Notes under the pieces: model-generated | The model's input: only the letters and a program-made list of their open reading frames with translations | What the model was told of the DNA's origin: nothing | Databases searched by the model: none | Source: Candidatus Palauibacter scopulicola | GTDB taxonomy: Bacteria; Gemmatimonadota; Gemmatimonadetes; Palauibacterales; Palauibacteraceae | NCBI RefSeq assembly: GCF_947581915.1 | Contig: NZ_CANPWG010000021.1 | Location: 124,001 to 188,000 of the forward strand | Direction of reading: 5' to 3' | DNA: 64,000 nt | Made by a program: the position numbers and the translations under genes | In this document: one piece after another, positions 1 through 64,000 of the stretch | Layout of the letters: each line of letters opens with the position of its first letter | How positions within the stretch are numbered: position 1 is the first letter of the stretch

Positions 1-1245
1 GGGCGCTCCAACCGCCGCGAGCGCTCCGTCCGCGACCACCAGTCCGCCGAAACGGTCGCGCTCCACCGTCTCTTCGCGAGGGAGGGCGATGCGGCGCGGC
101 CGCCGGGGAAGGGTGCCGTCCGCTTCGGCCTCGTAGACCAGGACGGCACCGGTCTCGTTCTCGCGCTCCGTTGGCGCGCCCACCCACACGTCGGGTCCGG
201 AGAAGGCGACCGCCGCGCCGAAGCGGTCGCCCTCTGCGCCGCCTTCGAGCACTATCCGCTCCTCGGCCACCCACGAACCGGAGCCGACCTCCCAGGCGTA
301 CACGAGGACCGCCCCGCGATCGGCGTCCGCGCCCGGCGCGCCGATCAGAAGCCGGTCGCCCTCTGCGGAGAGCGCGATACCGAAGCCGGAGCCCGCGCCT
401 TCCGCCGACCCTATCGATCCGGTTTCCGTCCAGCCGTCCCCACTCAGGTCGAAGCGGTAGACGCGGCCCGTCCCCTCGCGGCTCTCGCCCCGGGCCTCGC
501 CGCCTCCCTCGATCCGCGGACCCCAGCCCGGAGCACCGACGAGCAAGCCGCGTTCCGTGAAGGCCACCACCGCTCCGAAGCGGTCGCCCGGGCCGCCGCC
601 CGAAGGGCGCAACTCCGTCCGCTTCGTCCACCGGCCGTCGGCGCCGCGCCGGTACGCGTGGATCGTGCCCGCCGCACCGGCATCGTCCCGGACGTCCGGC
701 CCTCCTCCGCCCGGACCATCGGCCGGGTCGGGCGTGCCCACCATCAGCCACTCGCCCTCCGCCGCCAGCGCCAATCCGAAGTCGGTCCCGCAATAGCCGT
801 CGAAGCGGCAGTCCGGTGAAAGACCGCGGACCTCATCGGCCGTGATCGCGTCCCGCCATACCCATCCGCCGCCCTCGCCACGCCCGAAGATCTGGATGCC
901 GGTCCCGCGCATGCCGACGAAGAGATGGTCGCCGGCGGCGGCCAGCACCGTGCCAAAGCCATCGGCGATCTCGGGGTCCGGCCCGCGAATCACGCCGGAC
1001 TCCATCCACCCCTCCTCTCCTCTTGTGTACACATACACGGCACCGGGGCGGAAGTTGGTGGTCGGCTCGGCTACGAGGAGCTCGCCTTCGTGGATCAGCA
1101 CCGAGTGGCCGAACGAGCCCGACTGGCCCGCGACCGGAGTGCCGGCGAAGACGGCGGCGGCGCACGCGATCACGAAGAGCAGGGCGGGCTGCGGCGTGGC
1201 GGGACGGAGGGCGGCGGCGAGGCGCGCGGGGCTCGATGGGGTCAT
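1..1245 (-). CDS. Secreted FG-GAP repeat protein, N-terminal part (3' end outside window)
   Basis: The frame is open from an ATG at 1245 to base 1, giving 415 residues; the C-terminus lies beyond the window. Residues about 15-40 form a signal peptide ending near VAGQ. The rest is a series of roughly 60-residue FG-GAP-like blades with repeated cores such as LFVGMRG, LMVGTPDP, VGAPGWG and LLIGAPGAD, each followed by an aromatic strand such as GAVYVYTRG. This resembles the N-terminal half of the proteins at 18920-21304 and 24395-26872. It may therefore continue into a choice-of-anchor B (LVIVD) half, but that part is not visible. It follows the CRTAC1 gene on the same strand after 110 bases and probably shares its transcript. 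An AGGAG lies upstream of the start. Function is unknown; it is probably an extracytoplasmic beta-propeller. Confidence 0.8.
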   Translation of the reverse strand, partial: MTPSSPARLAAALRPATPQPALLFVIACAAAVFAGTPVAGQSGSFGHSVLIHEGELLVAEPTTNFRPGAVYVYTRGEEGWMESGVIRGPDPEIADGFGTVLAAAGDHLFVGMRGTGIQIFGRGEGGGWVWRDAITADEVRGLSPDCRFDGYCGTDFGLALAAEGEWLMVGTPDPADGPGGGGPDVRDDAGAAGTIHAYRRGADGRWTKRTELRPSGGGPGDRFGAVVAFTERGLLVGAPGWGPRIEGGGEARGESREGTGRVYRFDLSGDGWTETGSIGSAEGAGSGFGIALSAEGDRLLIGAPGADADRGAVLVYAWEVGSGSWVAEERIVLEGGAEGDRFGAAVAFSGPDVWVGAPTERENETGAVLVYEAEADGTLPRRPRRIALPREETVERDRFGGLVVADGALAAVGAP

Positions 1246-1355
1246 CGCGGACGGTCTCCTGGAGGCGGGTCTTGGCGGACGAATGATCGGTTTCGGACGG
1301 CGCTCGCGCCAGATGCCATCGCCCTCGCGACGGCCGCCGCCGCGCCGGCGGAAGG

Positions 1356-3152
1356 CTACTCGCGGATTGTGAGTGCCGCGCCCGCCTCAACGGGTCCGGT
1401 GACGGTTCGGGCACCTCCGGGCCAGACGACGACGACGCTGTCCGCCCGCGGCGCCCCGCCCAGGCCCGCGAGCACAGGGTTCGCCTCGGACTGCGAGAGA
1501 TACGACGAGGCGGTCGAGACCACGAACCGCTGCGCCACGTCGCCCACGAACACCCGCACCGTCGCCCCGACCGCGCCGAGATTCGGCGCCGCCCCCTCCA
1601 GGCGCAACCGCACCCAGCCCGGACCGGGCTCAAGATCGTTCCGGAAGAGCTTCGCCGCCCCGCCGTTCGTCGAGATCACCAGGTCGAGATCCCCGTCGCG
1701 GTCGTAGTCGAAGGTCGCCACCCCGCGCGCCACGATCGGCTCGTCGAATCCCCCGCCCGCCATGGCGCCGGCGTCGATGAACCCCCCGCGCCCGTCGTTC
1801 CGGAACAACTGCGGCGGCTGCGCGAAGGTCACGTCCCCCTGGATCGCCTCGATCTCCGGCTCGATGTGGCCGTTCCCGAGCACGAGATCCACGTAGCGGT
1901 CGAGATCGAAGTCCGCGAAGCGGAGCCCGAACGTGAGCGGCAGGAGCGTCGACCGCGTGAGCCGCGCCGACCCGGCCAGGTCCTGGAACAGCCCCGCCTG
2001 GATCTGCGTGAACAGCGACACGGGCTCGTTCGAGAAGTTGCCGATCGCGATCGAGAGTTGCCCCCGGTTGAGGATGTCCCCGACGTCGACCCCCATCCCG
2101 GCCCGCGCCCGGCCGAACTCGTCGAAGGCGACCCCCGCATCGAGCGCCACGTCGGCGAAAGTCCCGTCTCCCTCGTTCCGATAGAGGAAGTTCTGGTAGG
2201 TGTCGTTCGCGATCGCGACGTCCGGGAGGCCGTTCCCGGTGAAGTCGTCGATCACGATGCCGAGCGATTTCCCCTCGGGGTTCTCGAGGCCGGATTCGGC
2301 CGTCACGTCCCGGAAGCGCCGCGCGGAGGTCCGGGCCGCCGCGCCCGGAACCGAGGAGCCGCCGACCCCCGCCGAGGCCGGCTCGTTCCGCAGGAGGCGG
2401 CAGGACTCGCCGTTGTATTCCTCGGGGGTCGCATAGGATTTATTCACCCCATCGCGGGTGAAGAAGAGGTCGGTCTCCGGCGTCCAGTCCACGTAGTTGC
2501 AGACGAGGAGGTCGAGCCAGCCGTCCCCGTCGGCGTCGAACCAGGCCGAAGCCGTGGACCAGGCGGGATCCGTCGCGTCCGGCGCGTTCCCCGCCGTACC
2601 GGTCTCCGAGGTCACGTCGGTGAATCGTCCCCCGTCGTTCCGGTACAGCCGGTTGTCCCCGACCGCCGTCACGTAGAGGTCCGTGTCCCCGTCCGCGTCG
2701 TAGTCGGCCGCCGCCCCGCCCATGCCGTAGAGGGGCCGGTCGAGGCCGGCCTCGCGCGTGACGTCGCGGAACGTCCCATCCCCGAGATTCCGCAGGAGCA
2801 TGGACCGGGCGCCCCGGTCCTCCGCGCGCCCCTCCCAGCCCGTGCTGTTCACGAAGAAGAGGTCGGGCCAGCCGTCGCCGTCGTAGTCGAGCACGACGAC
2901 GCCGCTCCCCATGGTCTCGGGCATCCACTTCTCGCCGAAGGCGCCTGTGGCGTGGACGAAGTCGATCCGCGCCGCCGCCGTGACGTCCGTGAAACGGATC
3001 GACGTCGTCGCGTCGCTGCCCTCGCGCGCCGTGAAGCTCGGGCGCGTCTGGGTATAGGAGGGCGCCTCCGCGTCCTCGGATTCGTCGGGACCGCAGGCCG
3101 TCGCCGCCGCGAGGAGGCCGATCGAGAGGGGTCCGGCGCGGCGAGCGTTCAT
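1356..3152 (-). CDS. CRTAC1-like lipoprotein with VCBS/FG-GAP repeats and C-terminal ASPIC/UnbV domain
   Basis: 598 residues. The start at 3152 is chosen because ATG overlaps the upstream stop (ATGA) and is followed by a lipoprotein signal with lipobox cysteine at about residue 20 (ATAC). Residues about 50-480 hold VCBS/FG-GAP repeats with calcium-binding loops of the DYDGDGWPDLF type (DYDADGDTDLY, DADGDGWLDLL, DFDLDRYVDLV, DYDRDGDLDLV). The last ~80 residues match ASPIC/UnbV (NLGAVGATVRV ... VVVVWPGG). Proteins of this family are extracytoplasmic and of unknown biochemical role. They are often encoded beside TPR or multiheme proteins, as here, where the partner is the pentaheme cytochrome immediately upstream. 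The open frame runs on upstream of the true start, but that part lies antisense to codons of the cytochrome gene and is not credible as protein. Confidence 0.9.
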   Translation of the reverse strand: MNARRAGPLSIGLLAAATACGPDESEDAEAPSYTQTRPSFTAREGSDATTSIRFTDVTAAARIDFVHATGAFGEKWMPETMGSGVVVLDYDGDGWPDLFFVNSTGWEGRAEDRGARSMLLRNLGDGTFRDVTREAGLDRPLYGMGGAAADYDADGDTDLYVTAVGDNRLYRNDGGRFTDVTSETGTAGNAPDATDPAWSTASAWFDADGDGWLDLLVCNYVDWTPETDLFFTRDGVNKSYATPEEYNGESCRLLRNEPASAGVGGSSVPGAAARTSARRFRDVTAESGLENPEGKSLGIVIDDFTGNGLPDVAIANDTYQNFLYRNEGDGTFADVALDAGVAFDEFGRARAGMGVDVGDILNRGQLSIAIGNFSNEPVSLFTQIQAGLFQDLAGSARLTRSTLLPLTFGLRFADFDLDRYVDLVLGNGHIEPEIEAIQGDVTFAQPPQLFRNDGRGGFIDAGAMAGGGFDEPIVARGVATFDYDRDGDLDLVISTNGGAAKLFRNDLEPGPGWVRLRLEGAAPNLGAVGATVRVFVGDVAQRFVVSTASSYLSQSEANPVLAGLGGAPRADSVVVVWPGGARTVTGPVEAGAALTIRE

Positions 3153-6100
3153 CGACCTCCGCCGCCGCGCGCCGGACGGTCGGGGGACGCCGCGCCTCCC
3201 GCCGAACGATCCGCGGACGCCGCGCCTCCCGCCGGTGCGATCGGCCGCAGTTCGTGCGTGCGGATATCCTGTGCCATCAGGTTCACGCCGGGGTTCTCCG
3301 CCCTGTAGGCCCTCGTGATCGCCTGCGCCGCCTCGTCGATCCGGTAACGCTCGAACGCCGCCTCGCCCAGCGCGGCTTCCTCGTCGCGCCCCAGCGCCCG
3401 CAGGCTGAGCATGCGGCTGTAGTGCGCCTGCCGGTGCTCGGGATCGATGGCCAGCGTCCGGTCGAACGCCTCGACCGCCGCCTCGTACCGCTGGGCAAGG
3501 TATCGCGTCCGCCCCAACTGGAACCAAGCCTCGCGGTCCTCCGGGAAGGCGTCGAGCACCGCCAGGTACGCAGCCTCGGAGGCATCGTACGCGCCGTCCT
3601 CCTGGTGCGCGCCGCCCCACACCCAGGCCACGCGCGGGTTGCCCGCTTCGATGGTTTCGGCCCGCTCGAGGTTGTCGAACGCGTCGTCGAGGTTGCCGGC
3701 GATGAGCGCCATGCGGGCCAGGTTGAGCGGCCCGTCCACGCGGTCCGGGAAGAACTCCGCCACGCGCTCGAAGGGGCGCTCGGCGAGCCGGTCGTTCCCC
3801 TCCATGAGGAGTGCGATCCCGTAGTCGTTGTAGCGGACCCAGATCTCCTCGTCCTGTTCCTCGGTCGAGACCGGGTCCACGCGGCCGCCCACCCCGATCG
3901 TGACCTCGTCGCGGGCGATCTCGGTGATCGGCAGCTCCGGGACGTCGTCGAACTCCGCGAACCCCTGCGGGTTGGCGCCGAACGCGAACTCCGTGTAGGC
4001 CCGGTCGAACTTCCGCCACAGGAGCCGCGCCCGCGCCGTCAGCGAACCCTCGGGCAGGTCGGGCGGCAGCGTGATCCGGTAGTGGGCGACGTCCGCGCTC
4101 CCGGGGCCGATCACGTTCACCGCGGCGGTCACGTGAATGTCCTGCGCGTTCCGCTTCTGGATGGGGCGCCCCTCGCGGTCGAGGATCACCGACTTGAAGA
4201 AGTGCGCCATCGGATCGAGGTATCCGTCCGCGCCGATCTCGCCGCTGATCGCGATCCGCCGCCCCTCGGCGTCCACCAGTTCGAACTCGAGCCAGCCCTC
4301 GTTGGAGTCGTTCGTCCCGCCGGGGAAGGTGTGGCCCACGCCCTGGTTCCGGACCACGACCTCGAACATGACCGTCTCCCCCGGAGACACGCTCGGAGGC
4401 GAGAGATCGAGCCCCATCTCGGGATCGTCGTTGGGACCCCGCCGGATGGCGAAGATGTCGACCCGCAGCTTCTCGTCCCGCAGGAACTCCTCGGTGCGGC
4501 GGATCGTCGCCGTGTCGCCGCGCAGGAAGGGGAGCGCCGTGTTCACGGCCAGGAACCGGTGTGAGCGCACCATTCCGTCCTCGGCCGAGACGTCGCCCAG
4601 CGGCGCCTCCTCCGGCGGCATGTGGCAGTCCTGGCACACGCGCGCGGCCGCGGGCAGGTAGAAGGTGCGCGACGCGTTCCGCGCCACCCCGCTGTCGTGC
4701 CACGCGTCGTACTCGTTCTGCCCCCGCAGCCAGCGGTAGTTATTCACCGGCTCCGTGAGGCTCACCTTGTGGCAGGTGGCGCAGAACTCCGACGTCGAAT
4801 GGACCGGCTTCAGGAGTTGCGCCATGTGGACGGAGGGCTTCGCCTTGAGCGCCGCGTCGTGCAGGTAGGCGCCGAGCGTCCCGGCCTCGGCCTCGGCGAA
4901 CAGGTAGGGGTCCTCCTGCTCGTCGGCGATGTTGTAGTTGCCGTTGCCCGTGTTGTCGTGGATGCGGTCGATCGCGTGGCAGGCGAGGCAGGTGAGCCCG
5001 GCCTGCGCCTCGACCGTGGCGGGATCGATCGGCGCGTCCATGGCGCCGGCGAGCATGAGCGCGGGATCGTGGCACCCGCTGCACCACTTGCTCTTCACGC
5101 GCCCGGCCGCGTCCGGCTCGAGCCCGAACTCCCGCAGGTGCGCGATCACCTCCGGCCCCGCCTCCAGCGACCCCTCCCGCATGTCCTCGATCGTCGCCGT
5201 ATAGAAGGGGTTGTTGAAGGAGGCGAAGCGGTGCGCGGACGTTGCCCACTGCGCCGTCACATCGGGGTGGCAGCGCACGCACTGGGTGGCGCCGATGAGT
5301 TCGTCCGCCGCGAACCCCCGCCGTTCCACCTCGGCGCGGACGCGCGCCGCGCGCTCCCGGGCCGCCTGCGCGGCGAGCTCTCCCGCTTCCGTGCGGGTGA
5401 TGATGCGGGAGGGCAGATACGTCCCCGTGCTCGTCGTGGTCGCGGCCGGGAAGAACGGACTCTCGGGCGGCACCAGGCCGGTCGGGACGAAGTCCGCATC
5501 GACGAAGCGCGAAACGTCGCGGTCGCGGCCTCCGGGGCCCTCGTTCAGACCCTGGGCGAGGGCGGCCTCGGCCTCCGGGGTGAGCTGCAGCCCGCGGTGG
5601 GTGAGGCTGTGCCACGCGACGAGAACGACGAGCACGGCGCCGGTGGCGAGCGCGAAGCGGCGGGCCCGCACACCCGGCGGACGCGCGTAGCTCACCAACC
5701 GGTGCCCGGCGTAGGCCGAGACGATGAGGACGGCGCTCCCCACGTGCGCCCACCACGCCCAGCTGTTCTCGCGGCTCGCCGCGGCGGTGAGGATGAAGAG
5801 TCCGGTGAGAACGAGGACGCCTCCCACGAGTCCCATCCCGATCCCCGTCAGGATCGAGGCGCGGTGCTTCCGCTTCCACACCGTCGGGAGGTGCGCGGCG
5901 AGGAACCCGAACATGATCGCGGCCAGCAGCAGCCCCACACCCGTGTGCGTGAGCACCATCGCCTGGAAGAGCTGGGGGAGCGAGTTCTCTCCCACCGCGA
6001 AGAACTCGAGCCCCAGCCCGTCCGCGAGCCGGTTCGCGAGCAGATAGAGCGTGTTCGCCAGCATGAACACGGCGACCCCGAGCCCGAACCGCAGCCAGCG

Positions 6101-6259
6101 CCGCTGCCCCGTCCCGAGGATGGAGCGCAGCACCGGCCGCCCCCGCCCGGCGTCGGCCCCGGAGCCGCCGGCCTCGTCGGCCACCCCGGCGCGGTCCGAC
6201 GCACCGGATCGGGCCGCGTTCGGCGCCCCCTCCTCCGTCTCCCGCCCGCGTCCATTCAT
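3149..6259 (-). CDS. Membrane-anchored pentaheme cytochrome c with TPR domain
   Basis: 1036 residues from ATG at 6259; an upstream in-frame start adds only a low-complexity leader. About five hydrophobic helices lie between residues 50 and 225. An extracytoplasmic multiheme region follows, with five CXXCH sites starting near residues 327 (CVRCH), 393 (CSGCH), 424 (CLACH), 493 (CATCH) and 542 (CQDCH). Then comes a beta-rich region (about 590-790) and TPR units (about 800-1000). Multiheme cytochromes of this kind carry electrons at the periplasmic face of the membrane, so a link to menaquinol oxidation or a terminal reductase is plausible, but no substrate can be read from the sequence. Its stop overlaps the start of the CRTAC1 gene (ATGA), so the two are probably translationally coupled and may form a complex. 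Confidence 0.88.
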   Translation of the reverse strand: MNGRGRETEEGAPNAARSGASDRAGVADEAGGSGADAGRGRPVLRSILGTGQRRWLRFGLGVAVFMLANTLYLLANRLADGLGLEFFAVGENSLPQLFQAMVLTHTGVGLLLAAIMFGFLAAHLPTVWKRKHRASILTGIGMGLVGGVLVLTGLFILTAAASRENSWAWWAHVGSAVLIVSAYAGHRLVSYARPPGVRARRFALATGAVLVVLVAWHSLTHRGLQLTPEAEAALAQGLNEGPGGRDRDVSRFVDADFVPTGLVPPESPFFPAATTTSTGTYLPSRIITRTEAGELAAQAARERAARVRAEVERRGFAADELIGATQCVRCHPDVTAQWATSAHRFASFNNPFYTATIEDMREGSLEAGPEVIAHLREFGLEPDAAGRVKSKWCSGCHDPALMLAGAMDAPIDPATVEAQAGLTCLACHAIDRIHDNTGNGNYNIADEQEDPYLFAEAEAGTLGAYLHDAALKAKPSVHMAQLLKPVHSTSEFCATCHKVSLTEPVNNYRWLRGQNEYDAWHDSGVARNASRTFYLPAAARVCQDCHMPPEEAPLGDVSAEDGMVRSHRFLAVNTALPFLRGDTATIRRTEEFLRDEKLRVDIFAIRRGPNDDPEMGLDLSPPSVSPGETVMFEVVVRNQGVGHTFPGGTNDSNEGWLEFELVDAEGRRIAISGEIGADGYLDPMAHFFKSVILDREGRPIQKRNAQDIHVTAAVNVIGPGSADVAHYRITLPPDLPEGSLTARARLLWRKFDRAYTEFAFGANPQGFAEFDDVPELPITEIARDEVTIGVGGRVDPVSTEEQDEEIWVRYNDYGIALLMEGNDRLAERPFERVAEFFPDRVDGPLNLARMALIAGNLDDAFDNLERAETIEAGNPRVAWVWGGAHQEDGAYDASEAAYLAVLDAFPEDREAWFQLGRTRYLAQRYEAAVEAFDRTLAIDPEHRQAHYSRMLSLRALGRDEEAALGEAAFERYRIDEAAQAITRAYRAENPGVNLMAQDIRTHELRPIAPAGGAASADRSAGGAASPDRPARGGGGR

Positions 6260-6405
6260 GCCCCGAACGAAACCGCAACCGCCGCGCCCGCGCAACCAAC
6301 ACCGGCCGCCAGCGAGCGAGAAGCCCGGCGTCGTTCGTTCGGACTCCCGGGCACGATAGGTTGCCTCCCTTCGCAGGTTCGTGATCCACAGGGAGAGACG
6401 TCGTG

Positions 6406-6582
6406 ATGAAGGATGAAACGCAGGCTCCGGACAGGTTCCCGGAGGGAGAGCCGTCGATCAAGAATGTGTTGATCGCGCTGGAGCGGGCGCAGGAGGTCGC
6501 GCTGGCCCGCGCCGAGGCGGTTCGGCGACGCGAGGCCGAGGCTGCGCAAGCAGAGAAGGTCCTGACCGCCCCTGAACGTTGA
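6406..6582 (+). CDS. Small charged helical protein, paralogue of the gene at 7965
   Basis: 58 residues, starting at ATG 6406 with a GGAGAG ribosome-binding site at 6391-6396. I recognise no family. The N-terminus carries QAPDRFPEGEPS; the rest is a predicted amphipathic, highly charged helix with EVALARAEAVRRREAEAA. The gene at 7965-8144 encodes a protein identical at about 38 of 45 aligned residues, and the two genes share a 33-base identical DNA stretch (6420-6452 and 7982-8014). The ATPase gene sits between them. Conservation of the reading frame in two copies that have diverged at synonymous sites argues for a real gene. Function is unknown; it might be a partner of the ATPase. Confidence 0.65.
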   Translation: MKDETQAPDRFPEGEPSIKNVLIALERAQEVALARAEAVRRREAEAAQAEKVLTAPER

Positions 6583-6658
6583 TTGGGGACCGAGACTCGA
6601 GGTTGTCGCTCGTCGCTGCAGCTTCTCCACGCCGCTCCGCTTGGAATTTATAGCAAGT

Positions 6659-6693
6659 TTAGCGATATTATCCCGTCAAGATAAACTCGCTAA
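6659..6693. promoter_or_regulatory. AT-rich inverted repeat upstream of the ATPase gene (candidate operator/promoter)
   Basis: Arms ttagcgatattatc (6659-6672) and gataaactcgctaa (6680-6693) pair at 12 of 14 positions around a 7-base spacer. The segment is strikingly AT-rich against its surroundings and ends 23 bases before the ATPase start. TTGGAA (6641-6646) and TATTAT (6666-6671) could serve as promoter hexamers, though their 19-base spacing is long. This suggests a protein-binding operator overlapping the promoter. Confidence 0.5.
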
Positions 6694-6716
6694 CCTTCGT
6701 ATAAACGGCGGCACCG

Positions 6717-7907
6717 ATGGATCCGATCCTCAACCCCTATTCTCCCGGCGCAGGGATGCCTCCACCCGAACTGGCGGGCCGGCAAGATCTCATGGATCGG
6801 ATCCGGATCGCGCTCGAGAGGGCGCGCATGCGTCGTCCCGCCAAGAGCGTGCTCGCAGTCGGCCTCCGGGGGGTCGGCAAGACCGTTCTCTTGCTGAAAT
6901 CCAGCGAGTACGCCGAGTCGAAGGGCATGCTGGTCACACGTGTCGAAGCGCCCGAGTCACGCTCGCTTCCTGCCCTGCTGGGACCGGGCCTCCGCCTGGC
7001 CATGATCCAGCTGGAAAAGAAGTCGCGCGCCAGCGAACTGGCGAGGCGCGCACTCCGGGGTCTGGCGGGGTTCGCCGGGGCCCTCAAGGTAAAGTACCAG
7101 GACATCGAATTCGGACTCGATCTCGACCCCGAGCCGGGTCTCGCGGACAACGGCGATCTCGAGCTTGACCTGCAGGCACTTCTGGAAGCCGTCGGGGAGG
7201 CCTGCGCGAGCGCGGATACGGGACTGGTCATGTTCGTGGACGAGCTCCAATACGTCGCCGAAGAGGAACTGGCGGCGCTGGTCGTCGCGCTGCACCGGGC
7301 CGCTCAACGCAGTCTTCCGATCACCCTCGTGGGGGCGGGGCTCCCGCAGTTGCGCGGCCGGATGGGTCGCGCCAAGTCCTATGCCGAGCGTTTATTCGAC
7401 TTTCCGGAGGTGGGTCCGCTGTCCGCGGAAGCCGCGTTAACGGCGATCATCAAGCCGGCCCGGGACCTGGGCGTGGATTTCCAGCCGGAAGCGGTCGACA
7501 TGATCCTTCGGGAGACCGAGGGATACCCCTACTTTCTCCAGGAATGGGGGAAGCACGTATGGGACGTGGCAGAAGAAACGCCGATCACGGCGAGCGATGT
7601 GCGGTCGGCGTCCGCAGCGGCCGTCGCGACGCTTGATGAGGGGTTCTTCATGGTGCGCTTCGATCGATCGACGCAAGCGGAGCGAAGATACCTCCGGGCC
7701 ATGGCCGAACTCGGTCCGGGACCACATCGCTCTGGGCAGATTGCCGCGGTGCTTGACCGGGACGTCACTTCGCTCGCACCCATGCGCGCCCAATTGATCT
7801 CAAAGGGAATGATCTGGAGCCCCAGCCACGGAGACACCGCGTTTACAGTTCCCCGTTTCGACCGTTTCATGCGGCGGATCCTGCCCGGAGACGATTGGCG
7901 TTCGTAG
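6717..7907 (+). CDS. AAA ATPase (archaeal-type, Orc1/Cdc6-like fold)
   Basis: 396 residues. Walker A is GLRGVGKT (Lys55) and Walker B is LVMFVDELQ (Asp175-Glu176). An Arg-containing stretch GRMGRAKSYAERL follows, then FPEVGPLS and a helical lid region typical of STAND/AAA_16 ATPases. The C-terminal 100 residues look like a winged helix (GQIAAVLDRDVTSLAPMRAQL, SKGMIW), which would bind DNA or a partner. Proteins of this solitary type are widespread in bacteria and archaea with no settled role. Two copies of a small charged gene flank it (6406-6582 and 7965-8144), and an inverted repeat lies just upstream, perhaps for autoregulation through the winged helix. The ATPase assignment is firm; the biological role is unknown. 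Confidence 0.88.
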   Translation: MDPILNPYSPGAGMPPPELAGRQDLMDRIRIALERARMRRPAKSVLAVGLRGVGKTVLLLKSSEYAESKGMLVTRVEAPESRSLPALLGPGLRLAMIQLEKKSRASELARRALRGLAGFAGALKVKYQDIEFGLDLDPEPGLADNGDLELDLQALLEAVGEACASADTGLVMFVDELQYVAEEELAALVVALHRAAQRSLPITLVGAGLPQLRGRMGRAKSYAERLFDFPEVGPLSAEAALTAIIKPARDLGVDFQPEAVDMILRETEGYPYFLQEWGKHVWDVAEETPITASDVRSASAAAVATLDEGFFMVRFDRSTQAERRYLRAMAELGPGPHRSGQIAAVLDRDVTSLAPMRAQLISKGMIWSPSHGDTAFTVPRFDRFMRRILPGDDWRS

Positions 7908-7964
7908 CCGCCCTGCGCGGGACGGGCCTCGGGCCGCTGAGATGATTTCACTTGGAGAAGCGCC

Positions 7965-8144
7965 ATGACGGAGGACCGGAGGCAGGCTCCGGACAGGTTC
8001 CCGGAGGGAGAGCCATCGGTGGAGAATGTCATGATTGCCCTCCGCCGCGCGCGGGAAGTGGCGCTGGCACGCGCGGCAGCCGTTCGGCGACGGGAAGCCG
8101 AGGCCGCGCGGGCCGAGAATGCGACATCCACCGCCGAGAACTGA
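7965..8144 (+). CDS. Small charged helical protein, paralogue of the gene at 6406
   Basis: 59 residues from ATG 7965, preceded by TTGGAGAAG (7952-7960) as ribosome-binding site. It repeats the pattern of the gene at 6406: QAPDRFPEGEPS, then NVMIALRRAREVALARA, then AVRRREAEAARAE, with a divergent tail. It lies 57 bases after the ATPase stop and only 9 bases before trxB, so it may be cotranscribed with both. No known family is recognised. The duplication around the ATPase could have arisen by tandem duplication or by insertion of the ATPase gene next to a repeat. Confidence 0.65.
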   Translation: MTEDRRQAPDRFPEGEPSVENVMIALRRAREVALARAAAVRRREAEAARAENATSTAEN

Positions 8145-8153
8145 TATGGAGCG

Positions 8154-9110
8154 ATGAGCACAGAAAACGTTGTCATCATCGGCTCGGGCCCCGCCGCGTG
8201 GACGGCGGCCATCTATGCGGCCCGGGCGAACCTGAATCCGCTCGTGTTCGAAGGTGCGGGGAGCCGCACCATGATCCCGGGTGGGCAGCTTATGTTCACA
8301 ACTGATGTGGAGAACTATCCCGGCTTCCCCGAAGGGGTTAGCGGCATCGACATGATGTTGGACTTCAAGAAGCAGGCGCTGCGTTTCGACACGCGCGTGT
8401 TCACCGAGGACATCGTCGAGGTCGACTTCTCCAATCGACCCTTCCTGCTCCGTTCGTCAGGGGGTCAGGAGGTGCGCGCGGAGACCGTGATCGTGGCCAC
8501 GGGGGCCAACGCGCGCTGGCTCGGCGTGCCGGGCGAGGAGCGGCTCGCGCAGAGTGGGGGTGGCGTGTCCGCGTGCGCCGTGTGCGACGGCGCCCTGCCC
8601 GTCTTCCGGGACCAGGTCCTCGCCGTCGTGGGAGGGGGCGACAGCGCGATGGAGGAGGCGCTCTACCTCACGAAGTTCGCGAGCGAGGTGCTGCTCATCC
8701 ACCGGCGCGACGAACTGCGGGCGTCGCAGATCATGCAGGAGCGGGCCCTCGCCAGCGACAAGATCCGCTTTCTCTGGAACCGGACTGTGGAGGAGGTGTT
8801 CGGGGACGACGCGATCACCGGCCTCCGCCTGCGCGACACGGTGACGGGCGAGGCGTCGGAGGTCGAGGTGGGCGGGATGTTCGTGGCCATCGGCCACATC
8901 CCCAACACGGCGTTCCTGCAGGGCCAGGTCGACCTCAAGGAGAACGGCTACGTCGACATGCCCACGCCGTGGCGCACGGACACGAACGTGCCCGGAGTGT
9001 TCGCGGCGGGCGACGTCATGGACGACTACTACCGGCAGGCCGTCTCCGCGGCGGGCACCGGCTGCATGGCCGCCCTCGACGCCGAACGCTTCCTCGCCCA
9101 CAACGGGTAG
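8154..9110 (+). CDS. trxB: Thioredoxin reductase (NADPH-dependent flavoprotein)
   Basis: 318 residues, the usual length for the low-Mr bacterial enzyme. It has the FAD-binding [10 protein letters not shown] at the N-terminus, the redox-active pair Cys141-Ala-Val-Cys144 in SACAVCDGA (most family members have CATC), the NADPH-binding [10 protein letters not shown] and the C-terminal FAD motif GVFAAGDV. It reduces thioredoxin with NADPH in the cytoplasm. The start ATG lies 9 bases after the small gene upstream; the nearest Shine-Dalgarno-like GGAG (8148-8151) is unusually close to it, so translational coupling is likely. It faces a convergent toxin-antitoxin pair 15 bases downstream. Confidence 0.95.
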
Positions 9111-9125
9111 CCCGCGCCTCCGTCC

Positions 9126-9548
9126 TCACGCGCCGGGCATCCGGGTCGGGATGGGGTGGCGGCCGCTTCTGCGGTAGATCCTGAAGTCGCCGTCCAGGGT
9201 GAGGATCACGCTGCCCGGGTGCTGTTCGGACATCCGGACGAGGCACGCATCCGCCAGGGACATCGGGACGTCGTCGTACTTCTTCATCATCCGCGCGACC
9301 GCGGCGGCCTCGTCCGCCAGCCTGAACGACACAACGAGAACGCCCCGCTCGGCGAGCGAGACCACGGCTTCCGGCGCTCCGGCGCCGAGACGCTGCGCCA
9401 GAAAGCACGCCTCGGCGATGACGGCTTCGCAGGTGAGGAACGGAGGTTCGACGCGGGCCCACTGGTCCCGTGCCCAACGGTGATGCCCGTCCCGCGAGTT
9501 CAGGAAGGCGACCAGCGGGCCCGTATCGAGAATGGTGCACGGGTTCAT
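9126..9548 (-). CDS. vapC: PIN-domain toxin (VapC family)
   Basis: 140 residues. A complete PIN ribonuclease pattern is visible: Asp8 in ILDTGPLVAFL, Glu41/Glu46 in the second helix, Asp100 in MSLADACLV, and Asp119/Asp121 in LTLDGDF. VapC toxins cleave specific RNAs (tRNA or rRNA loops) with Mg2+ held by these acids. Its start overlaps the stop of the antitoxin gene (ATGA), giving the standard antitoxin-first order. The RNA target cannot be inferred. Confidence 0.9.
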   Translation of the reverse strand: MNPCTILDTGPLVAFLNSRDGHHRWARDQWARVEPPFLTCEAVIAEACFLAQRLGAGAPEAVVSLAERGVLVVSFRLADEAAAVARMMKKYDDVPMSLADACLVRMSEQHPGSVILTLDGDFRIYRRSGRHPIPTRMPGA

Positions 9549-9784
9549 CGACCGAAGCCGCGCAGGTAGTCCGGGTTCGCCGACAGATCCTCGGGCCCCG
9601 AGAAGGCGCCAGCTAGATCGGCGGCCCGGGACAGGGCGGAAACGGGTGGCGTGCTTCTCTCCATGCGCAGGAATGCCTCGAGGGCCTCGCGGATCAGCGC
9701 CGATCGGCTCACTCCCCGCCGGCGCGCGGCCTCGGAGACCTCCCGAGCGAGGTGCCCCGGCATCTTCAGCGATACAGGCTTCAT
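9545..9784 (-). CDS. vapB: Ribbon-helix-helix antitoxin (VapB/CopG type)
   Basis: 79 residues. The N-terminal ~45 residues fit a ribbon-helix-helix DNA-binding fold (VSLKMPGHLAREVSEAARRR, then VSRSALIREALEAFL). The C-terminal tail ending NPDYLRGFGR is the likely toxin-binding segment. It should neutralise the adjacent PIN toxin and repress its own promoter. The AT-rich region directly upstream contains a 13-base palindrome (9820-9832) that could be its operator. Confidence 0.87.
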   Translation of the reverse strand: MKPVSLKMPGHLAREVSEAARRRGVSRSALIREALEAFLRMERSTPPVSALSRAADLAGAFSGPEDLSANPDYLRGFGR

Positions 9785-9819
9785 TTCAGCCCTTCGCCTG
9801 TGTGTATTACATAATTGCC

Positions 9820-9832
9820 TACTACCGTAGTA
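9820..9832. promoter_or_regulatory. Palindromic candidate operator of the vapBC pair
   Basis: TACTAC-C-GTAGTA is a perfect 6+6 inverted repeat in the AT-rich leader of the antitoxin gene. It lies between two direct copies of GTATTAC (9804-9810 and 9842-9848). Symmetric sites of this size upstream of RHH antitoxin genes are typical autorepression operators. No experiment is visible here; the role is inferred from position. Confidence 0.5.
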
Positions 9833-9929
9833 CGATAATAAGTATTACGCGATGTGCGATGTGCCGTCAATTCCAACTCGACGCGGGGGGGGACGTCCCG
9901 AGGCCCGGATTACCGGAAGATGACCTGGA

Positions 9930-11459
9930 TTACCAGAAGATGATGTAGAGGACGGCGGCTCCCGCGATCACGCCTCCGGCCCAGAATCCGGCACGGGGGG
10001 CGGGCGTCAGGTCCACGCCTTCCGCGGCACGCGGCAGCCGGCGGGCGACCGAGAGCGGCCGCGCGCGGGTCACGAGGACGATGTACGCGCTGATCGCGAG
10101 GAAGGTGATCGCCATGTGGTGGAGGAACGCGACCTCCGGCAGCAGCCCCAGGAGGACGCCGTAGACGGGGATCCCGAGCACCATCCCGCCGAAGGCGGCG
10201 GCGGGCGGCGTGCGCGGCGCGAAGATCCCGAACAGGAACGCGGCCACGATCCCCGGCGAGATGAACCCCCAGAACATCTGGATGTACTCGAACACGCTCG
10301 GCGCGCGGGCCACGACAGGCGCCCACAGGCACGCCACCACCACGAGCACGCCCGTCGTCATCCGTCCCACGACCATGAGGCGCCGCGATGACGCCTCGGG
10401 CCGCAGGTGCCGCTTGTAGAGGTCGACGCTGAAGATCGTCGCCGCCGAGTTGAGCATCGAGTCGAGCGAACTCATCACGGCCCCGAACAGCGCCGCGAAC
10501 ATGATCCCCGTCAGCCCGACCGGGAGGAGTTCGCGCATCATCACCGGGTAGGCCTGGTCCGGGTTCGTCACCTGATCGGCGAACAGCTCGGCCGCCATGA
10601 TCCCCGGGAAGATGATGATGAACGGGATGAACAACTTGATGAAGCCGGCCAGGAAGAGCCCACGCTGCCCGTCCGCCAGGCTGCGCGCCGCCAGCGTGCG
10701 CTGCGTGATGAACTGGTTCAGTCCCCAGTAGAAGATGTTCGGGATCCACAGGCCCCCGATGAAGACGGCGACCCACGGCATCTCCGGGTGGTTCCACGGG
10801 AGGACGGTGTGGAGCTTTCCGTCCGCCGCGTCGAGGAAGGGGCCGATGCCGCCCATGGCCCGGAACCCCAGCACGGTCACGAGCACGCCGCCGAGGAGGA
10901 GCGCCACGCCCTGGAGGAGATCGGACCACACCACCGCCTTCAGTCCGCCGTAAATGGTGTACCCGCCCGCGAGCACGCCGATGAGCCAGATGCCGGCCGA
11001 CACGTCGAGGCCGAAGATCGACTCCAGAGCGAGCGCGCCGGAGTACAGCACCGTCGCGAGCGCCACGAGCACGTACGCCGCGAGGATGAAGCCCGCCATC
11101 AGGGTGCGCGTGCGCACGTCGTAGCGGAATTCGAGGTACTCGGGGATGGTGAAGATCCCCGCCGCGAGGAAGCGCGGCAGGAAGAAGAGTCCGACGAGGA
11201 CGAGGGTGACGGCCGCCATCCACTCGTAGCTCGCGATCGCGAGTCCGATGTCGTAGCCCCGCCCCGCCATCCCCACGAAGTGTTCCGTCGAGATGTTCGA
11301 CGCGATGAGCGAGAACCCGATGAGCCACCAGGGGAGGTTACGACCAGCGAGGAAGTATCCCGCCGCGTCCCGCCGCCCGCGAGAGGCGTAGAGCGACACC
11401 CCGACCACGAGCAGCAGAAAGCCCGCGAACGCCGCAACATCGAGCGGCCGGAAGGTCAT
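9930..11459 (-). CDS. Sodium:solute symporter (SSS/SLC5 family)
   Basis: 509 residues with about 13-14 membrane helices. Family marks include GRNLPWW, SNISTEHFVGMAGRG, YGGLKAVVWSDLLQ, GLNQFITQRTLAA and the sodium-site helix AVMSSLDSMLNSAATIF, which resemble the SGLT/vSGLT-type sugar symporters more than proline or pantothenate carriers. It would import a sugar or polyol with Na+. The ATG at 11459 is preferred over an upstream in-frame start because GGAG lies just upstream and the first helix begins soon after. It stands alone between two toxin-antitoxin pairs. The exact substrate is unknown. Confidence 0.9.
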   Translation of the reverse strand: MTFRPLDVAAFAGFLLLVVGVSLYASRGRRDAAGYFLAGRNLPWWLIGFSLIASNISTEHFVGMAGRGYDIGLAIASYEWMAAVTLVLVGLFFLPRFLAAGIFTIPEYLEFRYDVRTRTLMAGFILAAYVLVALATVLYSGALALESIFGLDVSAGIWLIGVLAGGYTIYGGLKAVVWSDLLQGVALLLGGVLVTVLGFRAMGGIGPFLDAADGKLHTVLPWNHPEMPWVAVFIGGLWIPNIFYWGLNQFITQRTLAARSLADGQRGLFLAGFIKLFIPFIIIFPGIMAAELFADQVTNPDQAYPVMMRELLPVGLTGIMFAALFGAVMSSLDSMLNSAATIFSVDLYKRHLRPEASSRRLMVVGRMTTGVLVVVACLWAPVVARAPSVFEYIQMFWGFISPGIVAAFLFGIFAPRTPPAAAFGGMVLGIPVYGVLLGLLPEVAFLHHMAITFLAISAYIVLVTRARPLSVARRLPRAAEGVDLTPAPRAGFWAGGVIAGAAVLYIIFW

Positions 11460-11660
11460 ATGCGGAGCTCCGGACGGGGGCGCGAGGGCGATTCGCAACG
11501 GAGGCTAGTGTTTAGCCGCCCGTTGCAAGACCCCGCAAGGGATGTGGACTCGGCGGGGCGGTCGCCCGGCGCGTGGCGGGCCTGTACGATGCCGCGGAAG
11601 ATCGACTGCCGGCGACCTGATCCGGCGAGCACGGTTTCACCTACGGTTTGGAGCTGAGGT

Positions 11661-12389
11661 GTGAGAGAGTCGACGGGACCCATTATGGGCGCGGATCGCG
11701 AGACGCTGGCCACCTGGCTCTCGAAGCCCGGGCAGGAGGCCTGGATGACGATCTTCGAGATCGAGGGCTTCTTCTTCGCTCTGGCCGCGGGCCCGCGCCT
11801 TTGCCCGCCGGCGGAGTGGCTTCCGCTCGTCGTCGGCGGGGATGTGCCGGAGTTCGAGTCGGAGACCGAGACGGACCGCATCATGCGGGCGCTGTTCTCG
11901 GTGTACAACGAAGTCACGGCGGATGTCCGCCAGCGCGACGGCGCCCTCCCGGCGTCCCTCGAGTTCCGCGACGATCTCGAAGCCAACCTGGAACCCGACG
12001 CTCCCGTGTCGCAGTGGGCTCGCGGCTTCATGAAGGGCCACTTGTGGCTCGAGGAAGACTGGCGCGCCGGGGGCGATGAGGTGATGGACGAACTCGGCCT
12101 CTCACTCTGGGGACTCGGGATCTGGGCAAACCGGTCGACGCTCGAGTCCGTGCTGGAGGAGGAGGATGAAAGCGCCTCGCTCGAGGACGCCCTCGCGGGC
12201 GCACGAAGCGTCTTTCCCGATTGCGCGGCGATGTACGCGAAAGCGGGCCTGTCGCTCGAGGGAATCGCGCGCGAACGGAAACCTCGACGCCCCGCCGTTC
12301 GCGCCGACCGGCCGGGCCGGAACGCGCCATGCCCCTGCGGGAGCGGGCGAAAACACAAGAAATGCTGCGGTCGGATCCGGCTCGTGTAG
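11661..12389 (+). CDS. UPF0149/YecA-like protein with C-terminal SEC-C zinc motif
   Basis: 242 residues from GTG 11661 (GGAG at 11650-11653), or 234 from ATG 11685. The helical body (FEIEGFFFALAAGP, WARGFMKGHLWLEEDW) fits the UPF0149/YecA family. The C-terminus is a SEC-C zinc-binding motif, GRNAPCPCGSGRKHKKCC, as at the end of SecA, where it contacts SecB and ribosomes. Stand-alone YecA-type proteins have been linked to ribosome or SecA interaction; here the role is open. The gene has no clear operon partner. Confidence 0.85.
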   Translation: MRESTGPIMGADRETLATWLSKPGQEAWMTIFEIEGFFFALAAGPRLCPPAEWLPLVVGGDVPEFESETETDRIMRALFSVYNEVTADVRQRDGALPASLEFRDDLEANLEPDAPVSQWARGFMKGHLWLEEDWRAGGDEVMDELGLSLWGLGIWANRSTLESVLEEEDESASLEDALAGARSVFPDCAAMYAKAGLSLEGIARERKPRRPAVRADRPGRNAPCPCGSGRKHKKCCGRIRLV

Positions 12390-12407
12390 CGTCCGCCGGC
12401 CGAGCGG

Positions 12408-12821
12408 TCAGCGCTCCGAATGCCCGAACGGGTTGACGGTCTTCACGCCGAGTCGCTCGAAATCGCGGACGTTGCGGGTCGCCACGGTCAGTCGGTTCAC
12501 CGTGGCGACGGCGCCGATCATTCCATCCTGGAGCAGCGTGTCCGATTGCCCGTGCATGATCCGCGCCCATTCACGGAAGGCGGTCGCATCCACCGGGAGC
12601 ACTTCGTACGTCTCGAGGACCTTGTCGAGCCACGCTTCCAGTTCCGCGGCCCTGGCCGAATCCTGCTCGCGGGTGATCTCGATTCCGGCCTGAATCTCAC
12701 CGACCGTGACCGCCGAGAGACGCAATTCGGCGGCGGGAACGTCGCGAAACCATGCCAGCACCCCGCCGTGCGGCCTCGGGCGCCGCAACTCCGAAACGAC
12801 GTTGGTATCGAGCAGGAACAC
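12408..12821 (-). CDS. vapC: PIN-domain toxin (VapC/FitB-like)
   Basis: 137 residues with the PIN acids Asp5 (FLLDTNVVSEL), Glu42 (VGEIQAG), Asp99 (LLQDGMIGAVA) and Asp120 in ATRNVRDFERLG. It is a predicted Mg2+-dependent ribonuclease toxin. It lies 4 bases downstream of a Phd/YefM-type antitoxin gene. It differs in sequence from the PIN toxin at 9126-9548, which pairs with an RHH antitoxin, so these are two independent modules and not a duplication. Confidence 0.9.
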   Translation of the reverse strand: MFLLDTNVVSELRRPRPHGGVLAWFRDVPAAELRLSAVTVGEIQAGIEITREQDSARAAELEAWLDKVLETYEVLPVDATAFREWARIMHGQSDTLLQDGMIGAVATVNRLTVATRNVRDFERLGVKTVNPFGHSER

Positions 12822-12825
12822 GCGG

Positions 12826-13086
12826 CTAGTCGAATCGGGGCGTCGCCCGCTGCCGCACTTCGCGGCGCGGCGGAACGAGATGGTCCGTCCGGGCCTCGGG
12901 CGCGAGCAGCAGTTCTTTCAGGCTCGGCTTGGCCATCTTCTCCAACCGTCTCCAGTGGTCGATGGGCACCAGGACCGCGGCTTCGACGCCGCGTTTCGTG
13001 ACAACTTGCGGCCCCTGCGTCAACGCCGTCTCAAGAAGCGCGCTGAAACGCGCCTTCGCTTCCTGAACCTGCCACGCGTTGCTCAT
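12826..13086 (-). CDS. Phd/YefM-family antitoxin
   Basis: 86 residues. The N-terminal half has the Phd/YefM fold signature (WQVQEAKARFSALLETAL, then VVTKRGVEAAVLVPIDHW), which dimerises and binds operator DNA. The C-terminal tail should wrap the PIN toxin encoded next. A strong GGAGG (13095-13099) precedes the ATG at 13086, and a short inverted repeat lies at 13108-13125 upstream. Pairing of Phd-type antitoxins with PIN toxins is common. Confidence 0.9.
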   Translation of the reverse strand: MSNAWQVQEAKARFSALLETALTQGPQVVTKRGVEAAVLVPIDHWRRLEKMAKPSLKELLLAPEARTDHLVPPRREVRQRATPRFD

Positions 13087-13107
13087 TCAATCCCTCCGGG
13101 TGATCTG

Positions 13108-13125
13108 ACTAGACATCAGACTAGT
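13108..13125. promoter_or_regulatory. Inverted repeat upstream of the Phd-type antitoxin gene
   Basis: ACTAG (13108-13112) and CTAGT (13121-13125) form an inverted repeat. GACTAG also occurs twice in direct orientation in the same stretch, shortly upstream of the antitoxin start. This is the expected position for autoregulatory binding. The short arms keep confidence modest. Confidence 0.4.
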
Positions 13126-13164
13126 CCGATATTGGAAGGGAAGCAAGATTCGGCTGCAAGCTGC

Positions 13165-13392
13165 TCAGGAATCGACGTGGAGAACCCGCGAGAGGGTTTG
13201 CCTCGCTTCTTCGTGCCGGCTGGCGGGCACGCGGAGGACCTTCGCGGCCGCCGTCGGGCCCCAGGACACGGGTGCGAACTCCCCTTCGACCCTGAAGGGG
13301 ATGTCGTCCGCCTCGAGGGCGAGCCGCGCCGCGAGGAATTCGCTCTCATCCCACGCCTCGAACACGCGGACCATGTCCTCGCTCCGTGTCAC
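13165..13392 (-). CDS. DUF2007-type small protein
   Basis: 75 residues from GTG 13392, preceded by GAGGG. The pattern VRVFEAWDESEFLAARLALEA followed by DIPFRVEGEF resembles DUF2007 (putative signal-transducing, GlnB-like fold) proteins, which are usually 70-90 residues long. It starts 10 bases after the stop of the OsmC-family gene and is therefore probably cotranscribed with it. Biochemical role unknown. Confidence 0.72.
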   Translation of the reverse strand: MTRSEDMVRVFEAWDESEFLAARLALEADDIPFRVEGEFAPVSWGPTAAAKVLRVPASRHEEARQTLSRVLHVDS

Positions 13393-13402
13393 GTCGCCCT
13401 CA

Positions 13403-13873
13403 TCATGATGAAGCAGGGATCTCCTCGATGTCGGCAGTCCAGCTCACCTTGATCGCGCCCTCCAGCGAACGGGCGGTGGGGCACTTCGCGCCGTGGCCGG
13501 CAAGGGCGCGGTCGACGGTCTCCCGGGCCTCGGCGGGGATGCGGAGCCGGTAGTGGACGACGATCTCCTCGAGCAGCGGCATGCGGTCGCGGAGGTGCAG
13601 GATGCCCTCCGCTTCGGCGGTGATGTCCTCGGGGGCCAGGCGGATGCCGCGCACTTCCAGTGCGCCGTTGAGCGTGCCCAGCATTCAGCCCCCGGTCGCG
13701 GCCACCTGGTAGTCGACGGGGAGCGGCAGGTCCTTCGCGTCGATCCGGTAGTGGGACTTGATGGGACCGTGGACGCCGAAGTCGATCTCGGTCCCCTCTT
13801 CGAGGCGGGCCCGCCGGTGCACGCCCTCGACCTTCTCGAGACGCGCGCGGGCAGTGTAGAACGGCTGGGACAC
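13403..13873 (-). CDS. OsmC-family peroxidase with in-frame TGA at the catalytic cysteine (candidate selenoprotein)
   Basis: Read with TGA at 13687-13685 as an amino acid, this is one 156-residue OsmC-like protein. GTG at 13873 follows AAGGAG. Residues 1-62 end in YQVAATGG, residue 63 is the TGA, and residues 64-156 begin MLGTLNGALEVRG. In OsmC/Ohr proteins this position (helix after AAxGG) is the reactive peroxidatic cysteine. The second cysteine is present as Cys131 in GAKCPTARSL. Both halves are full and in the same frame with no length change, so the TGA is most simply selenocysteine. Bacterial OsmC-like selenoproteins have been reported from metagenomes (from memory). A hairpin fitting a bacterial SECIS follows (13649-13665). 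Alternatives are a nonsense mutation, or two polypeptides with restart at the ATG touching the TGA. The family reduces organic hydroperoxides. Confidence 0.75.
13649..13687 (-). promoter_or_regulatory. Candidate bacterial SECIS element after the in-frame TGA
   Basis: On the minus-strand transcript the UGA (13687-13685) is followed by 19 bases, then GCGCAC (13665-13660), loop UGGAA (13659-13655) and GUGCGC (13654-13649). The six base pairs are all Watson-Crick. The loop starts 25 bases after the UGA and has G at its second position, within the published range and rule for bacterial SECIS elements as I recall them. In GC-rich DNA such a hairpin can occur by chance, so it supports but does not prove selenocysteine insertion. 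Confidence 0.5.
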
Positions 13874-14000
13874 GACGCTCTCCTTGTGCTTTCGGTTCCC
13901 CCTCGTGGGCGCTCCTTTACGCACCCGCCCTCCCTGCCGCATCTTCGGGCGGCGAGATTCGGGGCGTGACGCGCAAACGGAACGATCAAGAGCAACCAGC

Positions 14001-15818
14001 ATGACGTCAACCCGCGACGGGAGCCGACTTGCGGCCGGAGCGACGGGCCGGATCGTGGCCGTGATCCTCATGGCGGGCGGGATCGCGGCCTGCGAGCGGG
14101 GCTCGGCCGAAACGGGGGCCCCCGCTCCACTCAGCGACCTGTCGGTGCTCAGCGACCGCTTCTGGGATGCCTACCTCTCCTGGAACCCGCTGCAGGCGAC
14201 CTACCTGGGGGAGCACCGCCTCAGCGACCGCGTTCGCGACATCTCGCCGGCGGGGCGCAGCAATCGCCGGCGCGAGGTTGGTGCCCTCATGGATGCGCTC
14301 GCGGCCATCGACCTCGCGTCGCTGCGGCCCGGGAACCGGCTCACCTATCTTGCACTCGACCATCAGCTCTCGACGGAGGTCGCCGAGCAGACGTGCGATC
14401 TCGAGGTGTGGGTGGTGGACCACCGGGAGGGGTTCCAGCTCGACTTCCTCAACATCGTGGGCGCCCAGCCGCTGGAGACGCCGGTCGACGGCGAGCGCAT
14501 GATCCGGCGCTGGAACGCGTTCGCGGACTATATCGACGACTACATCTCGAACCTCCGCACGGGCCTCGAGACGGGCCGGGTCGCGGCGCGCGCGTCGGTG
14601 AACCGGACGATCGTGCAGCTCGACGCGCTCCTCGAACGACCGGTCGAGGAATGGCCGATCTACGCTCCGGCGGGGACGCGGCTCGATGCCTGGCCCGAGG
14701 GGACGCGCCACGACTTCCGGGCCGGCATCCGGGAGGCCGCCTCGGAGCGCATCCAGCCCGCCTACGCGAGACTCCGCGATTTTCTGCGCGACGAACTCTA
14801 TCCGCACTCGCGCACGGGAGCGGCGGTCGGACTCTCCAGCCTGCCGGGCGGCAGCGCCTGCTACGAGGCGATGATCCGCACCTTTACGACGCTCGACCTG
14901 ACACCGGCCGAGATCCACGCCCAGGGTCTGGCGGAGCTGGAGAGCGTCCACGACGAACTGCGGACGCTTGGAGAGGAAGTCCTCGGCACGTCCGACCTGA
15001 AGGAGATCCAGCAGCGGCTGCGGTCGGACCCGGAGATGTTCTTCCGCTGGCCGGGGGAGATCGTGCAGATGGCCGAGGAGGCCTACGCGCGGGCGGCCCT
15101 CGTTATGCCCGACTGGTTCGGCACGACGCCGCGGACGGAGATGGTGATCCGTCCGATCCCGCTGTACGAGGCGCCGCAGAGCCAGCTCGCCTACTACCGG
15201 GAACCGGCGCCGGACGGATCGCGGCCCGGCACGTACTACGTGAACACCTACCGGCCCGAGATCCGTCCGCGGTACCAGGCCGATGTCCTCAGCTTCCACG
15301 AGGCGATTCCGGGGCACCACCTCCAGACGGCCATCGCCCAGGAGATCGAGGGTCTGCCCGAGTTCCGGAAGCACCTCGGCTCGGTCGCCTTTGTCGAGGG
15401 GTGGGCGCTGTACGCGGAGCACCTGGCCGACGAAATGGGCCTCTACGTGGACGGCCTGAGCCGCATCGGCCTCGCCTCCTACGATGCGTGGCGGGCCAGC
15501 CGGCTCGTCGTCGACACCGGCATCCATGCCTTCGGCTGGACCCGCGAGGAGGCGGTCGACTTCGTCCGCGAGAACACGCTGCTCGCCGAGGTGAACATCG
15601 AGAACGAGGTGGACCGCTACATCACATCGCCCGCCCAGGCGCTCACCTACAAGCTGGGGCAGCTCGAGATCTCGCGGCTGCGCTCGAAAGCGGAGGCGAG
15701 GCTCGGGGAGACGTTCTCCATCGCGGAGTTCCACGACCGGGTCCTGGAGAACGGCGCGCTGAGCCTTCCCGCGCTCAGCGACGCGATCGACAGCTGGCTC
15801 GCGGAGGCCGCCGGCTGA
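14001..15818 (+). CDS. DUF885 family lipoprotein (putative zinc peptidase)
   Basis: 605 residues. The ATG at 14001 is chosen because a lipoprotein signal follows directly (VAVILMAGGIAAC). DUF885 proteins are about 550-620 residues and largely helical. This one has the conserved zinc-peptidase-like site HEAIPGHHLQ (His433-Glu434, His439-His440) and the downstream FVEGWALYAEHLADEMG. NTYRPEIRPRYQ and SPAQALTYKLG are also family marks. It is probably a secreted, lipid-anchored metallopeptidase acting on peptides outside the cytoplasm. Substrate unknown. It is divergent from the OsmC-like gene. Confidence 0.88.
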   Translation: MTSTRDGSRLAAGATGRIVAVILMAGGIAACERGSAETGAPAPLSDLSVLSDRFWDAYLSWNPLQATYLGEHRLSDRVRDISPAGRSNRRREVGALMDALAAIDLASLRPGNRLTYLALDHQLSTEVAEQTCDLEVWVVDHREGFQLDFLNIVGAQPLETPVDGERMIRRWNAFADYIDDYISNLRTGLETGRVAARASVNRTIVQLDALLERPVEEWPIYAPAGTRLDAWPEGTRHDFRAGIREAASERIQPAYARLRDFLRDELYPHSRTGAAVGLSSLPGGSACYEAMIRTFTTLDLTPAEIHAQGLAELESVHDELRTLGEEVLGTSDLKEIQQRLRSDPEMFFRWPGEIVQMAEEAYARAALVMPDWFGTTPRTEMVIRPIPLYEAPQSQLAYYREPAPDGSRPGTYYVNTYRPEIRPRYQADVLSFHEAIPGHHLQTAIAQEIEGLPEFRKHLGSVAFVEGWALYAEHLADEMGLYVDGLSRIGLASYDAWRASRLVVDTGIHAFGWTREEAVDFVRENTLLAEVNIENEVDRYITSPAQALTYKLGQLEISRLRSKAEARLGETFSIAEFHDRVLENGALSLPALSDAIDSWLAEAAG

Positions 15819-15933
15819 CAGCAGCCCCGCTGCGTCCGAACCGGCGCTGACAGGGCGTCCTGCCCCGGGCTGCCCGCCGGGGTGGCCGTTGCCGCCTTGA
15901 GACGGCGTTGATCGTGCGCGGCACGTTCACGTC

Positions 15934-16998
15934 ATGCGCTCTCTCGGCAGGATTCCACGGCTGCGGATCCCCGCGCCCCCGGTATCGGAGCCTCGCGGCT
16001 TCGCGCTGCCGTCCGTGATGCTCACCCTGCTGCTCGTTTCGCTCATGGCGGCCGGCGGCTTCTTCATCACCTGGATCGACGGACAGTCCGCCCGCGCCTT
16101 CGCGCGCTCCACGGAGGCCTTCTACGTGGCCGAGAGCGGGCTCGCGACGGCGATCGCGCTCGCCGAGATGCCGAACCCTTCCGTGCCTCCCGTCACGCTG
16201 GGCGCGGGAACCGCGACGGTCTCCTTCGAGCGGCTCATCGAACTGCGGCCCGGAGAGGCCGTGTACCGCGCCCAATCCCTGGGACGGGTCGTCCACGGCG
16301 GCGCGACCTTCGAGCGGTCGGTGGGGCAGCTTCTCTGGGTGGCCGGCCCGCCGCGGGTTCCCGGCGCGCTCGTCCTCGTGGGGAGCGCGGGCGGCACCCC
16401 CCCGAAGGGGACGATCACGGGCCTGGGCACATCCGGGGGCGCTTGTCCGCAACAGCCCTCGCCGGTCGCGGGCGTCGCGTACTGGGGCGGACCGGCGCCG
16501 GCGCCCGATTCGTTGCTCACGATCTCGGGATCCCCGGCGGACCGACGGCTGCCGGCGGATGCGTCCGTCGCGGCGGAAACGGGGATCCGCTGGACGGAAC
16601 TGGTCGCTTCCTGGGGTCCGCGTCCCGACGCGGTCGTGCCGCCCGATCCGTGGCCGTCTCCCGGAGCCGATTCGTCCTATACGCGGATCTCGGGGGCGGC
16701 GGCGCTCGGCGCGGGCTCCAGCGGGCGCGGCGCCCTCGTCGTGGAGGGCAACCTGACGCTCAACGATGGGTTCGGCTGGAGGGGGCTCATCCTCGTGGGC
16801 GGCGCCCTGATCCTGAACGGCGATGTCTCGATCCAGGGGAGCGTGGCAAGCGGGCTCGCCGGTGGCGCGGGGGTGGCGGCCGATTTCGGCGGCCACCGCA
16901 TCGACCTGCGCTTCAGCGCCTGCGCCGTCGCGGCGGCCGCGGAGCGACTCACCGCGCCGGCAGCGGCCATCCCCGGCACGTGGTACGAAGTCTGGTAG
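15934..16998 (+). CDS. PilX-like type IV pilus minor component (orphan)
   Basis: 354 residues. The N-terminus has a class III-like signal: EPRGFALPSVMLTLLLVSL resembles the pre-pilin G/F-x-(x)-L-P start and hydrophobic helix of PilX-type minor pilins, followed by YVAESGLATAIALAE, a hallmark of PilX-like proteins. The C-terminal 230 residues are a Gly/Ala/Pro-rich beta region with LVVEGNLTLNDGFGWRGLILVGG, a bactofilin-like stretch also seen in these proteins. No other pilus gene is nearby. It converges with the hydrolase gene at 17019. Probable role is in a pilus or secretion pseudopilus; the exact partner system is not in the window. Confidence 0.7.
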   Translation: MRSLGRIPRLRIPAPPVSEPRGFALPSVMLTLLLVSLMAAGGFFITWIDGQSARAFARSTEAFYVAESGLATAIALAEMPNPSVPPVTLGAGTATVSFERLIELRPGEAVYRAQSLGRVVHGGATFERSVGQLLWVAGPPRVPGALVLVGSAGGTPPKGTITGLGTSGGACPQQPSPVAGVAYWGGPAPAPDSLLTISGSPADRRLPADASVAAETGIRWTELVASWGPRPDAVVPPDPWPSPGADSSYTRISGAAALGAGSSGRGALVVEGNLTLNDGFGWRGLILVGGALILNGDVSIQGSVASGLAGGAGVAADFGGHRIDLRFSACAVAAAAERLTAPAAAIPGTWYEVW

Positions 16999-17018
16999 CC
17001 CTGGCAGGCCGTGGCCGG

Positions 17019-17816
17019 TCAGAGGTGCTCGGCGACGAGGTCCGGGAGTCCATCGGGATTGTCGACGTGCAGCCAGTGGCCACCGGTGAGTTCGTGGAAA
17101 TGTACGCGGCCGTTCAGCATCGCCGCTCGAAGCCGCCCGCGATCATCCGCCGAGAGGATGTCCGACTGGGCGGCTCGCACGACGTGGACTTCCGACGGGG
17201 GGACGGGCGTCTCGATGACGTCCCAGAGGTCGCGCCTGAAGTAGTCGGCAAGCAGTTCTTCGGCGGCATCGGGGTCGAGGCGCCACCGATAGCGGGCGTC
17301 GACGAAGACGAGGTTGGTCGCCAGCCAGTGCGCGACGGGCGAGGCGAACCCCTCGGCCTCCACCACGGATACGGCGTCACGCCGCTCCGCGAAGGGCCCC
17401 GGGTGCCGGCGAATCACATCCAGCAGTCGGGCGGCGCCTCCGCCGGGCGAGCGGCGGGAGGGCGTCGCGTCGATCATCCACGTCTGGCTCGGCGTCGCGG
17501 CCGCCGCCACCATCAGCGCCACCTTGCCGCCGAAGGAGTGCCCGAGGGTCGCGTCCACGGGCCGCTCGAGCGACTCCGAGAGTTCGAGCACGTCGTGCAC
17601 GCACGCGGCAAGGGTGTGCGGCGGCTCGAAGCGGGGCGAGTGCCCGTGCAGCCGCAGGTCCACGAGCACGGCTCCCCATTCGGGACGCCGGGCGACGAGC
17701 CGGCGGGCGAATGAAGCCCAGTTGCGGCCGGTGCCGTAAATGCCGTGCAGCACGTAGAGCCAGCGCCGGGAACCCGCCTCGGAGACGGTGTACTGATGCA
17801 GGAATGGTCGAGACAC
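17019..17816 (-). CDS. Alpha/beta-hydrolase
   Basis: 265 residues from GTG 17816. Alpha/beta-hydrolase features are clear: LYVLHGIYGTGRNW with the oxyanion-hole HG, VDLRLHGHSPRF, the nucleophile elbow GHSFGG (Ser), and the C-terminal His in LTGGHWLHVDNPDGL. It resembles the YbfF/BioH-type small esterases. The substrate is unknown. The start lies only 20 bases from the start of the oppositely oriented YheT-like hydrolase, so the two control regions must overlap. The GTG has no good Shine-Dalgarno, so the exact start is uncertain. Confidence 0.82.
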   Translation of the reverse strand: MSRPFLHQYTVSEAGSRRWLYVLHGIYGTGRNWASFARRLVARRPEWGAVLVDLRLHGHSPRFEPPHTLAACVHDVLELSESLERPVDATLGHSFGGKVALMVAAAATPSQTWMIDATPSRRSPGGGAARLLDVIRRHPGPFAERRDAVSVVEAEGFASPVAHWLATNLVFVDARYRWRLDPDAAEELLADYFRRDLWDVIETPVPPSEVHVVRAAQSDILSADDRGRLRAAMLNGRVHFHELTGGHWLHVDNPDGLPDLVAEHL

Positions 17817-17836
17817 GGAACGAAAGGTAATGGATC

Positions 17837-18871
17837 TTGAATGATCTGTCGGCGTTCGAGCCGGCACCGGGCCTCCGGAATCCTCACGCACAGACCATCG
17901 TGGGACGGATCGTGCGCCGCCGCTTCGAGCCGCGGTACGACCGGGTTCGGCTCGACACGGACGACGGCGATTTCGTCGATCTCGATGTGTGGAGGGGACT
18001 GGAAGCGCCCTCGGGTCTGTGCCTCCTTCTCCACGGACTCGAGGGGAGCGCGCACTCGGGCTACATGGTGACGACAAGCGAGGCGCTGGCGGCCGCCGGC
18101 ATCCAGGCGGTGGCGCTCAACTTCCGTTCGTGCAGCGGGGAGCCGAACCGTCTGCCGGGTGCCTACCACTCGGGTCGGACGGACGACATCGAGCGTGCGC
18201 TGGACTGGATGGCGGCGCGCTTCCCGGGTCTCCCGCGGGCCGCCGTCGGGTTCTCGCTGGGCGGGAACGCGCTCCTCAACCTGCTCGGAAGGGAGGGCGG
18301 CGGCCGGAGCCTCGTCGCCGCGGCCGCCGTATCGGTCCCCTACGACCTCGAATCCAGCGCCGACGCCCTGCAGCGCGGGATGGGACGCGTCTACGGCCGG
18401 CGTTTCCTTCGCAGCCTGCGGGAGAAGGCCCGTGAAAAGGCCCTGAGGTTCCCGGACGTCGTGGCCCCCGGGGCGGCGAGGGCGCGCACGCTTCGCGAGT
18501 TCGATGACCGGCTCACGGCGCCGATTCACGGCTTTCGCGACGCCGCCGACTACTACGCGCGCTGCAGCGCGAAGCGTTTCGTGGACCCCGTGGACCTTCC
18601 CATGCTGCTTATCCACGCGCGGGACGACCCGCTCGCCCCGGGGAGTTCGGTGCCCGTCGAGACGATCCGGCGGCGCCCGAATCTGTCCCTCGCACTGACC
18701 GAACGCGGCGGGCATCTCGGGTTCGTGGGCCGGGGGCGCGGCATGGGACGGGCCGGCGCGCGGGCCGGCGCGCGAACCGGCTGGCTCGAAGAGACCGTTA
18801 CCCGCTACATCTCGCGGGCGATGCATCGGACACCGCACCGGACAACGCATCCCGATTCCGGCGTGTTTTAA
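17837..18871 (+). CDS. YheT-family alpha/beta-hydrolase
   Basis: 344 residues from TTG 17837; no ATG or GTG fits near the conserved N-terminus. APGLRNPHAQTIVGRIVRR is the typical N-terminal YheT/EMB8 pattern. It is followed by LLLHGLEGSAHSGY, the family core NFRSCSGEPNR, the nucleophile GFSLGGN, an Asp in LLIHARDDPL and His in ERGGHLGF. YheT-like enzymes are predicted esterases or thioesterases of unknown substrate. The C-terminal tail carries a small tandem repeat (RAGARAGARTG) and ends with an unusual basic stretch, HRTPHRTTH. Confidence 0.82.
   Translation: MNDLSAFEPAPGLRNPHAQTIVGRIVRRRFEPRYDRVRLDTDDGDFVDLDVWRGLEAPSGLCLLLHGLEGSAHSGYMVTTSEALAAAGIQAVALNFRSCSGEPNRLPGAYHSGRTDDIERALDWMAARFPGLPRAAVGFSLGGNALLNLLGREGGGRSLVAAAAVSVPYDLESSADALQRGMGRVYGRRFLRSLREKAREKALRFPDVVAPGAARARTLREFDDRLTAPIHGFRDAADYYARCSAKRFVDPVDLPMLLIHARDDPLAPGSSVPVETIRRRPNLSLALTERGGHLGFVGRGRGMGRAGARAGARTGWLEETVTRYISRAMHRTPHRTTHPDSGVF
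18749..18772 (+). repeat. 12-bp tandem repeat inside the YheT-like gene
   Basis: The unit cgggccggcgcg occurs twice in tandem and adds an RAGA-type repeat to the C-terminal part of the protein without breaking the frame. It looks like ordinary replication slippage in GC-rich DNA. Confidence 0.8.
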
Positions 18872-18919
18872 GTGGTTTGTACGACTATTGTCCGCAGCCT
18901 TCAGGATGGGAGTCATTTC

Positions 18920-21304
18920 ATGCGCGGATTTTCACGAGTCGCGGCCCTGGCGGCCGCCTTCGCCTGCCTGGCCACGCCAGTCGCCGGACAGGGCTTCGGA
19001 CGGAGCCCGGCCGTTGCGGTCTCGTCCGGCCAGGTCCTTATCGCCGAGAGCGGCGGCCCGACGTCCACGGGAGCCGTCTACGTCTACGAGCGGGGGCCGG
19101 ATGGATGGGCCGTCTCCGCGGAACTTGCGCCCTACGGGGCGGAGGAGGGCGGCCGGTTCGGGACTTCGCTCGCCGTCGATGGGGACCGCATGCTCGTCGG
19201 TTCGCCCGCCGCGGCCCACGTGTTCGAGCGGAGCGACGGCGTATGGGAGGAAGTCGCGACGCTGAGGCCGACCGATCTGCCGGAGGGTTTCCTCTTCGGC
19301 ACCAGCGGGGCCGTCGCGGGCGACATCGCGCTGGTGTCGGCGCCGGGTCGGGCGCCCCGGCAGGGGGCTCCTGCCGCCGGCCGCGTCTACTTCTTCGAGT
19401 GGGACGGCTCCGCCTGGAATGAAGCCGGGTCGGTCGAATCTCCCGAGGCGGCCGCTGGAGACGGGTTCGGCGCCGCGATGCTCACGGATGGCCGGGTGGC
19501 GGCGATCGGCGCTCCGGGGACCGCCGACGGCGCCGGGGCCGTGTTCTTCTTCACGCGGGCCGAGGACGGAACCTGGACGGCGGCGCCGGAACCGCTCACG
19601 GCCGCGGAAGCGGGCCAGAACGCGGCCTTCGGAAGCGTCCTGTACGGCGAGGACACCGAGGACGGATTCCGGCTCGTGGTTGGAGCACCCGGCGCGGGCG
19701 GCGTAGGCATCGCCTACACGTTCACGCCCGATGGCGATGCCTGGAGGCCCGAAGGCCGGTTCTATCCGCCGGTCGTCGCCGGGGGCCGATCCTTCGGCCG
19801 GACCTTCGCCGAAGCCTTCGCGGCCGTGGACGGAGAGATCTGGATCGGCGGGTCCGGCTCCGGCGCGGGCCGCGAGGGGCGGGTGCTTCGCTACTCGACC
19901 GACCCCGAAGGCGGGGTCGAGTTGGCCGGCGCCCTCTCCGCCTCGAACCGGGCCGCGGGCGATGGCTTCGGCGGCGGGGTCGCCGTGCAGGGTGACGTCG
20001 CGGTGGTCGCCGCGAGCCGCAAGGACTACGGGATGGGGACCGCCTACGTCTTCGAGCGGCGGGGCGACGAGTGGGTCGAAACCGCCGAGGTGTGGAGCGA
20101 CGCGAAGAACTACGCCGCGATCAACGGCCACGAAGTGGGCTGCGAGGAGGGCGTCTCGGCCGACTTCGACTGCAGCGAAGTGAACATCCTCTCCTTCATG
20201 CCCGTGCAGTCGCTCGGGGCGAACCGCGGCGTCCGCGTCAACGACGTGTGGGGCTGGACCGATCCCCAGACCGGACGCGAATACGCCCTCGTCGGGCTTA
20301 CCGACCAGGCTTCCTTCGTCGACATCACCGACTCGCAGAACCCGCGCTACGTCGGGCGTCTCCCCATGACGGAGGGCGCGCGGGGCAGCGTGTGGCGCGA
20401 CATCAAGGTCTTCAGGGACCACGCCTTCATCGTTTCCGATGGGGCGGGCGACCACGGGATGCAGGTGTTCGACCTCACCCGTCTCCGCGATGTCGGGAGC
20501 GAGCCGGTCACCTTCGAGGCGGACGCCCACTACGATGGGATCGCGAGCGCGCATAACATCGTGATCAACGAGGCGACGGGCTTCGCCTACAGCGTGGGAT
20601 CGAGCGGAGGGGGCGAGACGTGCGGCGGCGGCCTCCACATGATCGACATCAACGAGCCCACCGAGCCGAGTTTCGTCGGCTGCTTCGGGCACGAGGGCAC
20701 CGGGCGCCGCGGCACCGGGTACTCGCACGACGCGCTCTGCCTGATCTACGACGGCCCGGACCGCGAGCACGCCGGCAAGGAGATCTGCTTCGGCTCCAAC
20801 GAGACCGACGTCTCGATCGCGGACGTCACCGACAAGGAGAACCCGATCCCGCTGTCGACCGCCACCTACGCCAACGTCGCCTACGCGCACCAGGGCTGGG
20901 TGACGGAGGATCACCGCTATTTCTATCTGGGCGACGAACTCGATGAACTCAGGACGCAGTTCTCGGGGACGCGCACAATGATCTTCGACATCACCGATCT
21001 CGACGACCCCGTCCTCGTCAAGGAGCACTTCGGCGAGTCCACGGCGAGCGACCACAACATGTACGTGCTCGACAACCTGCTCTACCAGTCGAACTACAAC
21101 AGCGGGCTGCGGATCCTCGACGTGAGCGACGCCGAGAATCCGACCGAGGTCGGCTTCCTCGACACCGTGCCGTACGCCGAGGGGCCGTCGATGGGCGGCT
21201 CGTGGAGCAACTATCCGTACTTCGCGAGCGGGACGATCATCGTGACGAGCGGGAGCGAGGGCCTGTTCATGGTGAAGTACCAGAAGCCGGAACTCGTGCC
21301 GTAA
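18920..21304 (+). CDS. Choice-of-anchor B family secreted protein (FG-GAP half plus LVIVD half)
   Basis: 794 residues from ATG 18920, with GGGAG at 18908-18912. The signal peptide ends near VAGQ. Residues about 25-400 are FG-GAP-like blades (VLIAESGG, MLVGSPAAA, VAAIGAPG, LVVGAPGAG, IWIGGSGSG). Residues about 410-794 match the choice-of-anchor B/LVIVD beta-propeller: DVWGWTDPQTGREYALVG, YDGIASAHNIVINEATG, SSGGGETCGGGLHMID, YSHDALC, GKEICFGSNETDVSIADV, YAHQGWVTEDHRYFYLGDE and SDHNMYVLDNLLYQSNY. The conserved His/Cys pattern suggests a metal site, but no activity is known. There is no PEP-CTERM or T9SS tail; it simply ends in PELVP. First gene of a five-gene run, with its stop overlapping the next start. 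A paralogue lies at 24395. Confidence 0.88.
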   Translation: MRGFSRVAALAAAFACLATPVAGQGFGRSPAVAVSSGQVLIAESGGPTSTGAVYVYERGPDGWAVSAELAPYGAEEGGRFGTSLAVDGDRMLVGSPAAAHVFERSDGVWEEVATLRPTDLPEGFLFGTSGAVAGDIALVSAPGRAPRQGAPAAGRVYFFEWDGSAWNEAGSVESPEAAAGDGFGAAMLTDGRVAAIGAPGTADGAGAVFFFTRAEDGTWTAAPEPLTAAEAGQNAAFGSVLYGEDTEDGFRLVVGAPGAGGVGIAYTFTPDGDAWRPEGRFYPPVVAGGRSFGRTFAEAFAAVDGEIWIGGSGSGAGREGRVLRYSTDPEGGVELAGALSASNRAAGDGFGGGVAVQGDVAVVAASRKDYGMGTAYVFERRGDEWVETAEVWSDAKNYAAINGHEVGCEEGVSADFDCSEVNILSFMPVQSLGANRGVRVNDVWGWTDPQTGREYALVGLTDQASFVDITDSQNPRYVGRLPMTEGARGSVWRDIKVFRDHAFIVSDGAGDHGMQVFDLTRLRDVGSEPVTFEADAHYDGIASAHNIVINEATGFAYSVGSSGGGETCGGGLHMIDINEPTEPSFVGCFGHEGTGRRGTGYSHDALCLIYDGPDREHAGKEICFGSNETDVSIADVTDKENPIPLSTATYANVAYAHQGWVTEDHRYFYLGDELDELRTQFSGTRTMIFDITDLDDPVLVKEHFGESTASDHNMYVLDNLLYQSNYNSGLRILDVSDAENPTEVGFLDTVPYAEGPSMGGSWSNYPYFASGTIIVTSGSEGLFMVKYQKPELVP

Positions 21305-22437
21305 TGAGGAGAATCGCAGCGCGGCTTTGGCCAGGGGCTGCCCGAACCGCGCGGGCGGGCCTCCTCGCCCTGGGGGTGGCCGGATTGGTAGCGGTTCGGG
21401 CCGCCGCGGCGGGGGACGTGCCCGCCGCCTCCGCGGAAGGTCCGTTCCTCTACGTGGCGAACCAGGAGGCGGCGGCCGTGACCGTCATCGACCTGGAGAC
21501 CCACGAGGTCGTGGAGGTCATCGACTTGGAGGCCATGGGGTACGGGGCGAACGCGAAGCCGCACCACGTCGCGGTCGAGCCGGACGGGTCGTTCTGGTAC
21601 GTGTCGCTCATCGCGGCCGACCGGGTGCTCAAGTTCGACCGCGACAACGAACTCGTCGCTTCCGTCGAGTTCGAGCGTCCCGGCCTCCTCGCGCTCCACC
21701 CCTCGGAGCCCTGGCTGTTCGTCGGGCGGTCGATGGCGGCGGTGAACCCGCCCCAGCGCATCGGCCGCATTGACCGCATCTCGATGGAGGTCGAGGAGTA
21801 CGATGTCTTCATCCCGCGTCCGCACGCCCTGCTGGCGAGTCCCGACGGCGGGTGGGTCTACGCGGGAAGCCTGGGCGAGAACTCCGTCGTCACGGTCGAA
21901 GCGGAGAGCGGCGAGGCCGAGTTGCTCAGGCTGCCCGGCTCCGGGACGATGCCTCACGTTCTCGTCCAGTACGCGATCTCGCCGGACGGCGGGACGCTCG
22001 TTGCGACGGCGGAGATGACGGCCAAGCTCCTCGTGTTCGACGTCACGCAGCCGGTGGCGCCGAAGCTGGTGGGAGAGCTGGACGTGGGGGCGCGGCCGTG
22101 GCACCCGAGCTGGTCGGCGGACGGACGCTGGATCTGGTTCGGCAACCTGGGCGCGAACGAGGTCACACTCGTCGACACCTCCGACTGGTCCGTGGCCGCC
22201 GTGATCCGGGGCGAAGGCCTCGCCGAACCGCACGGCAGCGTGCTATCGCCGGACGGCTCCCGACTCTACGTGGCGAACCGGAACGAGACCGGCTCATACA
22301 CGTCGTCGGATCGGATGGGATACGACGCGCCCGGCGGCACGGTCGTCGTCATCGACACCGCGACCCGCGAGATCATCGACGTCATCGAGACCCCGCCCTA
22401 CGCGTCGGGCATCGGTCTCGCGTCCAGCCCGCGCTGA
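21304..22437 (+). CDS. Secreted YncE-like beta-propeller protein
   Basis: 377 residues. The ATG shares a base with the preceding stop (TAATG), so translation is coupled. A signal peptide (LLALGVAGLVAVRAAAAG) is followed by a seven-bladed YVTN/YncE-like propeller: FLYVANQEAAAVTVIDLET, HHVAVEPDGSFWYVSLI, HALLASPDGGWVYAG, AISPDGGTLVATAE, WSADGRWIWFGNLG, VLSPDGSRLYVANRNETG and GTVVVIDTATREIIDVI. Proteins of this kind act as extracytoplasmic scaffolds or binding proteins, and some bind copper or heme-associated partners. No catalytic motif is seen. Confidence 0.87.
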   Translation: MRRIAARLWPGAARTARAGLLALGVAGLVAVRAAAAGDVPAASAEGPFLYVANQEAAAVTVIDLETHEVVEVIDLEAMGYGANAKPHHVAVEPDGSFWYVSLIAADRVLKFDRDNELVASVEFERPGLLALHPSEPWLFVGRSMAAVNPPQRIGRIDRISMEVEEYDVFIPRPHALLASPDGGWVYAGSLGENSVVTVEAESGEAELLRLPGSGTMPHVLVQYAISPDGGTLVATAEMTAKLLVFDVTQPVAPKLVGELDVGARPWHPSWSADGRWIWFGNLGANEVTLVDTSDWSVAAVIRGEGLAEPHGSVLSPDGSRLYVANRNETGSYTSSDRMGYDAPGGTVVVIDTATREIIDVIETPPYASGIGLASSPR

Positions 22438-22450
22438 GGGCCCCGGCGAC

Positions 22451-24373
22451 GTGAGCCGCATGGCCGGGCCCCGCAGTCGGCGGGCCGCGCCGGGAGCGCT
22501 GACCGCGGCGCTCCTCGTGGCAGGATGCGCATCGGGCGCCGCCGGTCCGGGGGAGCTGGCGCCGGAGCGCGCGGCCGGCGGCGGACCCGGGTTCGTTCGC
22601 GCCGTCATTCCCTTTCCGGTGTTCGACGAAGCCGGGAACCCGTACGAAATCCCCTTCCTCGGCGGCTTCAACGTGCCCCGTCCGCAGTGGGTGGACATCG
22701 ACGGAGATGGCGACCTCGACCTCTTCGTGCAGGAGACGACGAACCGTCTGATGTTCTTCGAGCGCGAGGACACGCCGGACGGACGGCGCCACACCTGGCG
22801 GCCGGAGGCGTACTCGGATCTCGAGGTCGGCGAGTGGTTCCGCTTCGTGGATGTCGACGCGGACGGCGACCGCGACCTCCTCGCGGAGTCCCCCTTCAGC
22901 TACATGAAGCTCTACCGGAACACGGGCACGGCGGGCGGGGCCGTATTCGAACTCATCGCGGACACCCTCCGCGACACGCGCGGTGAGGCGATCTTCTCGG
23001 ACCGGCAGAACATCCCCAACGCGGCGGACATCGACTGCGACGGCCGCCTCGACCTCTTCATCGGCCGCCTCGTGGGGACGGTCACGCGCTACGAGGCGAC
23101 GGGCGCGTTCGGCGCGAACGCCTCGCCCTTCCGGCACATCACGGACCGTTTCGAGGACATCGAGATCGTCGCCGACCCGGCGGCCGCCGGGGGCGTGCCG
23201 CCCTTCGGCGGCCCGGACGCGGGCGGGCCCCTCCCCACCCTGCACGGGGCGAACACGATGGCGCTGGCCGACTACGACGCGGACGGCGACACGGACATGT
23301 TCTGGGGCGACTTCTTCGAGGCCGGACTCCTCCTGATCGAGAACGCCGGCTCGTGCGAGGCGCCGAACCTCCGGGTGGAGCCGCGTCCCTTCCCTCTCGA
23401 CGACCCGATCCGGACGAGCGGCTACAACGCTCCGACCTTCGGCGACTACGACGGCGACGGCGACCTCGACCTGCTCATCGGCGTGCTCGGCGGCGCGTAC
23501 AACGCGAACACGACGACCGCCGACAACCTCATGCTCTTCTCGCAGGAGTCGGACGGCGGCTTCGAACTGCGGACGCGCCGCTTCATCTCGCAGATCGATG
23601 TGGGCAGCGAGAGCGTGGCTTCCCTCGTGGATCTCGATGGCGACGGCGACCTCGACCTCCTGCTCGGCAACAAGATCGACCCCGGCGATCTGTCGAACTC
23701 GCGCGTCTTCCTGTTCGAGAACGAAGGGAGCGGGACGCGGCCGGTCTTCCGCCGGACGGGCGAGTTCGAACTGCCGGGCGCCTACCACAACGCGCCCGCC
23801 TTCGGCGACCTGGACGGGGACGGCGATCTCGACCTGCTGCTCGGCACCTGGCGCGACGAGATCCGCTACGCGCGCAACGAGGGGTCGGCCATGGAACCCC
23901 GCCTCGCGCTGGTGGACTCGGCGTTCGTCGAGATCACGCGCGGGAGCAACGCGACGCCCGCGCTCGGCGACCTCGACGGCGATGGAGACCTCGACCTCAT
24001 GATCGGGGAGTCCTCGGGAGCGCTGAATTACTACGTGAACATCGGCTCCGCCTCGGAACCGAGCTTCGAATTCGTGAGCGACGAATACGGGGGAATCGAC
24101 ATCGGCCGGAGGAGCTTCCCCAAACTCCTCGACCACGACGGGGACGGCGATCTCGATCTCATCGTCGGCACCGAGTCCGACGGGATCCGCTACTTCCGAA
24201 ACGATGGGACTCCCGCGGCCCCGAACTTCGTCGAGGCCGACGGCGGGTTCCCCTCCGCGGACGATCTGCCGCTATTTGCGACGCCGGAGTTCGGGGACCT
24301 GGACGGGGACGGTGACCTCGACCTCGTCGTCGGCGCCGCCGGGGGCGGCCTCTACTACTTCGAACGACGTTGA
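22451..24373 (+). CDS. VCBS/FG-GAP repeat lipoprotein
   Basis: 640 residues from GTG 22451; ATG 22460 is an equally possible start. The lipobox is LLVAGC. The mature protein is almost wholly built of VCBS/FG-GAP repeats with calcium loops: DIDGDGDLDLF, DVDADGDRDLL, DIDCDGRLDLF, DYDADGDTDMF, DYDGDGDLDLL, DLDGDGDLDLL (several), DHDGDGDLDLI and DLDGDGDLDLV. About ten loops make a full calcium-loaded beta-propeller. It lies 13 bases after the YncE-like gene and 21 before the next propeller gene. Family function is unknown; adhesion or surface binding is plausible. Confidence 0.88.
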   Translation: MSRMAGPRSRRAAPGALTAALLVAGCASGAAGPGELAPERAAGGGPGFVRAVIPFPVFDEAGNPYEIPFLGGFNVPRPQWVDIDGDGDLDLFVQETTNRLMFFEREDTPDGRRHTWRPEAYSDLEVGEWFRFVDVDADGDRDLLAESPFSYMKLYRNTGTAGGAVFELIADTLRDTRGEAIFSDRQNIPNAADIDCDGRLDLFIGRLVGTVTRYEATGAFGANASPFRHITDRFEDIEIVADPAAAGGVPPFGGPDAGGPLPTLHGANTMALADYDADGDTDMFWGDFFEAGLLLIENAGSCEAPNLRVEPRPFPLDDPIRTSGYNAPTFGDYDGDGDLDLLIGVLGGAYNANTTTADNLMLFSQESDGGFELRTRRFISQIDVGSESVASLVDLDGDGDLDLLLGNKIDPGDLSNSRVFLFENEGSGTRPVFRRTGEFELPGAYHNAPAFGDLDGDGDLDLLLGTWRDEIRYARNEGSAMEPRLALVDSAFVEITRGSNATPALGDLDGDGDLDLMIGESSGALNYYVNIGSASEPSFEFVSDEYGGIDIGRRSFPKLLDHDGDGDLDLIVGTESDGIRYFRNDGTPAAPNFVEADGGFPSADDLPLFATPEFGDLDGDGDLDLVVGAAGGGLYYFERR

Positions 24374-24394
24374 ATCGTTGAAAGGACGTAAAGG

Positions 24395-26872
24395 ATGTAC
24401 CTGATGAATAGAACGCGCACGTTCTTCGCTGCGACCGTCTGCGGCCTGCTCCTGCCGGGGGCGGCGGAAGCCCAGGAATTCGGCGGCACGGTGGTGCTCC
24501 ACGAAGGAACGATCATCGTCAGCGAAGCGGTCGACGCGGCTGCGAATCCACAGGACCCATCGTCGGCCTCGCCCCGCAGCCTCTACGTGTACGAGAGGGC
24601 CGGAGAAGGCTGGGAGCGCACGGCGACGCTGCGCGCGCCGGAACATGGCGGCGCGGATTACTTCGGCCGCTTCGTGCTCGCGGACGGCGACCGGCTGCTG
24701 GTCGGGGCCACGGCGCTCGACTCCGACGGGGACGGCCAGAGCGACGGCAGCGTCCTGATCTTCCGGCGCGGCGGAGACGGGTGGGAATTCGAGCGCTACC
24801 TGCGGCCGGAGAGCGTCCCGCCCGGCGTGTCCTTCGGCCGCTTCGCCTCGATCGGCGGCAACCTCCTCGTCGTCACCGCGCTGGGCTATCAGGAAACCGG
24901 CGGGGCCTGGGTCTTCACGCGCGGCGCGGATGGCGAGTGGATCGAGGACGGGATCCTGACCTCCGCCGACCCGGATCCCCAGCAGGAGTTCTTCGGCTGG
25001 GGCGCCCACACCGATGGCGAACGCGTGATCGTGGGCGCCTTCGCCGGCCCGCAACTGCCCGGGGCCGCGTACGTGTTCGGGCGGAGTGCCGAAGGTGACT
25101 GGGTGCAGGAGGCGCGGCTCGGCCACGAGGGCGACGAGAGGCAGCCGGGAGCGGCATTGGTGGCGAATCGCGCCGCGGTCCTCGCGGTCGGCATCAACGG
25201 CTCCCACGCCCTTCTCGGGCTGCCGGGCGCCTACGACGGGGCGGGGACGGTCCTCAACTACGTGCGCCGCTCGTCCGGCGAGTGGGTGCGGCAGGGATCG
25301 CTGTCGGCTTTCCAGCGTCAGCCCGGCGACTATTTCGGAGCGACCATCGCGGCGCGCGATGACGAACTCTGGATCGCGGCACCGGGCGCGGGCCGTTTCG
25401 GCGCGATCTACGCCTTCTCCCGGGATGCCGCGGCCGCGGAGTTCGGCTCGGTGACCCGCATCGCCGCGGGGCCCGGAACGGATGCGGGAGACGGCTTCGG
25501 CCTCTCGATCTCCGCCTCCGGCGACATGGCGGTCGTTGGGCAGCCGTGGGACGATGCGGCGCTCGGTTCCGCCGCCGTGTTCGAGAACCGGGATGGCACA
25601 TGGTCCGAAACGGCAAAGCTCTTCATCCCCGAGGAACGGCGCCCGCTGACGGCGCTCTCCGAGGTCGACTGCGGCGACGATGGCATGGCGGACCAGTTCA
25701 CCTGCGACCAGGTGGACGTGATCTCATTCCTGCCGCTCGACGCGATCGGCGGCACCGACCGCGGCATCGAGACGAACGATGTCTGGGGGTGGACGGATCC
25801 GCAGACCGGCCGCGAGTACGCGATCGTCGGCCGCACGGATGGCACCGCGTTCATCGACATCTCCGACCCCGCGGCGCCCGTCTACCTGGGCAGTCTGCCG
25901 AAGACGCCGGGCTCGCTGACGCAGTCGTGGCGCGACATCAAGGTTCATGCAAACCACGCCTTCGTCGTGGCGGACAATGCCGGCGAGCACGGGATGCAGG
26001 TCTTCGACCTCACGCGGCTCCGCGACGTGCGCGGTGCGCCGGTCGAGTTCGATCCCGACACGGTCTACGAGGGGATCGCGAGCGCCCACAACGTGGTGAT
26101 CAACGAGGAGACCGCGACCGCGTACGCCGTCGGTTCGAGCGGCGGCGGCGAGACGTGCGGCGGTGGGCTCCACATGATCGACGTCAGCGATCCGAAGGCG
26201 CCGACCTTCCTCGGCTGCCACGCGGAGGCGGGCACCGGACGAGGGCAGACCGGCTACACGCACGACGCGCAGTGCGTGAACTACCACGGCCCGGACGCCG
26301 AGCACGTCGGGAAGGAGATCTGCCTCAAGGCCAACGAGACGCACGTCGTGATCGCGGACGTCACGGACCGGGACAACCCGGTCACGCTCTCGACCGCCGA
26401 TTACCCGGCCGCCACCTACACGCACCAGGGCTGGCTCACGGACGACCACCGCTATTTCTACCAGAACGACGAACTCGACGAGATGGCTTCGGTGGGCCAG
26501 GCGCAGCAGACCGGGACGGAGCCCGACATGGAGGCGAGCCGCACGCTCATCTGGGACGTCTCGGACCTGGACGATCCGATCCTCGTCAAGGAACACTTCG
26601 GGGAGACGTTCACGATCGACCACAACCTCTACATCGTGGGCGATCTCATGTACCAGTCGAACTACGTGAGCGGGCTGCGCGTGCTCGACATCAGCGACCG
26701 CGAGAACCCGCGCGAGGTCGGCTTCTTCGACACGGTGCCGTGGGACGAGTCCGTCACCTTCGACGGCTCGTGGTCGAACTACCCGTTCTTCGCCAGCGGG
26801 ACGATCATCGTGTCGAGCGGCAAGGAAGGCGTGTTCTTCCTCCGGTACCGCCGGCCGGAACTGGTGCCCTGA
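24395..26872 (+). CDS. Choice-of-anchor B family secreted protein, paralogue of 18920-21304
   Basis: 825 residues with signal peptide cleaved near AEAQ. The same two-part architecture: FG-GAP blades (about 30-410; LLVGATALDSDGDGQSDG, VIVGAFAGP, LWIAAPGAG) then the LVIVD/choice-of-anchor B half. Landmarks shared with the paralogue are DVWGWTDPQTGREYAIVG, YEGIASAHNVVINEETA, SSGGGETCGGGLHMID, YTHDAQC, GKEICLKANETHVVIADV, YTHQGWLTDDHRYFYQNDE and IDHNLYIVGDLMYQSNY. It also ends in PELVP. Relative to the paralogue it carries a short insertion (about residues 707-720) after the NDELDE motif. The two genes flank a YncE-like and a VCBS gene, suggesting duplication of the family inside one operon. Confidence 0.88.
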   Translation: MYLMNRTRTFFAATVCGLLLPGAAEAQEFGGTVVLHEGTIIVSEAVDAAANPQDPSSASPRSLYVYERAGEGWERTATLRAPEHGGADYFGRFVLADGDRLLVGATALDSDGDGQSDGSVLIFRRGGDGWEFERYLRPESVPPGVSFGRFASIGGNLLVVTALGYQETGGAWVFTRGADGEWIEDGILTSADPDPQQEFFGWGAHTDGERVIVGAFAGPQLPGAAYVFGRSAEGDWVQEARLGHEGDERQPGAALVANRAAVLAVGINGSHALLGLPGAYDGAGTVLNYVRRSSGEWVRQGSLSAFQRQPGDYFGATIAARDDELWIAAPGAGRFGAIYAFSRDAAAAEFGSVTRIAAGPGTDAGDGFGLSISASGDMAVVGQPWDDAALGSAAVFENRDGTWSETAKLFIPEERRPLTALSEVDCGDDGMADQFTCDQVDVISFLPLDAIGGTDRGIETNDVWGWTDPQTGREYAIVGRTDGTAFIDISDPAAPVYLGSLPKTPGSLTQSWRDIKVHANHAFVVADNAGEHGMQVFDLTRLRDVRGAPVEFDPDTVYEGIASAHNVVINEETATAYAVGSSGGGETCGGGLHMIDVSDPKAPTFLGCHAEAGTGRGQTGYTHDAQCVNYHGPDAEHVGKEICLKANETHVVIADVTDRDNPVTLSTADYPAATYTHQGWLTDDHRYFYQNDELDEMASVGQAQQTGTEPDMEASRTLIWDVSDLDDPILVKEHFGETFTIDHNLYIVGDLMYQSNYVSGLRVLDISDRENPREVGFFDTVPWDESVTFDGSWSNYPFFASGTIIVSSGKEGVFFLRYRRPELVP

Positions 26873-28089
26873 GACGCCCGGGTCACCCGCCCGCGGCGGC
26901 CGCCCGGCCGCTGACGGCGCGGGCGCTCGCGCTCCTGGCGGGGGTTGCGGGCTGGGGATGCTCGGATGGCACCGGCCCCTCCCCGGCTCCGCCACCGCCG
27001 CCCGCGCCACCGGAGCCCGCCGCCTTCGAGCTGGTGGCGAACGAAGTGCTGACCGGACTCTCCCAACCGGTCTTCCTCACCGCTCCGCCGGGAGACGCGA
27101 GACTCTTCGTCGTGGAGCAGACGGGCCGCATCCGCATCGCGAGCCCGGACGGGCAACTCCTCGCGGACCCCTTCCTCGACCTTTCGGGCCGTGTCGGCAC
27201 GGCCCCCGAGGGCGGCCTCCTCACGATGGCCTTCCACCCGCGGTACGCGGACAACGGACAGGTCTTCGTCTACTACACCGACACGGGGGACGACACGGTG
27301 GTCGAGCGCTACACCGTCTCGGGGGACCCCGACCGGCTCGACCCGGGCTCGGCGAAGCGGATCCTCGCGCTCACGCAGCGCCGCCAGAACCACAACGGCG
27401 GGATGCTGCAGTTCGGGCCCGACGGGATGCTGTACATCTTCCTCGGCGACGAGGGCGGGGCGGGCGATCCGTTCGGCAACGGCCAGAATCCGGAGACGCT
27501 GCACGGTTCGATCCTCCGTATCGACGTGGACGGAGGCGACCCGTACGCGATCCCGGACGACAACCCGTTCGCGGGAGAAGAGGGCGCGCGGGGCGAGATC
27601 TGGGCCATCGGCGTCCGGAATCCGTGGCGCTCGACCTTCGACTTCGCGGACAACGTCCTCTACGTGGCGGACGTGGGCCAGAACGAGCGTGAGGAGATCA
27701 ATGCGGTGCCGGCGGGCGAGGCGGGCGTGAACTACGGCTGGAGCACCATGGAGGGAACCGCCTGCTACCAGAGCTCCGGGTGCGACATGTCGGGGCTTAC
27801 CCTGCCCGTCGTCGAGTACATCCACGACGGCAGCGTCTGCTCGGTGACCGGAGGATACGTCTACCGCGGCTCACAGCTCCCCGAGATCGCGGGGCACTAC
27901 TTCTACTCGGATTTCTGCACCGGCTTCCTGCGGAGCTTCCGGTTCGACGGCGGGCAGGCGACGGACGAGCGACGCTGGAACGCGGGGAGCCTCGGGGCGG
28001 TGTCGTCCTTCGGCGTCGACGGCGCCGGGGAACTTTACGTCGTGAACATCACCGGCTCCGTCTCCCGCCTGGAGCGCCGCCAGCCGTAG
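26869..28089 (+). CDS. PQQ-dependent sugar dehydrogenase-like (GSDH) secreted protein
   Basis: About 406 residues. The six-bladed GSDH propeller is clear: LFVVEQTGRIRI, EGGLLTMAFHPRYADNGQVF, QNHNGGMLQFGPDGMLYI, GDEGGAGDPFGNGQN, GSILRIDVDGGDPY, WAIGVRNPWRSTFD, ADVGQNEREEIN, GGYVYRG and GHYFYSDFCTGF. Homologues oxidise aldose sugars using PQQ at the outer face of the membrane. The HNGG histidine in the expected catalytic position is retained. The start is odd: no ATG, GTG or TTG lies in frame before the mature domain. The only reasonable start is CTG at 26869, overlapping the previous stop (CTGA). A signal or lipoprotein segment (LALLAGVAGWGC) follows. The 5' end is therefore uncertain. Confidence 0.82.
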   Translation: MRRPGHPPAAAARPLTARALALLAGVAGWGCSDGTGPSPAPPPPPAPPEPAAFELVANEVLTGLSQPVFLTAPPGDARLFVVEQTGRIRIASPDGQLLADPFLDLSGRVGTAPEGGLLTMAFHPRYADNGQVFVYYTDTGDDTVVERYTVSGDPDRLDPGSAKRILALTQRRQNHNGGMLQFGPDGMLYIFLGDEGGAGDPFGNGQNPETLHGSILRIDVDGGDPYAIPDDNPFAGEEGARGEIWAIGVRNPWRSTFDFADNVLYVADVGQNEREEINAVPAGEAGVNYGWSTMEGTACYQSSGCDMSGLTLPVVEYIHDGSVCSVTGGYVYRGSQLPEIAGHYFYSDFCTGFLRSFRFDGGQATDERRWNAGSLGAVSSFGVDGAGELYVVNITGSVSRLERRQP

Positions 28090-28168
28090 CGGCGCTCGGC
28101 GGGCCGCCGTGTTCGATGATACCCGCCGATGGCCGCCGGATCGTGTCGACGCTGCTGGGCCGGGGCTG

Positions 28169-28984
28169 CTAAACCCTGAACGTCAGCCCCACCTGGAAGA
28201 GCAGGAAGTCAACATCGGAGGCGATGGGCGAGAACGAACTCCCGCCGAAGCCGTCCTCGACGATGCTCCCGGGCACGAGATACTCCGTGTGGCCGTGCCT
28301 CCGGTACTGGGCTTCGAGCTTCAACACTACCGGCTTGGCGGACCGGCTGACCGGGATCGCCAGGCCGCCGCCGACGCCGTACGCCGCGCGCACGTCGTCG
28401 AAGTTCACCGTCGTCCCCTGATAGGGCGAGTCGCGATGGAGCGTCTGGTAGAGGTCCCAACCAGGCTCGGCGGAGCTGACCGTGAAGAAGTAGCCGAGCC
28501 CGACGAAGCCGTTCACGTAGGGTTGGACGGGGCCGTACGGAAACCGGATCTCGGGGCCGAATCCCAGGTAGCCGATGTTGTTCTGCGTGACGACGTCGGT
28601 CAGGATCCGGTCGGTCGCCGCGAATACCGGGACGCCAAGCGTCTCCGACCCGTATTCGAGGAAGCCGGCTTCGAACCGGACCCGGAAGGCGGGGGAGTCC
28701 GCGAAGCCGAGCAGGGCCGTGAGCGCCCCCCCGAAACCGTCGTTGACGAACGAACCGAATTGCCCCCGCGGCGACATCACGGACAAGATCCCGCCCAAGT
28801 CCCATTGCGCGCCGTTTCCGCCCCCGGAGGCGTCCCGGGGCGGTTGGCCGGGGAGCTGTCCGCCCGGCACCTGCGCCGCGACGTCCAAAGGCGCCAGCGT
28901 CACCAGCGTCACAAGCACGGCGAGTCCGGTCCCGAGCGCGCTTCGACTCCTCCGCCGTTTGCGCAGCATCCGTGTACGCATCAT
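28169..28984 (-). CDS. Outer-membrane beta-barrel protein
   Basis: 271 residues from ATG 28984, with GGAAGGAG upstream. A basic N-terminus (RKRRRSRS) and hydrophobic helix end in a signal site near VAAQ. A Gly/Pro-rich linker follows, then about eight amphipathic strands: FGGALTALLGF, FRVRFEAGFLEYG, IGYLGFGPEIRFPYG, PYVNGFVGLGYFFTV, YGVGGGLAIPV, VVLKLEAQYRRHG and FLLFQVGLTFRV. The C-terminal aromatic/hydrophobic strand fits BAM recognition. It resembles OmpA/OmpW-like barrels. It converges with the sugar dehydrogenase-like gene. Ligand unknown. Confidence 0.75.
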   Translation of the reverse strand: MMRTRMLRKRRRSRSALGTGLAVLVTLVTLAPLDVAAQVPGGQLPGQPPRDASGGGNGAQWDLGGILSVMSPRGQFGSFVNDGFGGALTALLGFADSPAFRVRFEAGFLEYGSETLGVPVFAATDRILTDVVTQNNIGYLGFGPEIRFPYGPVQPYVNGFVGLGYFFTVSSAEPGWDLYQTLHRDSPYQGTTVNFDDVRAAYGVGGGLAIPVSRSAKPVVLKLEAQYRRHGHTEYLVPGSIVEDGFGGSSFSPIASDVDFLLFQVGLTFRV

Positions 28985-29085
28985 CCGTCCCGCTCCTTCC
29001 CGCGTTTCCCTGGCGTCCGGTCGGTCGCCCGGCTCCGCGCCCGCTGTCTCTCGTCGTCCCGTAGACGGCCGCACTCCGGAAACCG

Positions 29086-29889
29086 TCACAGCGTAATCTC
29101 GCCGGTAAGGTAGAGCGCCGCACGACCGGCGATCGTCACGCGGTCCCCGAGGTGGCGACAGATGAGGGTACCGCCGCGGGCGCTGATCTGCCTCGCCTCG
29201 AGCGGCGCCTCGCCGCGACCGAGCCGCTCGGCCCAGTAGGGCGCCAGCGTGCAGTGCGCGGAGCCCGTGACCGGATCCTCCGGCACGCCGACGCTCGGCG
29301 CAAAGAAGCGGGACACGAAATCCGCGCTCACTCCGGGCGCGCTCACGATGATCCCGAGCCGGTCCAGTCCGCGCAGCCGCGCGAAATCCGGCTTCAGCTT
29401 CCGGACATCGTCCTCGGCCTCGAGGAGGACGAGATAGTCCCGCTCCGAGGCCAGAACCTCCGCCGGTGCGGCCCCCAGCCCCTCCACCAGGGCGCGAGGG
29501 GCCTCGCGCGGGGCCGCGGGACGCGCCGGAAAGTCCATCACGAGGAGATCCCCCTCGCCCCGTTCCACGACGAGCTCACCGCTTCTCGTCTCGAAACGCA
29601 CGTTCTCGCGGCCCGGCGCCAGCCGCTCGAGAATGACCCAGGCGGAGGCCAGCGTCGCGTGGCCGCACAGGTCGACCTCCGACAGAGGCGTGAACCAGCG
29701 GAGCCCGAACCCATCTCCTTCGCTTTCGTCGTCGCGAACGAAGAACGCGGTCTCCGAGAGGTTGTTCTCCGCCGCGATCTTCTGCAGGACGTCGTCGTCG
29801 AGCCACGCCTCGAGCGGACAGACGGCGGCCGGATTGCCTTCGAAGGGCCGGTCCGAGAAGGCGTCGAGCTGGTACAGCGGGATCTTCAT
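29086..29889 (-). CDS. PhzF-family isomerase-like protein
   Basis: 267 residues from ATG 29889, with GGAG just upstream. The PhzF/diaminopimelate-epimerase-like double hot-dog fold is indicated by LYQLDAFSDRPFEGNPAAVC, the conserved glutamate in ENNLSETAF (Glu46), LRWFTPLSEVDLCGHATLA and EDPVTGSAHCTLAPYW. PhzF itself isomerises DHHA in phenazine synthesis, but most members (YddE-like) have unknown substrates, and no phenazine genes are present. Probably a housekeeping isomerase. Confidence 0.9.
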   Translation of the reverse strand: MKIPLYQLDAFSDRPFEGNPAAVCPLEAWLDDDVLQKIAAENNLSETAFFVRDDESEGDGFGLRWFTPLSEVDLCGHATLASAWVILERLAPGRENVRFETRSGELVVERGEGDLLVMDFPARPAAPREAPRALVEGLGAAPAEVLASERDYLVLLEAEDDVRKLKPDFARLRGLDRLGIIVSAPGVSADFVSRFFAPSVGVPEDPVTGSAHCTLAPYWAERLGRGEAPLEARQISARGGTLICRHLGDRVTIAGRAALYLTGEITL

Positions 29890-30001
29890 GCGCGCTCCGT
29901 GCGACGTGAACTGCCAATTCGGGTAAGCTAGCGCCTCGCCACTTTCGGCGCTGACGCCGGGTGTCGCCACGGGCCGGCAGCGGGAGGCCCGCGGCGCGGG
30001 G

Positions 30002-30030
30002 TTCACCGTACACGGCTGCGCCGGTAGATT
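30002..30030 (+). promoter_or_regulatory. Possible sigma-70-like promoter for the EVE-LemA operon
   Basis: TTCACC (30002-30007) and TAGATT (30025-30030) are separated by 17 bases, each matching 4 of 6 consensus positions, about 70 bases before the EVE-domain gene in the divergent intergenic region. The match is moderate. Confidence 0.3.
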
Positions 30031-30098
30031 CCGCCCATCCGCGCGGGACATCCGCGCGCCGTCGGGATGCGGACGGACATCAACAGGGAAGGCGCGAC

Positions 30099-30575
30099 AT
30101 GCCGGTCGAAATCACCGGATACTGGCTGGCCAAGACCGAGCCCCACGTGTACTCGATCGACGACCTCGCCCTCGACGGCGAGACGGAATGGGACGGCGTG
30201 CGGAACTACCAGGTCCGGAACTTCATGCGCGACCGGATGAATCCGGGCGAGAAGGTCCTCATCTATCATTCCAACACCAGGGTGCTCGGCGTCTACGGGG
30301 TGGCTGAAGTCGCGGGTCCGGCGCATCCGGACTCCACCCAGTTCGATCCCGACAGCCACTACTTCGACCCGAAGTCCAGCCGGGAGGATCCCCGCTGGTG
30401 GTGCCCCGATTTCCGCTACGTGGAGACCTTCGGGACGCCGGTGACGCGGCAGATGATGAAAGAAACGGCCGGCCTCGAGGCTATCAATGTCATGAAACGG
30501 GGCATGCGACTTTCGGTCATGCCGGTGACGGAGGAGGAGTTCGAGATCATCCTCCGCCTTGGACGTGGAGCATAG
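30099..30575 (+). CDS. EVE domain protein
   Basis: 158 residues from ATG 30099, with AGGGAAGG upstream. It is a single EVE (PUA-like) domain: YWLAKTEPHVYSIDDL, WDGVRNYQVRNFMRDRM, GEKVLIYHSN, GVYGVAEVAGPAHPDSTQFD, then a C-terminal helix pair. EVE domains bind modified bases in RNA or DNA, and stand-alone bacterial members are conserved but of unsettled function. First gene of a run of seven co-directional genes. Nothing here ties it to a restriction or defence system. Confidence 0.92.
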   Translation: MPVEITGYWLAKTEPHVYSIDDLALDGETEWDGVRNYQVRNFMRDRMNPGEKVLIYHSNTRVLGVYGVAEVAGPAHPDSTQFDPDSHYFDPKSSREDPRWWCPDFRYVETFGTPVTRQMMKETAGLEAINVMKRGMRLSVMPVTEEEFEIILRLGRGA

Positions 30576-30593
30576 GGGAAACAGAGGCAGGTC

Positions 30594-31142
30594 ATGTTGT
30601 GGTTCCTGGTCATACTCGCGGCGGTCGCCTTCATCGCCATCGGCATGTACAACAGCCTCGTGCGGCTTCGCGTACGCGTGAACGGCGCCTGGGCCGACAT
30701 CGACGTCCAGCTCAAGCGCCGCTGGGACCTCATCCCCAACCTCATGGAGACAGTCGAGGCATCGGCGGGCCACGAACGCGAGACGCTCGAGGCCGTGGTC
30801 GAGGCGAGGAATCGGGCCATGGGCGCACGGGGGCCCGCCGAGGCGGGGGCGGCCGAGGGAGCGCTCGCGGGGGCGCTCGGGAGGCTCTTCGCGCTCTCCG
30901 AGGCCTATCCCCAGCTGCGCGGGGTCGAGGCGTTCACGGACTTTCAGCGCTCCCTGGATGAGATCGAGGAGGCGGTGCAGAACGCGCGACGCTACTACAA
31001 CGCCGTCGTCCGGGACTACAACACGAAGATGCAGGTCTTCCCGACGAATCTGATCGCCGGGCTGTTCGGCCACACACGCCGGGAGTTTTTCTCGCTCGAC
31101 GACGAGCGGCAGCGCGAGGGGCCGCAGGTGGCGTTCTCGTGA
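30594..31142 (+). CDS. lemA: LemA family protein
   Basis: 182 residues. One N-terminal membrane helix (FLVILAAVAFIAIGMYNSL) is followed by the LemA signature RVNGAWADIDVQLKRRWDLIPNL and a long antiparallel helical coiled region, ending with YNTKMQVFPTNLIAGLFG and REFFSLDD. LemA proteins are inner-membrane proteins with an extracytoplasmic or cytoplasmic helical bundle of unknown role. Its stop overlaps the GTG of the DUF2207 gene, a common pairing. Confidence 0.93.
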   Translation: MLWFLVILAAVAFIAIGMYNSLVRLRVRVNGAWADIDVQLKRRWDLIPNLMETVEASAGHERETLEAVVEARNRAMGARGPAEAGAAEGALAGALGRLFALSEAYPQLRGVEAFTDFQRSLDEIEEAVQNARRYYNAVVRDYNTKMQVFPTNLIAGLFGHTRREFFSLDDERQREGPQVAFS

Positions 31143-32938
31143 AGCGCGGACACCCGCGACGAGCCGCGGAGGCGGCGGTGCGAGCCGCCCTGCTGGCGGG
31201 CGCCACCGCCGGTGCCATCTGGCTCTTCCCTTCTCCGGCGGCCGCGCAGGAGCGCTCCTGGCGCATCGAGGACTTCCACGCCGACATCCGGGTGCTGGAA
31301 AGCGGGGCCGTCGAGGTGACCGAAACGATCCGGCCGCGGTTCAATGGAAGCTACAACGGCATCCAGCGGACGATTCCCGTCGAGTACCGCATCAACGGGT
31401 TCCGGTACAGGCTGCGCACTTCCGTGGAGGCGGCGACGGACGCGGACGGGAATCCGCTGCGCCACGAGTCGACGCGCGATGGGGACTACCTGAGCACGAA
31501 GATCTGGGTGCCCGGCGCCGTCGACACGGTGCGCACGGTCCGACTCTCGTACAGCGTGACGAACGGGCTCCGCTTCTTCGAGGCGGACGAGGGGACGGAC
31601 GGCATCGTCGAGGCGTACGACGAACTGTACTGGAACGTGACGGGCACCGAATGGCCGGTCCCGATCGAGACGGCGAGCGCAACCGTGAGGCTTCCGCCGG
31701 CGGTCGGGGGCGTGCGCGCCCACGCCTTCACCGGGGGCTACGGCGCCACGGGCCGGGATGCGACGGTCGCCGTCACGGGCACGCGGATCGACGTGCGAAC
31801 CGACCGGCCGCTCGGCTTCCGGGAAGGCCTGACGATCGGGGTCGGATGGAATGCCGGCGTCGTGCGGCGGCCCGCGGCGATCGACCGCGCCGGCATGTAC
31901 CTGTCCGACAACTGGCCGCTCTTCCTGCCCTTCTTCGTCCTCGCCTTCATGTACCGGCGCTGGAACGAGCGGGGGCGCGATCCCGAGATCGGGTCGATCG
32001 AGCCGCGCTACGAGCCGCCCGGCGACCTGACGCCCGCCGAGGTCGGCGTCATCATCGACAACCGCGCCGACCTGCGCGACATCACGGCGACGCTGATCGA
32101 CCTCGCCGTCCGGGGGCACCTGACGATCGAGGAACGCGAGGAGAAGCAACTCCTGGGGCTGGTGACCGGAAAGGACTACCTCTTCGAGCGACGCGACAAC
32201 ACGGGCGACCACCTGGCCCCGCACGAACGCGCGCTCCTGCGGGCGGTGTTCGGGGGGCGAAGGACCCGCCGGCTCTCGGACCTCAAGGACCGCTTCTACA
32301 AGGACCTCCCGGAACTGAAGTCGAAATTGCTGGCGACGCTCATCGAGCACGGCGTGTACACCGAATCGCCGACCATCGTCGCCGGGAAATACGTGGGTCT
32401 GGGGTTCCTGGTCGGCATCGTGATCTTCTTCGGCGGGCTGCTCGCCCAGGCCGTGCTCCCGCTCGCGATGGGGGCCGTGCTCGGGGCGGCCATCGCTTCG
32501 GCGTTCGTCATCGTGGTTTTCGGACTCTTCATGCCGGCGCGCACGAAGAGGGGGACGGAGTTGCTGCGGCAGGTGAAGGGGTTCGAGGAGTTCCTCACGC
32601 GCGTCGAATCCGACCGCTACCGGCGGAAGATCACGGGCCCCGAGATGTTCGAGAAGTGTCTTCCGTACGCCATGGCGCTGGGCGTCGCGGCGCAGTGGGC
32701 GCGAGCCTTCCGGGACCTGTATCGCGAACCCCCGGACTGGTATCATGGGCACGCTCTTTCGACGTTCAACTCTCATATCCTGGTCTCGAACCTCAACAGC
32801 ATGTCCGCGGAGACGCACAGCGTGATGCAGTCCGCGCCGCGCAGCGCCCAGGGCTCGAGCTTCTCGGGCGGCGGGATTTCCGGGGGCGGCGGATTCTCGG
32901 GCGGCGGCTTCGGCGGAGGTGGAGGAGGCGCATTCTGA
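31139..32938 (+). CDS. DUF2207 domain membrane protein
   Basis: 599 residues from GTG 31139, overlapping the lemA stop (GTGA). It has a signal peptide to about residue 36, then the DUF2207 extracytoplasmic beta domain (WRIEDFHADIRVLESGAVEV, NGIQRTIPVEYR). A membrane helix near residue 260 (FLPFFVLAFMYRRW), the cytoplasmic winged-helix-like segment (LTPAEVGVIIDN) and two helices near 420-460 follow. The C-terminus is very Gly/Ser-rich (SGGGISGGGGFSGGG...), as is normal for this family. The LemA-DUF2207 pair probably works as one membrane assembly; function unknown. Confidence 0.9.
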   Translation: MKRGHPRRAAEAAVRAALLAGATAGAIWLFPSPAAAQERSWRIEDFHADIRVLESGAVEVTETIRPRFNGSYNGIQRTIPVEYRINGFRYRLRTSVEAATDADGNPLRHESTRDGDYLSTKIWVPGAVDTVRTVRLSYSVTNGLRFFEADEGTDGIVEAYDELYWNVTGTEWPVPIETASATVRLPPAVGGVRAHAFTGGYGATGRDATVAVTGTRIDVRTDRPLGFREGLTIGVGWNAGVVRRPAAIDRAGMYLSDNWPLFLPFFVLAFMYRRWNERGRDPEIGSIEPRYEPPGDLTPAEVGVIIDNRADLRDITATLIDLAVRGHLTIEEREEKQLLGLVTGKDYLFERRDNTGDHLAPHERALLRAVFGGRRTRRLSDLKDRFYKDLPELKSKLLATLIEHGVYTESPTIVAGKYVGLGFLVGIVIFFGGLLAQAVLPLAMGAVLGAAIASAFVIVVFGLFMPARTKRGTELLRQVKGFEEFLTRVESDRYRRKITGPEMFEKCLPYAMALGVAAQWARAFRDLYREPPDWYHGHALSTFNSHILVSNLNSMSAETHSVMQSAPRSAQGSSFSGGGISGGGGFSGGGFGGGGGGAF

Positions 32939-32939
32939 C

Positions 32940-33422
32940 ATGACTTCCAGCAAGAAGATTTCGGTCGGCGACCGCGCGGAGCCGTTCACGCTCCCCTACG
33001 AAGCCGGAGGAACGATCGATCTGGGCGACCATCTCGGCCGCGACCGGATCGTGCTCCTCTTCTTCCCCCTCGCCTTCACCTCGGTCTGCACGGCGGAGAT
33101 GTGCAGGCTCCGCGATGAGTGGAGCGCCTACGCGTCGCTCGACGCCACCGTGTTCGCGATCTCCGTCGACAGCCCGTTCGTCACGTCCCGTTTCCGGGCC
33201 GAGGAGAGCATCCCGTTCCCCATCCTCTCCGACTTCAACCGCACGGTTTCGCGTGACTGGGGCGTGCTGTACGAGGAGTTTCACGGGTTTCGGGGCGTCT
33301 CCAAGCGGTCGGCGTTCGTGATTGGAACGGACGGCCGGGTCGCGTACGCATGGGTGTCGGAGGACGCGGGCGTGGAGCCCGACTACGACGAACTCCTTCA
33401 GGCGGTTGCCGACGCGCCCTGA
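32940..33422 (+). CDS. Peroxiredoxin (AhpE-like)
   Basis: 160 residues from ATG 32940, with AGGAGG upstream at the end of the previous gene. Thioredoxin fold with the peroxidatic Cys50 in FPLAFTSVCTAEMC and a second Cys55 five residues on, as in AhpE-type one-Cys/atypical peroxiredoxins (TxxC...C). VFAISVDSPFVTSRFRAE and PILSDFN are further family marks. It reduces peroxides and peroxynitrite with electrons from small thiols or mycoredoxin-like partners. Unlike the OsmC-like gene at 13403-13873, the active-site codon here is an ordinary TGC. Confidence 0.93.
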   Translation: MTSSKKISVGDRAEPFTLPYEAGGTIDLGDHLGRDRIVLLFFPLAFTSVCTAEMCRLRDEWSAYASLDATVFAISVDSPFVTSRFRAEESIPFPILSDFNRTVSRDWGVLYEEFHGFRGVSKRSAFVIGTDGRVAYAWVSEDAGVEPDYDELLQAVADAP

Positions 33423-33457
33423 GGACAGAGACGAACCGCAGCCACGGAGACGATCCG

Positions 33458-33802
33458 ATGTCGATACCGCTCGCGCAGCAGCAGTGCATTCCGTGTCGAG
33501 GCGGCGTTCCACCCCTGGAGGGAGCGGCCCTCGACGCGCTTGCCGAGGAACTCGGGGCCGACTGGCGGGTGGTGGACGGCCACCACCTCGAGAAGGAGTA
33601 CCGCTTCCCCAACTTCGTGACGGCGCTCGACTTCGTGAATCGCGTGGGCGGGATGGCGGAGGAGCAGAACCATCACCCGGACCTGTTCCTCGCGTGGGGA
33701 CGGGTCGTCGTTCGGATCTGGACACACAAGATCGACGGGCTCACGGAGAGTGACTTCGTGTTCGCGGCGAAGGCGGAAACGCTGCACCGACCGCGGGCGT
33801 GA
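33458..33802 (+). CDS. phhB: 4a-hydroxytetrahydrobiopterin dehydratase (PCD/DCoH family)
   Basis: 114 residues from ATG 33458, with GGAGA upstream. The pterin dehydratase core is intact: YRFPNFVTALDFVNRVGGMAE followed by the active-site EEQNHHPDL (His72-His73-Pro-Asp) and VRIWTHKIDGLTESDF. It dehydrates 4a-hydroxy-tetrahydropterin and is normally linked with aromatic amino acid hydroxylases, none of which is in this window. In some bacteria such proteins act in molybdopterin metabolism instead. The stop overlaps the next gene's GTG. Confidence 0.93.
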   Translation: MSIPLAQQQCIPCRGGVPPLEGAALDALAEELGADWRVVDGHHLEKEYRFPNFVTALDFVNRVGGMAEEQNHHPDLFLAWGRVVVRIWTHKIDGLTESDFVFAAKAETLHRPRA

Positions 33803-35037
33803 ACCACAGGATGTCCTCAAGGGCCATCGAGGAGCCCGGAGACCACGGACGACGGATCGGCGCGTACCGGGGGGCCGAGCCCGGTCCGCTCGTCATCTGT
33901 ATCGCCTCGCTGCACGGAAACGAACCGGCGGGTATCGCGGCGCTGGAACGAGTATTGGACGTGCTCTCGTCGAACCGGTTTCGGATGCGCGGGGACCTGG
34001 TCGGCCTCCGTGGCAACCTCCAGGCGCGCAGAGCGGGTACGCGGTTCATCGACGAGGATCTCAATCGCGTGTGGCAACGCGAGCGCGTGGACGCGGTACT
34101 GGAGTCGCTGCGCTCCGGGGAGCCGGCGCGGGAGGGGGACAGGGGGCCGATCGTGGGGAGCGCCGAGTTGGCGGAACAGCGGGATCTTCTGGCCGCCTTC
34201 CAGGCGGAAGACCGACGCGCGCGCGGGCCCATCCACGTCCTCGACCTTCATACCACATCAGCGGAAAGCGCGCCTTTCACGACGCTTGGGGACACGCTTC
34301 AGAACCGGGCACTCGCACTCCGCCTTCCCGTCCCGGTGGTCCTGGGACTGGAAGAGCAGATCGATGGCGCCATGCTCCACTACTTCGACCGCCTGGGCTG
34401 GGCGAACATCGGCATCGAGGCGGGGCAGCACGCGGCCGCGTCGTCCATCGACGTGCACGAGGAGGCCGTGTGGATCCTGCTTGAGACCCTCGGACTGATC
34501 GAGGAAGGAAGCGCACCGGGTCCGGGCGACCTGAAGGCGCGTCTCGCTCGCCGCGCAGAAGGCCTGCCGAGTGTGCTCCATGTCCGCTATCGCCACGTCG
34601 TCTCGGAGGAGGACGAATTCCGGATGCACCCGGGGTTCAGGAACTTCGACGTGGTCGACGCGGGGCAGGAACTCGGCGCGGACCGGGCGGGACCGGTGCG
34701 GACGGCGTTTGCGGGCCGCGTCTTCCTCCCACTCTACCAGCGGCAAGGCGACGACGGTTTCTTCATCGTCCGGCAGCGGGCTCCCGTGTGGCTGAAAGTG
34801 TCCCGGGTACTTCGGACGGCCGGTGCGGATCGCGCGGCCACATGGCTTCCGGGAGTACGGCCGCATCCCGCACGGAGCGACGCCGTCGTCCTGGCGCGCT
34901 GGGCGCGCAACCGGGGGGTGATCGGGCTCCTCCACCTCATGGGGTTCACCGTCCGGGGCGAGAGCGGCGGGGCGGTGATGGTGCGACGCCAGGAAGGGCC
35001 CGCCCGCCGGCCGGAGTCTGCGTCCACGGGCGGTTAG
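33799..35037 (+). CDS. Succinylglutamate desuccinylase/aspartoacylase-like zinc hydrolase
   Basis: 412 residues from GTG 33799, overlapping the previous stop; ATG 33811 is an alternative. An M14-like zinc site is visible as SLHGNEPAG (His39, Glu42) and LDLHTT (His151). Also visible are GLRGNLQARRAGTRFIDEDLNRVW and the beta-rich C-terminal domain (VVDAGQELGADRAGP) of the AstE/AspA family. These enzymes deacylate N-acyl amino acids. The last ~90 residues, rich in Arg and Ala, extend beyond most homologues I know. No arginine catabolic genes are adjacent, so the specific substrate is open. Confidence 0.85.
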   Translation: MNHRMSSRAIEEPGDHGRRIGAYRGAEPGPLVICIASLHGNEPAGIAALERVLDVLSSNRFRMRGDLVGLRGNLQARRAGTRFIDEDLNRVWQRERVDAVLESLRSGEPAREGDRGPIVGSAELAEQRDLLAAFQAEDRRARGPIHVLDLHTTSAESAPFTTLGDTLQNRALALRLPVPVVLGLEEQIDGAMLHYFDRLGWANIGIEAGQHAAASSIDVHEEAVWILLETLGLIEEGSAPGPGDLKARLARRAEGLPSVLHVRYRHVVSEEDEFRMHPGFRNFDVVDAGQELGADRAGPVRTAFAGRVFLPLYQRQGDDGFFIVRQRAPVWLKVSRVLRTAGADRAATWLPGVRPHPARSDAVVLARWARNRGVIGLLHLMGFTVRGESGGAVMVRRQEGPARRPESASTGG

Positions 35038-35043
35038 CGACCC

Positions 35044-38000
35044 GTGGTTCGTTGCCGGCCCCGGTTGGGAACCCGCGCCGCCGCGGTCGCACTCGCGGGC
35101 GCCGCTGTGTGGGTGGGCGCGTGCGGAACGGAGGTCACGCCGCCGGGGCCCCCGAAGAACCGGAGCCCGGTGGCGGTGGACGCCCTTCCCGACCTCGATG
35201 TGCGGCTCGGGCATCCGGCGGTCATCGACGCAGACCTCTGGTTCCGGGATCCGGACGGCGATGCGCTGACGTTCGCCGCGAGATCCTTCGACACCGGCGT
35301 CGCCCGCGTGACGGTTGCCGGGAGTCGGGTGACGGTGGAAGGGGTCGCGCCGGGGTCCGCGACGGTGGAGGTGACGGCCCGCGACGGCGGCGGACTTGCG
35401 GTCACGCAGCGCTTCGAGGCGACGGTCGGGGCCGGCGTCGCGCTCTCCCTGGGCGTGGCGCAGGCGCGGGAGGGCGGCATCGCGCGCGTCGAAGTCGTGC
35501 TCGACGAGTCCGCGGCATCGCCGCTGGCCGTGCGCTATTCGCTGGGCGCGGATGACTCACGGCTGACGGATGACGCGGATTCGGCGGACGTGCTGGGCGC
35601 GGGCGGGGGCGAGATCGAGGTCCCCGCGGGAGCGAGTGCCGCCGTCATCGAGATCCGCATCGCCGACGACGATGAGATCGAGCCGCCCCGTGAAGTCCTC
35701 ACCCTTGTCCTCGGTCGGCCGGCGGCCGGGAGCGGCTTCGTGCTCGCCCCTCCTTCGAGCGCCGCGGTGGTCATCCGGGAGGGAGTGTGCGACCGGACGG
35801 CCGCCGTGCGCGACGCGATCGTGCGCGGGCTCCGGGCCGACGACTGCAGCGCCCCCGACGGTCAGGCGCTGGCCGAACTCCGCTCGCTGAGGATCAGGCC
35901 GCGGGAGCCCGGCCTCGAGGGGGGAACCGGAGTGCCCCCCGGCCGACTGCGCCCAGCCGACCTGAGCGCCCTCTCCGGCCTGGAATGGCTCTCGCTCCAG
36001 GACTACCGGCTGGGAGCCCTCCCCCCCGGAGCGTTCGCCGATCTCTCCAGCCTGGAGGTGCTCAATCTCGCGGGAAACCTGATCGCCGACCTGCCGCCGG
36101 GGGTGTTCGCGGGACTTCGCAGGCTCGAATGGCTCTCCCTGGTCGACAATCGGCTGGGGACGCTGCCCGCGGGCGTATTCGGCGACCTCGCCGGCCTGCG
36201 GGAGCTGTTTCTGCAGGACAACGAACTGCGCGCGCTGCCCCCGGGCGCGCTGACCGGCCTTCGGAGCCTGGAACGGCTGACGCTGGGGGGGAACGAGACC
36301 GCCTTCGCCTTCCCCGTGCGGCTCGTCCGGACGGACCACGAGGACCCCACGGCTCCGGGGCCCGCCACGATCGAGGCCCGAATCCTGGAGGGGGCGCCCT
36401 TCGATGTCCGACTCCCTCTTCTCGCCCAGGGGGGGACGCTCTCGGTCGACTCGATCCTGGTGCGAGCGGGCACCACGGCGAGCGCCGCCGTAACGCTCAC
36501 TCCCGGCGACGCTGCGGATTCCCCGGTCTCCGTCACCGTCGGCACGGAAGAGGCGCTTGCCGAAGCCTGCGCGGATCGTTGCGACGGTTTCGATCTCGTC
36601 GCGGGGGACCCGCTCGTCGTGTCCAACCCCGCTTCGGTCACGATGTCCGTGCCCCATGCGTATCTCACGCAGGCGGCCCAGGACCGGGAGGGCGGCGTAC
36701 CGCTCGTGGCGGATCGGCGCGCCCTCCTTCGCGTGTTCGCGACCGCCGACGAGGTCAACGGCTTCCGGCCGGAAGCCACCGCGACCTTCTTCCATGACGG
36801 AGCGGAGACGTACCGAACGGAGCTTGACCCTCCCGGCGGAGGCATTCCGCTCGCCGTCGACGAGAGCCGCCTCGAAAGATCCTTCAACGCCGTCGTGCCG
36901 GGCCGCGTGCTGCAGCCGGGCGTGAGCATGGTCGTGGAACTCGATCCGGACGGCGCACTTCCCCTGACCTCCTCGAGCCGGTCCCGGTTTCCGGCGGAGG
37001 GCCCGTACGACATCGACGTTCAGCGGATGCCCCCGCTGCGCGTGACACTCGTTCCGGTGCAGTACCATTCGGAGGAAAACCGGGACGTGAATCCGCTCGT
37101 GGCGGCGTTCGCGGGCGAACTCGCGGCGGCGGCCACGGGGGCGGGCTCGGCCGCGGGCAGGAACGTACTGCGTTACGCCCGTACCGTCCTGCCGGTCGGA
37201 GACCTGCACGTGGCGCTCCGCGAACCCTACCACACGTGGGCGGACACCTCGGAGGCGGGGGTCGTCGGCCTCATCCGTGAGATCGAACTGCTCCGGCTGA
37301 TGGAGGCGGAGGACCCCCGGGGGCATTACACCGGGATCTTCGGCGTTCCGAAACCGCGCTCGAGGCACCCCGATGCGTACTGGATCGACGGTCTCGGGAT
37401 GTTGGGCGGGCGAAGCTCTCTCACGGGCTCACACGGTCCGGACGGTCTGCTGCAGCGGACCGGTCGTCTTCGCCTCGTGTTCGCGCACGAGCTGGGGCAC
37501 AACCTCGGGCGTCCGCACACGCCCTGCGACGCGCCCGTCACGGACCCAGGGGCGGTGGACCCCGACTATCCGTGGCCGGACGGTCGTATCGGGGTGTGGG
37601 GATACGATTTCGGGAATGGCGACGAAGACAGTGGCGGCGACGGGCCGGGCCCGGGGCACGTGTTCAACCCGGAGGGATACCGGGACCTGATGTCGTACTG
37701 CTATCCCCAGTGGATCAGCGACTACAGCTTCACGAAGATGCTGGAGTTCCGACTTGCACGGGACGGAAGCGCCGGGATTTCGGCGTTCGCGCACGCGGCG
37801 GATCGCGGAGCCGGGCGGGGCGACATGCTCCTTCTCTGGGGAGGGGTCGACGCCGGCCAACCGCGGCTGGAACCCGCCTTCGTTTATCCGACCGCCCCAC
37901 ACCTTCCCTCGTCGGCGGGCCCGTACCGCCTGTCGGGCCGCGATGCGGCGGGACGGATCCTGTTCTCGCTCAGCTTCACGCCGACTTCGGTCGGCCACGG

Positions 38001-38274
38001 CATCGGCGAAGACCACCGCGCATTCGCCTTCGCGATCCCCTTCGATCCCGCCTGGGCGGAGACGCTGGATGTCCTCACGCTCGTCGGCCCGGCGGGGTCG
38101 GTCTCGGTGGACCGGGGTCGCGGGGGCCGCGCCGCGCTGGTCATCGACCGCGCCACGCGACGCGTCCGCAGCATCGTCCGCGACGGGCCCGATACGCTCC
38201 CGCCGCGGTTGCGGTCGGAGGGCGAACGGCTGGAAGTCGCGCGCGGCCTCCCCCGACACCCGGGCGGAAGTTAG
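35044..38274 (+). CDS. Large lipoprotein with Ig-like, Calx-beta, leucine-rich repeat and metzincin protease regions
   Basis: 1076 residues from GTG 35044. The lipobox Cys27 (VGAC) is followed by a cadherin-like domain with the DPDGDALTF motif (about 38-135), a Calx-beta-like domain (about 135-245; ADDDEIEPPREVLTLVL), then leucine-rich repeats (about 275-420; LEWLSLQDYRLGALPPGAF and kin). A beta linker follows, then a metalloprotease region with HELGHNLGRPH (His815, Glu816, His819, His825) and the Met-turn MSYC at Met883. The HExxHxxGxxH plus Met-turn defines a metzincin. It should be a surface-anchored zinc protease with LRRs giving substrate or partner binding. Last gene of the plus-strand run; its stop overlaps that of the convergent aminotransferase gene by 4 bases. 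Confidence 0.85.
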   Translation: MVRCRPRLGTRAAAVALAGAAVWVGACGTEVTPPGPPKNRSPVAVDALPDLDVRLGHPAVIDADLWFRDPDGDALTFAARSFDTGVARVTVAGSRVTVEGVAPGSATVEVTARDGGGLAVTQRFEATVGAGVALSLGVAQAREGGIARVEVVLDESAASPLAVRYSLGADDSRLTDDADSADVLGAGGGEIEVPAGASAAVIEIRIADDDEIEPPREVLTLVLGRPAAGSGFVLAPPSSAAVVIREGVCDRTAAVRDAIVRGLRADDCSAPDGQALAELRSLRIRPREPGLEGGTGVPPGRLRPADLSALSGLEWLSLQDYRLGALPPGAFADLSSLEVLNLAGNLIADLPPGVFAGLRRLEWLSLVDNRLGTLPAGVFGDLAGLRELFLQDNELRALPPGALTGLRSLERLTLGGNETAFAFPVRLVRTDHEDPTAPGPATIEARILEGAPFDVRLPLLAQGGTLSVDSILVRAGTTASAAVTLTPGDAADSPVSVTVGTEEALAEACADRCDGFDLVAGDPLVVSNPASVTMSVPHAYLTQAAQDREGGVPLVADRRALLRVFATADEVNGFRPEATATFFHDGAETYRTELDPPGGGIPLAVDESRLERSFNAVVPGRVLQPGVSMVVELDPDGALPLTSSSRSRFPAEGPYDIDVQRMPPLRVTLVPVQYHSEENRDVNPLVAAFAGELAAAATGAGSAAGRNVLRYARTVLPVGDLHVALREPYHTWADTSEAGVVGLIREIELLRLMEAEDPRGHYTGIFGVPKPRSRHPDAYWIDGLGMLGGRSSLTGSHGPDGLLQRTGRLRLVFAHELGHNLGRPHTPCDAPVTDPGAVDPDYPWPDGRIGVWGYDFGNGDEDSGGDGPGPGHVFNPEGYRDLMSYCYPQWISDYSFTKMLEFRLARDGSAGISAFAHAADRGAGRGDMLLLWGGVDAGQPRLEPAFVYPTAPHLPSSAGPYRLSGRDAAGRILFSLSFTPTSVGHGIGEDHRAFAFAIPFDPAWAETLDVLTLVGPAGSVSVDRGRGGRAALVIDRATRRVRSIVRDGPDTLPPRLRSEGERLEVARGLPRHPGGS

Positions 38275-39440
38275 CCGTAGGTCGCCAGCACCTGGCGGAG
38301 GGCGTCGATGTCGCGCGGTTCGTTATAGACGTTCGGCGAGACGCGCAGGGCATCGCCCCGCAGGGAGGCGTGGACGCGAGCTTCGGCGAGGCGGGCGCCC
38401 ACCTCGGCGAGGTCGCAGCCCGCGGGCAGCCGGACGCCGAGGATGTTCCCCGTCCGCCACTCGTCGTCCTCGACCGCCCAGCCGCGGAGGCGCAGTTCGT
38501 CCGCGAGGCCGGACAGGAGGCTGCGGCAATAGTCGAGGATGCGGGCGGGGTCCCAGCGGAGGATCAGGTCGAGCGCCTCCACGAGCATCGGGATGAGGAT
38601 GAAATTGGACGTCTGGCCCACGTCGTACCGGGCGGCCCCCTGCCGGTATTCGTCGGTATAGTCGACGAGACCCTGGAAGTCCTCGGAACCGCGGCGCGAG
38701 ATCCACGTCTCCTCGAGCGGCGTGCCGTCGTCAAAGCGTGGACCGTAGTACCCGAAGGCGGTCGAATAAGGTCCCAGGAGCCACTTGTACCCGACGGTGA
38801 TCAGCGCGTCGGGCCGGAAGCGCTCCACATCGAACGGGACGGCGCCGATGGACTGCGAGCCGTCGATGACGAGCGCGGCGCCCACCTCGCGTGCGCGCTC
38901 CCCCGCCGCCTCGAGGTCGATCCGGGTTCCGTCCGTCCAGTGGCAGTGCGGGAGGGAGACGACGGCGGTCTCCGGTCCGATCGCTTCGAGCAGCCGTTCG
39001 TTCCAGAGCGCGGCGGACGGGGGCGGCCCGGGGCGGTCGACGGTGCGGACCTCACAGTCGTACGCCGACGCGCGGCGGCGCCAGGCGTACACGTTGCTCG
39101 GGAACTGCTCGCCGAGGAGGACGATGTTCTGGCCCGGTTCGAGCGGGAGATTGCGGGCCGCGACCTCGATGCCGTAGGACGCGGAAGGCGCGAGCGCGAT
39201 CCGCTCCGGCGGCGCGTTGACGAGGCGTCCGAAGCGCTCCCGGGCGCGGTCGCAGTCCGTGAAGAACCGCTCGCTCGGGAAGGGGGTCGGCGAGCACTTG
39301 CGGCGAACTCCCTCCACGCCCGCTTCCGCGACCGAGCGCGGGAGGGGGCCGAGATAGGCGCAGTTGAGGAAGTGTTCGCCCTCGTCGAGCGCGAACCGGC
39401 TCTTCTGGCAGCCGAGTGCCGTATTCGGTCGTTCCATCAT
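38271..39440 (-). CDS. Class V aminotransferase (cysteine desulfurase/selenocysteine lyase-like superfamily)
   Basis: 389 residues. ATGATG at 39440 overlaps the menE stop (ATGA); the second ATG is an alternative. It has a fold-type I PLP enzyme pattern: FLNCAYLGPLPRSV, APSASYGIEVAARNL, LPHCHWTDGTRIDLE, VIDGSQSIGAVPFDV (PLP Asp and His/Gln region), TVGYKWLLGPYSTAF with the PLP lysine, and VGQTSNFILIPML. It belongs to the COG0520-like group containing isopenicillin-epimerase and kynureninase-like enzymes. Substrate unknown. It is the last gene of the ftsK-to-men array; its link to menaquinone is only positional. Confidence 0.85.
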   Translation of the reverse strand: MMERPNTALGCQKSRFALDEGEHFLNCAYLGPLPRSVAEAGVEGVRRKCSPTPFPSERFFTDCDRARERFGRLVNAPPERIALAPSASYGIEVAARNLPLEPGQNIVLLGEQFPSNVYAWRRRASAYDCEVRTVDRPGPPPSAALWNERLLEAIGPETAVVSLPHCHWTDGTRIDLEAAGERAREVGAALVIDGSQSIGAVPFDVERFRPDALITVGYKWLLGPYSTAFGYYGPRFDDGTPLEETWISRRGSEDFQGLVDYTDEYRQGAARYDVGQTSNFILIPMLVEALDLILRWDPARILDYCRSLLSGLADELRLRGWAVEDDEWRTGNILGVRLPAGCDLAEVGARLAEARVHASLRGDALRVSPNVYNEPRDIDALRQVLATYG

Positions 39441-40921
39441 CCGCCTCTCAAGTCGGTCCTCAATCTCGCGCGGTCCACCTTGCCGGTCGCCGTCCGGGGG
39501 AGACGGTCCAGCACCTCCCAGCGGCGGGGCACGCGCGGCCCCGACAGCCGTTCGCGGCACCACGCGTCGAGACGGCCGGGGAGGTCGGGCTCTGCTCCGC
39601 CGACGACGGCGACCACCACCTGCCCCCACCGGCCGTCCGGCAAGCCGATGACGGCGGCTTCCCCCACCTCCGGGTGGGCGTGGAGCACGGCCTCGACCTG
39701 GGCCGGGTCGACGTTGGCGCCACCGCTTACGATCCGGTCGCGCAGCCGCCCCGTCACCGCCAGGCGTCCCCGCGCATCGAGATGGCCGAGGTCGCCGGTC
39801 GCGAACCAGCCGGCGGGGGGCCGCGCGGCCTCTCCGAAGTACCCCCGGAACAGCGTGTCGCCGCGCACCTCGATGTGGCCCGGGGCCGGCGCGCCGGCGG
39901 GCCCCGCGGCCGCGTCGCCGGACGGGCGGATCCGCACTTCGACGCCGGTAAGCGGAACGCCGGCCGACCGGTCGCCGGCGCGCACCTCCGCGGGCGTGGC
40001 CGTGGTGACCTGCGACCCCGCCTCGGTCAATCCGTACGTCAGCGCGATCGGCCACCCGGCGGACAGGGCCCGCTCCGCCAGGTCCGGCGGGGTCGCCGCG
40101 CCGCCCAGCAGGACGGCGCGCAGCGAGCCCGGCGGCCGGGCGCCCACGGCCAGCAGCCCGTGCAGCATGGCCGGCACGAGCGAGATGTGCGTCACGGCGA
40201 GTTCGTCGAGCGCCCGGGCGACGGAGGCGGCGTCGAACCGCGGCCCCGCCAGCGCGACCGTGGCGCCGGCGGCCGCGGCCCTCAGCGGCACGGCGAGCCC
40301 CCCTACGTGCGCCCAGGCGAGCGTCGCGAGCCACCGGTCGCCCGCGCCGAACCCGAGACGCTCGTTCGAGGCGGCGGCGTTCGCGCGCAGCGACCGCCAT
40401 TCGTGGGCGACAAAGCGGGGCAGTCCCTCGGTTCCGGACGTGGGAAGGATGGCGCCGATCCCGGCAAGATCCGCCCGCCCCGGGGGCGCCGAGGGGAGGG
40501 TGAGATCCGCCTCCGCGGGTTCGTGCAGATGCACCACGATCTCCCCGATCTCTGGGACCGCGACCGCCCGTGGCCTCCACCCGGTAGCCGGCCACGCCGC
40601 CGCCCTCCGCGTAAGCGCGGCGGCCGGTCGAAGCGCCACGACGAACGCGTTCCGCTCATGCGACGTCCATTCCGCATGCGCGGGGGCGAGGACCCAGGAG
40701 CCTCCCGGAGCGGCCTCTGGCGCGACCGCGGCAAGGGCGACCGCGCCGGCCGCGTCCAGCGGGAACTGGTGCGCGACGACGGCCCCCGCCCCCACTCCCT
40801 CTTCCTCCAGGATCGCGGCCACCGCGCGGCCCGCCGCGCGGATCTCCTCGGCGGACCACCTCCGGTCGCGCGACACGAGCGAGAAGGACGACGAGGGGGC
40901 GGGAGTCGCGGGTTCGTTCAC
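39437..40921 (-). CDS. menE: o-Succinylbenzoate-CoA ligase
   Basis: 494 residues from GTG 40921, overlapping the menA stop (GTGA). An acyl-adenylate-forming enzyme: the P-loop is ILPTSGTEGLPRFVAHEW, then LTYGLTEAGSQVTTATP, GWFATGDLGHLDARGRL, GRLRDRIVSGGANVDP and the C-terminal catalytic lysine in RTATGKVDR. The adjacent menF, menD, menB and menA genes make MenE the obvious identity: it activates o-succinylbenzoate with ATP and CoA for MenB. The N-terminal ~130 residues are shorter and more divergent than in long-chain acyl-CoA ligases, as usual for MenE. Confidence 0.88.
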   Translation of the reverse strand: MNEPATPAPSSSFSLVSRDRRWSAEEIRAAGRAVAAILEEEGVGAGAVVAHQFPLDAAGAVALAAVAPEAAPGGSWVLAPAHAEWTSHERNAFVVALRPAAALTRRAAAWPATGWRPRAVAVPEIGEIVVHLHEPAEADLTLPSAPPGRADLAGIGAILPTSGTEGLPRFVAHEWRSLRANAAASNERLGFGAGDRWLATLAWAHVGGLAVPLRAAAAGATVALAGPRFDAASVARALDELAVTHISLVPAMLHGLLAVGARPPGSLRAVLLGGAATPPDLAERALSAGWPIALTYGLTEAGSQVTTATPAEVRAGDRSAGVPLTGVEVRIRPSGDAAAGPAGAPAPGHIEVRGDTLFRGYFGEAARPPAGWFATGDLGHLDARGRLAVTGRLRDRIVSGGANVDPAQVEAVLHAHPEVGEAAVIGLPDGRWGQVVVAVVGGAEPDLPGRLDAWCRERLSGPRVPRRWEVLDRLPRTATGKVDRARLRTDLRGG

Positions 40922-41811
40922 CACAGGCAGCCAGCCGCGAACAGGAGGCCCCAGGCACCGGTCATCCGCGCCGTGGCGGCGAGGGCGGGGTTCAGCGTCC
41001 GCGGGTCCTCGTACGTCCACACGACGCGCAGCGGAGCGACCGCGAGCAGCACCGCACCCGACGCGAGCAACGCCCCCGGCGGCCACCACCCCGCCATGAC
41101 GCCGACGGGCGGCACCGCGATGGCGGCGGCGACGAGCAGCGAATACTGCACCCGCGTCGCGGACGGACCGATCCGCACGGCCAGCGTGCGCTTGCCCGCC
41201 GCGGCATCCGTCGCGATGTCGCGCAGGTTGTTCACCACCAGGATCGCCGTGGCGAGCGCGCCCGCGCCGAGCCCCGCGAGGAGCGCCTCGGGCGCCCAGC
41301 GGGAGAGCTGCACGTAATACGTGCCGGCCACCGCGACCGGGCCGAACAGGATGAACACGGCGAGGTCGCCGAGTCCGTGGTAGCCGTACGGCCACGGCCC
41401 GCCCGTGTAGCAGACCGCCAGCAGGATCGAGCCCACGCCGATCCATACGATCGGCCATCCGCCGACAATCACGAGGTAGATGCCAGCCGCGACGGCGAGC
41501 GCGAACGAGACCGCCGCCCCGAGCCGGACGGCCGCCGCGGTCAGCAGACCGGCCTGCGTCACCCGCGGCGTGCCGAGCCGGTCGGCCGTGTCCGCCCCGC
41601 GCGCGAAGTCGGAGTAGTCGTTCGCGAAGTTCGTGCCGATCTGAATCAGGAGCGCGGCGCCGAGCGCCGCCAGGAAGGGCGCGGCGGCGAAACCGCCGTC
41701 CTTCCACGCCAACCCGCCGCCCGCGAGCACGGGCCCTGCCGCGGCCGGCAGCGTGCGCAGGCGGGCGCCGGCGACCCACGCGCCCGCGCTGCCGGGGGTT
41801 ACGGGCGCCAA
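40918..41811 (-). CDS. menA: 1,4-dihydroxy-2-naphthoate polyprenyltransferase
   Basis: 297 residues from TTG 41811, which overlaps the 3' end of menB by 13 bases; no better start fits before the first helix, and the length matches the family. A UbiA-type membrane prenyltransferase with about nine helices: [16 protein letters not shown], the first Asp-rich motif [14 protein letters not shown], then [24 protein letters not shown] as the second. It attaches the polyprenyl chain to dihydroxynaphthoate in the inner membrane. The start codon is the main uncertainty. Confidence 0.9.
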
Positions 41812-42659
41812 GGGTACTGTCTGAAGTTCGGCGCGCGCTTTTCCAGAAAAGCGTTCTTCCCCTCCTGGCCCTCCTCGGTCATGTAGAAGAGCATCGTCGC
41901 GTGGCCGGCCAGTTCCTGGAGCCCGGCCTGTCCGTCGCAGTCCGCGTTCATCGCCGCCTTCAGACACCGGATCGCGAGCGGGCTCTTCCCGAGGATTTCT
42001 CGCGCCCAGTCGACGCCTTCCGCCTCCATGCGCGCCAGCGGCACGACCTTGTTCACGAGCCCCATCCGCTCGGCCTCCTCCGCTCCGTACTGCCGGCACA
42101 GGTACCAGATCTCGCGCGCCTTCTTCTGGCCCACCGACCGCGCCAGGTACGAGGAACCGAACCCCCCGTCGAAGCTCCCCACCTTCGGCCCCGTCTGCCC
42201 GAACACGGCGTTGTCCGCCGCGATCGTCAGATCGCACACCACGTGCAGCACGTGCCCGCCGCCGATCGCATACCCGGCGACGAGCGCGATGACGGGCTTC
42301 GGCATCGAGCGAATGAGACGCTGGAGATCGAGGACGTTGAGGCGCGCGACCCCGTCCTCCCCCACGTATCCGGCCGTCCCGCGCACGCGCTGGTCGCCCC
42401 CGGAGCAGAAGGCCCATTTCCCGTCCCTCGAAGGTCCGTTCCCGGTCAGGAGGACGACGCCGATCCGCTCGTCATCGCGCGCGTCCTGAAACGCCTCGTA
42501 CATCTCGAACAGCGTGTCCGGGCGGAACGCGTTGCGCACCTCGGGCCGGTTGAAGGCGATGCGGGCGATCCCGTCGCTCTTGTGATACGTGATATCCCCG
42601 TATTCGCCGGCCGGCTCCCAGTCGACGCCGCTTTCCGGGGGCGAGAAGGTCTCTGCCAT
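41799..42659 (-). CDS. menB: 1,4-dihydroxy-2-naphthoyl-CoA synthase
   Basis: 286 residues from ATG 42659, with GGGAGA upstream. A crotonase fold with MenB-specific signatures: [85 protein letters not shown] and the C-terminal FLEKRAPNF. It cyclises o-succinylbenzoyl-CoA to DHNA-CoA in the cytoplasm. It starts 13 bases after menD stops. Confidence 0.95.
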
Positions 42660-42672
42660 CGCGGGTTCTCCC

Positions 42673-44436
42673 TCAGATCTCGCGGCGCGCCGCCTCCTTC
42701 GCGCGTTCGATCGCGGCGGTGCGCTGCTGCCAGTTGTGTTCACGCTCGACGCACGCCTCCGTGAGGCGGAGGCCCCGGCCCTCCGAGCCGGGGCCCGGCG
42801 CCTTCACGACCTCCCGCAGTTCGGCGGCCGACGAAACGAGACGGTGCGGGATTCCGGCGGCGGCGGCAACCGCGCCCAGATCGACGGACTGAGGCATGAC
42901 CACGTAGGGCGTGAAGGGCGGATCGTGCTCGCGGATCGGTAGCATGTGGAAAATGCCGCCGCCGCGGTTCTGGATGACAACGAGGTGGAGCGAGATGCCG
43001 GACGGGCGATCGGCGAGCAGCGCCCCCACATCGTGGAGTAGCGTGAGGTCGCCAATGAGCGCAGCCGAGGGTCGTCCGCAGGCGGCCGCGGCGCCGAGCG
43101 CGGCGCTCACGTTGCCGTCGATCCCGCTCGCGCCTCGGAGGCCGAGGGTGCGCAGCGACCGATCCGTCGCGCGCGTGAAGGCGTCGATGTCGCGAATCGG
43201 CATCGAGTTGCCGATAAACCAGGGCGTCCCTTCCGGGAGGCTCTCCGCCATGGCGTTCGCGATCGCGCCCTCGAACCACGTCTCCGCCAGCGACCGCTCG
43301 ACCGCGAGACGCGCCGCGCGATCCGTGGCCCGCCAGCGCCCGAACCACGCCTCTTCCGCTTCTCCGGAATCGGTTGCGGCCGCACGCTCGAGGGTCGCGA
43401 CCGGATCGCCGGTCAGCGGCCGCGCCTTCGTGGCGAGATGATCGTGCCAGCGGTGCGTCGCGTCGAGGACGAACTGGGGCGCGTCCGCGTGCCGCTCCAG
43501 GTAGCGACAGACCGCTGCGGAGGTCGGCGCGCGTCCGACGCGAAGGACCAGATCCGGGCGCAGCGCCGCGGCCACTTCGTCGGCGCGGAGCGAAAGGTCG
43601 GCGCTGCCCATCGTCCAGCGCTCCGCGCCGGAGCCGAAACGGGCGCCGGAGAGCGGATCGGCGACGAGCGGGGCGCGCATCCGGGCCGCCAGCGTCAGGG
43701 CGGCGCGGCCGATCCCGGGCCGCTGGTTTGGACCGCAGACGATGAGCGGTCGCCGCGCGCCCTGCAGCAGCGCCGCGAGTTCGCCGCCGGCGTCCGGCGG
43801 CAGCGCTCCCGGCTCGTCGCCGGGCGTCGGGGAGCCGGGGAGGCGCGGCTCCAGATCGGGAGGCACGTCGCCCGGCACCCGAACCGGCTCCAGCGGCTTC
43901 GCGAACTGGACGTTCAGGTGCGCCGGTCCCGCCGGGGGGCCCAGCGCCGCGCGCCACGCGGCCTCCACCGCGGCTCCCAGGCGGGCGAGCCCCGCCGCGG
44001 TCGGCTCCGGAAGCGCCAGGTCGATGGACCGGCGGGCGTAGCGGCCGAAGAGATCCCGCTGGTCGATCGTCTGGTTCGCATCCGTGCCCCTCAGCGCCGC
44101 CGGCCGATCCGCCGTCAGCGCGAGGAAAGGGACCTCGCTCCGGCTCGCCTCCACGACGGCCGGAAAGAGATTGGCCGCGGCGGTGCCGGACGTCGTGACG
44201 ACCGCCGCCGGCCGTCCGCTCGCCGCGCCCGCGCCCAGAGCGAAGAAGGCGGCGCTCCGTTCATCCACGTGAGGGTGAAGGATGAACCGGTCGTCCGCCG
44301 CCAGCGCGTCCACCAGGGGGGCGGACCGGGACCCGGAACCGATGCAGGCGTGCGACACCCCGCGCCGGGCGAGGCCGTCGACGAGCGCCCGCGCCCACAG
44401 TGCATTCCGATTGGGCGCGGCCGAAGTCCGGCTCAC
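42673..44436 (-). CDS. menD: SEPHCHC synthase (2-succinyl-5-enolpyruvyl-6-hydroxy-3-cyclohexene-1-carboxylate synthase)
   Basis: 587 residues from GTG 44436, overlapping the menF stop (GTGA). A thiamine-diphosphate enzyme of normal MenD length: N-terminal [15 protein letters not shown], the ThDP glutamate in [52 protein letters not shown] and the C-terminal cofactor motif [13 protein letters not shown] ... [14 protein letters not shown]. It joins isochorismate and the succinic semialdehyde carbanion from 2-oxoglutarate. menC and menH, which act next in the pathway, are not found beside it. Confidence 0.95.
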
Positions 44437-45866
44437 CGCGTCCGCGCGACACCGAGCGCCGCGAGCATCGTCTGCAGCTTGACCCGGGTCTCGTCCCACT
44501 CCGCCGGAGCCCGGGAACCGCTGACGAGGCCCGCGGCGGCGTAGAGCCGGAGGAGCGGCCCCCTGGCGACGCCGCCGCGCAGCGCGGGGGCGAATTCCCC
44601 GTTGCCGTCCTCGTCGAACCAGCCGACCGGACCCGCGTACCAGCCGCGACCTTCCGTCTCGTGCGCGCGGATGATGTCGCGTGCGCCGGCGCGAGGATCG
44701 CCACATACGGCCGCGGTGGGATGGAGCGTCTCCACCAGCGACAGGATGTGCGTGCCGGGCCGGGTCTCCGCCTCGAGGTCCGTGCGAAGGTGCTGGATCC
44801 GCGGCAGGCGCAGCAGGGCGGGCTTCGGGATCGCTCCGATCCGGACGCCGGACTGACGCAGCCGCTCGACGATGTCCTCGACCACGACGAGGTGTTCCTC
44901 CCGGTTCTTGCGGCTGTCGAGCAACTGGCGGCCAAGCCACGCGTCCGATGCCGGATCCGCGCCGCGCGGCGTCGACCCCCCGACCGCCATCGTGCGAAAA
45001 CGGCGCCCGCGCAGCGAACCGATCAGCTCGGGGGCGGCGCCGACGAGGAAGCGGTCGCGGGCGAACTGCATCAGGTAGAGGTGCGCGAGCGGGTTCGCCG
45101 TCCGCAGAGCCGTGAGAACGGCGGCGGAGTCCGGCAGCCTTCCGAGCGTGATATCGATGGAACGGGCGAGCACGACCTTTCGAACCCGACCGGATCGGAT
45201 CTCCTCAAGAATCTCGTCGACGGCGCGCTGCCATTGCCGGCGATCCAGCAGTTCCTCGATGGCGGTCGCGGACGGCACGGGCCCCGGCGCCGCCCCCTGA
45301 CGCTCGAGCCTCGCAAGCTGCTCGCGCGTTCGCGTCGCGCGCCGGCGGAGTCGATCGATCGCCTGACCGCCGGAGGTGCCGGCGGCGAAGCGGCGCGTCA
45401 CCGTCAGCCACGCACCACGTTCGTCCGCCTCGACTTCGTAGGCCGGCAGCACGAAGCGCGCACTCGGGAACGCCTCCCAGAAGCCCGGCTCCCGATCCGC
45501 GCGCCGCGCGGGGTCGAAGGCGAAGCCGCCATGCATGCGCGGCCGCCTGGCCTCGCCGTCCAGGTCGAGAACCCACGGTTCCGAGAACAGTTTCTCCGCG
45601 CGCCCCCGCGTCCAGGCGATGAGATCTCCGGGAGCGGGTCCCGGCGCCCCCTCCCGGCTGTCGATCTCCGCGGCGGCGCCCGCGTGCGCGATCCAGTGCG
45701 GGCCGCTCTGCCAGAAGCCACGCACGCCGACCGGTGGCGAGGCGAGCACCGCTTCGGGCTCGATGCTCGGCAAGCGCAAGGTCACGCTGGCGAAGCAACC
45801 CGCCCCGCGCGCCGCCTCGAGCGCCTCCTCCGCCCGCCTCCCGCGGGACCGCCCGGACGCCCTCAT
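44433..45866 (-). CDS. menF: Isochorismate synthase
   Basis: 477 residues from ATG 45866; GTG 45875 is an alternative. A chorismate-utilising enzyme core is clear: VRKVVLARSIDITLG, LYLMQFARDRFLVGAAPELI, MAVGGSTPRGADP, RKNREEHLVVVEDIVERL, ETLHPTAAVCGDPR and GWYAGPVGWFDEDGNGEF. The lysine of KVVLAR and the absence of anthranilate-synthase features plus the men context point to MenF rather than TrpE or PabB. It converts chorismate to isochorismate. It begins 13 bases after the TonB receptor gene. Confidence 0.93.
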   Translation of the reverse strand: MRASGRSRGRRAEEALEAARGAGCFASVTLRLPSIEPEAVLASPPVGVRGFWQSGPHWIAHAGAAAEIDSREGAPGPAPGDLIAWTRGRAEKLFSEPWVLDLDGEARRPRMHGGFAFDPARRADREPGFWEAFPSARFVLPAYEVEADERGAWLTVTRRFAAGTSGGQAIDRLRRRATRTREQLARLERQGAAPGPVPSATAIEELLDRRQWQRAVDEILEEIRSGRVRKVVLARSIDITLGRLPDSAAVLTALRTANPLAHLYLMQFARDRFLVGAAPELIGSLRGRRFRTMAVGGSTPRGADPASDAWLGRQLLDSRKNREEHLVVVEDIVERLRQSGVRIGAIPKPALLRLPRIQHLRTDLEAETRPGTHILSLVETLHPTAAVCGDPRAGARDIIRAHETEGRGWYAGPVGWFDEDGNGEFAPALRGGVARGPLLRLYAAAGLVSGSRAPAEWDETRVKLQTMLAALGVARTR

Positions 45867-45879
45867 CCTGGACACGACA

Positions 45880-47961
45880 CTAGAAGAGCCGGAACTGGAG
45901 GCGCAGCAGCCGGCCGGGCTGCGGCAGTCCGCACTGATCGAAGACCGTCGCGTCCGCGAGGTTGTCCAGAGACAGCGACGTCTGGAGCGTCCGGAAGGGT
46001 CCGCTGACCGCAAACTCCCGACTCACGACGAGGTCGACGCGGGCCGTCGGATCGAGGGCGATGTCGGCATCGAAGTCCGGATCGACGCAGTACTGGCGCC
46101 CGATCGCCTCCACCGCGGCCCGCGCCCGGAAACCCGCGGGGAGCGGGCTCTCCACGTGCGCTCCGACGGCGATCCCGGGCTGATACTCCGCACGGAGGCT
46201 GCGGCCCTCGAACCGCCGGTCCGTGACATTCACGTTCTGCCACGTCAGGTCGCCCCCCAGGGAAACATTCCCCCACCGCGCGTCGCCGAGCAGCTCGATC
46301 CCCGCCGCGTCCACGCGACGCCGGTTCTCCCGCCGGAACCTCCCGTCCCCGAGTCCCGTGCGCACGATCGCGTTCGAGAAGCTCTGGACGAAGAGCACAG
46401 CCTGTGCCTCGACCTCCGCCCCGAACGCCTCCACCGTCCCGGTGACGCCGCCCTCCGCCGCGCGGAGGATCTCCGGCGCGAGTTCGTGGTTGGGGACGAA
46501 GCGGCCGAGCGCGCCCGAATACAGTTCCCGCAGCGACGGGAAGCGGACGCGGCGGCTCGCCCCCATGTGGAAGCGCACGCGCGATCCGATCTGCGCGGAC
46601 CCCCCGATGCGCGCCCCCCAGTCGTCGATCGTCTCGCGCGCTTCGCGACCGCCGGTCTCCGGCGTGCTGCCGCGGTCCCAACTCGCCCCCAGGCTGACGC
46701 GGGCGCCCGACCAGAACCCCGCGCCGGGGCCCGCAAGCGGCAACTCGACCTCGCCGCCGAGGCTGAACAGGCGCTGCCGGAAGGTGGACTCTCCGCCGGG
46801 CACGAGACGCTCCACGTGGCGCGTCTCGGCCACCGTCAGTGCCGTCCGCACGATCCCATCGCCGAGTTCATGGTCGGACAGGCCGCGGAAGGTGAGGGTG
46901 CGGTCGTCCGCGAACTCCTGTCCCGCAACATCCTCATAGGCCAGCGTCTCGAACTCGTCGATCTGCGCGTCGCCCACGTCGACCCCGATGCTGACCTCGA
47001 AGTCTCCCGTGCCGAAGGGGGTGCGACCCCACCCGGTACCCGCTGAGACCGTGCCCACGGCGCGCTTCGCCTCCGGCAGCCTCCAGCGCCGCGGATTCAT
47101 CACGTGGAGCTCCGGCGGGACCCCCCGCTCGGCGCGATACCCGAAGGCGGACGTGGAGACCCAGGCGCCGCCTTCGGATTCGGCCCGGCCGGTGAAGAAG
47201 GCGCTCACATGGTCGAGATCGCTGTTGAGACGCCGGTTCGGGTCGGTCGCGGCCGGCTGCACGACGCCGCCGGGAAGCGGTACGCCGTCGCGCGTCCGGT
47301 AGCCGCCGCCCGCCTGAACGGACACGCCGCCGTCCCCCGAACTCCACGTGCGTCCGAGCCGCACGCCGCCGAAGGCCGCACCGGTCGCGTCCATGCCGCC
47401 CTGCATCCCGTTGAGCCGTCGGTCCGCGTCGACGCTCCCGTGTCCGATCTCGATCGAGACCACGCCGCCCAGAACGTTGGGACCGTGGAGAACCGACGAG
47501 ATGCCCCGGAAGAGCTGGATCTCGCGCGCCGCGTCGACCGGAATGAGGGAAAGATCCGTGCGCGCGTCCCACCCGAGCGTCAGAGGCACCCCGTCGACGA
47601 GCACGGAAAGCTGACGCGACTCGGTCCCCCTCAGCGTCGGCTGGGCCTCGCCGCGCGAGTTCTCCCGCACCTGCAGGAACGGAATCTCGCGCAACGCCTC
47701 GTCGAGCAGGGGGACGGCGGCCACGCGCGGCGACTGAAGGCTGAGGCGCACCGCGCTCGCACCCGAGACGCTGGCGACCGGCCGCAGCGCCTCGATGCGG
47801 AGTTCGCGAAGCTGGAAGGACACCGTATCCCGGGACACGGTGTCCGGTACCTGCGCGGCGACGCCCTCCGCCCCCGGCAGACACGCCAATGCGGCGAGAA
47901 GCCGCCACGCGCCACGCCGGGCGAACCGTCGCCCGACCTTCCCTTCCATCCTCCGTGTCAT
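45880..47961 (-). CDS. TonB-dependent outer-membrane receptor
   Basis: 693 residues. A signal peptide ends at about GVAAQ. The plug domain shows PLLDEALREIPFLQVRENSR, QPTLRGTESRQLSVLVDG and VLHGPNVLGGVVSIEIG. The barrel ends in the expected strand with a terminal phenylalanine (LLRLQFRLF). The ligand is not identifiable; the closest general type is the siderophore/cobalamin group, not SusC, because no SusC-specific carboxypeptidase-like domain or SusD partner is seen. It is unusual in lying inside a biosynthetic array, with its start overlapping the lnt stop (ATGA) and menF following 13 bases later. Confidence 0.9.
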   Translation of the reverse strand: MTRRMEGKVGRRFARRGAWRLLAALACLPGAEGVAAQVPDTVSRDTVSFQLRELRIEALRPVASVSGASAVRLSLQSPRVAAVPLLDEALREIPFLQVRENSRGEAQPTLRGTESRQLSVLVDGVPLTLGWDARTDLSLIPVDAAREIQLFRGISSVLHGPNVLGGVVSIEIGHGSVDADRRLNGMQGGMDATGAAFGGVRLGRTWSSGDGGVSVQAGGGYRTRDGVPLPGGVVQPAATDPNRRLNSDLDHVSAFFTGRAESEGGAWVSTSAFGYRAERGVPPELHVMNPRRWRLPEAKRAVGTVSAGTGWGRTPFGTGDFEVSIGVDVGDAQIDEFETLAYEDVAGQEFADDRTLTFRGLSDHELGDGIVRTALTVAETRHVERLVPGGESTFRQRLFSLGGEVELPLAGPGAGFWSGARVSLGASWDRGSTPETGGREARETIDDWGARIGGSAQIGSRVRFHMGASRRVRFPSLRELYSGALGRFVPNHELAPEILRAAEGGVTGTVEAFGAEVEAQAVLFVQSFSNAIVRTGLGDGRFRRENRRRVDAAGIELLGDARWGNVSLGGDLTWQNVNVTDRRFEGRSLRAEYQPGIAVGAHVESPLPAGFRARAAVEAIGRQYCVDPDFDADIALDPTARVDLVVSREFAVSGPFRTLQTSLSLDNLADATVFDQCGLPQPGRLLRLQFRLF

Positions 47962-49625
47962 GCGCTCCCGCTTGCCTGCTCCACTGACTCTCCCGAAGCC
48001 CCGCGCGGCGTCCGGCCGCGTCGGGTGCGATCCTTCAGGAAAGACGCCCCAAGAGCAAGAAGCGCTGCCAGCGCGGCCAGCGTCCCCACCACGTCGCCGA
48101 AACGCACGTACACCGTCAACTCATCCGTCGTCGACACATCCGCCACGAAAGACGCGGGCTCGAAGAGTTCGGTGCGGTGCGACACCCGCCCCAGCGGATC
48201 CACAACCTTCGATACCCCCGTGTTCCCCGAGCGCGCCGCCCCCATCCGTGTCTCGATGGAACGCATCACGAGGTGGGCCGGGTGCTGCCACAGGGCGCTC
48301 GAGCGGCTCCACCACGCGTCGCGGCCGAACCAGGAGTCGTTCGTGATGTTGACGAGGAAGTCCGCGCCGTTCCGCCGGTAGTGCCGCGCCAGGGGGGAGA
48401 AGATCGACTCGTAGCAGATCATCGTCCCGTACGCCGCGCTTCCCTCCTCGGTGGCGATCTCGATCGGGGCCTGCCACTCGCCGATGCCAAAGTTCCCCCC
48501 CGCGTAGGGGATGGCCTGGAACCACTCGGGGGGCATGAACGGCACCCGCTCCACGAACGGCACCAGAAAGCGCTTGTCATAGCGGTTGACGACGCCTTCT
48601 CCGGGGCGGAGGTGGAAGGCGGAGTTGAACGGCTGGTACTCCCGGTCGCCGAGGTCGTCCGCCCCGCGCCCTCCGACGGCGACCTCGGCGTCGAGCGCCT
48701 CGGCGACGCCCTCGGCCCAGGCGCGCGCCTCCTGCCATCCGGCATAGTCGTAGGAGGGAAGCGGATCGAAGATACCGGCCCCGAGCATCGTCTCGGGGAA
48801 GATCACGAGATCCATGCGCTCCCGGTCCGGCCACGCGGAGATGAGCGTCGCCGTCGACCGAAAGGCGCTGTCGGCCGACGCGGCGCGATCGGTGTTGCGC
48901 AGGTGCTGCGGGACGCTGGGCTGGACGACCCCGACGCGGGCCACGGGCCGCACCTCCAGCGTCTGCCAGCGCGCCACGGAATAGGCGATGGGGACGGCGA
49001 GCACGAGCAGGAGTCCGGCCGCGGGCCGCCGCGGCCCACGCCACCCTCCGGCCCGGTACGCGAGGTACCCCGACGCGACGAGGGCGTTCGCGAGCGCGAG
49101 CCAGAAGGAAAGCCCGCGGGCGCCCACGAGGTCCGCCGCGCCCACGAGGATGGGATAGGCCGAGAGCGTGTCGCCGAGTTGCATCCAGGGGAAGGAGACG
49201 TCGAGGAGGTGTGCCCGCAGCACCTCTCCGGCGGTCCAGAACACGGGGAACACGACGTAGAGCGGCCACCGGAAACGGGCCCTCACCAGGTGGATCCCGC
49301 CGGCCACCCAGGACATGAAGGTCGCGAGGATGAGGATCGGGGCGAGGAAGGCGAAGAACGCCCACCACGTGTAGAAGACGAGCGCGACGAGGAGCCAGTA
49401 CAGCACGAGCGTGTAGTAGACGAGCCCGAAGAGGAATCCACCCTTGCGGGCCTGCCCGCGGCCCTCCGACGTCGCCGGGAGTTCCTCGAGCCAGACGATG
49501 AAGGGGACGAGCGCGACGAAGGAGGTCACGAGGAGATGGAAGGGAGGGTGCGCGAGCCCCATCAACACCCCGCCGAGGAGGAGGGGAGCGGCCCGCTCGG
49601 GGACGATCCGCGCGCGCCAGTTCAA
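47958..49625 (-). CDS. lnt: Apolipoprotein N-acyltransferase
   Basis: 555 residues from TTG 49625, which overlaps the hemL stop (TTGA) and gives the expected length. About seven N-terminal membrane helices (FGLVYYTLVLYWLLVALVF and others) are followed by the CN-hydrolase domain with the triad in VIFPETMLG (Glu), NRYDKRFLVPFVE (Lys) and GTMICYESIF (Cys). NITNDSWFG is also typical. It adds the third acyl chain to lipoproteins in the inner membrane. Together with LolA it shows that triacylated lipoproteins are made and sorted, matching the many lipoproteins in this window. Confidence 0.95.
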   Translation of the reverse strand: MNWRARIVPERAAPLLLGGVLMGLAHPPFHLLVTSFVALVPFIVWLEELPATSEGRGQARKGGFLFGLVYYTLVLYWLLVALVFYTWWAFFAFLAPILILATFMSWVAGGIHLVRARFRWPLYVVFPVFWTAGEVLRAHLLDVSFPWMQLGDTLSAYPILVGAADLVGARGLSFWLALANALVASGYLAYRAGGWRGPRRPAAGLLLVLAVPIAYSVARWQTLEVRPVARVGVVQPSVPQHLRNTDRAASADSAFRSTATLISAWPDRERMDLVIFPETMLGAGIFDPLPSYDYAGWQEARAWAEGVAEALDAEVAVGGRGADDLGDREYQPFNSAFHLRPGEGVVNRYDKRFLVPFVERVPFMPPEWFQAIPYAGGNFGIGEWQAPIEIATEEGSAAYGTMICYESIFSPLARHYRRNGADFLVNITNDSWFGRDAWWSRSSALWQHPAHLVMRSIETRMGAARSGNTGVSKVVDPLGRVSHRTELFEPASFVADVSTTDELTVYVRFGDVVGTLAALAALLALGASFLKDRTRRGRTPRGASGESVEQASGSA

Positions 49626-50959
49626 CCCGCGCCCTCCGGCGCCGCGCTGGTTTCCGCGTCCAGTGCCGCGTCCAGCGCTTCGCCGACCACGCCGAGCGTT
49701 TCCGCCACGTCCGCGTCGGTGTGCGCGGTGGAGAGGAACCCCGCCTCGAAGGCGGAGGGGGCGAAGAAGACGCCGCGTTCGAAGCACGCCCGGTAGTAGC
49801 GGGCGAAGAAGTCCGTGTCCGCGCGCCGCGCACCATCGAAATCGAACACGGGACCATCGGCGAAGAAGACGCCCCACATCGAACCCAGCGCGGTCCCGCA
49901 GACCGGGATGCCGCGGGCGCTCGCCGCGGTCAGGATGCCGTCCACGAGCATCGCCGCGCGCCGCTCAAGGCCGTCGAACGGGTCCGTCCGCGCGAGTTCG
50001 TCGAGCTGGGCGATGCCGGCGGCCATGCCGAGCGGGTTCCCCGACAGCGTGCCGGCCTGGTACACGTCCCCCTCCGGAGCCATCCGCCGCATCAGCTCGC
50101 GGGGCCCCGCGTAGGCCGCGACCGGCATCCCCGCGCCGAGGACCTTCCCGAGCGCGACGAGGTCCGCGGCGACTCCGTAGCGCTCCTGTGCGCCGCCCCG
50201 CGCGACCCGGAATCCGGTCATGACCTCATCGAAGATGAGGAGCGTCCCGGCGCGATCGCAGCAGTCGCGAAGACCTTCCAGAAAGCCCTCGCGGGGCGGG
50301 ATGAGACCCGCGTTGCCCGCCACCGGCTCGACGATGACGGCCGCGAGCCGGGGGCCGTGTGCCGCGAACACGGCGGCCACCGCCTCAAGGTCGTTGTAGG
50401 GCGCGGTCAGCGTGAGGCCGGAGGTCGCGGCCGGCACGCCCGGCGAATCGGGGAGAGACAGCGTCGCGACGCCCGACCCGGCCACAACGAGGAAGGCATC
50501 CGCGTGGCCGTGATAGCAGCCCGCGAACTTCAGGATCAGGTCACGGCCCGTAGCGGCGCGGGCGAGCCGCACGGCGGACATCGTGGCCTCGGTGCCGCTG
50601 TTCACGAAGCGCACCATCTCCACGCCAGGCACACAGGCGGCGACGCGTTCGGCGAGCTCGACCTCGCGCGCCTGACAGGCCCCGAAGCTCATCCCCTCGC
50701 GGGCCGCGCGCGTCACGGCCTCGACGACGGGCGGGGCGGCGTGGCCGAGGATGAGCGGACCCCAGGAAAGGACGTAGTCGAGATAGCCGCGCCCGGCCTC
50801 GTCGAAGATCCGCGCGCCCTCGCCGCGCGCGGCGAACAGCGGCTCCATCCCGACGGCGCCGAACGCCCGCACGGGCGAACTCACGCCGCCCGGCATCACG
50901 TCGCGCGCGCGCCGAATCCAGTCGGAGGCGGCGGACGGCCGGCGAGACCCGCGGCTCAC
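49622..50959 (-). CDS. hemL: Glutamate-1-semialdehyde 2,1-aminomutase
   Basis: 445 residues from GTG 50959, overlapping the rimO stop (GTGA). A class III PLP enzyme with HemL marks: PGGVSSPVRAFGAVG, VLSWGPLILGHA, VNSGTEATMSAVRLARA, KFAGCYHGHAD, LIFDEVMTGFRVA, the PLP lysine in ALGKVLGAGMPVAAYAG and QAGTLSGNPLGMAAG. It makes 5-aminolevulinate in the C5 heme pathway, fitting a cell that builds multiheme cytochromes. Confidence 0.96.
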   Translation of the reverse strand: MSRGSRRPSAASDWIRRARDVMPGGVSSPVRAFGAVGMEPLFAARGEGARIFDEAGRGYLDYVLSWGPLILGHAAPPVVEAVTRAAREGMSFGACQAREVELAERVAACVPGVEMVRFVNSGTEATMSAVRLARAATGRDLILKFAGCYHGHADAFLVVAGSGVATLSLPDSPGVPAATSGLTLTAPYNDLEAVAAVFAAHGPRLAAVIVEPVAGNAGLIPPREGFLEGLRDCCDRAGTLLIFDEVMTGFRVARGGAQERYGVAADLVALGKVLGAGMPVAAYAGPRELMRRMAPEGDVYQAGTLSGNPLGMAAGIAQLDELARTDPFDGLERRAAMLVDGILTAASARGIPVCGTALGSMWGVFFADGPVFDFDGARRADTDFFARYYRACFERGVFFAPSAFEAGFLSTAHTDADVAETLGVVGEALDAALDAETSAAPEGAG

Positions 50960-52407
50960 CGGCCCCAGGCGCTGTCGAGCCCCAGAACGGGGAGCCCCCG
51001 CCCCGACGGCAGGGCCGGCGATGGCGCCGCTCCACCGCGCCCGGACGCCGGGCGCACGACGTCCCGGACGCGCCCCGCGAGGTCGAAGTCGGCGGCCCGC
51101 TCGATCTCGACCCGCACCAGCGAGCCGGGGACGAGGCCGTTTCCGCCCACGAGCACGGTCGCGCCATCGACGTCGTCCGCCTGGCTCTCGACCCGGCCGA
51201 GGTGCGCCGCGGCGGGAGGGTCGTCGTAGAGGAGTGCGAGCGTCGGGTCGTCCGGGGCCGCGGGCGCATCCACGACGGCGACGCGTTCCCGGCCGACCTC
51301 CGCGGCGAGCCGCTCGCGGCTCACGGCGCGCTGGACCTCGAGCACCTCTTCGAGACGGTCCCGCGCCAGCTCCGCGGGCACGAAGCTCTCCTCCATGGCA
51401 GCCGCGCGAGTCCCCTCCTGCGGCGAGAACGCGAACGCTCCCAACCGGTCGAACGGCACCTCATCGAGGAAATCCACGAGTTCGCGGAACTCGGCACCCG
51501 TCTCGCCCGGGAACCCGACAAGCACGGTCGTCCTCAGCGTGAGGTCGGGGATCGTCTCCCGCAGCCAGGCGATCTTCGACCGCAGCGTCGCGGCCCGCTC
51601 CGGCCGGCGCATGCGGTGGAGCACCGTGTCGCTCGCGTGCTGGATCGGCATGTCGATGTACGAGAGGAGCCGTGTCTCCGACGCCATCAGTTCGATGAGC
51701 GGTTCGCGCAGGCCCGCGGAGTAGATGTACAGGAGGCGGAACCACGGGATCGACGTTTCGCGCAGCAGCGCCTCCACGAGCGTCGCGATGTCCGTCCCGT
51801 CCCGCCGCTCCCGGCCCCAGTGCGCAAGGTCCTGGGCCACCAGGTTCACCTCCACGGCGCCCTGCGCTTCCAGGCGCTGCGCCTCGGCGACAAGGCGTTC
51901 CAGCTCGAAGGAACGGTGCTTCCCCCGCCAGAGAGGGATCGCGCAGAAGGCGCACCCGTGGTCGCATCCCTCGCTCACCTTCAGGTAGCGGACGTGGCGT
52001 GCCCCGACGGGGATCCGTTCCCCCGGGTGCACGACCCGGGCCGGCGCCGGTCCCCGGAGGAGTCCGCGCTCGCGCAACTCCGGCACGAGCCGGTCCAGGT
52101 CCCGCAGCCCGAGCAGGAGGTCGACCTCGGGCAGCGACTCCACCATCTCCTCCCGGTAGCGCTCCACCATGCACCCGACCGCCACGACGCCGCGGCACGC
52201 CCCTTCGCGCTTCAGCCGCTCCGCCTCGAGGATCGTCTCGATCGACTCTTCCTTCGCGGCATCGATGAACCCGCACGTGTTGACGAGGATGACCTCCGCT
52301 TCATCCACATCGGTGGGCTCGGCCCCGTGGCCGACGAGTTCGGCGAGCATGCGCTCGGAATCGACGGTGTTCTTGTCGCAACCGAGGCTGATGAGTCCTA
52401 GCCGCAT
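50956..52407 (-). CDS. rimO: Ribosomal protein S12 methylthiotransferase
   Basis: 483 residues. An N-terminal MTTase domain with the auxiliary cluster cysteines Cys10, Cys45 and Cys79; a radical-SAM CxxxCxxC motif CDHGCAFC (Cys148, 152, 155) with IPLWRGKHRS, and AFSPQEGTRAAAM typical of RimO rather than MiaB; then a C-terminal TRAM domain. The last ~30 residues form a Gly/Pro-rich tail. It thiomethylates the conserved aspartate of S12. Its ATG lies inside the 3' end of the LolA gene, with a 10-base overlap. Confidence 0.95.
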   Translation of the reverse strand: MRLGLISLGCDKNTVDSERMLAELVGHGAEPTDVDEAEVILVNTCGFIDAAKEESIETILEAERLKREGACRGVVAVGCMVERYREEMVESLPEVDLLLGLRDLDRLVPELRERGLLRGPAPARVVHPGERIPVGARHVRYLKVSEGCDHGCAFCAIPLWRGKHRSFELERLVAEAQRLEAQGAVEVNLVAQDLAHWGRERRDGTDIATLVEALLRETSIPWFRLLYIYSAGLREPLIELMASETRLLSYIDMPIQHASDTVLHRMRRPERAATLRSKIAWLRETIPDLTLRTTVLVGFPGETGAEFRELVDFLDEVPFDRLGAFAFSPQEGTRAAAMEESFVPAELARDRLEEVLEVQRAVSRERLAAEVGRERVAVVDAPAAPDDPTLALLYDDPPAAAHLGRVESQADDVDGATVLVGGNGLVPGSLVRVEIERAADFDLAGRVRDVVRPASGRGGAAPSPALPSGRGLPVLGLDSAWGR

Positions 52408-53402
52408 CGCACATCATCGGGAAAGACCGGCACCCCCTCCGGGGGCGCGTACTCGAAGAGCGCGGGGTCGATCCGGGCCTCGGGCTCGAGCGGGGTCAGG
52501 GTCACCGTGCGGAGGGTCCGGTTCTCCTCGCGAATGCGGAAGCGGCGCACATAGCGGTCGGAGACGCCGATCCACAGGCGGACTTCCACGTATCTCGCCG
52601 GGAGTTCCCGCGGCGTGAGCGACACGATGCGCGTCTCGACGCCGCCGACTTCCCCGGTGCCTTCATCGACCGCGTCGTAGCTCGTCCGCGCCTGCGAAAG
52701 CAGGCGTCCGAGGATGTCGACCGAGCCGATCTCCGCGCCCTCCTCGAGGCGGGAAACCACGACCTGGTCGTGGAGCGAGGGCTCGTAGAGCCATAGGCAG
52801 GAACCGTCCGCCACGTAGATGTCGCCGGCAGGTTCGTCGAAGTCCATGCGGAACCGGTTCGGCCCCGCCTGATACCAGGTTCCGCGGCCCTCGCGCGTGC
52901 GGCCGAGCAGCGGATTCTCGATGCGCTGGGCGAAGGCCGCCTTGAGACGGCCGAGCGAAGCATGGGCCGAATGCGCAAGGGCAACGAGCGAGTCCACCGC
53001 CACGCGTCCGGGTTCGTCGTCGATGCGTCCGGGTTCGTCGTCCTCGCCTCCAGGCGCGTCGTCCACCGGCCGCGACGCCTCCGGGTCGGAGGCCTGGGGG
53101 TCGGGAGCCGGGGCGGGAGGCCGACCTTCACTCGGCGCCGCGCCCACCGCGTCGGCCGCTTCTTCGACCGGTGGCTCGCCCGGCCCCGCGGGGGAATCCT
53201 CCGTCGCCGCCGAATCCCCGGCGGCCACGGTTGGCGCCGGGTCGTCGCGCGGGCCGAACTCGGCTTCCAGCCGGGCTCGCGCCTCGGCGACCTCCGCGGA
53301 ATCCGCGGCGGAGCACGCCGGCATGAGGGCGCACGCGACGGCTCCGACCGCGAGAAGGCCGAGCCCCCCCGAGCGAGTCGGCCGCGGGCGGAGGGGCCTC
53401 AT
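52398..53402 (-). CDS. lolA: LolA-like outer-membrane lipoprotein carrier with long acidic N-terminal linker
   Basis: 334 residues. The C-terminal ~200 residues match LolA: FAQRIENPLLGRTREGRGTWYQ, NRFRMDFDEPAGDIYVADG, CLWLYEPSLHDQVVV and ILGRLLSQA. The N-terminus has a hydrophobic signal with possible lipobox cysteines (Cys24 or Cys30), then about 100 residues of Ala/Pro/Asp/Glu-rich linker holding a short repeat, DDEPGRI-DDEPGRV. Normal LolA is about 200 residues, so the linker and a possible lipid anchor are unusual. The role is transfer of lipoproteins across the periplasm. Coupled to the ftsK stop (ATGA). Confidence 0.85.
   Translation of the reverse strand: MRPLRPRPTRSGGLGLLAVGAVACALMPACSAADSAEVAEARARLEAEFGPRDDPAPTVAAGDSAATEDSPAGPGEPPVEEAADAVGAAPSEGRPPAPAPDPQASDPEASRPVDDAPGGEDDEPGRIDDEPGRVAVDSLVALAHSAHASLGRLKAAFAQRIENPLLGRTREGRGTWYQAGPNRFRMDFDEPAGDIYVADGSCLWLYEPSLHDQVVVSRLEEGAEIGSVDILGRLLSQARTSYDAVDEGTGEVGGVETRIVSLTPRELPARYVEVRLWIGVSDRYVRRFRIREENRTLRTVTLTPLEPEARIDPALFEYAPPEGVPVFPDDVRCG
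53004..53045 (-). repeat. 21-bp tandem repeat in the lolA linker
   Basis: A 21-base unit starting gcgtccgggttcgtcgtc on the plus strand occurs twice in tandem and encodes the DDEPGR repeat in the acidic linker. It keeps frame. Confidence 0.8.
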
Positions 53403-55681
53403 GGTTCGTCGCCGTCCCCGCCGTCCAGATCGGCAAGCGTCGCGAGCACCTCCCGCGGCTTGGATCCGTCCGCGGGCCCCACGATCCCGGCCGCGTGCAA
53501 CTGGTCGACGATACGCGCCGCGCGTCCGTACCCGATCTTGAGCCGACGCTGGAGCAGACTGGTCGAACCCGCGGCGTGCGAGATCACGATCTCGGCGGCC
53601 TGCCTGAACAGGGGGTCGCGATCCTCGGCGCCTTCGTCCGAGACCCCCGATCCACCCTCCTCCTCCAGTTCCTTCAGCAGGTCGAGGATGTCGCGCTCCG
53701 AAGCGGCTTCCTCCTCCGCCTTCTCGGCCTCGGCACGCGCCTTCGCCTGCTCCCGATACCAGTCGAGCAGGCGTTCCGTCTCCTCGGACGAGATGTAGGC
53801 GCCCTGGATGCGGACGGGATCGGACTCACCGGGCGGCAGGAAGAGCATGTCCCCGTTCCCGAGCAGGCTCTCCGCCCCGTTCTGGTCGAGGATCGTGCGG
53901 CTGTCGATCTTCGACGCGACCCGGAACGCGATACGGCTCGGGATGTTCGCCTTGATGAGGCCGGTGAGGACGTTGACCGAGGGGCGCTGCGTCGCCAGCA
54001 CGAGGTGAATCCCGACCGCGCGGGCCTTCTGGGCCAGCATGGCGAGCGGCGTCTCCACCTCGGACTGGACCGTCATCATGAGATCCGCCAGTTCGTCGAT
54101 GATGAGGACGATGTAGGGCAGCGGACCCTCATCGTAGAGCGCCGGTTCATCCATGACGCCGCGCTTCGGGAGGAAGACTTCGCGACCGCGCGCGATCCGG
54201 CCGTTGAACTCCGCGACGTTCCGGCATCCGTTCGCCGAGAGCAGTCCGAAACGGCGCTTCATCTCGTACACCGCCCACTTGAGGACGGACGCGGCCTCTT
54301 CGTTGTCCGTGATGACGGGGTGGCGGAGGTGCGGGAGATCCCCGTACACGGACAACTCCACCATCTTCGGATCCACCATGAGGAGGCGGAGTTCGGCCGG
54401 CGTGTACCGGCACACGAGGCTCGTGATGAGGGCGTTGATGCACACCGACTTCCCGGACCCGGTCTGGCCCGCGATGAGGAGGTGCGGCATCCGGGTCAGA
54501 TCCGCGCACGTCGGCTTGCCGGAGAGGTCGCGGCCGAGCGCGAGCGGGAGTGTGTGGCGTCCGCGCCGGTACGACGGGCTCTCGAGGATCTCGCGCACGA
54601 GCACCATCTCCGAAGCCGGGTTGGGCACCTCGACGCCGACGGCGCCCTTGCCGGGAATCGGCGCCACGATCCGGACGGACGGCGCTTTGAGGGCGAGCGC
54701 GATGTCGTCCGCGCGGGCCGAAATCTGTCCCACCTTCACGCCCGGCGCGGGGACGACCTCGAACTGCGTCACGACGGGGCCGGTGGTCCAGCCCCCGATC
54801 TCGCCGGCCACGCGGAAGGTGGCGAGCTTCTCGATGAGAATCTCGCCGAGCCGGTCGAGATCGCGCACGCCGAGGCCGCTGCCCCGTCCCACGGGCGCGT
54901 CGAACAGGTGGATGGGCGGAACCGCCGAGGAGCCGGGGTCGCCGGCGTCATCGAGTACCGGAACGGACGATGTCTCGTCCCGTGGCGCCGGGTCCGGGTC
55001 GGGCGGCGCGCTCGCCGGTTTCGCGGGCGTCCGTTTCTTCGCGGCGCGACCCCGCCCCGCCGCCGCCTCCGACTTCGCCTTGCTCGGCGGATCCGGCTCT
55101 GCCGGAGAGCGCGGGCGTCGGGAGGGCCGCGCGGCGCCGGCGAACGAGCGGCCGAGTCCGAGGGCGGCGCCGGCGGCGGCCGAGAATCCGCGAGCGAGCG
55201 AGCGCCCCCCCGCCGTCACGGCGCCGGTCAGGGACCACCTCATGGTGACGAACAGCGTGAGCAGGAGGACGCCCGCGGCGAGAAGCGCGCCGCCCAGACG
55301 GCCGAACACCTGTGCGAGGCCGTCCCCCGCGGTCGCGCCCAGCCAGCCGATGTCGCCCCCGTCCGCCGGTCCCGCGATGAGCCGGTACAGCGATGGGAGG
55401 ACCGCAAGCAGCGCCACCGCGAGGATGGACCAGCGGAGGGCCCGGGTCGAGTCGCCCCAGCCGAGGAAATGCAGGCCCCACATGAACGCCGGAATCGCGA
55501 GGAGCGGCGAGAGCACGCCGACGGCCCGCCGGAGGTTGTCGTGAAGCAGTTCCCCGGCCGGCCCGATCCAGTTGGACCCGCCGGCGAATGCGGGAGAGAG
55601 CAGCGCGAACGCCACCAGGAGGCCGAGCACGATCAGCGCGACGCCCAGTACCTCGCGCCGTTGCCGTTCATCCACCATCAC
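53399..55681 (-). CDS. ftsK: DNA translocase FtsK/SpoIIIE
   Basis: 760 residues from ATG 55681 (a second ATG follows at once), with GGGGAGG upstream. Four N-terminal membrane helices (about 15-160), a Pro/Ala/Lys-rich linker (about 190-260), an alpha domain, and the motor with Walker A IAGQTGSGKSVCINALI and Walker B IVLIIDELADLMM, then GIHLVLATQRPSVNVLTGLIKANIPSRIAF. The C-terminal gamma winged helix is LLQRRLKIGYGRAARIVDQL. It pumps chromosomal DNA at the septum. First gene of the long coupled array that runs down to 38271. Confidence 0.96.
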   Translation of the reverse strand: MMVDERQRREVLGVALIVLGLLVAFALLSPAFAGGSNWIGPAGELLHDNLRRAVGVLSPLLAIPAFMWGLHFLGWGDSTRALRWSILAVALLAVLPSLYRLIAGPADGGDIGWLGATAGDGLAQVFGRLGGALLAAGVLLLTLFVTMRWSLTGAVTAGGRSLARGFSAAAGAALGLGRSFAGAARPSRRPRSPAEPDPPSKAKSEAAAGRGRAAKKRTPAKPASAPPDPDPAPRDETSSVPVLDDAGDPGSSAVPPIHLFDAPVGRGSGLGVRDLDRLGEILIEKLATFRVAGEIGGWTTGPVVTQFEVVPAPGVKVGQISARADDIALALKAPSVRIVAPIPGKGAVGVEVPNPASEMVLVREILESPSYRRGRHTLPLALGRDLSGKPTCADLTRMPHLLIAGQTGSGKSVCINALITSLVCRYTPAELRLLMVDPKMVELSVYGDLPHLRHPVITDNEEAASVLKWAVYEMKRRFGLLSANGCRNVAEFNGRIARGREVFLPKRGVMDEPALYDEGPLPYIVLIIDELADLMMTVQSEVETPLAMLAQKARAVGIHLVLATQRPSVNVLTGLIKANIPSRIAFRVASKIDSRTILDQNGAESLLGNGDMLFLPPGESDPVRIQGAYISSEETERLLDWYREQAKARAEAEKAEEEAASERDILDLLKELEEEGGSGVSDEGAEDRDPLFRQAAEIVISHAAGSTSLLQRRLKIGYGRAARIVDQLHAAGIVGPADGSKPREVLATLADLDGGDGDEP

Positions 55682-55841
55682 GCATCCTCCCCACCCCGAC
55701 AGCCAACGAGGGCGCCGTACCGCCGGACCGGCGCGACCTCGAGATCATCCAGCCAGGCACAAACCGTTGGATCCGCGCTCCGACCGCTCTGCAAGATGGC
55801 CCGCGCACCACGCGTCGTCCATGCTGACGCGTCCTCGCCGC
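55682..55841. other. Intergenic region between accC and ftsK
   Basis: 160 bases. GGGGAGG close to ftsK is its ribosome-binding site. I see no tRNA, strong hairpin or T-run. It could hold a promoter for the ftsK array, but no convincing hexamers stand out. Confidence 0.5.
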
Positions 55842-57185
<1,344 letters not shown>

Positions 57186-57201
57186 GCGCCCGACCGCGGC
57201 T

Positions 57202-57693
57202 TCAGTCGGGCTCGATGCGGAAGAGCAGCGCGCCGTATTCCACCGGCTCGGCGTTCTCGACCGCGATCTCCTGCACGACGCCCGCCACATCCGACTGAAG
57301 CTCGTTCATGAGCTTCATCGCTTCGAGGATGCAGAGCGTCTGGCCGGCCTCAACCCGGTCCCCCACGGATACGAAGGGGTCGGCGCCGGCCGCCGGTGCC
57401 CGGTAGAAGGTGCCGACCATGGGCGACAGCACCTCGAACAGCCCGGACGCCGGTGCCGCCTCCGCCGGCGGAGGGGCGGACTCGGCGGCCGGCGCCGGCG
57501 CGACCTCCACCCCGCCGACCGCCGCCGCGGGCACCGCCGCAGGTACGGCCGCGGCAGCCGCCAGGCGGGGGGACTTCCGGATCCTGACCCGGGTCGGGTC
57601 TCCCGTGTCCGAGCCCACAAGCTCGATGTCGAGGCCGTCCACGCCCGACTCCTCGACCAACTCGATGAGTCCCTTCAGCCAATCCAGGTCCAT
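57202..57693 (-). CDS. accB: Biotin carboxyl carrier protein of acetyl-CoA carboxylase
   Basis: 163 residues. An N-terminal helical segment ([19 protein letters not shown]), a long Ala/Pro linker (about 45-85) and the C-terminal biotinyl domain with [10 protein letters not shown] and the biotin site [11 protein letters not shown] (Lys127). It carries carboxybiotin between AccC and the transferase. Directly after efp (2 bases apart). Confidence 0.97.
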
Positions 57694-57695
57694 GG

Positions 57696-58259
57696 TCAGG
57701 TTACCCGCGTGATGTACTTGTTTTCCGTCCTGTCGACGCGCACCACGTCGCCGGTCTCGAGGAAGAGCGGCACCTGGATCACGGCGCCTGCCGTCAACCG
57801 GGCCGGCTTCGTTCCGCCCTGGGCCGTGTCCCCCCGCACTCCGGGGTCCGTCTCGACGATCTCCAGCTCGACGAACTGCGGAAGTTCGATCGCGAGCACG
57901 ACACCGTCACGGTTGAGGCTCTGGCACTCCATGTTCTCCTCCAGATACTGGAGCTGGTCCTCTCCGATCTGATCTTCCGACATCGGAATCTGCTCGAAGG
58001 TTTCCATGTTCATGAAGTAGTACAGGTGGCCGTCCGTGTACGTGTACTGGACGGGCCGCCGTTCCAGGCGCACCTCCCGGACCTTCTCGCCGGCGCGGAA
58101 GGTCTTGTCGATCACGCCTCCCTCCATCACGTCCTTCAGCTTCGTGCGGACGAAAGCCCCACCCTTTCCCGGCTTGACGTGCTGGAAGTAGGTGATCGAG
58201 TAGAGGGTGCCGTTGAGCTCGATCGTCATCCCCCGACGAAAATCCGAAGTATCTGCCAT
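57696..58259 (-). CDS. efp: Elongation factor P
   Basis: 187 residues, three OB/KOW-like domains. The tip loop is [14 protein letters not shown] with Lys32 in the position modified by EpmA or by other enzymes. [10 protein letters not shown] is near the expected C-terminal end. EF-P rescues ribosomes stalled at polyproline; proline-rich proteins such as the LolA linker and the GSDH leader would need it. Cotranscribed with accBC, as in many bacteria. Confidence 0.97.
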
Positions 58260-58278
58260 GGTATCCGATAGCTATGCA

Positions 58279-59364
58279 CTAGAGCCGGACGAGGGCGCGT
58301 GGAAGGCGGGTCAGCGTGCGGGCACCGGCCTCCCCTATCCGCACATCGTCCTCGATGCGCACGCCGCCGCGCCCGGGAAGATACAAGCCCGGTTCCACTG
58401 TCACCACGTTTCCGGGCTCGAGGACATCTTCGGAGCGGGACGAGAGACTGGGGCCCTCATGCACGTCGAGTCCGATCCCGTGCCCCGTGCCGTGGCCGAA
58501 GAAGCCGTCCATGTCGTGGCGCGCGAACGTCGTTCGCACGGCCAGGTCCACCTCCCGGCACGCGACCCCGTTGCCGATCACCTCGCGCGCCTTCGTCTGG
58601 GCTTCGAGCACCTGCTCGTGAAGGGTCGCCTGCCAGGGCTCCGGCGTCCCTCGCACGAGCGTGCGTGTAAGGTCGCTGCAGTAGCCGTCCACGCGGGCGC
58701 CGAAGTCCATGAGGAGGAGATCTCCCGGCTCGACGCGCCGGGCCGTGGGTGTCGCGTGGGGAAGCGCGGATCGTTCTCCCGCCGCGACGATGGGGTCGAA
58801 GGGGAGCGGGTCCGAGCCTCCGCGGCGGAGTTCCATCTCGAGCGCGGTCGCGATCTCGCGCTCGCTCGGTGCGGCGGACCACTCCATGCTCGACAGCAAC
58901 CGGTTGAACGCACCCTCCGCCACCGCGACCGCCCGTTCGATGGCGTCCACTTCATCGCGGCTCTTCACCCGCCGCAGCGTCCCGACGAGATCGCGGAGCG
59001 GGACGAAGACGATATCGGGGAGCATGTCGCGGAGAGACTCGTAGTCGGCGACCGTGACACTCTCGGCCTCGAACGCGATCGGGCCGCCCGCGTCCGCCGC
59101 CACTTCGGCGATGCCGCGGATCCAGCCCTCGCGGCCGATATGGGCACGGATGGGCCCCGCCACCTCCAGGCGCACCTGCTCCTCGTATCGAAAGTCGGTG
59201 ACGAGCACCGGCGGACCCTCGAGGGGGATCCACAGCGCTCCCGCGGAACCCGTGAACCCGCTCAGGTAGCGGACGCTGGACCGGGCGGTCACGAGGACCG
59301 ACCGGCGCCCCGCGGCGTTCGTCGTCGCTTCAAGCCGACCGCGCCGCGTTCCCGGCGGCGTCAC
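58279..59364 (-). CDS. M24 family Xaa-Pro peptidase
   Basis: 361 residues from GTG 59364, overlapping the aroQ stop (GTGA). Creatinase-like N-terminal domain, then a pita-bread peptidase with all metal ligands: Asp in LLLMDFGARVDGYCSDLTRT (two Asp), His in GHGTGHGIGLDVHEGP, Glu in VVTVEPGLYLPG and Glu in GVRIEDDV. It removes or cleaves at X-Pro bonds. Position beside efp is the usual pepQ/papA location. Confidence 0.93.
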   Translation of the reverse strand: MTPPGTRRGRLEATTNAAGRRSVLVTARSSVRYLSGFTGSAGALWIPLEGPPVLVTDFRYEEQVRLEVAGPIRAHIGREGWIRGIAEVAADAGGPIAFEAESVTVADYESLRDMLPDIVFVPLRDLVGTLRRVKSRDEVDAIERAVAVAEGAFNRLLSSMEWSAAPSEREIATALEMELRRGGSDPLPFDPIVAAGERSALPHATPTARRVEPGDLLLMDFGARVDGYCSDLTRTLVRGTPEPWQATLHEQVLEAQTKAREVIGNGVACREVDLAVRTTFARHDMDGFFGHGTGHGIGLDVHEGPSLSSRSEDVLEPGNVVTVEPGLYLPGRGGVRIEDDVRIGEAGARTLTRLPRALVRL

Positions 59365-59861
59365 TCCGTTCCCGCCTCGCCGCTCCCGCGAAGATGCCGG
59401 ACGAGCGCCTCGAGACCGAACAGGTAGCTGGAGGCGCGGAATCCGGCGATGACGCCGATCGCAAGGTCGGAGAGGACCGATGTGTGCCGGAATGACTCGC
59501 GGGCGAACACGTTGGAGAGGTGGACCTCGACGAAGGGACGGCCGGAGCCCGCGAGGGCGTCGCGGAGCGCCACGCTCGTGTGGGTCAGGGCGGCCGCGTT
59601 CACGAGCCAGGCCTGCACCGAGTCGGTGTTCGCCTGCAGCCAGTCCACGATCTCGCCTTCGTCGTTGGACTGGAAGAACACGAGCGAGACGTCGTCCAGG
59701 CCCGCCCGTTCGCGGAGGAGTGACTCGATCTCGGCCAGCGTGTGCGTGCCGTAGTGGTGGGGTTCGCGGCGCCCGAGGAGATTGAGGTTCGGCCCGTTCA
59801 GGACGCCGATGCGGATAGGCCCGCGCACCCGCTCAGTCCGATCTCGCGGGAGCTTCGCCAT
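59361..59861 (-). CDS. aroQ: 3-dehydroquinate dehydratase, type II
   Basis: 166 residues from ATG 59861. GTG 59828, just after the TPR gene's stop, gives 155 residues and is nearer the usual family length, so the start is uncertain. Type II signatures are complete: VLNGPNLNLLGRREPHHYG with the catalytic tyrosine, NAAALTHTSVALRDAL, EVHLSNVFARESFRHTS and GFRASSYLFGLEAL. It acts in the shikimate pathway, upstream of chorismate, the precursor used by MenF. Confidence 0.95.
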   Translation of the reverse strand: MAKLPRDRTERVRGPIRIGVLNGPNLNLLGRREPHHYGTHTLAEIESLLRERAGLDDVSLVFFQSNDEGEIVDWLQANTDSVQAWLVNAAALTHTSVALRDALAGSGRPFVEVHLSNVFARESFRHTSVLSDLAIGVIAGFRASSYLFGLEALVRHLRGSGEAGTE

Positions 59862-60594
59862 CGAGGATCCGGCGAAGCTGTTCTCCGATCGACTCCTGGG
59901 CGGCGGACGGGTCCGACGACTCCGCCCCGTCCTCCGCGGCCGGGACGTCCCGCGGCGCTCCGCTCGAGGCGGCCGCGGCGCCACCGGAGGGTGGTCCTCC
60001 CGCCTCCTCCGCGCGGCGACGTATCTCCGCGAGCGCCGCGGCGAGATCGGCGTTGTCCGGGTCGCGGGAGAGCATCTGTTCATACACCCCGATCGCGCGG
60101 CCGAAGAGGCCCTGGCTCGCGTACAGTCCGGCCAGCGTCGAGGTTTCGATGCTCTGCGGCGCCACCGGCGGCGCGGCCGTCGCGCCGCCCGGAGCGGGCC
60201 GTGCATCGGCTCCGTCGCTCCGCCACGCCTCCTCCAGCGCTTCCATCCAGTCGTCCGTCGACGCGGCGCCGTCGGAACCGCCCGTGTCGACTCGCTCGAC
60301 GCCCAGCGCCATGCAGGCGAGCGGGTTCGCCGGATCCAGCGAGAGGATGTGTTCGAACTCGACCCGCGCGAGCTCGTCGCGACCGAGTTCGAGCAGCACG
60401 CGGGCGTGGAGCAGGCGCGCGTCCAGGTAGTACGGGTGTTCTCTCAGCCCATCACGGATCACACCGAGGGCGCGTTCGTGCTCCCCGGCCTGCCGGTAGA
60501 GGTCGGCGAGGCGCGCGAACGTGTGGATCCGAGGCTCCAGTTCGGCGCGGCGCAGGAGTTGTTCGATCTCCACGGTCTGGTCGTCGGCGGCCAC
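59833..60594 (-). CDS. TPR protein
   Basis: 253 residues from GTG 60594. This start is chosen because the frame further upstream runs through the promoter and has an unlikely composition. Tetratricopeptide units are visible at about residues 15-110 (FARLADLYRQAGEHERALGV, YYLDARLLHARVLLELGRDELA) and 155-200 (LAGLYASQGLFGRAIGVYEQML). The rest is Ala/Pro/Gly/Asp-rich and disordered. A scaffold or adaptor of unknown partner. First gene of the aroQ-efp-accBC operon, with a predicted promoter about 57 bases upstream. Confidence 0.75.
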   Translation of the reverse strand: MAADDQTVEIEQLLRRAELEPRIHTFARLADLYRQAGEHERALGVIRDGLREHPYYLDARLLHARVLLELGRDELARVEFEHILSLDPANPLACMALGVERVDTGGSDGAASTDDWMEALEEAWRSDGADARPAPGGATAAPPVAPQSIETSTLAGLYASQGLFGRAIGVYEQMLSRDPDNADLAAALAEIRRRAEEAGGPPSGGAAAASSGAPRDVPAAEDGAESSDPSAAQESIGEQLRRILDGEAPARSD

Positions 60595-60650
60595 AGGCGT
60601 CGCAGGGAAAAAACAGGGGCAGGTTCGGGCCTTCCGGCCCGGTCTGCGGC

Positions 60651-60680
60651 AACATACCGACCGTTTTTTTCGGTTGTCAA
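60651..60680 (-). promoter_or_regulatory. Sigma-70-like promoter of the TPR-aroQ-efp-accBC operon
   Basis: On the minus strand TTGACA (60680-60675) is a perfect -35 hexamer, followed by an 18-base spacer containing an A-run and by TATGTT (60656-60651) as -10. It lies about 57 bases before the TPR gene's GTG. The best promoter match in the window. Confidence 0.6.
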
Positions 60681-60720
60681 CGAACGCCGGGAAATACGGC
60701 GGAGCTCCCGCCGTTCGTTG
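60678..60720. repeat. 14-bp inverted repeat between the divergent TPR and PpiD-like genes
   Basis: Arms caacgaacgccggg (60678-60691) and cccgccgttcgttg (60707-60720) match at 13 of 14 positions around a 15-base centre. The left arm touches the -35 box of the minus-strand promoter. No T-run follows on either strand, so it is more likely a protein-binding site than a terminator. Confidence 0.6.
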
Positions 60721-60824
60721 CCCGCAACGCTGGCCCGGCATACGTTTTTCACCTGCGTTTCCAGCCCCGGCGCGACCGCGCTCGGGCGACTCGATTCAAG
60801 ACGACAAGGTGGGTTCGGCGTCTC

Positions 60825-62666
60825 ATGTTCATGCGGAAGATGCGCGGCAGCGCGAGCCTCGTGATGGGCATCATGGCCGCGGCCTTCGTGGGCTGGCTGG
60901 TGTTCGACGGGATCAACGCGATGCAGGGAGGGAACCTCGGCGGGCAGATCAACCCCGTCGTGGGGCAGGTCGGGGGACAGGACATCCGCTACAACGAGTG
61001 GAATATCTTCCTCCAGAACCAGCTTGCGGTGAACCGCGCGGCCGACCGCGGCATGACGGACGAGGATGTCCGCGTCGTGACCGAACGGGCCTGGGAAAGC
61101 CTGGTCAGCGCGACGCTGATCCAGGCGGAGCTGGACCGGCTCGGCGTCAGCGTGACCGATGCGGAGGTCCGGCAGGCGTTCCTCACGCAGCCGCCCCAGG
61201 AGATGTTGAGCTACCCCGGGTTTCAGACGGACGGACAGTTCGACATCGACAAGTACCGCCGGTTCTTCACGGACCCGGCGACGGATGAGACGCAACTGCT
61301 GCAGATCGAGGGCTACTACCGCTCCATCCTACCGCGCGCGAAGCTGCAAACGCTCGTCCAGAGCGGCATCTACGTATCCGAGGAAGAAGCGTGGCGGTTC
61401 TATCGGGACACGAACGAGCAGGCCCGCGTCCGCTTCGCGCGGATCGATCCGGCGGAGGCCGTGGCGGACTCCCAGGTCTCCGTTTCGGAAGACGAAATCC
61501 GGCGGGTCTACGACGAACGCGCGGACGAACTCATCCGGCCCGCCAGCGCCCGCGTGAACATGGTCAGCATCTCGCTCCGGCCCTCCGTCGCCGACTCGCT
61601 GGCCGCCCGCGAACGGGCCGCCGCCCTCGCGGACCGCGTACGAGGGGGCGAGGACTTCGCCGAGGTGGCGATGGCGGAGTCCGCCGACTCCATCTCGGGC
61701 GTGGAGGGGGGCTTCATGGGCAAGCGTCCAACGAGCGCCTTCGACCCCCGACTCACGGAGGTGGCCGCGGACGCCCCGCTCGGACAGGTCACGGATCCGG
61801 TCGAGACGCCGTTCGGGCTGCACGTCCTGCAGGTCGACGAGCGGAGCTCGGACTCGCTGGCGCTGCGCCAGATCTACGTCCCGTTCGAGATTTCCGGCGC
61901 GACCGAGGATTCGGTGTTCACCCTCCTCGACGACCTGGAGGATCTCGCGCTGCGCACGGACCTCACGACGGCCGCCGACTCGCTGGGCGTGACCGTTCGC
62001 ACCGATGTGCAGTTGCTGGACGGCGTGGACTTCATTCCGGGCGCCGGCCAACTGGGCGTGGCGAGGGAGTGGGCGCTCGGCCCCGAGAGCGAGATCGGAG
62101 ACCTGTCCGATTCGTTCGAGAACCCGGCGGGCTTTCATCTGGTCGAGCTCCTGGGACGGCGGGACGAGAGCACGATTCCGTTTGAGGAAGCCGGGATCGG
62201 GATCCGCGCGGAACTGATCGTGGAGAAGAAGAAGGAACGGGCCGCGGAACTGGCCGGCAGCCTGCTCGACGCGGTCGCGGCCGGAAGCACTTTCGACGAG
62301 GCCGCGGAGGCACTCGGCTGGTCGGTCGAAGAGACCGGTTCATTCCGCCGGGGCGACTTCGTCCCGGGACTCGGCCAGGGTACGGAGGCGGTCGGTTTCG
62401 GATTCGGGGCTGCTGTCGGTGAACTCAGCGGCGCCCTCGATGCCGGGGATGCGGTGGTCGTCGTGGAGGTTCTCGAGCGTGAAGAGGCCACGCGGGAAGG
62501 GTTCGAAGAGGTCAGGGACGCGGTGGTGGGGCAACTGGGCTTCGAGCGTTCCCAGCAGTACGTACAGAAGTGGCTGGTTGCGCTTCGCGAAGACACGGCC
62601 GTGGAGGATCACCGCGCGAGGCTCCTCCTGCAGCAGGAGGCCCAGCCCATGATCCCGGGCTTCTGA
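60825..62666 (+). CDS. PpiD/SurA-like periplasmic peptidyl-prolyl isomerase
   Basis: 613 residues from ATG 60825, preceded by AAGGTGGG. A single N-terminal membrane helix (SLVMGIMAAAFVGWLVFDG) anchors it. A SurA_N-like chaperone region (about 40-190) precedes a parvulin rotamase domain at about 240-345 (GGEDFAEVAMAESADS, GGFMGKRP, PFGLHVLQVDER). A second, degenerate parvulin-like segment follows (FDEAAEALGWSVEETGSF, RGDFVPGLG). It folds exported and outer-membrane proteins in the periplasm, matching PpiD in anchoring and length. Confidence 0.9.
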   Translation: MFMRKMRGSASLVMGIMAAAFVGWLVFDGINAMQGGNLGGQINPVVGQVGGQDIRYNEWNIFLQNQLAVNRAADRGMTDEDVRVVTERAWESLVSATLIQAELDRLGVSVTDAEVRQAFLTQPPQEMLSYPGFQTDGQFDIDKYRRFFTDPATDETQLLQIEGYYRSILPRAKLQTLVQSGIYVSEEEAWRFYRDTNEQARVRFARIDPAEAVADSQVSVSEDEIRRVYDERADELIRPASARVNMVSISLRPSVADSLAARERAAALADRVRGGEDFAEVAMAESADSISGVEGGFMGKRPTSAFDPRLTEVAADAPLGQVTDPVETPFGLHVLQVDERSSDSLALRQIYVPFEISGATEDSVFTLLDDLEDLALRTDLTTAADSLGVTVRTDVQLLDGVDFIPGAGQLGVAREWALGPESEIGDLSDSFENPAGFHLVELLGRRDESTIPFEEAGIGIRAELIVEKKKERAAELAGSLLDAVAAGSTFDEAAEALGWSVEETGSFRRGDFVPGLGQGTEAVGFGFGAAVGELSGALDAGDAVVVVEVLEREEATREGFEEVRDAVVGQLGFERSQQYVQKWLVALREDTAVEDHRARLLLQQEAQPMIPGF

Positions 62667-62800
62667 TCTCCGACCTCTGATCCCGAGCGGGCTGACCGCC
62701 TGGCGGGGGCCGGCCGCCCGGCGCGGAACCACGCAACCCCGGGCCCCCGCGTGCGCCCCTGCGGTCCCGCGGGGTCCTGCGGGGTCCCTTCTGCTATCGG

Positions 62801-63043
62801 CTAGCTTTCCGTATTGGCGGGGCGGGCCTGCGCCGTCTCCTGGGTGGCGGAGGCGGCCGATGGAGGCGCGGTATCCCCCGTGATCTCGGCTCGCACGTCA
62901 CCCTCGACCTCCTTGATCGAACCCTTGAACTCCCGGATCCCGCGGCCCAGCGAACTCCCGATCTCGGGCAGCCGCTTGGCGCCGAAGAGGAGCAGGATAG
63001 CGAGGAATACGAGCAACAACTCCCATGGGCTCAGACCGAACAT
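62801..63043 (-). CDS. tatA: Twin-arginine translocase subunit TatA/E
   Basis: 80 residues, AAGGAG upstream. One membrane helix (ELLLVFLAILLLFGAKRLPEI) followed by the amphipathic helix GSSLGRGIREFKGSIKE and a polar tail: the standard TatA/E layout. It forms the pore for folded proteins. No tatC is adjacent in this window. It follows the DUF4321 gene by 39 bases. Confidence 0.95.
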   Translation of the reverse strand: MFGLSPWELLLVFLAILLLFGAKRLPEIGSSLGRGIREFKGSIKEVEGDVRAEITGDTAPPSAASATQETAQARPANTES

Positions 63044-63082
63044 CTCAGACTCCTTGGCTGTGGCTCATCGTCGGCGTCCCGG

Positions 63083-63364
63083 TCAGAGAAGCGACCGGGC
63101 GAACCAGGCGACGAGCACGACCCCGACGACGCTCAACACATTCAGGCGCAGGACGATCGGCCCCAGCGTGAACGCGAGCACCTTGAGATCGAATGCAAGC
63201 GGCTGCAGTGAAGCCGCGACCGTTGTGATGAAGAACTGACGCGCCGCTGACGGGGGCAACGTAACCGTCGCGAGTTCGGTGAGCAGCCCCCCGAGCACGA
63301 ATCCCCCCGCGATGATGAGGACCAGGCGTATCGGGGAACGATGGCGTCGGCTTCCGAAGTTCAC
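63083..63364 (-). CDS. DUF4321-type small membrane protein
   Basis: 93 residues with two membrane helices (LVLIIAGGFVLGGLLTELA near the N-terminus and LNVLSVVGVVLVAWF at the C-terminus), and the intervening PLAFDLKVLAFTLGPIVLRL resembling the DUF4321 pattern. It starts 3 bases after the polyprenyl synthase stop, so the two and tatA are probably one operon. Function unknown. Confidence 0.65.
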   Translation of the reverse strand: MNFGSRRHRSPIRLVLIIAGGFVLGGLLTELATVTLPPSAARQFFITTVAASLQPLAFDLKVLAFTLGPIVLRLNVLSVVGVVLVAWFARSLL

Positions 63365-63367
63365 TCG

Positions 63368-64000
63368 CTACCGTACCCTCTCGACGACATAATCCACCGC
63401 AAGGCTCAGCGCCTCGAGGCACGGACTCGTCGGCAGGCGCCGGAGCTGATCCCGTGCCCGGTCCGCCCGCGACCGCGCCTCCTCGCGGGCCGTCTCCACA
63501 CCTCCGTGCGCTTCGACGAGGTCCACGATCTCCTGCACGGCTTCGGGAGAGGGCTCCGGGTCCGCAAACAGCCCTTCGACTGCGCGCCGCTCTCCCCACT
63601 CCATCTTGGGCAGGGCGGCGATCAGGGGCAACGTCACCTTGTGTTCCTGCAGGTCCTGCCCGCGCGGCTTGCCCATCACGCGAGTCGACGATGAATAGTC
63701 GAGCAGATCGTCGACGATCTGGAACGCCATTCCCAGGTGATGGCCGTATGCGCGGAGGGCGTCCCGGTATTGCGGCGCTCCCGACAGGGTCCCGAGTTCG
63801 CACGCGGCGGACATCAGGGACGCCGTTTTGTGTTCGCACAGCCTCTCATAGTCCTCGCGCGTGAAGTCGAGGCCATCGTGGAGCACGAGCTGCCGCATTT
63901 CACCGATCGTCATGCGGTTCGCCGTATCGGCGAGGAGGGCGACCTGTTCGAGGCTGCCGAGCGCGACGACCTCGATGACCGCCCGCGAATAGAGGTAGTC
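63368..64000 (-). CDS. Polyprenyl diphosphate synthase, C-terminal part (5' end outside window)
   Basis: The frame is open to base 64000; 210 residues are visible. An all-alpha trans-prenyltransferase: DYLYSRAVIEVVALGS, ALLADTANRMTIGEMRQL, YERLCEHKTASLMSAACELG, the second aspartate-rich motif FQIVDDLLDY (DDxxD), GKPRGQDLQEHKVTLPLI. The first DDxxD lies beyond the edge. It makes long isoprenoid diphosphates, the side chain that MenA attaches in menaquinone, or undecaprenyl/octaprenyl chains; chain length cannot be read from this half. Confidence 0.93.
   Translation of the reverse strand, partial: DYLYSRAVIEVVALGSLEQVALLADTANRMTIGEMRQLVLHDGLDFTREDYERLCEHKTASLMSAACELGTLSGAPQYRDALRAYGHHLGMAFQIVDDLLDYSSSTRVMGKPRGQDLQEHKVTLPLIAALPKMEWGERRAVEGLFADPEPSPEAVQEIVDLVEAHGGVETAREEARSRADRARDQLRRLPTSPCLEALSLAVDYVVERVR

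Follow-up and report, generated by a model that had tools for sequence, protein, structure and literature searches.

A predicted OsmC-type selenoprotein of Candidatus Palauibacter scopulicola, with an in-frame TGA conserved among Gemmatimonadota

In Candidatus Palauibacter scopulicola, a reading frame for an OsmC-type protein is interrupted by a TGA codon and then continues for 93 more codons until its stop, which raises the question of whether this codon ends translation or is decoded as selenocysteine (Sec). The frame lies on the reverse strand of a 64,000-nucleotide stretch (contig NZ_CANPWG010000021.1, positions 124,001 to 188,000), referred to here as the window. The premature-looking stop codon is almost certainly read as selenocysteine, and the locus taken as a whole is very probably a gene for an OsmC-fold selenoprotein in which UGA 63 would be decoded as Sec. 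The gene starts with GTG at 13873-13871, is closed by a TGA stop at 13405-13403 and has a single internal TGA, in the context ...VAATGG-[TGA 13687-13685]-MLGTLNGALEVRG..., or VAATGG-U-MLGTL at the protein level. Its parts are as follows.

13403..13873, reverse strand: predicted OsmC-type selenoprotein gene, 156 codons plus stop, GTG start, Sec at codon 63
13685..13687, reverse strand: in-frame TGA at residue 63, the catalytic position, presumably read as selenocysteine
13880..13885, reverse strand: AAGGAG ribosome-binding site, 6 nt ahead of the GTG start, as read from the sequence
13478..13483, reverse strand: Cys131-Pro132, invariant in the family alignment and pairing with the GCP motif of 1UKK; putative resolving cysteine

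These coordinates, the VAATGG/MLGTL context, the retained Cys131 and the AAGGAG-GTG start had all been given correctly in an initial annotation of this DNA, which also placed it, rightly, in Gemmatimonadota. It further predicted that automatic annotation would falsely split the gene in two, and indeed a mechanical ORF caller returns separate frames at 13685-14071 and 13403-13684. With the TGA taken as Cys, the read-through product matches the Pfam family OsmC (PF02566) with an E-value of 2.8e-11, and the same model is matched by all 26 of the 26 family members tested. When the whole window was scanned for TGA codons that combine coding-like flanks with a SECIS-like hairpin, no other case on a plausible gene was found; the remaining TGA-interrupted frames either had no suitable hairpin or were apparent antisense shadow frames of other genes.

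Elsewhere in the host genome (3.6 Mb in 79 contigs, 96% complete), all four components that the initial annotation proposed to look for are present: tRNA-Sec with the anticodon TCA (79.7 bits), SelB (370 bits, covering model positions 1-579 of 581), SelA (485 bits) and SelD (366 bits; G000:C30:54584-55510, L018). The Sec decoding system of the host is complete. The SelD gene carries one in-frame TGA (SHGAG-U-ACKLG) with a GGA-loop hairpin behind it as well, and host SelD is predicted to be itself a selenoprotein. In the phylum at large, SelA was detected in 282 of 395 genomes (about 71%), and the use of selenocysteine seems common in Gemmatimonadota.

Judged from one genome, a TGA inside an ORF is the usual sign of a nonsense mutation, whether in a decaying pseudogene or through a sequencing error. 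For a pseudogene, the initial annotation had expected relatives to be interrupted at unrelated positions; they are instead interrupted at the identical codon, and independent assemblies agree. In a set of 60 relatives, TGA occupies this codon in all full-length homologues. The relatives that span the site share it at about 54-97% protein identity and, in a second, paralogous clade, at 33-44%. Among the matches listed and the weaker genomes that were rechecked, across 395 Gemmatimonadota genomes, no Cys form at the Sec site was found and all copies spanning the site have TGA; matches without TGA are either distant Cys-type Ohr/OsmC proteins or fragments at contig edges that do not reach the site. 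A weak OsmC match in one genome (G122) also contains an in-frame TGA and was set aside, as this TGA lies off the catalytic site, which is Cys there. Most differences between close relatives, before and after the TGA alike, are at third codon positions, so that the two halves are constrained at the protein level within a single frame. The TGA recurs in relatives from about 115 genomes, is flanked on either side by sequence under purifying selection and has a covarying hairpin behind it; a nonsense mutation is already refuted by this conservation, and its probability is negligible.

The family is present in 115 of the 395 genomes, and the initial suggestion that such proteins are rare is not borne out in Gemmatimonadota. 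SelA was found in 108 of the 115 carriers and in 174 of the 280 non-carriers (Fisher p = 9e-12; the genomes are related, so that the p value overstates the association, while its direction is clear). As for the seven carriers in which SelA was not detected, five are assemblies in at least 290 contigs, and completeness is 89% and 73% in the remaining two. No relatives were found in viral contigs and plasmids, and an exact-peptide scan of genome contigs gave matches in Gemmatimonadota only, with the exception of L052 (VXNP01000066.1), which is labelled Gammaproteobacteria. This contig is collinear with the window, at 91-94% over about 8 kb, and therefore its label or bin is wrong; it was not accepted as a carrier from another phylum.

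The bacterial SECIS (bSECIS) model describes a stem of 4-16 bp with a loop of 3-9 nt, reading N1-G-G/U-N-N2 with G in the first two loop positions, located 16-37 nt from the UGA and with an energy of ≤ -7.5 kcal/mol (PMC13188914). The corresponding element of the window is the following.

13649..13665, reverse strand: bacterial SECIS hairpin GCGCAC-UGGAA-GUGCGC with a GGA apical triloop, 25 nt after the UGA

Its arms are formed by 13665-13660 and 13654-13649 around the loop UGGAA (13659-13655), with a stem of 6-7 bp and an energy of -11.3 kcal/mol. The hairpin lies within all the bounds of the model, including the N1-G-G-N-N2 loop (PMC13188914), and its stem covaries, in agreement with its initial designation as a bacterial SECIS. 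Covariation was measured over 73 unique segments. Of these, 31 have an A-U pair and 37 a G-C pair at offsets 26-34; at offsets 25-35, C-G occurs in 63 and U-A in 5. The stem covaries through silent changes between codon pairs (GCA..GTG, GCG..GCG and GTG..GCA), and its state switches at least 7 times on the tree. All 31 segments with GTG as the partner codon use the Ala codon GCA, against none of the 32 with GCG in that place; elsewhere in these genes, GCA makes up 5% of Ala codons. Furthermore, recoding the peptide with synonymous codons gives less stable structures (mean z of the hairpin -1.7, with p<0.05 in 59% of the segments). The hairpin is not explained by protein constraint alone. In five sequences of the paralogous clade (L064, L065, L066, L067 and L069) the standard stem is broken. 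The first impression of SECIS loss was overturned by the finding that all five share GGGC-GGA-GCCC 8 nt upstream; the hairpin has moved upstream by this distance, with its GGA loop kept.

Readthrough of UGA can be non-specific, and the codon might accordingly specify a residue other than Sec, by genome-wide reassignment (to Trp, as in code 4) or by near-cognate suppression; alternatively, the two halves might be translated separately, since an ATG directly after the TGA starts the downstream half in 32 of the 73 segments. This ATG is, however, not conserved (CTN stands there in 41 of the 73), so that the downstream half has no conserved usual start. The host uses TGA as a gene terminator, in the Sec-OsmC gene itself among others, and it possesses the dedicated tRNA-Sec together with SelA, SelB and SelD. 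The position is also Cys in relatives: OsmC homologues such as that of T. thermophilus (1UKK) have their catalytic Cys where the TGA aligns, a check that had been proposed from the start. In addition, the SECIS hairpin is explained by the Sec model only. Another residue at UGA 63, or separate translation of the halves, is hence very improbable, and the reading as a Sec-containing OsmC-family protein, made in the initial annotation, is supported by the decoding machinery, the aligned TGA, the conserved codon and the covarying hairpin.

The family consists of two clades, A, which includes the window protein, and the paralogous B, whose members are 33-44% identical to it. The host carries one of each, clade A in the window (C21) and clade B on another contig (C38). 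The clade-B gene (G000:C38:27924-28382, L062) encodes a protein 33% identical to the window protein and has TGA at the same codon with its own GGA-loop hairpin. A third host OsmC (G000:C3:36604) has Cys at the site and no in-frame TGA. In a maximum-likelihood tree, clades A and B form one group of 74 Sec sequences adjoining Cys Ohr/OsmC proteins (support 98/96). A further Sec-OsmC group, with the motif GA-U-TSMTIALYARR (L151-L161), was observed in 11 Gemmatimonadota genomes, where it is accompanied by a SECIS-like hairpin with the loop UGUAU/C. Both this group and the window family have Sec at the catalytic site, but the former is a separate clade (branch support 100/99), lies nearer to the NCBIfam model NF041052 (63 bits, below the cut-off of 95) and has a Cys relative (L148). 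In one genome (G304), a gene of this group (C47:1003-1380) precedes a clade-B Sec-OsmC gene by about 100 nt, so that two selenoprotein genes stand in tandem.

With respect to structure, the AlphaFold model of the window protein has a pLDDT of 96 and a pTM of 0.88, and its top fold matches in the PDB (Foldseek) are OsmC/Ohr structures, with E-values down to 3e-9 at 12-22% identity. Sec63 and Cys131-Pro132 are invariant in the family and align with both redox cysteines of 1UKK, the OsmC of T. thermophilus. The catalytic Cys of Ohr acts together with Arg19 and Glu51, and the disulfide formed is reduced by lipoylated proteins (PMC5962072). At position -10 relative to the Cys, where the Ohr of X. 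fastidiosa has its catalytic Glu51, the window family has Val or Leu, and an invariant Asp is found at -9. The catalytic Arg (Arg19 in the enzyme of X. fastidiosa) was not located; Arg20, invariant in the family alignment, is a candidate for it.

The most likely function of the product, which we favour with some reserve, is that of a selenium-based hydroperoxide reductase with Cys131 as the resolving residue, and the product is probably an antioxidant enzyme. For Sec insertion as for the enzymatic activity, its substrate and its electron donor, we infer the following course. tRNA-Sec, charged through SelA with selenophosphate from SelD, would decode UGA 63, and SelB would be recruited by the GGA-loop hairpin 25 nt downstream. 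In the folded protein, the selenolate on the central helix would attack a hydroperoxide, probably an organic or lipid one. The resulting selenenic acid would condense with Cys131 to a selenenyl-sulfide, and this may be reduced by a dithiol donor such as a dihydrolipoyl protein or thioredoxin.

A Sec-containing OsmC-fold protein need not be a peroxidase; it might be a reductase of disulfides or other small molecules, for example, or a lipid-binding redox sensor. Some OsmC-fold proteins have, to our knowledge, no known peroxidase activity. The replacement of the Ohr catalytic Glu, the distance of the family from the curated Ohr/OsmC models and a gene neighbourhood that gives no functional hint all point in this direction. 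Nevertheless, neither the catalytic position nor the Cys-Pro motif of Ohr/OsmC varies within the family, and the two-Cys OsmC-fold proteins of known activity are, as far as we know, hydroperoxide reductases. We therefore regard a non-peroxidase function as the less likely one, though it deserves some weight. The label "peroxidase" in the initial annotation agrees with the match to Ohr/OsmC at the catalytic and second Cys positions, whereas the Ohr Glu at -10 is not conserved; hydroperoxide reduction is a plausible activity for the protein.

The gene is flanked on its two sides by the following features.

13165..13392, reverse strand: 75-aa ORF, beginning 10 nt downstream of the Sec-OsmC gene on the same strand, no Pfam match
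13884..15818, forward strand: divergent gene for a DUF885 protein (PF05960, E 2e-155)

The 75-aa ORF, which is possibly co-transcribed with the Sec-OsmC gene, stands beside it in close relatives only, and the DUF885 gene adjoins it in the genus of the host and in part of the family (down to about 45% identity). A gene pair for a Phd/YefM-type antitoxin and a PIN-domain toxin (window 12408-13086, reverse strand) also lies beside the Sec-OsmC gene, in some close relatives only. A thioredoxin-disulfide reductase gene (window 8154-9110, forward strand; TIGR01292 over its cut-off) was observed 4.3 kb from the Sec-OsmC gene, a proximity that does not in itself speak for a link between the two. Members of the Palauibacter group occur in marine samples, sponges and corals, among other sources (PMC10469786).

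Cys versions exist for most selenoprotein families. That a branch should keep Sec throughout a whole class suggests a chemistry for which selenium is better suited. It is conceivable, and we advance this only tentatively, that the two paralogous clades constitute a Sec-only OsmC branch across the class with a changed active-site acidic residue, the chemistry of which may require selenium. Many Gemmatimonadota seem able to use selenocysteine, and automatic annotation stopping at TGA would split such genes. For the study of SelB recognition, the hairpin is a good natural data set, given its silent-codon covariation and one 8-nt relocation in which the GGA loop was kept.

OsmC-like selenoproteins have been known since 2005, when three sequences were reported from the Sargasso Sea (PMC1088965); five were found in the GOS survey (PMC2398784). 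Their motif is UxxT, and the UxxT or COG1765 OsmC-like selenoprotein is listed in reviews (PMC9312934, PMC13188914). The initial statement that such proteins are known from metagenomic surveys is thus borne out (PMC1088965, PMC2398784). No description of them in Gemmatimonadota was found in the literature searched by titles and abstracts, and the deep-Sep paper does not mention OsmC. The Sargasso/GOS proteins share with the window family the membership in the OsmC family, Sec at the catalytic Cys position and a downstream bacterial SECIS, but the motif of the window family is U-x-x-G-T instead of UxxT. The relation of the two to each other is drawn from motif and profile score. The NCBIfam model OsmC_like_Se (NF041052), to which we assume the survey sequences belong, has a cut-off of 95 bits, against which the window protein scores 18 bits and its clade-B paralogue 13.5 bits; none of 298 Gemmatimonadota genomes passes this cut-off. 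With the Ohr/OsmC thiol peroxidases (TIGR03562; PDB 1UKK, 1NYE and 1N2F) the window protein shares the fold, the catalytic position and, within a C-P motif, the second Cys, but it has Sec for Cys, no Glu at -10 and 12-22% identity, and scores 16 bits with TIGR03562 (cut-off 85.8). E. coli YhfA-type OsmC (1ML8) and the Cys OsmC of the host (C3) have the OsmC fold in common with it, but carry Cys at the site and form a separate family. Since OsmC selenoproteins were already known and the window protein scores 18 bits against the 95 of NF041052, it is of a known kind, and its family is a distinct variant that no curated model covers in the libraries searched.
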